Shown here: one piece after another, positions 1 to 36,006 of the stretch
How positions within the stretch are numbered: position 1 is the stretch's first letter
Layout: each line of letters opens with the position of its first letter
Origin: a virus
Length of the DNA stretch: 36,006 nucleotides
Strand: one strand, 5' to 3'
IMG/VR virus record: IMGVR_UViG_3300024979_000003
Coordinates: 1 to 36,006 of that record
Translations under genes and position numbers: made by a program
The notes under the pieces: model-generated
Databases searched by the model: none
The model's input: the letters and a program-made list of their open reading frames with translations, nothing else
What the model was told of the DNA's origin: nothing

Positions 1-127
1 CAACTAGAAGCAGGTTCATTCGCTACTAGCTATATCCCTACAGGTGCAAGTCAAGTAACACGCACGGCTGATGTGGCTACTATACAGGGGAGTAATTTCT
101 ATAGTTGGTTCGGCACAAATGAAGCAA
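1..127. repeat. Terminal direct repeat, left copy (contig closure)
   Basis: These 127 bases are identical to 35880-36006. A match of exactly 127 bases is what a de Bruijn assembler leaves when it closes a circle at k=127, so it most likely marks assembly overlap and not a biological terminal repeat. The reading frame of the fiber gene runs unbroken through the junction, which supports a circular or circularly permuted molecule of 35,879 bp. Confidence 0.93.
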
Positions 128-522
128 GCGTTACAGCCACATTTGATAGCCCAGCATCTGGCAACCGTAATGCATTATCTATTGATGACAACACGGCTAA
201 TAATTACCTACAGCTTCGCACTGAAACAGCAGACCCATTCTTCCGTCAAAAATGGATAGGAACAGAGCAGGTTGCGCTTGATTTAGGCACGATAACAGCT
301 AACACAATGAATAAAGCTGGATATGGCTTCAATGTGAATGACTATGCGGCTGTAATCAATGGTGGCACTGTAGGCACTGATACATCAGCAAGCACAATCA
401 TTGCTGACAGAATGCGTATCGGTACAAGCCAAGCAGGGGAATACTTGAATGGTCACGTTAAGTCTGTTTCATGCTATTCAACACGAAATACAGATGCAAC
501 GCTCAAAGGATTAACAGCATGA
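1..522 (+). CDS. Fiber/head-spike protein, C-terminal part (gene continues from 33771)
   Basis: Reading frame 1 is open from base 1 to the TGA at 520-522 and joins in frame with the ORF that starts at 33771. The joined gene encodes 876 residues; this part is the last 173. It begins with QLEAGSFATSYIPTG, followed by TRTADVATIQGSNFYSWFG, a segment recurring in phage fiber and virion proteins, then a beta-rich LamG-like domain ending in GHVKSVSCYSTRNTDATLKG. An ATG at 73 is internal and should not be taken as the start. The stop overlaps the next start (ATGA at 519-522), so translation is coupled. A surface or receptor-related role is inferred from domain type and position among head genes. Confidence 0.88.
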   Translation, partial: QLEAGSFATSYIPTGASQVTRTADVATIQGSNFYSWFGTNEASVTATFDSPASGNRNALSIDDNTANNYLQLRTETADPFFRQKWIGTEQVALDLGTITANTMNKAGYGFNVNDYAAVINGGTVGTDTSASTIIADRMRIGTSQAGEYLNGHVKSVSCYSTRNTDATLKGLTA

Positions 523-734
523 CCGACTTTTACCTAAAATTCGCTGATGAAGCTGAGGCTAATACAGTATTGGCAGATTTACAAGACTACTCAATTGATG
601 TGATTGGTGTGATTTACAAGAACGAAGTTGCAGTGAAAGGTTGGCACGTTAATTTACGAGGGGCTGATACAGAGCAGTTTGATGCATACAAGGCGACACC
701 AGACCCATCAACACCGTATAGGACATGGGCATGA
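519..734 (+). CDS. Small phage protein following the fiber gene
   Basis: 71 residues. The ATG at 519 overlaps the fiber stop (ATGA), and its own TGA overlaps the next ATG at 731. The sequence holds a WHVNLRG segment and ends PDPSTPYRTWA, a pattern seen in small proteins encoded next to phage fibers. There is no signal peptide or membrane segment. It may be a fiber accessory protein or chaperone; this is inferred from position only and the function is unknown. Confidence 0.75.
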   Translation: MTDFYLKFADEAEANTVLADLQDYSIDVIGVIYKNEVAVKGWHVNLRGADTEQFDAYKATPDPSTPYRTWA

Positions 735-1012
735 GTGAACAGGCGATTGTAATCATCATTACGGCTGTTTTTGGCGCATTAAACCTAGTGGATTGGTACA
801 CGACACGCACTGTATTGAAAGCAGGTGGTACAGAGGATAACAAGTTTACTGCTTTCGTGCTTCGATTCATCAATCTTGATGTGTATCTGGCCGGCAAAGC
901 AGCATTGGCTTTTTATGTTGGTTATCACATTGGATTTATATCCATGCCGTTTCTAGTATTTCTTACTACTTTGTATGGGTTCTATATGGTTAGGAACTGG
1001 AAGCAACTTTAG
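731..1012 (+). CDS. Small membrane protein, DUF5658-like
   Basis: 93 residues. The start at 731 is chosen because ATGA overlaps the preceding stop; an in-frame ATG lies 6 bases earlier at 725. Three hydrophobic stretches are visible (about 4-22, 52-68, 70-86). The segment LNLVDWYTTRTVLKAGGTEDN resembles the D-x-x-T ... GG-x-E-x-N signature of DUF5658 membrane proteins. It sits between the fiber accessory gene and the scaffold. A membrane protein among head genes is out of place; it could be a moron-type gene, but nothing shows its function. Confidence 0.7.
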   Translation: MSEQAIVIIITAVFGALNLVDWYTTRTVLKAGGTEDNKFTAFVLRFINLDVYLAGKAALAFYVGYHIGFISMPFLVFLTTLYGFYMVRNWKQL

Positions 1013-1016
1013 CAGT

Positions 1017-1037
1017 AAAGCCTACTGGGTGGCTTTT
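1017..1037 (+). terminator. Weak intrinsic terminator or processing hairpin before scaffold gene
   Basis: AAAGCC (1017-1022) pairs with GGCTTT (1031-1036) around an 8-base loop, followed by only four T residues. The short T tract suggests partial termination or RNA processing. It lies between the membrane protein and the scaffold gene. Confidence 0.45.
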
Positions 1038-1052
1038 ACCCTGGTCTTCATA

Positions 1053-1064
1053 CGCAGTGATGCG
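1053..1064 (+). promoter_or_regulatory. GNRA (GTGA) hairpin before scaffold ribosome site
   Basis: CGCA-GTGA-TGCG forms a four-pair stem closed by a GTGA tetraloop of the GNRA class. It ends 3 bases before the AAAGGAAA Shine-Dalgarno region of the scaffold gene. Two similar GTGA hairpins precede the coat gene at 1890 and 1923. Confidence 0.5.
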
Positions 1065-1081
1065 CTGAAAGGAAACACACG

Positions 1082-1876
1082 ATGTCAGAATTAGAGACAG
1101 GCCAAGACACGGCTATTGTAAACAATGAAGCTCAACCACTGGAAGCTAATCCAGAAAACTTAGCGGCTCCAACGGAAGGCACTGACACTCCGAAGGATGA
1201 ATCTAGTCAGGCTGATGATAAGAAGTTCACGCAAGCGGAACTCAACGAAATCATACAGAAAGAGAAAGCGAAGGCAGAAGCAAAGGCAGAGCGCAGGGCA
1301 TTAAAAGCCTATCGTGAAACCTTAGAACGATTCGCGCCACCTCAGCCACAGCAACCAGAACGTAAAGCCAGCGATAGACCAACACAAGCAGAATTTGCCA
1401 ATGTGGATGACTACGTTGAAGCCATGACTGAATGGAAACTAGGACAGGCAAACAAGGCATTCCAGCAACAACAGCAACAAGAACAACACAAGACGATCAC
1501 ACAGAAGACTGAATCCATCTATGCGGAAGCAGAGAAGATTGCAGGCTTTGACCGTGAGGCCTTTGACGAGTTACCGCTAACCAAGACCATTGCGGAAGCT
1601 CTGATAGAAAGTGAAGTTCCTGCTAAGTTGATGGCGCACCTTTCAGCCCATCCGGAAGAAGTGGACAGAATCGCAGCACTTAGTCCGACACGCCAAGCAG
1701 TAGAGATTGGCAAGATTGAAGACAAGTTAGCTTCTGCACCAAAAGTAAGTAATGCCCCAGCACCTATCAAGCCTATCGGTACACGCGGCGGTTCAACCAA
1801 TAATGACGTAAGCAAAATGTCAATGGAAGAATACGCAGCATACCGCAAGCAACAAGGGGCACAGTGGGCACGATAG
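1082..1876 (+). CDS. Scaffolding protein (P22 gp8-like position)
   Basis: 264 residues, beginning ATG after AAAGGAAACACACG. The protein is highly charged and Gln/Ala/Glu-rich with no globular signature: an acidic N-terminus (1-50), a long helical and coiled-coil stretch (about 50-145, including a run of Gln), and a C-terminal helix MSMEEYAAYRKQQGAQWAR rich in basic residues. P22 scaffold (303 residues) likewise binds coat through a C-terminal basic helix-turn-helix. Its place directly before coat supports the call. It guides procapsid assembly and leaves before DNA packaging; the role here is inferred from composition and synteny. Confidence 0.82.
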   Translation: MSELETGQDTAIVNNEAQPLEANPENLAAPTEGTDTPKDESSQADDKKFTQAELNEIIQKEKAKAEAKAERRALKAYRETLERFAPPQPQQPERKASDRPTQAEFANVDDYVEAMTEWKLGQANKAFQQQQQQEQHKTITQKTESIYAEAEKIAGFDREAFDELPLTKTIAEALIESEVPAKLMAHLSAHPEEVDRIAALSPTRQAVEIGKIEDKLASAPKVSNAPAPIKPIGTRGGSTNNDVSKMSMEEYAAYRKQQGAQWAR

Positions 1877-1886
1877 TTTAACGCTC

Positions 1887-1936
1887 TAACGCTGTGAAGC
1901 GCCGAGCACCCTTCATTTTTAACGCTGTGAAGCGCC
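1887..1936 (+). repeat. Direct repeat of a GTGA-loop hairpin before the coat gene
   Basis: TAACGCTGTGAAGCGCC occurs twice, at 1887-1903 and 1920-1936, 33 bases apart. Each copy folds as CGCT-GTGA-AGCG, a four-pair stem with a GNRA tetraloop. The second copy ends next to the AAAGGAAATAAT ribosome site of the coat gene. Possible roles are mRNA stabilisation, translational enhancement of the most abundant virion protein, or protein binding. Confidence 0.7.
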
Positions 1937-1948
1937 AAAGGAAATAAT

Positions 1949-3157
1949 ATGTCTAATAGTTTAGTCACCTGCTCAGTGGTTGCAAAAGAATCACTGGCAA
2001 TTTTAGAAAACATGTTGGGCTTTTCTGCCAACGTAAACCGCGACTGGGAAGACGAGTTCACTGGCAATATGTCACGTGGCTATGCGCCTGGTTCTACCAT
2101 CAACATCAAAAAACCACCACGCTACACATATCGTGCAGGCCGTGTGGCAGTGCCTCAGTCAACCACTGAAAGCACCATTCCATTGACACTATCTCAAGGC
2201 GGTACTGACCTAAACTTTACAAGTGCAGAGCGTACTTTGTCATTGACTAAACTTGAATCAAAACTTCAAGCAGCAATGGCAACCGTAGCCAACGAGATTG
2301 ACCGTCAAGGTTTGGATTTAGCTCGCACTTCAGTGTTTAACGCATTGAACTCAACCTATGCATCACCAAACACACAAGCTCTGGCTATCGGTGCTGTAAC
2401 TGATATTAACCGCAGACTTGATGAGATGGGCGCACCTCGTGACCGTCAACGTTCACTGGCTCTATCACCAGCATTGAATGCTAACTTCGTGACTGGATTT
2501 GCTGGTCTGTTCAATGGTCAATCACAAATCAGCAAGCAGTTTGGCTCTGGCGTGATGGTTGATTCACTGGGCTTGAGCTATGCAATGGATCAGAACGTGG
2601 CAACACACTCAAACGGTGCTGGTACAGCTTCAAACGTGAACGGTGCAAACCAGACTGGCGCCACTATCACAGTAGCGGCAACTGGTGCAGGTACTATCAC
2701 TAAGGGCACAGTTATCACATTGCCTGGCGTGTATGCCGTTAATCCACAATCACGTCAATCTACCGGCGTATTGGCTCAGTTTGTCATCACTGCTGACGTG
2801 GCTCAAGGTGCAACATCACTGCCTATTAGTCCAGCTATCGTAACATCTGGCGCATTCCAGAACGTAACAGCATCACCTACAACTGGTCAGCCATTCGTTA
2901 TCTTCGGTGCAGCATCTACCAGCTACAGCACATCAGTTGGTTACCACAAAGACGCATTCACTCTGGCATCAGTGCCATTGTGGGCACCTCCAGGCGGTAA
3001 AGGTGTGATTGACGTAGCACAGGAAAGCTATAAAGGCTTGAACCTGAAAGTGACAGAGTTCTACGATGGTGTGAATGACAACAGCATCATGCGTATCGAC
3101 ATTCTTTTTGCCTGGGCTGCTACATACCCTGAGTTGGCTGTTAAATACGCTCTGTAA
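1949..3157 (+). CDS. Major capsid (coat) protein, P22 gp5 family
   Basis: 402 residues; P22 coat is 430. The N-terminus (SLVTCSVVAKESLAILENML ... VNRDWEDEF) and TINIKKPPRYTYRAGR at about residues 50-65 match the P22 coat family (HK97 fold). A beta-rich region at about 215-320 with many Thr/Gly/Ala residues fits the inserted domain that P22 coat carries. The ribosome site AAAGGAAATAAT is strong and preceded by two hairpins. A clear terminator follows the gene. It builds the icosahedral shell with the scaffold just upstream. Confidence 0.93.
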   Translation: MSNSLVTCSVVAKESLAILENMLGFSANVNRDWEDEFTGNMSRGYAPGSTINIKKPPRYTYRAGRVAVPQSTTESTIPLTLSQGGTDLNFTSAERTLSLTKLESKLQAAMATVANEIDRQGLDLARTSVFNALNSTYASPNTQALAIGAVTDINRRLDEMGAPRDRQRSLALSPALNANFVTGFAGLFNGQSQISKQFGSGVMVDSLGLSYAMDQNVATHSNGAGTASNVNGANQTGATITVAATGAGTITKGTVITLPGVYAVNPQSRQSTGVLAQFVITADVAQGATSLPISPAIVTSGAFQNVTASPTTGQPFVIFGAASTSYSTSVGYHKDAFTLASVPLWAPPGGKGVIDVAQESYKGLNLKVTEFYDGVNDNSIMRIDILFAWAATYPELAVKYAL

Positions 3158-3163
3158 TCAATT

Positions 3164-3192
3164 AGCCCCTTAACTGGGGCTTTTCTTTTTTA
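3164..3192 (+). terminator. Intrinsic terminator after coat gene
   Basis: AGCCCC (3164-3169) pairs with GGGGCT (3176-3181) around TTAACT, followed by TTTTCTTTTTT. It would trim late transcripts after coat unless the polymerase is antiterminated, so coat may be expressed above the genes downstream. Confidence 0.8.
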
Positions 3193-3202
3193 AGGAATCA
3201 AT

Positions 3203-3601
3203 ATGACCATCGCTTTATCAAAAGGCTACGCTGGCCTAGCTGCCGGTTCAGTAGTCAAGCTCTCTACTCAGGTAGAGGCTGCTTTAATCGCGCAGGGTTT
3301 TGCAACGACTTCAAGTGCTGCATTGACCAATGGCGCTCAGACCAACAACCTTAACTCTGGCACTGTGGCTATCGCTGCTGGGGCTTCATCTGTTGTAGTA
3401 ACCAATAGCCAAGTTGACGCTAACAGCAAAATCTTTGCAGTAGTGGCGCAAGCTGCGGCTGACGGTACTTTGCTGCGTGTTGAGCGTATCGTGCCTGCTG
3501 CTGGTTCATTCACCATCTACGGCACAGCTAATGCAACTGCTGATACTTATGTGGATTGGAGCATTCTCAATCCATCAGGATTAGTAACGGCTAAGGCTTA
3601 G
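3203..3601 (+). CDS. Small virion protein after coat, possible head decoration protein
   Basis: 132 residues, with ribosome site AAGGAATCAAT before the ATG. The protein is Ala/Val/Thr/Ser-rich and mostly predicted beta. A short N-terminal motif (KGYAGLAAGSVVKLSTQVEA) resembles the entry segment of small phage head proteins, and the rest looks like a beta-sandwich. No membrane segment or catalytic motif is seen. Position after coat and composition suggest a capsid decoration or head-stabilising protein; this is an inference. Confidence 0.65.
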   Translation: MTIALSKGYAGLAAGSVVKLSTQVEAALIAQGFATTSSAALTNGAQTNNLNSGTVAIAAGASSVVVTNSQVDANSKIFAVVAQAAADGTLLRVERIVPAAGSFTIYGTANATADTYVDWSILNPSGLVTAKA

Positions 3602-3657
3602 TAGTTTTTTAACAGGGCTTTGCAAGAGGCTCTGTCATAAAGACTATTGGAGGGTAT

Positions 3658-4359
3658 ATGGCAACTGCACAAACCATTATTTATGACGCGCTAAAAGAGA
3701 TTGGCGTGCTCGGCGAGGATGAAACACCATCAGCATCAATGGCTGACGATGCCTTACGCGCATTGAATCGCTTGATGGAATTGTGGAGTAATGACCAAGC
3801 CTTTGCTTATGTAGCAAGCTCAGTATCTCATGCCATGACGACTGCGGCTAGTTTTACCATTGGCCCATCAGGGGATGAAATCACCGATAGGCCGATTGAC
3901 ATCGAGACAGCAACCGTTGACCTGAACGGCATCACTTATCCTGTAAAAGTCATCAGCAATCAGGAATATGACAGCATCACCTATAAGGGCGCATTTGGCT
4001 CATATCCTACCTTCATTTACTATGCAGGAACGATGCCAAACGGTACAGTTTACACATGGCCTTTGGCTTCTAACTGTACGCTGAATATGCGCGTGTTGAA
4101 CATCGTAAACAGCTTTGCAACGTTAGCTACTACAGTCATCATGCCGCCTGGCTATGAAGAAGCATTAATCAAGAATCTAGCGGTGAATATCGCGCCTCAA
4201 TATCCTGGGATTGTTGTTTCACCTATCACTATCAATGCGGCTAGGACTTCATTTAAAGCTCTACAGCGCACAAATAACGTTATCCCATTACTAAGTATTG
4301 ACGGCATGCTTTTAAACCGTCATGGCGGCAATATCGCAGCATTCATAGGTGGTTACTAA
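3658..4359 (+). CDS. Head completion / portal-tail adaptor, P22 gp4-like
   Basis: 233 residues, ATG after GGAGGGTAT. The N-terminus (TIIYDALKEIGVLGEDETPSA..ADDALRALNRLMELWSND) is the helical signature of the P22 gp4-type packaged-DNA stabilisation factor, longer here than P22 gp4 (166 residues). In P22, gp4 binds under the portal ring after packaging and starts tail assembly. The order coat, gp4-like, gp10-like is the same as in P22. The TAA overlaps the next ATG (TAATG). Confidence 0.85.
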   Translation: MATAQTIIYDALKEIGVLGEDETPSASMADDALRALNRLMELWSNDQAFAYVASSVSHAMTTAASFTIGPSGDEITDRPIDIETATVDLNGITYPVKVISNQEYDSITYKGAFGSYPTFIYYAGTMPNGTVYTWPLASNCTLNMRVLNIVNSFATLATTVIMPPGYEEALIKNLAVNIAPQYPGIVVSPITINAARTSFKALQRTNNVIPLLSIDGMLLNRHGGNIAAFIGGY

Positions 4360-5765
4360 TGCGCTATCCGCTATTTGGCATCGGTCAAACCAGCAAATCA
4401 GTGATGGTGACTGCTGAACAGAGAACAAATCTGTATCTTGAGTTTGTCACCGATGAAGATAAAAGCAAGGTGATTGCCTATGGTACGCCAGGGCTTGACC
4501 TGTTCACCTCATTTGGAGATACGCCAGTACGTGGCGGTATGGAATTGGGTGACTATAACTATGTAGTGCATCGCGGCACTTTGTGGGAAGTGAATAATGC
4601 GGCTGTAGCTGTGAATCGAGGGACTTTAGACACTACATCAGGCCGTGTGAGCATGGCTAATAACGGCAATACTCTGCAAATCGTTGATGGCACTTATGGC
4701 TACACCTACAACACGACTACCAACGTATTTACCAAGATTACAGACGCTGACTTTGTACCGGCACAGACTAACACATGGATTGATGGATATTTCATCACAG
4801 ACCAGCGCGGCTCAACAGATAAAACCAAGTGGGGCCGTTATTCATGGTCAACCGATGGCCTGACTTATAACGCATTGGACTTTGCATCAGCAGAGGCTAA
4901 CCCTGACAAGATAGTGCGCGTCTATAACGATAACCGCGAACTTGTTTTATTCGGTGAAGTGACTACAGAGTTTCACTCTAACTCAGGCGCATTAGACCTG
5001 CCATTTGTACGCCAGTCAGTGATTGAGTGGGGATTAGCTGCGGTCAACTCAGTAGCGAAGATGAACGGCTCTATCATCTATCTAGGCCGCAACCGCATGG
5101 GAAAAACTCAGGTGCTGGTATTGAATGGCTATACACCGCAAGAGGTATCTAACCAAGAGATTAGCAATACCTTTGACAGCTATGGCGATATTTCAAACGC
5201 ATCTGGCTATTCATACATGCTCGGCGGTCATCCAATGTACGTGCTTAACTTCCCTACAGTGGGCAAATCATGGCTATACGATGGCTCTACAAATCTATGG
5301 TCAAAACTCAGCAGCGGATTAACACAGACCCAATATTTGGGTAACTTTGCCAATACGTTCACTGTAGTGAGCAAAGTGCTAGTCTATGACTATCAAAATG
5401 GCAATATCTACACCATCAATGCCAACACTTACACCGACAATGGCACGCCGATTGTGCGTGAAATGTCATCACGTCATATTTTTGATGAAAAGTATCACAC
5501 TATAGGCCGTATCTGGATGGATATGGAAACAGGCGTAGGACTTGTGAACGGTCAAGGCTCTAATCCTCAAGTCATGCTGAAAATATCAAAGAACGGCGGC
5601 AGGACAACACCAGTTGAACGGTGGGCAGCATTGGGCAGAATTGGCTCTTATATTGCTCGTGTAATTTGGAACAGGCTCGGTGCTTCGCGTGATTTTGTGG
5701 TAACTGCACGTATTACAGACCCAGTGAAAATCGTCATTATCGGTGCATGGGTAGATATGCAATGA
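4359..5765 (+). CDS. Packaged DNA stabilisation / tail hub protein, P22 gp10-like
   Basis: 468 residues against 472 in P22 gp10. Family landmarks include RYPLFGIGQTSKS at the start, AEQRTNLYLE near 25, YGTPGLDLF near 45, and a run of beta-propeller-like repeats. In P22, gp10 forms the ring below gp4 to which the tail needle and tailspikes attach. The gene overlaps its upstream neighbour by one base and the next gene by four (ATGA at 5762). Confidence 0.88.
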   Translation: MRYPLFGIGQTSKSVMVTAEQRTNLYLEFVTDEDKSKVIAYGTPGLDLFTSFGDTPVRGGMELGDYNYVVHRGTLWEVNNAAVAVNRGTLDTTSGRVSMANNGNTLQIVDGTYGYTYNTTTNVFTKITDADFVPAQTNTWIDGYFITDQRGSTDKTKWGRYSWSTDGLTYNALDFASAEANPDKIVRVYNDNRELVLFGEVTTEFHSNSGALDLPFVRQSVIEWGLAAVNSVAKMNGSIIYLGRNRMGKTQVLVLNGYTPQEVSNQEISNTFDSYGDISNASGYSYMLGGHPMYVLNFPTVGKSWLYDGSTNLWSKLSSGLTQTQYLGNFANTFTVVSKVLVYDYQNGNIYTINANTYTDNGTPIVREMSSRHIFDEKYHTIGRIWMDMETGVGLVNGQGSNPQVMLKISKNGGRTTPVERWAALGRIGSYIARVIWNRLGASRDFVVTARITDPVKIVIIGAWVDMQ

Positions 5766-6013
5766 ACATCACTCAGCCTACACAGAATCAGCCGGTACAA
5801 AATGGCGATTCAATAGACCGTAACTGGTACACGTTCTTTGTAAATGTTAGAAACTATATCAACTGGAACTCCCAAAGCGGGACTACGGCAAACAGGCCAA
5901 CTCAGTTTTTGATGATAGGCCAGCAATATTACGACACTACGCTAGGTTATCCAGTATTCGTGCATTCTGTCAGCCCTGTAGTGTGGCATAACGCGGCAGG
6001 GGTAGCTGTATGA
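5762..6013 (+). CDS. Small tail-associated protein in the position of the P22 tail needle
   Basis: 83 residues; the ATG at 5762 overlaps the gp10-like stop. It contains SGTTANRPTQFLMIGQQYYDTTLGYPVFVHS..VVWHNAAG in interrupted form, a compact beta motif common at the ends of phage fibers and needle-linked proteins. In P22 this slot holds gp26, a 233-residue trimeric coiled-coil plug; the present protein is far too short to be a full needle. It may be a reduced plug or tip protein, or an adaptor. Function is not established. Confidence 0.65.
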   Translation: MNITQPTQNQPVQNGDSIDRNWYTFFVNVRNYINWNSQSGTTANRPTQFLMIGQQYYDTTLGYPVFVHSVSPVVWHNAAGVAV

Positions 6014-6378
6014 GCTTTATTGATGATTTGGCGCATGATTTGCAGTTAAGCAATACACATGCAACAGTCGAACAGTTTAAAACGTTCCTACAGCGTTGCA
6101 GGATTTGGCAGTATGAATGGGGCGCAATCATGGCACTTGATAATGATATGCATATCCATGTCTTCACCCATTACCGCAAAAAAGTATTTTTAAGAAGGCC
6201 ACTCAGAGAAGTGGCTTTTTTTATGTTCAATCAGTACGAAACAATCACCACATCCATCATGAAAACAAAGCCAGATGCGCTTGCATTTGATTTACGGATG
6301 GGGTGGAAGCTAGACCACGAGGATGAAAGCAAGTGGCATTTAACGATGACAAAAGAGGATTTTAAGTATGTTCAATAA
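6010..6378 (+). CDS. GNAT-like head assembly protein (P22 gp14 / DUF2824-like)
   Basis: 122 residues, ATGA overlap with the previous stop. The C-terminal half (REVAFFMFNQYETITTSIMK...ALAFDLRMGWKL) follows the pattern of a GNAT fold around its acceptor-side helix. P22 gp14, at the same map position, belongs to DUF2824, which is related to acetyltransferases. The classical acetyl-CoA loop (R/Q-x-x-G-x-G/A) is not evident, so enzymatic activity is doubtful. Confidence 0.6.
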   Translation: MSFIDDLAHDLQLSNTHATVEQFKTFLQRCRIWQYEWGAIMALDNDMHIHVFTHYRKKVFLRRPLREVAFFMFNQYETITTSIMKTKPDALAFDLRMGWKLDHEDESKWHLTMTKEDFKYVQ

Positions 6379-7399
6379 TAAATTTAATCGTTTGATGCCT
6401 CATCCTGGCTATAACGATGCAGGCAGCATTGTCAGTGCTGGTGCTTCTATCATTGGCGGTGCAATGGGTTCTAGTGCGGCAAGTGACGCGGCAGACGCTC
6501 AAGCGGAATCAGCGGCAGCAGCACAGGCAGAACAAAAGCGCGAATATGACCTAAACCGTCAGGACTTGCAGCCATACCGTGAAGCTGGTGCGTCAGGTGT
6601 CAATAAACTGGCTTACCTGTTAGGGCTTGATACTCCAACTAATAGCACATCATCAGGCAGCAGCGCAGACAAGCCATTAACGCAGCAGGAATGGCAAGCA
6701 CAGAACGCTTCAAATAATACATGGAACTGGCGTGCTAATCCTGATATTGGCACTTCACCGATTGACCATCGCTTATTTGGCTTTCAGGATAGACCTGTTA
6801 CCAGAACTGGCGCATCAAACGAAACATATCAGCAATACCTAGATAAATACAACGCATCACATAAGGCAGTGAATACTGCGCCTCGTGATAGCACATTTGG
6901 CTCATTGCTCAAGAAGTTTGACCAGAACGACTTGAATAATGACGTTGTTTATCAGAACGGCCTTAAATTTGGCTTAGACCAAGGCACAGGCGCGATTGAT
7001 TCTAGGGCAAGGGCTAGTGGTTCAAGTGATAGCGGTGCAGTATTGAAAGAGCTTACACGTTACGCGAATGACTACGGCACGACTAAGGCTAACGATTCTT
7101 ACAATCGCTACACTGCTGACAATAACGGCATCTATAACAAACTGGCTGGCATTGCAGGCGTAGGGCAGACAGCAACCAATACAGGCGTACAGGCTGGGCA
7201 GCAATCTGCGAATAACATATCCAATATCCTGCAATCAGCCGGTAACGCTCGTAGTGCTGGCATCATCGGCTCTAATAACGCATGGGCTAATGCAATGGCA
7301 GGCGTAGCTAATCAGAACTGGGGATATACACCTAATGTATACGGTAGTGGCCCAGTGGGCACGAATGGCGCAGGCGGCACTGGCATAATCTGGAATTAA
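6368..7399 (+). CDS. DNA ejection / internal virion protein, P22 gp7-like
   Basis: 343 residues. It overlaps the previous gene by 11 bases. The N-terminus has a small-residue stretch SAGASIIGGAMGSSAASDAADAQ, then a helix and YDLNRQDLQPYREAG, a pattern found in phage DNA-transfer proteins. The C-terminal third is Asn/Gly/Ala-rich. P22 gp7 is 229 residues, so this version is longer. It is the first of three consecutive genes in the ejection-protein slot (7, 20, 16). It is probably packaged in the head and delivered into the envelope with the DNA. Confidence 0.75.
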   Translation: MFNNKFNRLMPHPGYNDAGSIVSAGASIIGGAMGSSAASDAADAQAESAAAAQAEQKREYDLNRQDLQPYREAGASGVNKLAYLLGLDTPTNSTSSGSSADKPLTQQEWQAQNASNNTWNWRANPDIGTSPIDHRLFGFQDRPVTRTGASNETYQQYLDKYNASHKAVNTAPRDSTFGSLLKKFDQNDLNNDVVYQNGLKFGLDQGTGAIDSRARASGSSDSGAVLKELTRYANDYGTTKANDSYNRYTADNNGIYNKLAGIAGVGQTATNTGVQAGQQSANNISNILQSAGNARSAGIIGSNNAWANAMAGVANQNWGYTPNVYGSGPVGTNGAGGTGIIWN

Positions 7400-7408
7400 G
7401 GAAAAATA

Positions 7409-8746
7409 ATGGCTCTTGATGCAAATATCATATTAGGTGGGCAGGCTCCTAAAATCATAAGCGGTGATGAACGTGCTGCGAATGCCTCAAAATTACAGTC
7501 TTTACTATTAGGCAATCAAGAAGCGCAGATGAAAATGCAGGAATATCAGCGCCAACGTGCGGATGAAGATGCTTTACGCGAGTTCTACCGGACTAATCCA
7601 AATGCCACAGGTGAGCAGTTACGTGGTCAAGGCTATGTTAAACAGGGCTTTGAGGCTGATAAGTTCAAAGGTGAACAGGCAAAGAACCAGAGCGAGATTC
7701 AGGCTAAAGCTATCGAGACAGCGTACAAAAAGGCTGATTTGTTCGGTCGGGCTGCTGGCTATGTAAAGAATAACCCTACGCCTGAAAATGCTCATGGTGC
7801 GATTGACCAGTTAGCCAGTATCGGTGCATTAATCCCAGAAGAAGCACAGCGGGCGCATATGTCAGTGCCGAAGGATTCAGCAGGCATCTCAGCATGGGCG
7901 CATCAGCACTATGTTTCTGCTTTGGCAGCTAAAGACCAGTTGCCTAAGATTGATACGCAGAATCTTGGCGGTGCTCATGTAACGCAATCAGTAGACCCAG
8001 TGACAGGCAAAGTCAGCGTACTCAATACTATGCAGAACACGCAAAGCCCTGACAGCATAGCATCTAATACTCGTATGGCTGCTGAAGGTGCGGCTAATCG
8101 TGCGATTCAGATTCGCGGTCAGAACTTGGTTGATGCTAGGGCTAAAGATAAGAACCAGATTGACGCTTCAGGTGGCGGCTATTCAACTAAACCACTACCA
8201 GCATCAGCGTTAGGCCTGCAGAACGATGCACTCGATGCCTTGGCGACTGCTTCAAACATTGATAAAGACTTAGGCGCTATTTACAACGAACTGGATAAAG
8301 GCGAGCTTAAACTAGGATTAATTAATAATTCGATAGGTCAGGCACGTAACTTTGCTGGTGTAAGTGACCAGAACAGCCGCAATCTAGGCTCATTCAAGGC
8401 AACACTTGAAAAGTTACGCAATGACAGCTTGCGCTTGAATAAGGGCGTACAGACTGACGGTGATGCTCAACGCGCATGGAATGAGTTATTGGCTAACATC
8501 AACGACCAAGAATTTGTTAAAAAGCGCCTGACTGAGATTAGAGAGATTAACAAGCGCGGCGCTCAGTTGCAGAAATTGAAAGTGGACACGATACGCTCAA
8601 ACTTCAATGCTGCGCCGATGGATTACAGCAAGTATGAAAGCTTGCCGACTGCTATCGGTAATAACATCATGCCAAACAATGAGCGTATGCCTAATAGTCA
8701 TCCTCCTGAAATAAACGACTTACTTAAAAAATATGGCGGTAAATAA
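7409..8746 (+). CDS. DNA ejection / internal virion protein, P22 gp20-like position
   Basis: 445 residues, AAGGAAAAATA ribosome site. It is mostly helical and rich in Gln, Ala, Asp and Lys (for example an early QEAQMKMQEYQRQRADE stretch and a second long helical section near 300-390). There is no membrane segment or catalytic motif. Size and position match P22 gp20 (471 residues), an ejected virion protein. The TAA overlaps the next ATG. Confidence 0.72.
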   Translation: MALDANIILGGQAPKIISGDERAANASKLQSLLLGNQEAQMKMQEYQRQRADEDALREFYRTNPNATGEQLRGQGYVKQGFEADKFKGEQAKNQSEIQAKAIETAYKKADLFGRAAGYVKNNPTPENAHGAIDQLASIGALIPEEAQRAHMSVPKDSAGISAWAHQHYVSALAAKDQLPKIDTQNLGGAHVTQSVDPVTGKVSVLNTMQNTQSPDSIASNTRMAAEGAANRAIQIRGQNLVDARAKDKNQIDASGGGYSTKPLPASALGLQNDALDALATASNIDKDLGAIYNELDKGELKLGLINNSIGQARNFAGVSDQNSRNLGSFKATLEKLRNDSLRLNKGVQTDGDAQRAWNELLANINDQEFVKKRLTEIREINKRGAQLQKLKVDTIRSNFNAAPMDYSKYESLPTAIGNNIMPNNERMPNSHPPEINDLLKKYGGK

Positions 8747-10263
8747 TGGCTAATGAGGAACTATATCAAGCATTAAAAAATGCTGATGCAGCCGGTGACG
8801 TTGAAGGTGCGCTTAAAATTGCAGCCTACATACAGTCACAGAATGCAGCACCGGTTCAAGCACCATCAAAACCATTGCCAATAGGTAAAGAGGGCTTCGC
8901 TGACACGCTAAAACAAGAGCTTGCATACCATCCTATAGCAGCTAAGTTTGCTGCGGCTGGAACGGCATTAAGCGACCTGTATCAAGGCACTAAACAAGCA
9001 TTCGGTGCTGGTGATAAAGAAGCCATTGCTAACAACAACATCATCAAAGATGCCAATCCTGGCTCTGCTATTTTGGGCAATGTGGCTTTGTATGCTGGTA
9101 CTGGCATGTTGAATCCAGTATTGAACACTGTTAAAGGCGCAACCATTGCGGGCGGTGTGGCTGGTGCTTTATCCCCGACTATGGATGATAACGTGGTTTA
9201 TGGTAAAGCAAAGAACGCTTTATTAGGTGCTGCTACTTCATTCGCAGGAGCTAAAGGCGGTCAGTATATCGGTGACAAGATTGATGCTAAAAAGGCGGCT
9301 GAGTTATTAAGGCAGTCGAAGAACGCCACTAGAGATGCAACCATTGCCCAAGCTAGAGAGGCTGGATATGTCATTCCTCCATCAACGACTAATCCATCAT
9401 GGCTAAATAGAAGTCTTGAAAGCCTAGCCGGTAAAGATGCAACAAAGCACGCGGCATCATTTCAGAATCAGGAAGTCACCAACTCACTTGCTCGCAAAGC
9501 GTTAGGATTAGATGATAGCGTTTCATTGTCTGATGATGTGTTGAGAGGTATCAGGAAAGAGGCTGGCAAGTCTTACGCTGATGTTGCTGCATTAGATTCA
9601 ACGGCGCCTAATGTATTGGAAGAATTAAAGAACTCAAGATTCCAAGCGAATGCTTATATGAAGTTTTATGGCAGGTCAGGCGACCCCAAAGCACTGGCAG
9701 AAGCAAATATGCACAAAGAGGCTGCGGATAAACTTGAATCAGCACTTGAGCAGGCTGCTACATTCTATAACAAGCCTGAGTTGCTGGATGCTTTGAAGGC
9801 ATCAAGAAAACAGATTGCTAAAAGCTATACCGTTGACCGTGCGTTAAATGATGCAACAGGCAATGTGAATGCCAAGCTAATAGGCAAGGCATTTGAAAAA
9901 GATGCGCCATTAACAGGCGAATTAGAGACTATTGGCAAATTTGCGAGTGCATTTCCACAGGCATCAAGGCTGGCAGATGATATAGGCAGCCCAGGGGTTA
10001 GCAAGTTGAAATTTGCACTTGCATCTATTCTAGGCACTGGCGGTGCGGTAGGTGGTGGGCCAGTTGGTGCTGCGGCTGGGGCATTGCCATTTGTTGCGCC
10101 TGACTTGGCTAAGTCTTTGATACTGTCTAAAGGCTATCAGTCTTTAATGGCTAACCCTAAATATGGCATTGGCCCGACTAACAAACTAGCGAAAGCTCTT
10201 TTGGCCTCGCGTTACTCGCCTATGGCTATCACTGGCGCTACTGTGCCAGCGCTCTCTGAGTAA
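8746..10263 (+). CDS. DNA ejection protein, P22 gp16-like position
   Basis: 505 residues. It has hydrophobic, Gly/Ala-rich segments (about 118-145 and 420-455, the latter ILGTGGAVGGGPVGAAAGA) that could insert in membranes, separated by long helices. P22 gp16 (609 residues) sits in the same place and helps DNA cross the host envelope. No peptidoglycan-hydrolase motif was recognised. The 3' end is overlapped by a counter-oriented small gene (10186-10389). Confidence 0.7.
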   Translation: MANEELYQALKNADAAGDVEGALKIAAYIQSQNAAPVQAPSKPLPIGKEGFADTLKQELAYHPIAAKFAAAGTALSDLYQGTKQAFGAGDKEAIANNNIIKDANPGSAILGNVALYAGTGMLNPVLNTVKGATIAGGVAGALSPTMDDNVVYGKAKNALLGAATSFAGAKGGQYIGDKIDAKKAAELLRQSKNATRDATIAQAREAGYVIPPSTTNPSWLNRSLESLAGKDATKHAASFQNQEVTNSLARKALGLDDSVSLSDDVLRGIRKEAGKSYADVAALDSTAPNVLEELKNSRFQANAYMKFYGRSGDPKALAEANMHKEAADKLESALEQAATFYNKPELLDALKASRKQIAKSYTVDRALNDATGNVNAKLIGKAFEKDAPLTGELETIGKFASAFPQASRLADDIGSPGVSKLKFALASILGTGGAVGGGPVGAAAGALPFVAPDLAKSLILSKGYQSLMANPKYGIGPTNKLAKALLASRYSPMAITGATVPALSE

Positions 10264-10389
10264 TTGGTCTTTAAGCCATCCGTTTTTAATATTACGGATT
10301 ATCCATAATTTAATAATAGATGCGACCCAAATCAAAAAAACAGTACCTAGTGGGGCCAGTGCAATACCTACTAAAGTAGTCCAGTTCAT
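10186..10389 (-). CDS. Counter-oriented small membrane protein (possible exclusion factor)
   Basis: 67 residues on the strand opposite to the whole late operon. The ATG at 10389 is preceded on its own strand by AAGAGGTATTT, a good ribosome site. Residues about 8-32 form one strong hydrophobic segment (GIALAPLGTVFLIWVASII...); the tail is basic (RNIKNGWLKDQLLRERWHSS ... RRVTRGQK). The last 78 bases lie antisense to the gp16-like gene. In P22, a region between gene 16 and the tailspike carries leftward sieA, a membrane superinfection-exclusion gene. The comparison is positional only. It could also be a chance ORF, but the ribosome site and membrane segment argue for a real gene. Confidence 0.5.
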   Translation of the reverse strand: MNWTTLVGIALAPLGTVFLIWVASIIKLWIIRNIKNGWLKDQLLRERWHSSASDSHRRVTRGQKSFR

Positions 10390-10403
10390 AAATACCTCTT
10401 ACC

Positions 10404-10425
10404 AGCCTCCTAGTGAGGCTTTTTT
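10404..10425 (+). terminator. Intrinsic terminator between ejection genes and fiber gene
   Basis: AGCCTC (10404-10409), loop CTAGT, GAGGCT (10415-10420), then six T residues counting the last stem base. It acts on + strand transcripts just before the fiber ribosome site. It also lies upstream of the counter-oriented gene at 10389. Confidence 0.75.
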
Positions 10426-10437
10426 ATTGGATAAAAT

Positions 10438-12153
10438 ATGTCAGTAAATCTATCACCGATATTTAACGGTACGCAATTCAAGAGTGACGGAACGCTGGCC
10501 TCTGGCTATAAGATATACACTTATGCAGAAGGTTCAAGCACTCCGTTAGCCACTTATACTACATCGTTAGGTGACGTACCGCAAGCCAACCCGATTGTGC
10601 TTAATTCACGCGGTGAACCTTCAAGCCAGATATGGTTAACTTCAGGGGCAGGCTATAAGCTGGTACTGACGACTGACTTAGGTGCGGTAGTTATCACAGA
10701 AGATAATATACGCGGCATCAATGATACATCGTCATCAGTTGACCAGTGGCTTGTTAGTGGCCTTACGCCTACTTATGTTAGTGCAACACAGTTTACTTTA
10801 GTCGGAGACCAGACTACAGCTTTTCATGTAGGGCGCAGGATTAAACTGCTTGTTTCTGCCGGTACGATATACGGCACGATTACAGCCAGTGCTTATGGTG
10901 CGGTAACGACTATCACAGTAAAGACCGATTCAGGCACGATTGATGCAGGTATTAGTCAGGTAAGTATTGGCCTGATTACATCAGTCAACGGCTCATTGCC
11001 TACAATAAATTATTCACGCATGACAGTAGCCGCTACTGCCACAACTACGCCACTATGGGCAAGTACTAATGTACAGGACTGGACAGGTACACCAACAATT
11101 ACAGCATTTCCTGCGGCATCACAGGCAGGCTCACAGCGCATTGTTTACCCTGCGGCTGGCACTATCATCACGCATGGCGGCAATATCAGCGTACAGGGCG
11201 CGGCTAACTACACCACAGCGGCAGGAGATGAGCTAACAATCACCGCTGTCACTACGTCCACTTTTACCGTATCAATCAAGAAAGCTGATGGCTATGCAAT
11301 CAATCAGCAAATCATCTCAAGCAAGATTCAGCCTATTACTGCAAGTGTTGGCTCTAGTGCTCTGACTATCACGCTAAATGCGACTAATCTTGATTTCAGG
11401 TCTGCAACACTTGGCAGCGGTACAGTCAATACACGTCAGATTGCCAGCCCTATCAGCGTAGTAGTTTCAAGCGGTTCTACATTAGGCACTGTAAGTGCGA
11501 AACAATCAAGGCTTGCTGTATTGGCTATTGATAATGCTGGCACGGTTGAATTGGCTGTAGTCAATGCTTCTAGTGGGTTATTACTGGATGAAACTGCGCT
11601 TATCAGTACCACAGCAGAAGGCGGTGCTGGGGAGGCTGATAGTGCAAATGTCATCTACTCAACGACTGCAAGGGCAAGCGTTCCATTCCGCATTGTAGGC
11701 TATGTTGAAAGCACACAGGCAACGGCAGGCACATGGGCAACAGCACCTAGCACTATTCAAGGCTCTGGTGGTACTGCATCAGTATCAACTGTAATGAATG
11801 CTCAAGGCGCAGCGCCTATGTTTGCTTGCAGGGCATGGGTGAATTTTGACGCAACTCGCAATGCATCAGGCGGTACTGATTCAGCCAATACAAACAGGTT
11901 TATCCGTGCCAGTGGCAACGTCACAAGCGTACTCAAAAATGCTACTGGAAGTTACACAATCACATTCACTACAGCACTGCCAGATGCAAACTATGCATTT
12001 AGCGGTGTTGTAGAGGATAACTCAACTACTGGTGATAGCTATCTAGGGATTGCTAGTAACAGTGCTCAAACCGCATCAACGCTAGATGTTAAAGCATTTT
12101 CCGCATCAATAGCATTTGATACAGCAAGATGCACAGTTTCAGTGTTTAGATAA
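10438..12153 (+). CDS. Tail fiber / tailspike-like protein
   Basis: 571 residues. The N-terminus (LSPIFNGTQFKSDGTLASGYKIYTYAEG...TPLATYTTSLG...NPIVLNSRGEP, interrupted) is the head- or tail-binding module common to tailspikes and fibers of podoviruses, about residues 1-100. The remainder is Thr/Ser/Ala/Val-rich beta structure. The C-terminal 90 residues (MFACRAWVNFDATRNASGG...) resemble fiber-tip domains with a sequence like TGSYTITFTTALPDANYAF. No depolymerase or endosialidase motif was recognised. Location after the gp16-like gene equals that of P22 gene 9. Receptor recognition is the likely role. Confidence 0.8.
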   Translation: MSVNLSPIFNGTQFKSDGTLASGYKIYTYAEGSSTPLATYTTSLGDVPQANPIVLNSRGEPSSQIWLTSGAGYKLVLTTDLGAVVITEDNIRGINDTSSSVDQWLVSGLTPTYVSATQFTLVGDQTTAFHVGRRIKLLVSAGTIYGTITASAYGAVTTITVKTDSGTIDAGISQVSIGLITSVNGSLPTINYSRMTVAATATTTPLWASTNVQDWTGTPTITAFPAASQAGSQRIVYPAAGTIITHGGNISVQGAANYTTAAGDELTITAVTTSTFTVSIKKADGYAINQQIISSKIQPITASVGSSALTITLNATNLDFRSATLGSGTVNTRQIASPISVVVSSGSTLGTVSAKQSRLAVLAIDNAGTVELAVVNASSGLLLDETALISTTAEGGAGEADSANVIYSTTARASVPFRIVGYVESTQATAGTWATAPSTIQGSGGTASVSTVMNAQGAAPMFACRAWVNFDATRNASGGTDSANTNRFIRASGNVTSVLKNATGSYTITFTTALPDANYAFSGVVEDNSTTGDSYLGIASNSAQTASTLDVKAFSASIAFDTARCTVSVFR

Positions 12154-12215
12154 AAAATGACCGCATCTAATTGCGGCAAGTAATAACTATAAATCATGAC
12201 CATGAAAGGCCACCA

Positions 12216-12536
12216 ATGGAAGCATTAATCGCTTTAAAAGGATGGATAGGGGCAACCATTCCAGCAGCAATCGGTTCTCTACTCTCGCTTTATGTTTCAA
12301 AAGAAAAGACAGCAGCCATGAAAAGATGGGAACTGTTCTTTGTGTTTATCTCTGGCATTGCCCTTGCACATTACTTGGGCGGTGCTGCTATTGAGTACAG
12401 CAAGATTGACCCACATGGACTGATTGCAGATGCTATCAAGCTGACCATTGGCCTTTTAGGTATGGCGACCATTACCAACATCATGACGCAGATCCCCCTA
12501 GCAGTAGAGGGATTGCGTAAGAAATGGACATCATAA
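12216..12536 (+). CDS. Holin candidate (three membrane segments)
   Basis: 106 residues from the ATG at 12216, which follows GAAAGGCCACCA; a TTG further upstream at 12171 has no support. Three hydrophobic segments are visible (about 7-28, 39-62, 70-92) with a basic C-terminus GLRKKWTS. This is the layout of class I holins. It opens the lysis cluster and overlaps the next membrane gene. It would permeabilise the inner membrane at lysis. The family was not recognised by sequence. Confidence 0.68.
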   Translation: MEALIALKGWIGATIPAAIGSLLSLYVSKEKTAAMKRWELFFVFISGIALAHYLGGAAIEYSKIDPHGLIADAIKLTIGLLGMATITNIMTQIPLAVEGLRKKWTS

Positions 12537-12766
12537 TGTTATATCTCGCTTTGTTTGGGGCGTGTATAGCAGTTGAACTAAGCCCCAAGATACACACAGA
12601 CAATATCTTGAAAAAGATAGCAATTGGCTTTATAGCGGTAGGTGCTCTGGTGGAGTTTGCAGGTAGACACTCGTTATTTGTTGAGATAGGGATTCTCACG
12701 TATCTGGTGGCTAATTTATGCACGGCTTATTGCACAAAGCCTAAGCGCAGGAGTGCAGACCGATGA
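12524..12766 (+). CDS. Small membrane protein of the lysis cluster (second holin or antiholin candidate)
   Basis: 80 residues from 12524; an alternative ATG at 12536 (76 residues) overlaps the previous stop as TAATG. Two to three hydrophobic segments are seen (about 3-18, 30-48, 51-68), followed by a basic tail KPKRRSADR. The pairing of two overlapping membrane genes before the endolysin candidate suggests a holin/antiholin pair. Which one forms the lethal hole cannot be told from sequence. Confidence 0.6.
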   Translation: MDIIMLYLALFGACIAVELSPKIHTDNILKKIAIGFIAVGALVEFAGRHSLFVEIGILTYLVANLCTAYCTKPKRRSADR

Positions 12767-13155
12767 AGCTAACACTACAGCGCAAGCATGGAACTATAGG
12801 ACATACCCACGGAACGCTATCAATTGATGGCGTTTATTTTTGCGACACGCTTGAAGACCAAGAACGTGCTGAAAAGATAAAAGGTGAAACAGCTATCCCA
12901 TGTGGGCATTACAAAGTCACGGTGGATATGAGCATCAGATTCAAAAGATTCATGCCATTGATACATAACGTTCCTAATTTTGAAGGCGTAAGGATTCATA
13001 ACGGAAACACTGATAAAGATACCGAAGGCTGCATTCTTGTTGGTAAATATCTGCATGAAGGCTTTATCACAAAATCACGCGATACATTCCAAGCGTTAAT
13101 GAAAAGAATCAATGAAATTAGAGCTAAAGACGTTATCACTATCGAGATAATCTAA
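12763..13155 (+). CDS. DUF5675 protein, endolysin candidate
   Basis: 130 residues, ATGA overlap at 12763. The motif GVRIHNGNTDKDTEGCILVG holds a His and a Cys about 12 residues apart. This arrangement resembles DUF5675, which looks like the L,D-transpeptidase (YkuD) catalytic pattern H...GC. The N-terminal LQRKHGTIGHTHGTLSIDG..FCDTLED also matches that family. It lies between the holin candidates and the spanins, and no lysozyme, amidase or transglycosylase is present in the cluster, so it is the best candidate for the peptidoglycan-acting lysis enzyme. It has no signal peptide, so it would rely on the holin. Confidence 0.7.
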   Translation: MKLTLQRKHGTIGHTHGTLSIDGVYFCDTLEDQERAEKIKGETAIPCGHYKVTVDMSIRFKRFMPLIHNVPNFEGVRIHNGNTDKDTEGCILVGKYLHEGFITKSRDTFQALMKRINEIRAKDVITIEII

Positions 13156-14324
13156 TGACCAATATCGTTGACGAAGTATTAAAAGATTTTGCAACAGATA
13201 GACAGAAACAATACATTGATGCAGTAAACAAGTCAGGCAGTATCATGGGCGGTGCAAGGCTGCTAAATGTACCGCGCCAGACTGTACAGGAAGCATTAAA
13301 GAAGATACGCAGAAGGGCATCAGTACAGGGTTATTCACCTGCTCATGATATGACCAGAACTGTACCTGAAATGTACAGGGTGAAAGGCGTATCAACCTAC
13401 TACAATAAAGACGGTAAACCATCAGGCCAGTGGGTGAAGTCAAGCATTGATAATGACAGGTATCAGCAAATGATGCTTGAAGCTATTGAGGCTATTAAAG
13501 AGGATATACCGCGCCTTACTCTGATGCATCCACCGCCATTAGGCAATGATAACTTATGCAACTGCTACGTTATAACCGATTATCACATGGGAATGCTTGC
13601 ATGGGATGAAGAAGCAGGCGAAAACTGGGATATCAAGATAGCAGAAGATTTAATCGTTAAATGGTTCAAGCAGGCAATAGCACAATCACCAGATTCAAAT
13701 CATGCAGTATTTGCACAATTATCTGACTTCCTGCACTTTGATGGCATGGATGCCGTAACGCCTGCATCTAAACACCTGCTAGACGTTGATACGCGATTTT
13801 CAAAACTGGTGCGCTCTGCTATCCGTGTATTGCGTCAAATCATAGATATGCTGCTAACCAAGCATCAGACTTTGCATATCATCATGGCCGATGCAAACCA
13901 TGATCCAGTATCACAGATATGGCTGCGTGAATGGTTCAGTGTGTTGTATGAGAACGAACCGCGCATTACGGTAGATAAAAGTCCTAATCCATACAATGCG
14001 TATGAGTTCGGCAATACGGCTCTATTCTTCCATCATGGACACAAGCGCAATGTTTCCAACATATCCAGCGTGTTTGCTTCGCAGTTCCGTGAAATGTATG
14101 GGCGCACTAAATACGCTTATGCACATCTAGGACATCTTCACCATATCGATGTTAAAGAGGACAACCTGATGATTGTTGAACAGCACAGGACACTGGCAGC
14201 CAATGATGCTTATGGTGCTCGTGGTGGTTATCTATCAGGCCGTGATGCCAAGGTGATTACTTACGATAAACGGTTCGGTGAAGTATCAAGGCTGACCATC
14301 AATTCAGATATGTTAAAGGACTAA
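13155..14324 (+). CDS. Calcineurin-like metallophosphoesterase with N-terminal HTH
   Basis: 389 residues; its ATG overlaps the previous stop (TAATG). Residues about 12-52 (DRQKQYIDAVNKSGSIMGGARLLNVPRQTVQEALKK, interrupted) look like a helix-turn-helix. The rest carries the metallophosphoesterase motifs: D142-Y-H144, L-S-D191, N248-H249-D250, H293-H294-G-H296 and G326-H327-L-H329-H330. Motif II reads SD where GD is usual. Such enzymes hydrolyse phosphodiesters with two metal ions; the phage substrate is unknown. Its place between endolysin and spanin is unusual for a nucleic-acid enzyme. Confidence 0.82.
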   Translation: MTNIVDEVLKDFATDRQKQYIDAVNKSGSIMGGARLLNVPRQTVQEALKKIRRRASVQGYSPAHDMTRTVPEMYRVKGVSTYYNKDGKPSGQWVKSSIDNDRYQQMMLEAIEAIKEDIPRLTLMHPPPLGNDNLCNCYVITDYHMGMLAWDEEAGENWDIKIAEDLIVKWFKQAIAQSPDSNHAVFAQLSDFLHFDGMDAVTPASKHLLDVDTRFSKLVRSAIRVLRQIIDMLLTKHQTLHIIMADANHDPVSQIWLREWFSVLYENEPRITVDKSPNPYNAYEFGNTALFFHHGHKRNVSNISSVFASQFREMYGRTKYAYAHLGHLHHIDVKEDNLMIVEQHRTLAANDAYGARGGYLSGRDAKVITYDKRFGEVSRLTINSDMLKD

Positions 14325-14326
14325 TC

Positions 14327-14494
14327 ATGATTGACCGTGCAAAATCAATGCTAGAAGCTCTGATTAACAATCAATTAATTGGAATAGAAATTGATGAAGA
14401 TATGGGGTTTATCAGGTTTAACTTTACAAATGGATATATTGAAATTGAAAGTGATGATTTAGCTTTTTATGTTGAACTAGACGAGGTGAACTAA
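14327..14494 (+). CDS. Small acidic protein, unknown
   Basis: 55 residues starting two bases after the preceding stop; its TAA overlaps the next ATG at 14494. It is acidic (GIEIDEDMGFIRF, then EIESDDLAFYVELDEVN). No membrane segment. Tight coupling on both sides supports expression; function unknown. Confidence 0.62.
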   Translation: MIDRAKSMLEALINNQLIGIEIDEDMGFIRFNFTNGYIEIESDDLAFYVELDEVN

Positions 14495-14814
14495 TGAGAT
14501 ACATTGTATATACATTATTGGCATTACTGCCACTCACAGCCAGTGCAGATGTGAAGTACCTGCATTACAAATACAACGAGAATGTGATTATCACTATCTC
14601 TAACGTGCCATGCCCGATTGTTGGCGTAAAACAGCAGTACGATTGGGCAGCGATTGCATCACGCTCTGACGGTCAAAAGCTGATTGGATGCTACAAGAAA
14701 GAGAACGAGAACGATATTAAAATCCAGTGGTATCGTGGTGATACAACAATCCTGCCAGCGAATTACTTTCTCGTAGACCCTGAAAAGGGTGTTCCAGTGA
14801 AGCCTACATTATGA
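14494..14814 (+). CDS. Secreted small protein of the lysis cluster
   Basis: 106 residues. A signal peptide is clear: MRYIVYTLLALLPLTASA with a likely cut after ASA at about residue 18. The mature part has two Cys (in NVPCPIVG and LIGCYKK) that could form a disulfide in the periplasm. It overlaps the Rz gene by four bases. A periplasmic lysis-accessory role is possible but not shown. Confidence 0.68.
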   Translation: MRYIVYTLLALLPLTASADVKYLHYKYNENVIITISNVPCPIVGVKQQYDWAAIASRSDGQKLIGCYKKENENDIKIQWYRGDTTILPANYFLVDPEKGVPVKPTL

Positions 14815-15359
14815 TTTGGCTATGGCTACTTCGTATCGGAGGTGTAATACGTAACGTTACACAGTTCATAATCGCTCACTGGCTTGAGTTTACCTTTCTG
14901 TCCTTATGCTTGCTTGTCCTATGGTACAGAAACGCCTACATCAGCGAGAAAACAGCGTTTACGGCACATCTTGAAGCAGATAAGCAGGCGTATAACTTGC
15001 GGATTGTTGAAAATCGCATCAAAGAAACCGCACATGCAAAAGATGTAACTGAACTGAACGACTTACACGAGAAAGAACTAGAGGCTATTAAAAATGATTA
15101 TTCAAAACGCAACAAGAATGATGCCGTTACTATTGCTGATTTGCGTAAGCAGTTGCGCGACAAACTCGCCGCAGATACCTTTGGAGTGCCCACATCCCCA
15201 AGCGATACCGAAGGAAATCCCGAAGTATGGCGAAACAGTTACACAACCCTTGCTGGACAATATCAAACGCTGAAAGATGCTTGCACCATTACAACATCGG
15301 ATTTTAATGCATTGCGTAAATGGGGTGATTCTGCGTGTGAATTGGTTACCTGCAAATAA
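14811..15359 (+). CDS. Rz: i-spanin, Rz-like
   Basis: 182 residues. One N-terminal membrane anchor (about 24-43, FTFLSLCLLVLWY) is followed by a long charged helix with heptad-like spacing (about 45-125, ...ELNDLHEKELEAIKNDYSKRN...), then a Cys-containing C-terminus. This is the inner-membrane spanin topology. A lipoprotein gene is nested inside in the +1 frame (15094-15273), the classical Rz/Rz1 arrangement. It is the last gene of the late operon and acts in fusing inner and outer membranes at lysis. Confidence 0.85.
   Translation: MIWLWLLRIGGVIRNVTQFIIAHWLEFTFLSLCLLVLWYRNAYISEKTAFTAHLEADKQAYNLRIVENRIKETAHAKDVTELNDLHEKELEAIKNDYSKRNKNDAVTIADLRKQLRDKLAADTFGVPTSPSDTEGNPEVWRNSYTTLAGQYQTLKDACTITTSDFNALRKWGDSACELVTCK
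15094..15273 (+). CDS. Rz1: o-spanin lipoprotein, Rz1-like, nested in Rz
   Basis: 59 residues in the +1 frame within Rz, from the ATG at 15094; in-frame ATGs at 15118 and 15121 are alternatives. The signal peptide has an Arg followed by MMPLLLLICVSSC. The lipobox V-S-S-C puts the lipidated Cys at residue 21 of the longest form. The mature part is Pro-rich (SPQIPLECPHPQAIPKEIPK), typical of Rz1. It would sit in the outer membrane and pair with Rz across the periplasm. Confidence 0.85.
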   Translation: MIIQNATRMMPLLLLICVSSCATNSPQIPLECPHPQAIPKEIPKYGETVTQPLLDNIKR

Positions 15360-15418
15360 TACTTTCTGTTAAAATGCCACTTTCGCTGATTAATGGAGAG
15401 AGTGGTTGAAAATATCCC

Positions 15419-15437
15419 ACTCCCCAAAAATTACTCA
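15419..15437 (+). promoter_or_regulatory. attP left arm-type repeat
   Basis: ACTCCCCAAAAATTACTCA shares 17 of 19 bases with 15602-15620. The two copies flank the proposed att core and are the best candidates for integrase arm-binding sites. Confidence 0.5.
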
Positions 15438-15475
15438 CGGTGCTTTGAAAGGCGCATATTTACTTGATGTAAGTT

Positions 15476-15492
15476 GCTCTCCGTCGGCACCA
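15476..15492 (+). other. Proposed attP core, matching a tRNA-Leu 3' end
   Basis: GCTCTCCGTCGGCACCA reads like the end of a bacterial tRNA-Leu: 3' T-stem strand, acceptor strand CGTCGGC, discriminator A and CCA. Many temperate phages recombine at tRNA 3' ends and restore them. It lies between the late operon and the integrase, flanked by arm repeats and an IHF consensus. There is no upstream tRNA body here, so this is a fragment and not a tRNA gene. Confidence 0.6.
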
Positions 15493-15535
15493 AGTATATT
15501 TATCATTGTTTCACTTTTAATGTAATATTGTGAAA

Positions 15536-15548
15536 TATCAAGCAGTTA
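15536..15548 (+). promoter_or_regulatory. IHF binding-site consensus in attP
   Basis: TATCAAGCAGTTA matches the IHF consensus WATCAANNNNTTR at every fixed position, 44 bases to the right of the proposed core. IHF bends attP in lambda-type intasomes. Confidence 0.6.
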
Positions 15549-15601
15549 TCCAATCTGAAATAATCTAGTTTGCTTTCTAAATGTAATTAAATTAAAGTGT
15601 A

Positions 15602-21717: not shown

Positions 21718-22392
21718 TTAAAAATCCTCACTATTCCATACTTTAAGAACACGCCCGAATACTTCAAAATCCATATCTTTAGTAATAGTCCAGCTTTCAT
21801 ATTCTTTATTTGTGCTGATTGCCCTTATCCCATCTCCAGGTATTCTTTGCAATCTTTTAATAAAACCTTCGTTACCTACACGAAAGAAATATACACCATC
21901 AAAATCTAAACTCCTAACGCCAGTATCTATTAACAATGGGTCACCAGAGTTAAACATACCACGCATTGAATCACCAAACCCAGTTACAACGGCCAAATTT
22001 TCTTTTCCACTGTTAGCTGGTACGTTCTTATTAATCCATTCTGCATTTACTTTAAAACCTGTTATTTGTCCTGGCTGATCTCTTAGCAAAATACCTGTCC
22101 CCATAGCTCCACGCACATCTATGTATTCTCTTATTGTAAAGTCGTCAGAAGATTGAGCGTTATTGTTATTGGATTGAATTTCCTTTTTACCTAACCCTGT
22201 TGCTAACCAGTTAGGATTTACGCTTAAAATTTTAGATGCTTTTAATAAATTTTCCCCTTTCAGCGTGTGAGTTTCGCCATTAAACCAATGAGTAATTGCG
22301 CCAGAGCTTAAACCGCAACCTTTCCATAGATCAGTCTTGTTTAAATTAGCGTCTTGCATTGCCTCAAGTAGGCGTTCTTTTAGTGTAGTCAT
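21718..22392 (-). CDS. cI: CI-type phage repressor (HTH plus S24 peptidase-like domain)
   Basis: 224 residues from the ATG at 22392; an upstream extension would run through the operator. Residues about 2-65 form a HTH (GLSSGAITHWFNGETHTLKGENLLKASKILSVN). Residues 90-224 form the LexA/S24 fold with Ser142 in GFGDSM and Lys179 in GFIKRL as the catalytic dyad. The hinge reads RGAMGTG, without a plain Ala-Gly cleavage pair, so the self-cleavage site is uncertain. The predicted -10 (TATGAT at 22400-22405) ends 7 bases before the ATG and no ribosome site is seen, so the PRM transcript may be leaderless. It represses PL and PR through four operators. Confidence 0.93.
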   Translation of the reverse strand: MTTLKERLLEAMQDANLNKTDLWKGCGLSSGAITHWFNGETHTLKGENLLKASKILSVNPNWLATGLGKKEIQSNNNNAQSSDDFTIREYIDVRGAMGTGILLRDQPGQITGFKVNAEWINKNVPANSGKENLAVVTGFGDSMRGMFNSGDPLLIDTGVRSLDFDGVYFFRVGNEGFIKRLQRIPGDGIRAISTNKEYESWTITKDMDFEVFGRVLKVWNSEDF

Positions 22393-22399
22393 AAAGTAA

Positions 22400-22405
22400 A
22401 TCATA
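22400..22405 (-). promoter_or_regulatory. Candidate PRM -10 box for cI
   Basis: TATGAT on the - strand, five of six bases of the consensus, seven bases before the cI ATG. The matching -35 region (about 22423-22428) is poor and lies inside operator 22417-22432, as expected for an activated or autoregulated PRM. Confidence 0.5.
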
Positions 22406-22416
22406 TATTCAATCAA

Positions 22417-22432
22417 TCTTACCTTACTAAAA
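22417..22432. promoter_or_regulatory. Operator OR2 (CI/Cro site near PRM)
   Basis: TCTTACCTTACTAAAA is an imperfect copy of the operator palindrome. It lies upstream of the PR -35 and over the PRM -35, 33 bases from OR1. Confidence 0.68.
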
Positions 22433-22438
22433 TAGTGC

Positions 22439-22466
22439 TTGCATATTTCTCTTAGTGTGCTAAGAT
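22439..22466 (+). promoter_or_regulatory. Early right promoter PR
   Basis: TTGCAT (-35, 22439-22444), 16-base spacer, TAAGAT (-10, 22461-22466). Transcription is expected at about 22473, the cro ATG itself. The layout copies PL. Confidence 0.75.
22450..22465. promoter_or_regulatory. Operator OR1 (CI/Cro site)
   Basis: TCTTAGTGTGCTAAGA is a perfect palindrome over the PR spacer and -10, identical to OL1 on the other strand. Confidence 0.8.
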
Positions 22467-22472
22467 ATACAT

Positions 22473-22658
22473 ATGGATCAATTAAACACAAAACAAGAAG
22501 AAGCAAATCGCATCATTGATGCGATGGGCGGAACTTCAAAAGTATCTAAATTATTCGGGTTAACCACTGGTGCTGTCAGTCAATGGCGTACTGAAGGAAT
22601 ACCTGATTCACGTTTATTTAGTATCAAGCTGATGCGAAAAGATTTGTTTAAAAAATAA
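22473..22658 (+). CDS. cro: Cro-like repressor, YdaS-type HTH
   Basis: 61 residues. The segment IIDAMGGTSKVSKLFGLTTGAVSQWRTEGIPDSR is a Cro/YdaS helix-turn-helix, with the typical GIP turn after the recognition helix. It is divergent from cI across two operators. There is no ribosome site, and the predicted transcription start coincides with the ATG, so the mRNA may be leaderless. A terminator follows. It should repress PRM and damp PR and PL. Confidence 0.88.
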   Translation: MDQLNTKQEEANRIIDAMGGTSKVSKLFGLTTGAVSQWRTEGIPDSRLFSIKLMRKDLFKK

Positions 22659-22665
22659 CAATATC

Positions 22666-22693
22666 CACAACATTATACCGTTGTGATTTTTTT
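22666..22693 (+). terminator. Intrinsic terminator after cro (tR1-like)
   Basis: CACAAC (22666-22671) pairs with GTTGTG (22680-22685) around ATTATACC, followed by A and seven T. It lies between cro and the next gene as tR1 does in lambda, so the replication genes may depend on readthrough or antitermination. Confidence 0.75.
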
Positions 22694-22742
22694 ACAACTT
22701 TATCAACTGGTTATTTAACGGGTTATTTGATTGGAGTTACTT

Positions 22743-23093
22743 ATGAATAGGGAACTACGACTAATCGGATGTGTTGATAACGATATTTGTTTTGTGCAGG
22801 AAAACGCAATAGCACAGTGCAAAACGTATAGACAGGCAGTCCGTCTGTCATGGGATTTGCGTAAGAACAAAGGAATGACATTAAGAACACTGGCAGAGAT
22901 CATAGGTGGTTATCCATCTCATATTTCTGACTATCTGGCTAAAGATGATAAGCCTACAAGACGCAATCTTAAAGCGGAATATTTGCATACATGGTCTTTA
23001 GCTGTAGGTAATTACTGTGTACAGCAATGGTTGGCCAAACAAGACCGGCTTACATATTTAGAAGAGATACAAGCGCAAAGGAATGCAGCATGA
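22743..23093 (+). CDS. HTH regulatory protein in the cII position
   Basis: 116 residues from the ATG at 22743 after TTGGAGTTACTT. The middle (MTLRTLAEIIGGYPSHISDYLAKDD...RRNL) is a helix-turn-helix, flanked by an N-terminal ENAIAQCKTYRQAVRLSWDLR helix and a C-terminal GNYCVQQWLAKQDRL helix. This protein type is recurrent in lambdoid phages of proteobacteria. Position after tR1 suggests a cII-like activator, but the sequence does not resemble lambda CII, so function is not assigned. Confidence 0.68.
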   Translation: MNRELRLIGCVDNDICFVQENAIAQCKTYRQAVRLSWDLRKNKGMTLRTLAEIIGGYPSHISDYLAKDDKPTRRNLKAEYLHTWSLAVGNYCVQQWLAKQDRLTYLEEIQAQRNAA

Positions 23094-23212
23094 AGCCAAT
23101 GACTAAAGCATTAAAACTAGCCAGAAAAATACCATCTGGCGCAAAGACTAAAGCTAAATGCAAAGCGGTTCATGCTTGGGTTAAAGCTATTAAGGAAATG
23201 CTGAATGGCTAA
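23090..23212 (+). CDS. Small basic protein, 40 residues
   Basis: The ATG overlaps the previous stop (ATGA) and the gene runs into the O-like start. It is Lys-rich (MTKALKLARKIPSGAKTKAK, CKAVHAWVKAIKEML) with one Cys and probably helical. It might bind nucleic acid. Unknown family. Confidence 0.58.
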   Translation: MKPMTKALKLARKIPSGAKTKAKCKAVHAWVKAIKEMLNG

Positions 23213-23990
23213 TGTAATTGCTTTAACTGCTGAACAGCCATTAGCAGAATATAACGGTAAACCTGAAATTGATGACGGTCATACCAAGATAGCTAATGAA
23301 TTGCTTGATGCAATCATCGGTCATGAATTTTCAAAACGTCAATTAAAGATTCTTTTATTCATTATGCGTAAAACTTATGGCTGGAATAAATCAGAAGATG
23401 ATATTTCCCGCTCACAAATTACAGAGGCAACAGGTTTATTAAATCCTCATGTGACTACTTCATTACAAGAATTGCAAGCTGAAAATGTGATTATTATCAC
23501 TCAAGGGAATCACGCAAAACGTTACAAAATTAACAAATATTATGACCAATGGCGTGTTACCAATTTGGTAACTATTACCAAAACAGTACCACTTACTGAA
23601 ACGGTAACTATTACTGAAACGGTAACTGACCGTTACCAAAACGGTAATTTTTCGTTACCAAAACAGTACCCACAAAAGACAACTCCAAAAGACAATACAA
23701 AAGACAGTGAAAATGCTGACGCAAATTTTGACGCATTTTGGTCTGCTTACCCTAAAAAGGTAGATAAGAAAAAAGCTCTTTCTGCATGGAATAAAAGCAA
23801 GCCAAAAACCGAGGATGTTATGGCTGCGCTCGAATGGCAAAAAAAATCAAAATCATGGATTGAAGGGTTTATCCCAAATCCAACAACTTACATCAATGGT
23901 GAAAGGTGGAATGACGAGCCTGCATCATCAGATAAAAAACAATCATCAAAAATATCAAATGAATTCTTGAATGGAATGGAAGTGATATGA
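23205..23990 (+). CDS. Replication initiator, phage O-like
   Basis: 261 residues, ribosome site AAGGAAATGCTGA. Residues about 20-115 match the winged-helix domain of phage replication protein O (DGHTKIANELLDAIIGHEFSKRQLKILLFIMRKTYGWNK, interrupted; then SRSQITEATGL). The middle (about 117-160) is encoded by the iteron array and reads as Thr/Glu/Val repeats (TETVTITETVT). The C-terminus (FDAFWSAYPKKVDKKKALSAWNK) is a common block in phage initiators that recruit helicase. As in lambda, the origin is inside the gene. Confidence 0.87.
   Translation: MANVIALTAEQPLAEYNGKPEIDDGHTKIANELLDAIIGHEFSKRQLKILLFIMRKTYGWNKSEDDISRSQITEATGLLNPHVTTSLQELQAENVIIITQGNHAKRYKINKYYDQWRVTNLVTITKTVPLTETVTITETVTDRYQNGNFSLPKQYPQKTTPKDNTKDSENADANFDAFWSAYPKKVDKKKALSAWNKSKPKTEDVMAALEWQKKSKSWIEGFIPNPTTYINGERWNDEPASSDKKQSSKISNEFLNGMEVI
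23555..23670 (+). other. Replication origin: iteron array in the O-like gene
   Basis: The stretch holds repeated direct and inverted copies of GTTACCAAAAC / GAAACGGTAAC. Clear units are TTACCAAAACAGTACC at 23575 and 23656, GAAACGGTAACT at 23598 and 23615 (17 bases apart), and CGTTACCAAAACGGTAA at about 23631. An A-rich, T-poor strand follows (about 23671-23720). Initiator iterons next to an easily melted region are the lambda ori design. Confidence 0.78.
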
Positions 23991-24403
23991 GCGTGCAAGT
24001 TTTATTAAACCGTTTGACGAAAGTTAAAAAGACAGGGGCTGATTCATGGAGGGCATGCTGTCCTTCTCATGGAAGCACAAAGCAAAGTCTGGCGATTCGT
24101 GATGATAACGGAAAGGTACTAATTCACTGCTTTGCAGAAGGTTGTGGAATTGATGCCGTACTCGGTGCTGTTGGATTAGATATGAACGATGTGATGCCTA
24201 AATTGCTAGGTGAGCATAAGCCAGTTAAAAAACCGTTCTATGCAGGGGATGTGCTTCAAATATCAGCAGATGAAACATTGATTGCTTACATGATTGTTAA
24301 AAAAATGCTGGATAAGACTGTAACTGTAAACGATATGCAAAGACTACTGAAATGTGCAAGCCGTTTGCGTCATGCATCAGAAGTAGCGAATAAGGGGATA
24401 TAG
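23987..24403 (+). CDS. CHC2-type zinc-finger primase-like protein
   Basis: 138 residues, ATGA overlap with the O-like stop. C25-P-S-H28 ... C48-F-A-E-G-C53 forms a CHC2 zinc finger within WRACCPSHGS...LIHCFAEGCG, as in phage primases that read DNA templates. The protein stops after a helical tail; no TOPRIM or polymerase domain is seen, so it is a primase zinc domain only. It precedes a DnaB-like helicase by one base, so the two genes may act as a split primase-helicase. Confidence 0.82.
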   Translation: MSVQVLLNRLTKVKKTGADSWRACCPSHGSTKQSLAIRDDNGKVLIHCFAEGCGIDAVLGAVGLDMNDVMPKLLGEHKPVKKPFYAGDVLQISADETLIAYMIVKKMLDKTVTVNDMQRLLKCASRLRHASEVANKGI

Positions 24404-24404
24404 C

Positions 24405-25406
24405 ATGAATGAAAGATTAGAAGCGTTTGATGAAAGCGCAGAAAAAGCGCAAGTGGTAAACATCAGAGGTCATGAACAGCCACATCCTGATGACGCATAT
24501 CTTGATGCTCTGATGATGACTAGCAAGGTTAATTTTGCTGACTATGCAGTTCATCGTGAAAGTGATAAAGATAACATCAAGGACACAAAATCCTACTTTG
24601 ATGAATTGAAATTGCTGCTTGACCCTAATCAGCCTGTTGCAGGTTCAACACTACCCTGGACAAAGACACATGAAAATCTGAGATTCCGTGATGGCGAGGT
24701 CACTATGTGGCACGGGTACAGTGGTCATAAAAAATCTATGGTGCTTGGGTATGTATCGCTAGGTTTTATCCAGCAGAACGCTCCAGTATGCATTGCAAGT
24801 ATGGAAATGAAGCCAGTTAAGACACTTGCTCGTATGTTGAAACAGGCAACAGGAACTACTAAGCCAACAGAGTATGCGCTTGAAAAGTTTATTGACTTTG
24901 CATCTAACAAATTATGGATGTATGACCGTCAAGGCACTATCACTCCTGAAACTCTATTTGGTGTCATTTATTACGCAGCAGACCAGCTTAAATGCAAGCA
25001 TTTCATTATTGATAGCCTTATGCGTGTCGTACCTGATGAAGACGATTACAACGCACAAAAGAACTTTGTTATAAGGCTTTGTGACATTGCGCTTGAAACA
25101 GGTATTCACATTCACATGGTTCACCATAACCGCAAGGGTGATGAATCAAAAGCAGCAGGTTCACAAGGCGCAAAGGGAACTGGCGCAATCAAAGACAACG
25201 TACATAACGCAATCGAGGTATGGACTAAATACAAAGACCTGAAAGCGCGTGAGAAAGCAGAGGACTTTGAAACACCTGACACATACATCCTTTGCACAAA
25301 ACAGCGCGAGGGTGAATGGGAAGGCGCAATCGGTCTTTACTTTGACGAATTAAGTCTGCAATTCAGAGGCGGCAAAGATGGAAGGGTGCGCTCATGGATA
25401 CGCTAG
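24405..25406 (+). CDS. Replicative DNA helicase, DnaB/Twinkle-like RecA fold
   Basis: 333 residues. Walker A reads GYSGHKKS (104-111), a variant of GxxGxGKS with Lys at the sixth place. Walker B is HFIIDS with Asp203. A sensor motif HMVHHNRKG (237-245) and the GSQGAKGTGAIKDNVHN block (252-268) follow, as in phage gp4/Twinkle helicases. The N-terminal 85 residues are variable. It should unwind the fork after loading by the O-like initiator; its neighbour supplies the zinc finger. Confidence 0.88.
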   Translation: MNERLEAFDESAEKAQVVNIRGHEQPHPDDAYLDALMMTSKVNFADYAVHRESDKDNIKDTKSYFDELKLLLDPNQPVAGSTLPWTKTHENLRFRDGEVTMWHGYSGHKKSMVLGYVSLGFIQQNAPVCIASMEMKPVKTLARMLKQATGTTKPTEYALEKFIDFASNKLWMYDRQGTITPETLFGVIYYAADQLKCKHFIIDSLMRVVPDEDDYNAQKNFVIRLCDIALETGIHIHMVHHNRKGDESKAAGSQGAKGTGAIKDNVHNAIEVWTKYKDLKAREKAEDFETPDTYILCTKQREGEWEGAIGLYFDELSLQFRGGKDGRVRSWIR

Positions 25407-25582
25407 ACGAGGTACGCCAGCTATGGAAAGAGTTTTGGTTGAATAACTCATTCGGTGCTGGCATGGCAATTATTGAAAATGGTGAGGTAATTAAAAGCCA
25501 TGGCAGAAATACCAACACAGATCACTTAAAAGAAATGCCAGACAGCATTGTATTTGCAAAGAAAGGTAAGTTGCATGGCTAA
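25394..25582 (+). CDS. Small protein of the nin-like region, unknown
   Basis: 62 residues, overlapping the helicase end by 13 bases and the next gene by 8. It has an N-terminal helix (DEVRQLWKEFWLNNSF) and a beta-like middle (GAGMAIIENGEVIKSHG). No motif recognised. Confidence 0.6.
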   Translation: MDTLDEVRQLWKEFWLNNSFGAGMAIIENGEVIKSHGRNTNTDHLKEMPDSIVFAKKGKLHG

Positions 25583-25868
25583 GTGTCCTACATGCGGCAG
25601 AGAAAAACCAAAGACTAATGAGCAGCGCAATAAATTCCATGCGATGTGCAGAGAGTTGGGAAAGTTTATTGGTGAAACGCCAGGAAAGATTAAAGCAGCA
25701 ATCAAGGAAGATTTTTTCGGTATTGAAGAATACAAAATCGGTAATAAGTGGTACCGGAATGTGAGACCAAGCGAGCAGGCAGAGCGTGAAGAATATGCAG
25801 AGCTAATCACATATACGCATCAATGGGCGGCTGAAAATATTGGATATGTATTTGAGGGGGAAGCATGA
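25575..25868 (+). CDS. NinB-like recombination protein with CxxC start
   Basis: 97 residues from the ATG at 25575, after AAAGGTAAGTTGC. It opens with CPTCGREKP, then EQRNKFHAMCRELGKFIGE and a C-terminal SEQAEREEYAELITYTHQWAAE, which resemble the two helical blocks of NinB/Orf (a recombination mediator of lambda). The match is by pattern only. The initial CPTC pair could be half of a zinc site. Confidence 0.5.
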   Translation: MAKCPTCGREKPKTNEQRNKFHAMCRELGKFIGETPGKIKAAIKEDFFGIEEYKIGNKWYRNVRPSEQAEREEYAELITYTHQWAAENIGYVFEGEA

Positions 25869-26506
25869 AAGGTAGGCAGTGGACAAAAGAAGAAAACGAC
25901 ATGATGCACGCTTTCTATCCTGACAACACGATGGAAACAATGAAAGCCATGCTAGGCCGTAGCGAATCATCAATCTATGGGCATGCTGATTTGTTAGGAA
26001 TTAGTAAAAGCAAAGAATACCTGGACAGCCCAAAGGCTTGCAGGCTTCGCAGAGGCGACAACATAGGCAAAGCCTATAGGTTTCCCAAAGGACATGTCCC
26101 AGTAAACAAAGGCGTTAAAGGCATCAATTACGAAGGCATGAAACCAACGCAATTCAAGAAAGGCACAAAGCCGCCTAATCACAGGCCAGTAGGTTTTATC
26201 AGGTTATCTCGTGATGGATACTATGAAATGAAGATGGCAGAAGGCATGCAGCAATTTAAGCTACTGCATCGCGTGATATGGGAACGCTGTAACGGTGCAA
26301 TTCCAAAAGGCCAGATATGTATCTTCATTGATGGCAATACAAGAAATTTAGAAGTAACCAATCTTGCGCTACTGACAAAGATGCAGAACATGAAGCGCAA
26401 CAGCTTGCACAGCTTACCAAAAGAACTAGCAGAGTTAATTCAATTACGTGGTGCATTAAATCGTCAACTTAACAAAAGGAATCAACATGAACAGCCAACA
26501 GCTTAG
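25865..26506 (+). CDS. HNH endonuclease family protein with N-terminal HTH
   Basis: 213 residues, ATGA overlap, strong site GAGGGGGAAGC. Residues 1-45 (WTKEENDMMHAFYPDNTMETMKAMLGRSESSIYGHA) form a Myb/GcrA-like HTH. Residues about 130-175 (LLHRVIWERCNGAIPKGQICIFIDGNTRN...TNLALL) match HNH_3-type nucleases. The residue before the IDGN element is Phe where many HNH nucleases have His, a variant recurring in this family. The C-terminal LPKELAELIQLRGALNRQLNKR is conserved in related phage proteins. It may be a nuclease for recombination or homing. Confidence 0.75.
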   Translation: MKGRQWTKEENDMMHAFYPDNTMETMKAMLGRSESSIYGHADLLGISKSKEYLDSPKACRLRRGDNIGKAYRFPKGHVPVNKGVKGINYEGMKPTQFKKGTKPPNHRPVGFIRLSRDGYYEMKMAEGMQQFKLLHRVIWERCNGAIPKGQICIFIDGNTRNLEVTNLALLTKMQNMKRNSLHSLPKELAELIQLRGALNRQLNKRNQHEQPTA

Positions 26507-26747
26507 AGAACACTTAGAGGCCGCATTAAAAGGATTGCAGGATGGAAGTATTGACATTGATAAAGCCAAAGCCATTGGCGATATATCACAGGTAGTTATT
26601 AATCTGGCGAAGGTAGAAGTTGATTTTGTACGTGCTAACGGTGGTGGTAAATCTAAATTCTTTGATGACAGCAAACAGATCACAAAAACACCTACTGGCA
26701 CACTGACACGCGATGGCAATTCAACAATTCATAGGCTAGTTGGCTAA
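26487..26747 (+). CDS. Phage protein following HNH, unknown
   Basis: 86 residues, AAGGAATCAAC ribosome site, overlapping the HNH end by 20 bases. The N-terminal 55 residues are helical (LREHLEAALKGLQDGSIDIDKAKAI). The tail is Gly/Thr-rich. Similar proteins commonly follow this HNH family in phages. Function unknown. Confidence 0.65.
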   Translation: MNSQQLREHLEAALKGLQDGSIDIDKAKAIGDISQVVINLAKVEVDFVRANGGGKSKFFDDSKQITKTPTGTLTRDGNSTIHRLVG

Positions 26748-27043
26748 TGTCAAAAATCCGCAAATCAGCACAAGGCGAGAATTGCACAGTACGCCTTCCT
26801 AATGTATGCAATGGCAATCCAGAAACTACCGTGCTGGCACATATCAATGGTGTTCGGTTCGGTCATGGAGTAGGGCGCAAAGTTTCAGATTTACATGGTG
26901 CTTACTGCTGCTCAAATTGCCATGACGCATTGGATGGAAGAACGCACACAAACTTTGATAAAGACTTTCTAAAACTTGCACATCTTGAAGCAGTAATAGA
27001 AACGCAAATTAAACTCATTAAAAATGGGCTAATCAATGAATAA
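26747..27043 (+). CDS. YbcO / DUF1364 family nuclease-like protein
   Basis: 98 residues. The landmarks CTVRLPNVCNGNPETTVLAH, then GRKVSDLHGAYCCSNCHDALDGR, are those of DUF1364 (YbcO), a Nin-region protein with an HNH-like zinc fold. Four Cys and two His can bind metal. Its place before the resolvase gene fits a recombination role. Confidence 0.85.
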   Translation: MSKIRKSAQGENCTVRLPNVCNGNPETTVLAHINGVRFGHGVGRKVSDLHGAYCCSNCHDALDGRTHTNFDKDFLKLAHLEAVIETQIKLIKNGLINE

Positions 27044-27545
27044 AGCAATGGCAGACAACCTAAGAATAATTGCACGTTTATGTTCTTTAGGCACTGAGGC
27101 ATGGGAAGCAGCAGAAGCAATAAATGCTACCTGCATGACTTCCAGAAGATACCTAAAGAACATGGTTAATGCAGGGATATTGCGATGTGAGCAAGTAAAA
27201 ACAAATGTAAGGGGAAAACCATACAAAAGCGTGTGGTACTCAATTAAAACGGAACTGACAGACAATGAAATTACATTACTGCTATCTATGCTCAGTAAAT
27301 CCAATAAAGATCATAAAGAACGTTTTAGGATTAAAGCAGATGAATTGTTAAAGGCGCAAGGAATGAACTATTCAGCGCAGTTTCAAAAAGAGTTAAGACA
27401 GCAAGAGCAACAAGGCATCTATAGACTAAACACAAATCCTAGCAATTACTTTATCAAGAAGATAAAAGAATCAAACAAGCAAGATTCAAAAGAAAAGAAA
27501 TCACCTAAGAACTACGCTGGTACATCAGCAGGGATGGTGTGGTAA
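27036..27545 (+). CDS. Winged-helix-like DNA-binding protein
   Basis: 169 residues, overlapping the YbcO-like gene by 8 bases. The first 65 residues (GTEAWEAAEAINATCMTSRRYLKNMVNAGILRCEQVK, interrupted, and a KPYKSVWYSI wing) form a winged HTH. The C-terminal half is Lys/Gln-rich and probably flexible. It may regulate late early-phase genes or aid replication; no direct family match is recalled. Confidence 0.65.
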   Translation: MNKAMADNLRIIARLCSLGTEAWEAAEAINATCMTSRRYLKNMVNAGILRCEQVKTNVRGKPYKSVWYSIKTELTDNEITLLLSMLSKSNKDHKERFRIKADELLKAQGMNYSAQFQKELRQQEQQGIYRLNTNPSNYFIKKIKESNKQDSKEKKSPKNYAGTSAGMVW

Positions 27546-27961
27546 TGATTATCGGCATAGACCCAGATTTAACCAAAAGCGGAATAGCTTGCCTGCATTG
27601 CGATACTAAGCGTATTGAATATTCATGTTTAGACTTTGTATCTACATTGAAGTTTATACGCATGAATCAACCCATCATCAAGCGTGTGTATATCGAGGCC
27701 GGCTGGTTCAATAAGAAATCAAGCTATCACGGCTCACCTAACATGAGCACGGCAGCTCGCATTGGTAAGAACGTAGGCGAGAATCACGCCACTGGAAAGC
27801 TACTGGCACAGTGCATAGAGGCCGAACAAATAAAGGTGATACTTGTGAAGCCAACTAAAAAGAAACTCAATGCAGAGCAGTTCCAAAAGATGACAGGCAT
27901 ACATACACGAACTAATCAGGAACATCGTGATGCGGTCATGCTGATATGGGGAATGGAGTAA
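27545..27961 (+). CDS. RuvC-like Holliday junction resolvase
   Basis: 138 residues from the ATG at 27545, overlapping the previous stop (TAATG). It carries the RuvC-type acidic residues Asp6 in IGIDPDLTKSG, Glu51 in VYIEAGW and Asp129 (with Glu126) in NQEHRDAVML. It would cut recombination junctions before packaging. It stands where lambdoid phages carry rusA or rap. Confidence 0.82.
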   Translation: MIIGIDPDLTKSGIACLHCDTKRIEYSCLDFVSTLKFIRMNQPIIKRVYIEAGWFNKKSSYHGSPNMSTAARIGKNVGENHATGKLLAQCIEAEQIKVILVKPTKKKLNAEQFQKMTGIHTRTNQEHRDAVMLIWGME

Positions 27962-27963
27962 CC

Positions 27964-28161
27964 ATGCTCAAAGCTAAATCTTTTGAATGCAGACAACCAA
28001 CACTAACAAACGAGCAGGAAAGGTTCAGGATGAAGCAGAAAGCATGGAATGATGACAGGACACTTGTACTCACGAAAGAGCAGCAGGCAAATCTAGGTAA
28101 AGATGACTTTGAAACAGTATGCAATATCGCAAATAGAATCTATGGCAAGGGGGCAAAATGA
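27964..28161 (+). CDS. Small charged protein, unknown
   Basis: 65 residues from the ATG at 27964 after GGAGTAACC. Helical and charged (NEQERFRMKQKAWNDDR...KDDFETVCNIANRIYG). It ends with ATGA overlap into the Q-like gene. Unknown. Confidence 0.65.
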   Translation: MLKAKSFECRQPTLTNEQERFRMKQKAWNDDRTLVLTKEQQANLGKDDFETVCNIANRIYGKGAK

Positions 28162-28490
28162 TTACTTTAGAACGTCTTGACTGGCTGCTGGGTAACTGGG
28201 CAGATTACATGAAGCAACCATCATCTAAGCTGGGCTATCCTTCAAAAAGCTTATGCCTTGCTACAGGTGGCGGTAGTAGCGATGATGAATTTGAAATACT
28301 TTGCGATGAAGTAGATACTAAATGCGCTCAAGCTATGGACAGCATCATAGACAGCATCAGCCAGCCACAGAGGACATCAATCAATCATGTATGGCTAAAG
28401 GTATCACATCACTATCCAACGCAGGCTATGGACTACGAAGAAGCGATAGAAAGCATATTGAGATTGGCTAATAAGAGGGGATTGCAATAA
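28158..28490 (+). CDS. Candidate late antiterminator (Q-like)
   Basis: 110 residues, ribosome site AAGGGGGCAAA. It has an N-terminal LDWLLGNWADYMK helix, a variable loop with LCLATGGGSSDDEFE, and a helical C-terminus (SIIDSISQPQRTSINHVWLK ... EEAIESILRLANKRG). The W/L pattern at the start and the RxxxxHxWL block recall phage Q-type antiterminators. The main evidence is position: it is the last gene before a strong promoter and short terminated leader, as Q is before pR'. It could be another late regulator. Confidence 0.6.
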   Translation: MITLERLDWLLGNWADYMKQPSSKLGYPSKSLCLATGGGSSDDEFEILCDEVDTKCAQAMDSIIDSISQPQRTSINHVWLKVSHHYPTQAMDYEEAIESILRLANKRGLQ

Positions 28491-28525
28491 TTAACAAAAA
28501 TATACAATATATTGATTAAAATGTA

Positions 28526-28554
28526 TTGACATGAACAATATATAGGTTTATCGT
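28526..28554 (+). promoter_or_regulatory. Late promoter (pR'-like)
   Basis: A perfect TTGACA (28526-28531), a 17-base spacer and TATCGT (28549-28554, four of six). A start at about 28561 would make the RNA begin at a hairpin. It follows the Q-like gene by 35 bases and drives the late operon. Confidence 0.65.
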
Positions 28555-28560
28555 ACTTAT

Positions 28561-28641
28561 CAGGGCAGAGTTGCGCCCATAGGAAATAGTAGTGCAAATT
28601 CTGTTTAATAGGCTCACATCTAGTTATGTGGGCTTTTTTTT
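28561..28641 (+). ncRNA. Short terminated late leader RNA
   Basis: About 80 nt between the predicted start and the terminator. It holds GGGC-AGAGTTGC-GCCC (28563-28578) at the 5' end and the terminator hairpin at the 3' end, with no ORF. It corresponds to the lambda 6S/pR' leader RNA by layout, not by sequence. Confidence 0.5.
28612..28641 (+). terminator. Late leader terminator (tR'-like)
   Basis: GCTCACAT (28612-28619) pairs with ATGTGGGC (28626-28633), eight pairs with one T-G wobble, followed by eight T. It should stop the late transcript unless the polymerase is modified. Confidence 0.85.
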
Positions 28642-28649
28642 CGTCTAAG

Positions 28650-29260
28650 AATCCGCTATTGCGGTATTTATGCCCACAGAGGCATTGTGTTTGCAGACCA
28701 CAATAAAAACTGCGCTAACTCCACTGTGGTACGCAGCCACATAAAATAAATTTTGGACTGACCTATCCTAATGCGCGAATCGGGTTCGCTTTTGACAGCC
28801 GAGCGCCTGAGCTTTTAGCGGCAAGGGATAAACAGGAAAACAGTCAATGACAGCCAGAAATGGTGAATAAGCGATTCGCACCCGTAAGGTGGTCCTGATA
28901 AATAAAGCAGCTAACATTCATGTGAGGATTGGACGTTCTCATGTGTACGCCTACAGTCAAATTGAACTTCCCTACATGGGTATCCATAATAAGGTCAAAG
29001 ACTGTGGGCTGTCATTGTTCGTCTGTATTGATAAGTTTTACTTATGGATAGATGAATTATGATAAGTAATACCACGATTGGCTAAACAATCGCTGCGAGC
29101 CTACGCTAGGGGGTGGTATATGCCTAGCACCTACAAGTAATAAACAACAATTATTACATTTAAGTATTCATCCGACTGTACGCGGTCATCATGGATGATA
29201 GCCATCAACAGGAAGCTAGGCCAGCTTCACCTAGTCAGAGCTGCTAGGGTGGCGTAAAGC
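28650..29260 (+). ncRNA. Candidate large structured RNA (gene-less region)
   Basis: No reading frame above 60 codons exists here, but many helices can be drawn. Examples: GACTG/CAGTC (28756/28841) enclosing TATCC/GGATA and GCGAA-TCGGG-TTCGC; a ten-pair stem 28949-28958/29000-29009 (one wobble) enclosing ATGG-GTAT-CCAT; ATAAGT-TTT-ACTTAT (29031); a three-way junction ATACCAC/GTGGTAT (29069/29113) with arms GATTG/CAATC and CCTA/TAGG; GTAATAA/TTATTAC (29137); TCATC/GATGA (29186); GAAGCT/AGCTTC (29212). It lies in the late leader before the terminase genes. Class unassigned; it could be a large ornate RNA of the GOLLD/ROOL kind, a pac-linked region, or decayed coding DNA. Confidence 0.5.
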
Positions 29261-29282
29261 TCTTATCTATTCAGGTGACACT

Positions 29283-29453
29283 ATGGAAGACAACACAGCA
29301 ACCAATGAAATAACTGGTGACCGTATCGCAACAAAGCGTAGTAAGACCTATGCAGACAATTATGACAAGATTGATTTTAGCGTAAAGCTAGACACAGACC
29401 ACTTCAATCATCTACTGAAAGATGACCAACTCGGATTTAACAAAACAGACTGA
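29283..29453 (+). CDS. Small protein before small terminase, unknown
   Basis: 56 residues, with AGGTGA five bases before the ATG. It is acidic at the N-terminus with a basic patch (RIATKRSKTYADNYDKIDF) and ends HFNHLLKDDQLGFNKTD. Position between the structured region and terS suggests a packaging or regulatory accessory. No family recognised. Confidence 0.6.
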   Translation: MEDNTATNEITGDRIATKRSKTYADNYDKIDFSVKLDTDHFNHLLKDDQLGFNKTD

Positions 29454-29495
29454 GATGCTCTCAGGTCGCTCTATATGAGCAGGTAAGGAATCAAC

Positions 29496-29822
29496 ATGGC
29501 AGTATCTGATAACAATTTGAATGATAAAAATAAAAGCACTGGGTATGCCGATAAGCGCAGGAATGAGAAAAAGGCTGCTTTACGTGAGTTCATTCAAGGT
29601 CAAAGATATATCCAGGCTATCAATGAAGACTTAGATAGAGTTGATATTACTAATGAAGAATTGCCAGTAATCAAGTTCAAGACAGAAACACGTTTAAAGC
29701 TACTGAACAAAGTATTGCCTGACCTGAAAGCTATTGAGCATTCCGGTGAAGATGGTGAAGGCATTAAACTGATTCATGTAATTGAGCGTCAAATTGTCAA
29801 AGCTAACACTACAAACGCCTGA
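29496..29822 (+). CDS. terS: Terminase small subunit (by position)
   Basis: 108 residues with ribosome site AAGGAATCAAC. It is helical and charged: a basic N-terminus (DKRRNEKKAALREFI), a helical middle (RYIQAINEDLDRVDI), and a region KFKTETRLKLLNKVLPDLKAIEH that could drive oligomerisation. It overlaps the large terminase by 41 bases. TerS would bind the pac site, probably in or near its own gene. Assignment rests on synteny and size; the family was not directly recognised. Confidence 0.7.
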   Translation: MAVSDNNLNDKNKSTGYADKRRNEKKAALREFIQGQRYIQAINEDLDRVDITNEELPVIKFKTETRLKLLNKVLPDLKAIEHSGEDGEGIKLIHVIERQIVKANTTNA

Positions 29823-31026
29823 AGTCTTTGCGCCATTACTAAAGCCAGCACGTTATAAAGGTGCTTACGGTGGGCGAGGTTCAGGCAAGTCACATTTCTT
29901 TGCTGATTCATGGCTAGATGAAAGCCTGAGAGAGAAATTAGACTTTGTATGCTTACGTGAAACATTGAAGTCACTAGAGTTTTCAGTTAAGAAACTGCTA
30001 GAGAGCAAGATACAAACACACAACGCTGGCTATTACTTCACAGTGCAGGATAGACGGATTATATCAAAGCATGGCGGTGTCACTATCTTTGAAGGTATGC
30101 AGAACCATACCAGTGAATCAATCAAGTCACTTGAAGGCTTTGACCGTGCATGGTTCGAGGAAGCGCAGAACGCCAGTGACAAGACATTAACGCTATTAAG
30201 GCCAACGATTCGTAAGGCTGGCAGTGAGATGTGGTTCGGCTGGAATCCTGACCTTGCTACTGACCCTATCGAGCAACTATTACGCTGTGATGTGCCACCT
30301 AGCGATTCAATTGTGGTGAAGGCTAATTACACAGATAATCCATTCTTGCCTAAAGAACTATTGGATGAAATGGAATATGACCGGCTGCGTGACCCTGACA
30401 AATACGCGCATGTATGGCTAGGTGAGTACAGGCGCAACAGTGAATCGAGAGTGTTCCGCAACTGGATAGTAGAAGAATTTGAAGTAGACCCTTCTGCTGT
30501 GATTAGGCAAGGCGCTGACTGGGGATTTGCGATTGACCCAACTGTACTTATTCAGTGTTACATCATAGGCCGCAAGCTTTATATCCCATACGAAGCATTT
30601 AAAGTGGGCTGTGACATTACAGACACGCCTGAATTGTTCCTGAGTTTGCCGGATGCTGAAAAGTGGAACATCACGGCTGACAGTTCACGGCCTGAAACCA
30701 TCAGCCACATGGCTAAAAATGGATTTAAGATAAGACCGGCGGTTAAAGGCTCTGGCAGCGTAGAAGATGGCATCGAGTGGCTCAAGTCATTTGACATTAT
30801 CGTGCATCCTCGCTGTAAGCATACGATTGACGAGCTAACACTGTATAGCTTCAAGACTGACCCATTGACAGGCTCTGTCATCCCAGTATTGGAAGATAAG
30901 AATAATCACGTTATAGATGCATTACGCTATGCCTGTGAAGGTGCTAGACGTGCAAAACCTAAGATAGAAAAAGAAAACAAGGCAGACGTACACAATATGC
31001 ATCATGACTTGGGATGGATGGGTTAA
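29782..31026 (+). CDS. terL: Terminase large subunit, PBSX/Sf6 type
   Basis: 414 residues from a TTG start; no ATG or GTG precedes the Walker A motif closely, and another TTG lies at 29794. ATPase: GGRGSGKS (30-37), Walker B AWFEE (Glu126/127). Nuclease: Asp246 in ADWGF, Asp300 in TADSS, Asp379 in NNHVIDALRY. These match the Terminase_3/PBSX family, which includes the Sf6 headful enzyme. The rare start and deep overlap with terS suggest translational coupling at low yield. It pumps and cuts DNA at the portal. Confidence 0.92.
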   Translation: MSVKLSKLTLQTPEVFAPLLKPARYKGAYGGRGSGKSHFFADSWLDESLREKLDFVCLRETLKSLEFSVKKLLESKIQTHNAGYYFTVQDRRIISKHGGVTIFEGMQNHTSESIKSLEGFDRAWFEEAQNASDKTLTLLRPTIRKAGSEMWFGWNPDLATDPIEQLLRCDVPPSDSIVVKANYTDNPFLPKELLDEMEYDRLRDPDKYAHVWLGEYRRNSESRVFRNWIVEEFEVDPSAVIRQGADWGFAIDPTVLIQCYIIGRKLYIPYEAFKVGCDITDTPELFLSLPDAEKWNITADSSRPETISHMAKNGFKIRPAVKGSGSVEDGIEWLKSFDIIVHPRCKHTIDELTLYSFKTDPLTGSVIPVLEDKNNHVIDALRYACEGARRAKPKIEKENKADVHNMHHDLGWMG

Positions 31027-31328
31027 TGAATCTAGGCAATAGAGTTCTAGGCTATGCAACATGCAAGCTATTAGTCAGCCAAGCTATCCCTAATATGCGA
31101 CTGATTGAGATTAACTCTCTGCATACCAATGAGCATCACCGGCGCAAAGGCTGGGCAACTAAGTTACTGAACAAGATATGCGATGAAGCTGATGATGTAG
31201 GTGTTGGCTTATTGCTGATGCCTGACACGGAAGAATTAAAGACATGGTACACAAAACACGGCTTTCTAACCTTACAGGAGAAGCCAGTTATTTTAATGGC
31301 TAGACCGCCTAAGGGAAAATTTGAGTGA
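31026..31328 (+). CDS. GNAT-like acetyltransferase between terminase and portal
   Basis: 100 residues from the ATG at 31026 (TAATG overlap); an ATG at 31014 is possible. The acetyl-CoA loop HHRRKGWATKLLNKICDEAD and the C-terminal WYTKHGFLTLQEKPVILMAR block are GNAT motifs. It is shorter than usual for the family (about 140-180). A target is not known; it might modify host or virion proteins. Confidence 0.75.
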   Translation: MNLGNRVLGYATCKLLVSQAIPNMRLIEINSLHTNEHHRRKGWATKLLNKICDEADDVGVGLLLMPDTEELKTWYTKHGFLTLQEKPVILMARPPKGKFE

Positions 31329-33484
31329 AAGACGAAAAACCAACAACGCCTAGCGAGATAGTAGCCGAGGCTAAAAAGCGTTTTGAGCGTGCTAAACAGG
31401 CTTACAGCTCATCACGTCTGTTAGCCGTTGAAGACACACGTTTTGCGATGGGTGACAGTGACAATGGCTGGCAATGGCCTGAGGATATACGCAGCACTCG
31501 TAAGCTGGATAAGCGAGTATGCCTGACTGTGAACATGACCGCGCAGCATTGCAACCAGATCATCAACAATATCCGTCAGAACAGGCCAGCAGTTAAGGTT
31601 TCACCGGCTGATGATAGGGCTGACAAGAAAACAGCAGAAATACTATCAGGCTTGATTCGTAACATTCAGGTATCAAGTGCCAGCGATGACGCACATGACA
31701 CGGCAGCAGAACATTCTGTATATGGCGGTGAAGGTTACTGGCGCATTATTACCGAGTACGAAAGCCCAACGAGTTTTAACCAGGTAATCACTATCAAAGC
31801 TTGCCCTAATCCTAACCTAGTTTACATTGACCCTGACTGTAAAGAGCTGGACAAGTCAGATGCTGAATGGGGTTTTGTGTTTGAGGATATTAGCAAAGAA
31901 CAGGCCAAGCGTGAGCACCCAGAGATTGACCCTGCATCATGGGGCGATGAAAGTAAAAAGAACGAGTGGGAGAAAGACGAGACATTCAGGCGTGCAGAGT
32001 ATTTCTATTGCACGTATGAAAAAGATACTGCCTGCCTGCTTTCTGATGGATCAACCGTTCTAAAGTCTAAGCTGCAAGGTAACGAAATAATCGTTAAAGA
32101 GCGTGAGACACAAGTAAAAAAGTGGAAATGGTGCAAGCTGGTTGGTGGGCATGATGCCCCGATTGATGAGACTGACTGGCTGGGTGATTATCTGCCTATC
32201 GTGTCAGTGGTAGGTAAAGAGGTCAACGTCAACGGTGATATTGTACGCAAGGGCATCGTACGTGATTTAAAAGACCCAGCGCGTATGGTGAACTTCTCAT
32301 ACTCTGAGACAGTGCAAACCCTAGCCTTGCAGAATAAAGTGCCTTATATGGCCTCTGCTGAAGCGATAGAGGGCTATGAGACGATATGGGGCGCAGCAAA
32401 TAACGAGACACGCGCTTATTTACCGTATAACGCCTTTGATGAATCAGGCAATCCATTGCCAAGGCCAGAGCGTCAAGCGCCTGCTGTGATGCCTGCTGCA
32501 CAGGTTCAACTGTTGCAGCTATCTACCGAGCAGATGCGAGCAGCATCAGGCCAGCAGAATGCTAACTTTGGCATCAAGTCTGAGGCATCCAGCGGCGTAG
32601 GCATTCAACGCTTAAAAGTACAGGGTGAAACTGCAACATTTCACTTCCCTGATAACCTGGCGCGCGCTTTACGCTATGAGGCTAAAGTCCTGATTGACCT
32701 GATACAGAAGTATTACGACACACAGCGCGTAGTGCGTATCTTGGGATTGGATGGACAGGAACAGAATGCTGTATTGAACCCTGAGATGGAGCAGCCACAT
32801 CAGGAAATGGAAGATGAAGCTGGTGAGATTAAACAGATATTTAATCCGCAAGTAGGCCGTTATGACGTGGTGATTGATACTGGCCCTAGCTATCAGACAC
32901 AAAGACAAGAAGCCTTTGCATCATTGACCGAGTTAGCCAGCCGCAACCCTGCATTTATGCAGATAGCCGGTGACATTATCATGAGAGCTGCCGACTTCCC
33001 AATGGCTGACAAGTTAGCTGAACGCCTAACTAAAGCATTACCGCCTAACCTGCAAGAGCAGAAGGGCGCTCAAGTGCCGCCAGAGGTACAGCAGCAGTTA
33101 AGCCATGCAGAGCAAGTCATGCAGGAAATGGATGCTCAGATCCAGCAGCTTAACCAAGATAAAGCACAGCTAGAGCAGGAACGTAATGCCAAATTACTGG
33201 AAGTTAAAGCCAGTGCTGAAAGTGCAGAACGTGATGCAGAGCTTAAACGTGAAAGCGAAGAGAATAAATACGCAGTAGAAGCATTCAAGGCTGAGACAGA
33301 GCGTATGAATGTATTGCAGAACGCTATCACACCTGAACAAGTGCAAGCATTAGTCATGCAGACCATACAAGACATGATGAACGCGCCACCGCTTGAGCAG
33401 GAACTAAACGAACCGCCCATTATTGAGCAACAAGAACAGCCACCTGAGGGTGGTTTTTTTACGCCTGAAGGAAATGAACAATGA
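31325..33484 (+). CDS. Portal protein, P22 gp1-like
   Basis: 719 residues against 725 in P22. GTG start overlapping the GNAT stop (GTGA). The N-terminus (EIVAEAKKRFERAKQAYSSSRLLAVEDTRFAMGD, interrupted) and CLTVNMTAQHCNQIINNIRQNRPAVKVSP are typical of P22-like portals. The last 120 residues are a long coiled coil (EQVMQEMDAQIQQLNQDK ... AELKRESEENKYAVEAFK), matching the P22 C-terminal barrel that reaches into the head. The dodecamer forms the DNA entry vertex. Confidence 0.92.
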   Translation: MKDEKPTTPSEIVAEAKKRFERAKQAYSSSRLLAVEDTRFAMGDSDNGWQWPEDIRSTRKLDKRVCLTVNMTAQHCNQIINNIRQNRPAVKVSPADDRADKKTAEILSGLIRNIQVSSASDDAHDTAAEHSVYGGEGYWRIITEYESPTSFNQVITIKACPNPNLVYIDPDCKELDKSDAEWGFVFEDISKEQAKREHPEIDPASWGDESKKNEWEKDETFRRAEYFYCTYEKDTACLLSDGSTVLKSKLQGNEIIVKERETQVKKWKWCKLVGGHDAPIDETDWLGDYLPIVSVVGKEVNVNGDIVRKGIVRDLKDPARMVNFSYSETVQTLALQNKVPYMASAEAIEGYETIWGAANNETRAYLPYNAFDESGNPLPRPERQAPAVMPAAQVQLLQLSTEQMRAASGQQNANFGIKSEASSGVGIQRLKVQGETATFHFPDNLARALRYEAKVLIDLIQKYYDTQRVVRILGLDGQEQNAVLNPEMEQPHQEMEDEAGEIKQIFNPQVGRYDVVIDTGPSYQTQRQEAFASLTELASRNPAFMQIAGDIIMRAADFPMADKLAERLTKALPPNLQEQKGAQVPPEVQQQLSHAEQVMQEMDAQIQQLNQDKAQLEQERNAKLLEVKASAESAERDAELKRESEENKYAVEAFKAETERMNVLQNAITPEQVQALVMQTIQDMMNAPPLEQELNEPPIIEQQEQPPEGGFFTPEGNEQ

Positions 33485-33771
33485 ACCCATCCCAAACCTA
33501 CGGCACGCCAACTCCTGCCGCATCTGTCACGGTAGCCTATACAGGCACAGCAGGAACGACAGCAGCTATGCCAGCAGGCACAAATGCCGTGCGTGTGTTT
33601 AGCACTACTGATTGCTTTATCGAGATCGGCGTGAATCCTACTGCGGTTGCTAATACAGGATTGTATTTGCCTGCGTTTGTGGCTGAGTATTTCCAAGTAG
33701 GTGCTGGTGTCAAGGTTTCAGCCATTCAGGTTGCATCTGGTGGCACTCTTTACGTTACGCCATTTGCATAA
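33481..33771 (+). CDS. Small virion protein, beta-rich
   Basis: 96 residues; ATGA overlap with the portal stop and one-base overlap with the fiber start. It is a Thr/Ala/Val-rich beta protein (AMPAGTNAVRVFSTTDCFIEIG...VSAIQVASGGTLYVTPF). It resembles small head or fiber-attachment proteins. It may anchor the following 876-residue protein; this is inferred from coupling. Confidence 0.62.
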   Translation: MNPSQTYGTPTPAASVTVAYTGTAGTTAAMPAGTNAVRVFSTTDCFIEIGVNPTAVANTGLYLPAFVAEYFQVGAGVKVSAIQVASGGTLYVTPFA

Positions 33772-36006
33772 TGATAGTTAATGCAGGATTACGCAGGAGT
33801 GTGGGCAGCATCTTCACTCGTGGGCGCAAGTTTTATGCTGACTTTACATCTGGCATCCTAGACCCACGAATCAACTTCTCACGCACCTCTAACGCCACAG
33901 TAACTAACAGTGCAGGGTTGATTACCTATGCTCCGCACAACTTACTGACTTATAGTGAGCAGTTTGATAATGCTGCATGGGGAAAAGGTGCTACAACGAT
34001 TGCAGCAAATTCAATTACCGCTCCTAATGGAACTAGTACAGCAGATAAATTGGTTGAAAGTGCTACAAATGCTCAGCATTCCATTAATGGTAATGTCACT
34101 GTAGCATTAGGCGATAAATTAGTTTTTTCTGTTTATGCTAAAGCTGCCGAAAGAGTTAGATTTACAATGCGCTTTGGTTCTGTTGCCCCCACTAATCGAG
34201 CAACATTTGATTTAAGCACCGGAACAGTTGTAGACGATTTAGGAGCTAGTCCAACTATTACAGCAATAGGTGGTGGATGGTATAGATGCTCTATTTCAGC
34301 AACTACAACAGGGGCTGGTACCCAAACTCCAACCATATATTTAAATACGGCTTCAGGAACTGGGACAGAAACATATTTAGGTGATGGTACTTCAGGGCTT
34401 TATCTTTGGGGTGCTCAAGAGGAAATCGGCACAACTGCAACCACCTACAACTCCACCACAGTGCGAAACCTTCTAGGTTTCTCAGAACTGTTCGACAACG
34501 CCGCATGGACTAAATCCAATAGCTTTGTGCAGACGAATTTGCTGACTTACTCGGAAGATTTTAGCAATGCAACTTGGGGTAAAACAGATATAACTGTAAC
34601 AGCTAATGATATTTTAGCTCCTAATGGATATCAAACAGCAGATAAATTAGCCGTAACAGGGGCTCCTACATTTATAGAGCTACGGAGTCCTAGTATAACT
34701 AAAGCTGCTTCAGCTACTTCTTATACAATATCTATCTATCTAAAAGCAGGTACTTTAACTAATACCACAAATTTAAGATTTAGAGATACAGCTTCAGTAG
34801 CAAATAGAGTGGATGTATTTTTTAATCCAGTTACTTTTGCAATAAGTTCTACAACAGGATTTGGTACTTTTTCAGTTATAAATAATGCTACGGCTACATT
34901 AGTATCTGATGAATGGTACAGAATATCATTTTCTGTATTAACTAGTACTGAAACAGGAGTCCAATTTGGATTTGTTACTTCGGCATCTCCAACGGGTTAC
35001 TTCTACATCTGGGGCGCACAACTCGTACAAGGTTCAGTAGCAGGTGACTATCGCCGTACCGATTCCGCAGCATTACCTATCTATTACCCTAACCATAATG
35101 GTGTAGTGTGTGCTGAGAAGTTGGTAGAGAATACTACTAACTCTACACATCAATTATCAGTATCAACTACTACTGGATTAGCTGGATGCACTTACGTTGC
35201 TTCAATTTATGCAAAAGCAGCCGAACGTACTAAGGTAAGGTTAATTAACTCTGACAATGCAACTGGTGGTGCTACAGCAATATTTGATTTAAGTGCTGGT
35301 ACAGTTACATATGAGGGAGTTACAGGAAATTACTCAGCAGGAAGTGCTAGCATTAAATCAGATGGTAATGGTTATTATAGATGCTATGTTTCAGCTACTA
35401 AAAGTGCTGCTGGCAATACTAATAATACTTTTGTTGCTCAACTTTATACTACTACAAATGCTTACGCAGGTGACGGCACATCAGGCATCTACATCTGGGG
35501 TGCTCAACTATCGGATTCAGCCTCACTAGACACATACGTGTTAAATGCCGCCGCTGCACCATCTGCCGCTGCTTATTACGGTGCTAGATTTGACTATGAC
35601 CCTGTTACCTTACAGCCTAAAGGGTTGTTGATAGAGGAGCAGCGTGCAAACCTTGTACTGAACTCAACCATTGACGGTGCTAACCTAGCCACTCAAAACG
35701 TTACAGTAACAGCGCAAGCCTACACATTGTCATTCTACGGCACAGGTCAGATTGTACTGTCAGGTACAGCAACGGCTACGGTCACAGGCACTGGCGCATA
35801 TCCTTCACGTAAGACACTGACATTCACTCCGACAGCAGGCACATTAACGCTGACTGTTACAGGTACAGTGCAATACGCGCAACTAGAAGCAGGTTCATTC
35901 GCTACTAGCTATATCCCTACAGGTGCAAGTCAAGTAACACGCACGGCTGATGTGGCTACTATACAGGGGAGTAATTTCTATAGTTGGTTCGGCACAAATG
36001 AAGCAA
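33771..36006 (+). CDS. Modular fiber/head-spike protein, N-terminal part (continues at base 1)
   Basis: The ORF runs from the ATG at 33771 off the window end and continues to 522, giving 876 residues. After a short N-terminal anchor (1-56), it has repeated carbohydrate-binding-like modules: module 1 (about 57-220, NLLTYSEQFDNAAWGK ... GLYLWGAQ), a 25-residue partial module (NLLGFSELFDNAAWTK at 232), module 2 (256-420, NLLTYSEDFSNATWGK ... FYIWGAQ) and a more diverged module 3 (about 446-582, ... GIYIWGAQ). The C-terminal 290 residues are a LamG-like end. Modules 1-3 look more AT-rich than the flanks. The location between portal and scaffold suggests a head fiber. Confidence 0.85.
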   Translation, partial: MIVNAGLRRSVGSIFTRGRKFYADFTSGILDPRINFSRTSNATVTNSAGLITYAPHNLLTYSEQFDNAAWGKGATTIAANSITAPNGTSTADKLVESATNAQHSINGNVTVALGDKLVFSVYAKAAERVRFTMRFGSVAPTNRATFDLSTGTVVDDLGASPTITAIGGGWYRCSISATTTGAGTQTPTIYLNTASGTGTETYLGDGTSGLYLWGAQEEIGTTATTYNSTTVRNLLGFSELFDNAAWTKSNSFVQTNLLTYSEDFSNATWGKTDITVTANDILAPNGYQTADKLAVTGAPTFIELRSPSITKAASATSYTISIYLKAGTLTNTTNLRFRDTASVANRVDVFFNPVTFAISSTTGFGTFSVINNATATLVSDEWYRISFSVLTSTETGVQFGFVTSASPTGYFYIWGAQLVQGSVAGDYRRTDSAALPIYYPNHNGVVCAEKLVENTTNSTHQLSVSTTTGLAGCTYVASIYAKAAERTKVRLINSDNATGGATAIFDLSAGTVTYEGVTGNYSAGSASIKSDGNGYYRCYVSATKSAAGNTNNTFVAQLYTTTNAYAGDGTSGIYIWGAQLSDSASLDTYVLNAAAAPSAAAYYGARFDYDPVTLQPKGLLIEEQRANLVLNSTIDGANLATQNVTVTAQAYTLSFYGTGQIVLSGTATATVTGTGAYPSRKTLTFTPTAGTLTLTVTGTVQYAQLEAGSFATSYIPTGASQVTRTADVATIQGSNFYSWFGTNEA
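35880..36006. repeat. Terminal direct repeat, right copy (contig closure)
   Basis: Identical over all 127 bases to 1-127; see the left copy. The unique genome is 35,879 bp. Confidence 0.93.

Follow-up and report, generated by a model that had tools for sequence, protein, structure and literature searches.

The window, i.e. the whole stretch of 36,006 bases that was analysed, is from a P22-like podovirus and carries in its late leader a structured noncoding RNA of about 450 bases (hereafter module C) that recurs in ∼55 other phage contigs, dozens of them from unrelated phages, with 33 distinct core sequences. Three core helices (P2a, P2 and P3) hold in nearly every member, which confirms a fold backed by evolution. 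Our results support the assignment of module C to a new RNA family that, at the sensitivities used, is not GOLLD, ROOL, an Rfam intron or another Rfam family. As to its role, we give about an even chance to the view that this compact, pseudoknotted RNA is a cassette exchanged among phages, gated by antitermination and acting in trans as an accessory RNA.

Leader organization and the inserted RNA

The window encodes a terminase large subunit (29782–31026, plus strand; PF04466, E 1.8e-27; phrog_3717, E 7.3e-53) and a P22-type portal (31325–33484). Neither strand of 28491–29282 has an ORF of at least 60 aa, which agrees with the gene-less late-leader region of the original prediction. Several elements lie here on the plus strand: a sigma70-type promoter (TTGACA-N17-TATCGT, 28526–28554; score 11.3, with 0 of 40 shuffles as good; kept in L089); a leader terminator recognized from its fold, with a ten-pair stem plus T8 (28610–28641); module B, a set of short leader hairpins that are conserved in relatives without the RNA (28648–28716); module C (28718–29163, ends approximate), delimited by its absence in relatives L088 and L089, by its fold and by covariance model R1, which scores 78.7 bits at 28799–28916; module D, the conserved leader 3′ of the insert (29165–29282; kept in L088, L089 and L090); and a 56-aa ORF, the first gene past the leader (29283–29453; conserved in L071, L088, L089 and L090). 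The 3′ end of module C is uncertain, and positions 29020–29163 align poorly to relatives.

Relatives were gathered via the terminase (80 loci) and via the small ORF that follows the leader. In L088 and L089, the leader on either side is shared with the window, but approximately 28717–29163 is missing, and in L089 AAAACTGCGCT is joined almost directly to ATTCAGCCGACTG. Module C is therefore either an insert or a segment that these relatives have lost. When 84 sources were searched with a covariance model of the core, only the window and a near-identical copy (L002) matched; beyond that set, the 80 terminase loci contain a diverged copy (L005) and a near-identical fragment whose sequence begins within the leader (L003). 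Many terminase loci carry little upstream DNA, so that absence is informative only for loci with enough of it. Being missing from L088 and L089 and sparse among terminase relatives, module C behaves as an exchangeable cassette. This discrete-insert nature was absent from the original prediction, whose ACCACA/TGTGGT pairing (28697/28725) is not supported, as it would join the conserved leader to an insert that relatives lack.

The same leader slot of L088 (2200–2670) holds, instead of the RNA, an ORF that by eye resembles a homing/HNH-type protein and, past that ORF, a long-hairpin insert of ∼95 nt. These contents suggest a hot spot for insertions in the leader.

The flanking modules are conserved in their own right. 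Module B is near-identical in L088 and L089, and in L004 it carries the compensatory changes CCGC/GCGG to CCTC/GAGG and ATGCC/GGCAT to ACGCC/GGCGT. The second of these keeps a local hairpin in place of the pairing once proposed between GCCCACA and the terminator arm (actually at 28627–28633 rather than 28626–28632), which is poorly kept in L004. A hairpin of module D likewise shows a compensatory change in L089 (TCATCC/GGATGA to TCAGCC/GGCTGA). Modules B and D, with such changes in relatives, may together form a smaller leader RNA of their own; folded separately, they are no better than shuffles (z only −1.0 for module B).

A conserved pseudoknotted core

The core of module C consists, in order, of GAG (28809–28811), a spacing of exactly 11 nt in every member, AAG.GATAAA, P3, GATAAATAAAGCA and the 3′ strand of P2, all on the plus strand. 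The 6-nt loop closed by helix P2a (28811–28813/28820–28822) has bases that pair with 28910–28914, and the resulting helix P2 (28815–28819/28910–28914) crosses P2a as a pseudoknot that the original prediction did not contain. Helix P3 lies at 28833–28837/28893–28897. Two joining strands complete the core: AAGGGATAAA (28823–28832), in which AAG and GATAAA are near-invariant, and the near-invariant GATAAATAAAGCA (28897–28909). The search patterns fixed GATAAAC and GATAAATAAAGC and left the base pairs free; the invariance of GATAAATAAAGCA and GATAAA is thus partly due to selection, since both belonged to the patterns.

Covariation in the three helices is far above controls. Base-pair cells of P2a, P2 and P3 are paired in 96.1% of cases versus 60.5 ± 1.7% after shuffling and 26–48% after sliding, and 147 cells have both sides changed versus 41 in the shuffled control. 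Among the 31 distinct sequences, (i) the paired share is 100% for P2a (all three pairs formed in 31/31), 91% for P2 and 99% for P3 (99.4% of cells); (ii) both sides have changed at 11 of the 14 core pairs, i.e. two in P2a, five of six in P2 and four of five in P3; and (iii) the covariation score is 0.892, compared with 0.194 for shuffled and 0.07–0.20 for slid controls. Four members found later (L174, L176, L178 and L180) obey every pair and score 81–82 bits with the model. Three other pattern matches (L175, L177 and L179) break the core pairs and are false.

Folding energies point the same way for the region as a whole. Positions 28640–29280 fold at −197.5 kcal/mol versus −170.8 ± 5.5 kcal/mol for shuffles (z = −4.87, with only 20 shuffles), and module C alone has z = −3.38 on the plus strand and −1.06 on the minus strand. 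One P2a pair includes 13 U-G cells, which would be mismatches if read on the other strand; together with the difference in fold z, this favours the plus strand. Treated as a nested structure, the core alone (28780–28925) has no advantage over shuffles (z +0.84), which is unsurprising if it depends on the pseudoknot. With homologues that are not decayed coding sequence, covariation above controls and an energy below shuffles, the large structured RNA originally proposed here is borne out. Its individual stems fared unevenly: the ten-pair stem with one U-G (28949–28958/29000–29009) is exact and the stem at 29069–29119 is present in the sequence, but several others are not supported, including a 28756–28845 junction (28756–28760/28841–28845) that crosses the strongly conserved P3.

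Membership was extended from the window by DNA patterns. The first, a conserved stretch common to the window and L005, retrieved phages of different sequence and higher G+C content (L082 and L084), and further patterns gave the rest of the contigs. Many matches to one loose pattern were chance matches in coding sequence, which we discarded by the P2a/P2/P3 rules. Nucleotide searches with the region from the window gave no match in phage, plasmid or Escherichia coli collections, and those with other members gave only MW202753.1 and the MW202484.1 leader in the phage collection. MW202753.1 (L144) is a deposited genome with the RNA, which lies beneath a protein annotation. This annotation, hypothetical protein UOF81610.1 (2972–3403 of L144), overlaps the core of the RNA and probably does not represent a real gene. 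A pattern scan of 85k bacterial and archaeal genomes produced five matches, all false; its gap of 50–80 covers type A (see below) and misses many type B copies, so that this negative is weaker for type B. The motif description was not found in the literature, in a search that covered mainly freely accessible papers.

Genomic contexts and a possible role

Module C occurs in two settings. In type A (11 members, with L133 left out of the context count), it precedes the gene of the terminase large subunit, with both on one strand, in the window, L005, L084, L094, L108, L128, L130, L137 and L147, and precedes a minor tail protein in L082. In type B, the RNA and the terminase are on opposite strands in each of the 11 records in which both could be placed, and the RNA heads a divergent operon with RecE-like exonuclease and RecT-like genes. 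Of 28 members, 22 have an upstream promoter-like site that no more than 10% of shuffles equal, at a distance from the RNA that is roughly constant within each type. Sixteen members have a terminator-like hairpin ∼92–119 nt before the core, and the window and L133 have theirs farther upstream; in most members the hairpin ends near the RNA start, with a gap of ∼8–25 nt. Both types thus share one layout of strong promoter, ∼100-nt leader, terminator, RNA and operon, so that a promoter and then a terminator precede the operon as in a P_R′-type arrangement.

The type B leader of ∼100 nt upstream of the RNA (L129, L118 and L106) contains two interleaved helices, e.g. GTAACGGT/ACCGTTAC crossing GAAGCCACTTAT/AGTAAGTGGCTT, that amount to a pseudoknotted terminator. 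A related leader without the large RNA is present in L145 (∼3000–3120; MW202484.1).

Outside the core, helix P1 (28794–28800/29007–29013; GACAGCC/GGCUGUC in the window, plus strand) closes the RNA. All 11 type A members have a P1 complement with differing sequences, similar to GGCAAGAC/GUCUUGCC. Helix P5 (28951–28958/29000–29007, plus strand) has exact pairs, is extendable to the ten-pair stem and gives z = −4.05 for its hairpin alone (28948–29013); its inner part recurs in type A relatives by inspection. Helix Pa (28720–28723/28754–28757, plus strand) pairs in the window and covaries in type B, where relatives have TCCAC/GTGGA, CCCTC/GAGGG, CCCGC/GCGGG and TCCGC/GCGGA. Type B also has a second pseudoknot, in which the P3 interior joins the UCAUCAUC strand near the 3′ end; 0 of 2000 permutations of strands among members reach the mean pairing of the true assignment. 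For the type A counterpart, 550 of 2000 permutations are as good, and TGAC/GTCA is changed to TGAT/ATCA in L084 and L094.

In the lambda P_R′ leader (6S RNA), a promoter, a short leader and a terminator precede the late operon, which is switched on by Q antitermination. Module C loci share this layout, but the lambda leader has no large structured RNA past the terminator. The narrow gap between terminator and RNA in most members leaves no room for a promoter of the RNA's own, so polymerase would arrive only after the leader terminator is overridden. This might happen as in the Q/P_R′-type late switch, a mechanism established for lambda and proposed here by analogy. In that case, the operon, once switched on, would yield module C as its first abundant product, and in lytic growth this RNA would serve as a trans-acting accessory that probably binds a host component. 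In this explanation the fold, strand, presence or absence and recurring layout are computed, and the antitermination gating and trans role are what we infer. We tentatively go one step further and regard module C as a new class of trans-acting RNA, switched by antitermination and traded between late and recombination operons, in which the pseudoknotted core with its near-invariant strands AAGCGAUAAA/GAUAAAUAAAGCA may serve as a binding or catalytic site.

Another possible, though rather doubtful, explanation is that module C acts in cis as a leader element controlling transcription or stability of the operon, either through processive antitermination like that of put or through a switch between two alternative partners of P1. 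Every copy with a readable context heads its operon in the same orientation, which a cis element would also require. In 6 of 11 type A members, two sites 57–75 nt apart are exact 8-nt complements of the P1 5′ strand (one 7-mer and one 8-mer in a seventh), as expected of a switch, and a terminator-like hairpin follows shortly downstream of the RNA in some type A members. This constant position and the duplicated P1 partner lend a cis role some plausibility. However, the RNA sits after the leader terminator rather than before it, and the second P1 partner overlaps no terminator stem in the members inspected. The put RNA of HK022 (∼70 nt, two hairpins) is likewise a structured RNA early in a phage operon, but it lies upstream of the terminators that it defeats, whereas module C is much larger and lies just downstream of the leader terminator. 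Furthermore, the same operon is present in L088 and L089, which lack the RNA, MW202484.1 has a related leader without it, and the RNA fronts two unrelated operons. That close relatives have this operon but no module C, and that module C occurs before unrelated operons, favours reading it as a trans-acting accessory.

Between the two P1 complements of type A members, a hairpin GATAG...CTATC recurs. The same region has TTGYC followed ∼16–18 nt on by a GATAGT-like motif, which may be a second promoter.

Relation to known RNA classes

The original prediction had left open whether the RNA was GOLLD, ROOL or a new class, and the searches answer in favour of a new class. Rfam 15 has no match in the whole window, nor in 28480–29500 up to E = 5. 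Across 14 other loci nothing exceeds the gathering score except tRNAs; at E ≤ 1, L118 and L163 give no match and L084 gives only two sub-threshold chance matches.

Presence or absence between modules B and D in close relatives and a sporadic distribution across phages would also suit insertion into the leader of a mobile RNA, either a ribozyme or an intron-like element. This is improbable: the Rfam models of group I introns, group II introns, HEARO and other families match neither the window nor the other members scanned, the left and right junctions differ among relatives, and elsewhere the RNA adjoins a terminator rather than lying within a conserved RNA or gene. Type A copies adjoin terminase genes, as a DNA site for packaging, replication or recombination with incidental helices might, but we consider this highly improbable because type B copies head a recombination operon on the strand opposite the terminase, and because the G-U wobbles and fold z indicate one RNA strand.

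GOLLD and ROOL are the classes closest in kind, yet both fail the Rfam and tRNA-neighbour tests. Phages and prophages carry GOLLD, a large structured RNA that accumulates in lytic growth and has no known function (PMC12286853, PMC7567579). It is often longer than 800 nt and located near tRNA islands, whereas module C has ∼350–450 nt, lies at an operon head behind a leader terminator and differs in sequence and structure; the GOLLD model of Rfam finds no match. ROOL is a phage-borne RNA with multiple pseudoknots, also of unknown function (PMC12286853). It is often found near tRNA islands and assembles into an RNA-only nanocage; its Rfam model matches neither module C nor the members scanned. 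Although GOLLD and ROOL are likewise phage-borne, large and pseudoknotted, that module C is a very divergent member of either is the most improbable explanation, as it is shorter, gives no cmscan match at permissive thresholds and occurs without tRNA genes in the window and in 20 of the 22 member loci that were scanned (tRNA genes are present in only two).

Few classes of large structured RNA exist in phages, and even for the best known, GOLLD and ROOL, a function has yet to be assigned. The novelty claimed here is that of an RNA family absent from Rfam 15, not of a mechanism. Because module C occupies two sharply different yet fixed settings, its cis and trans roles are directly testable by moving or deleting the cassette, and close relatives that naturally lack the cassette already exist for comparison.
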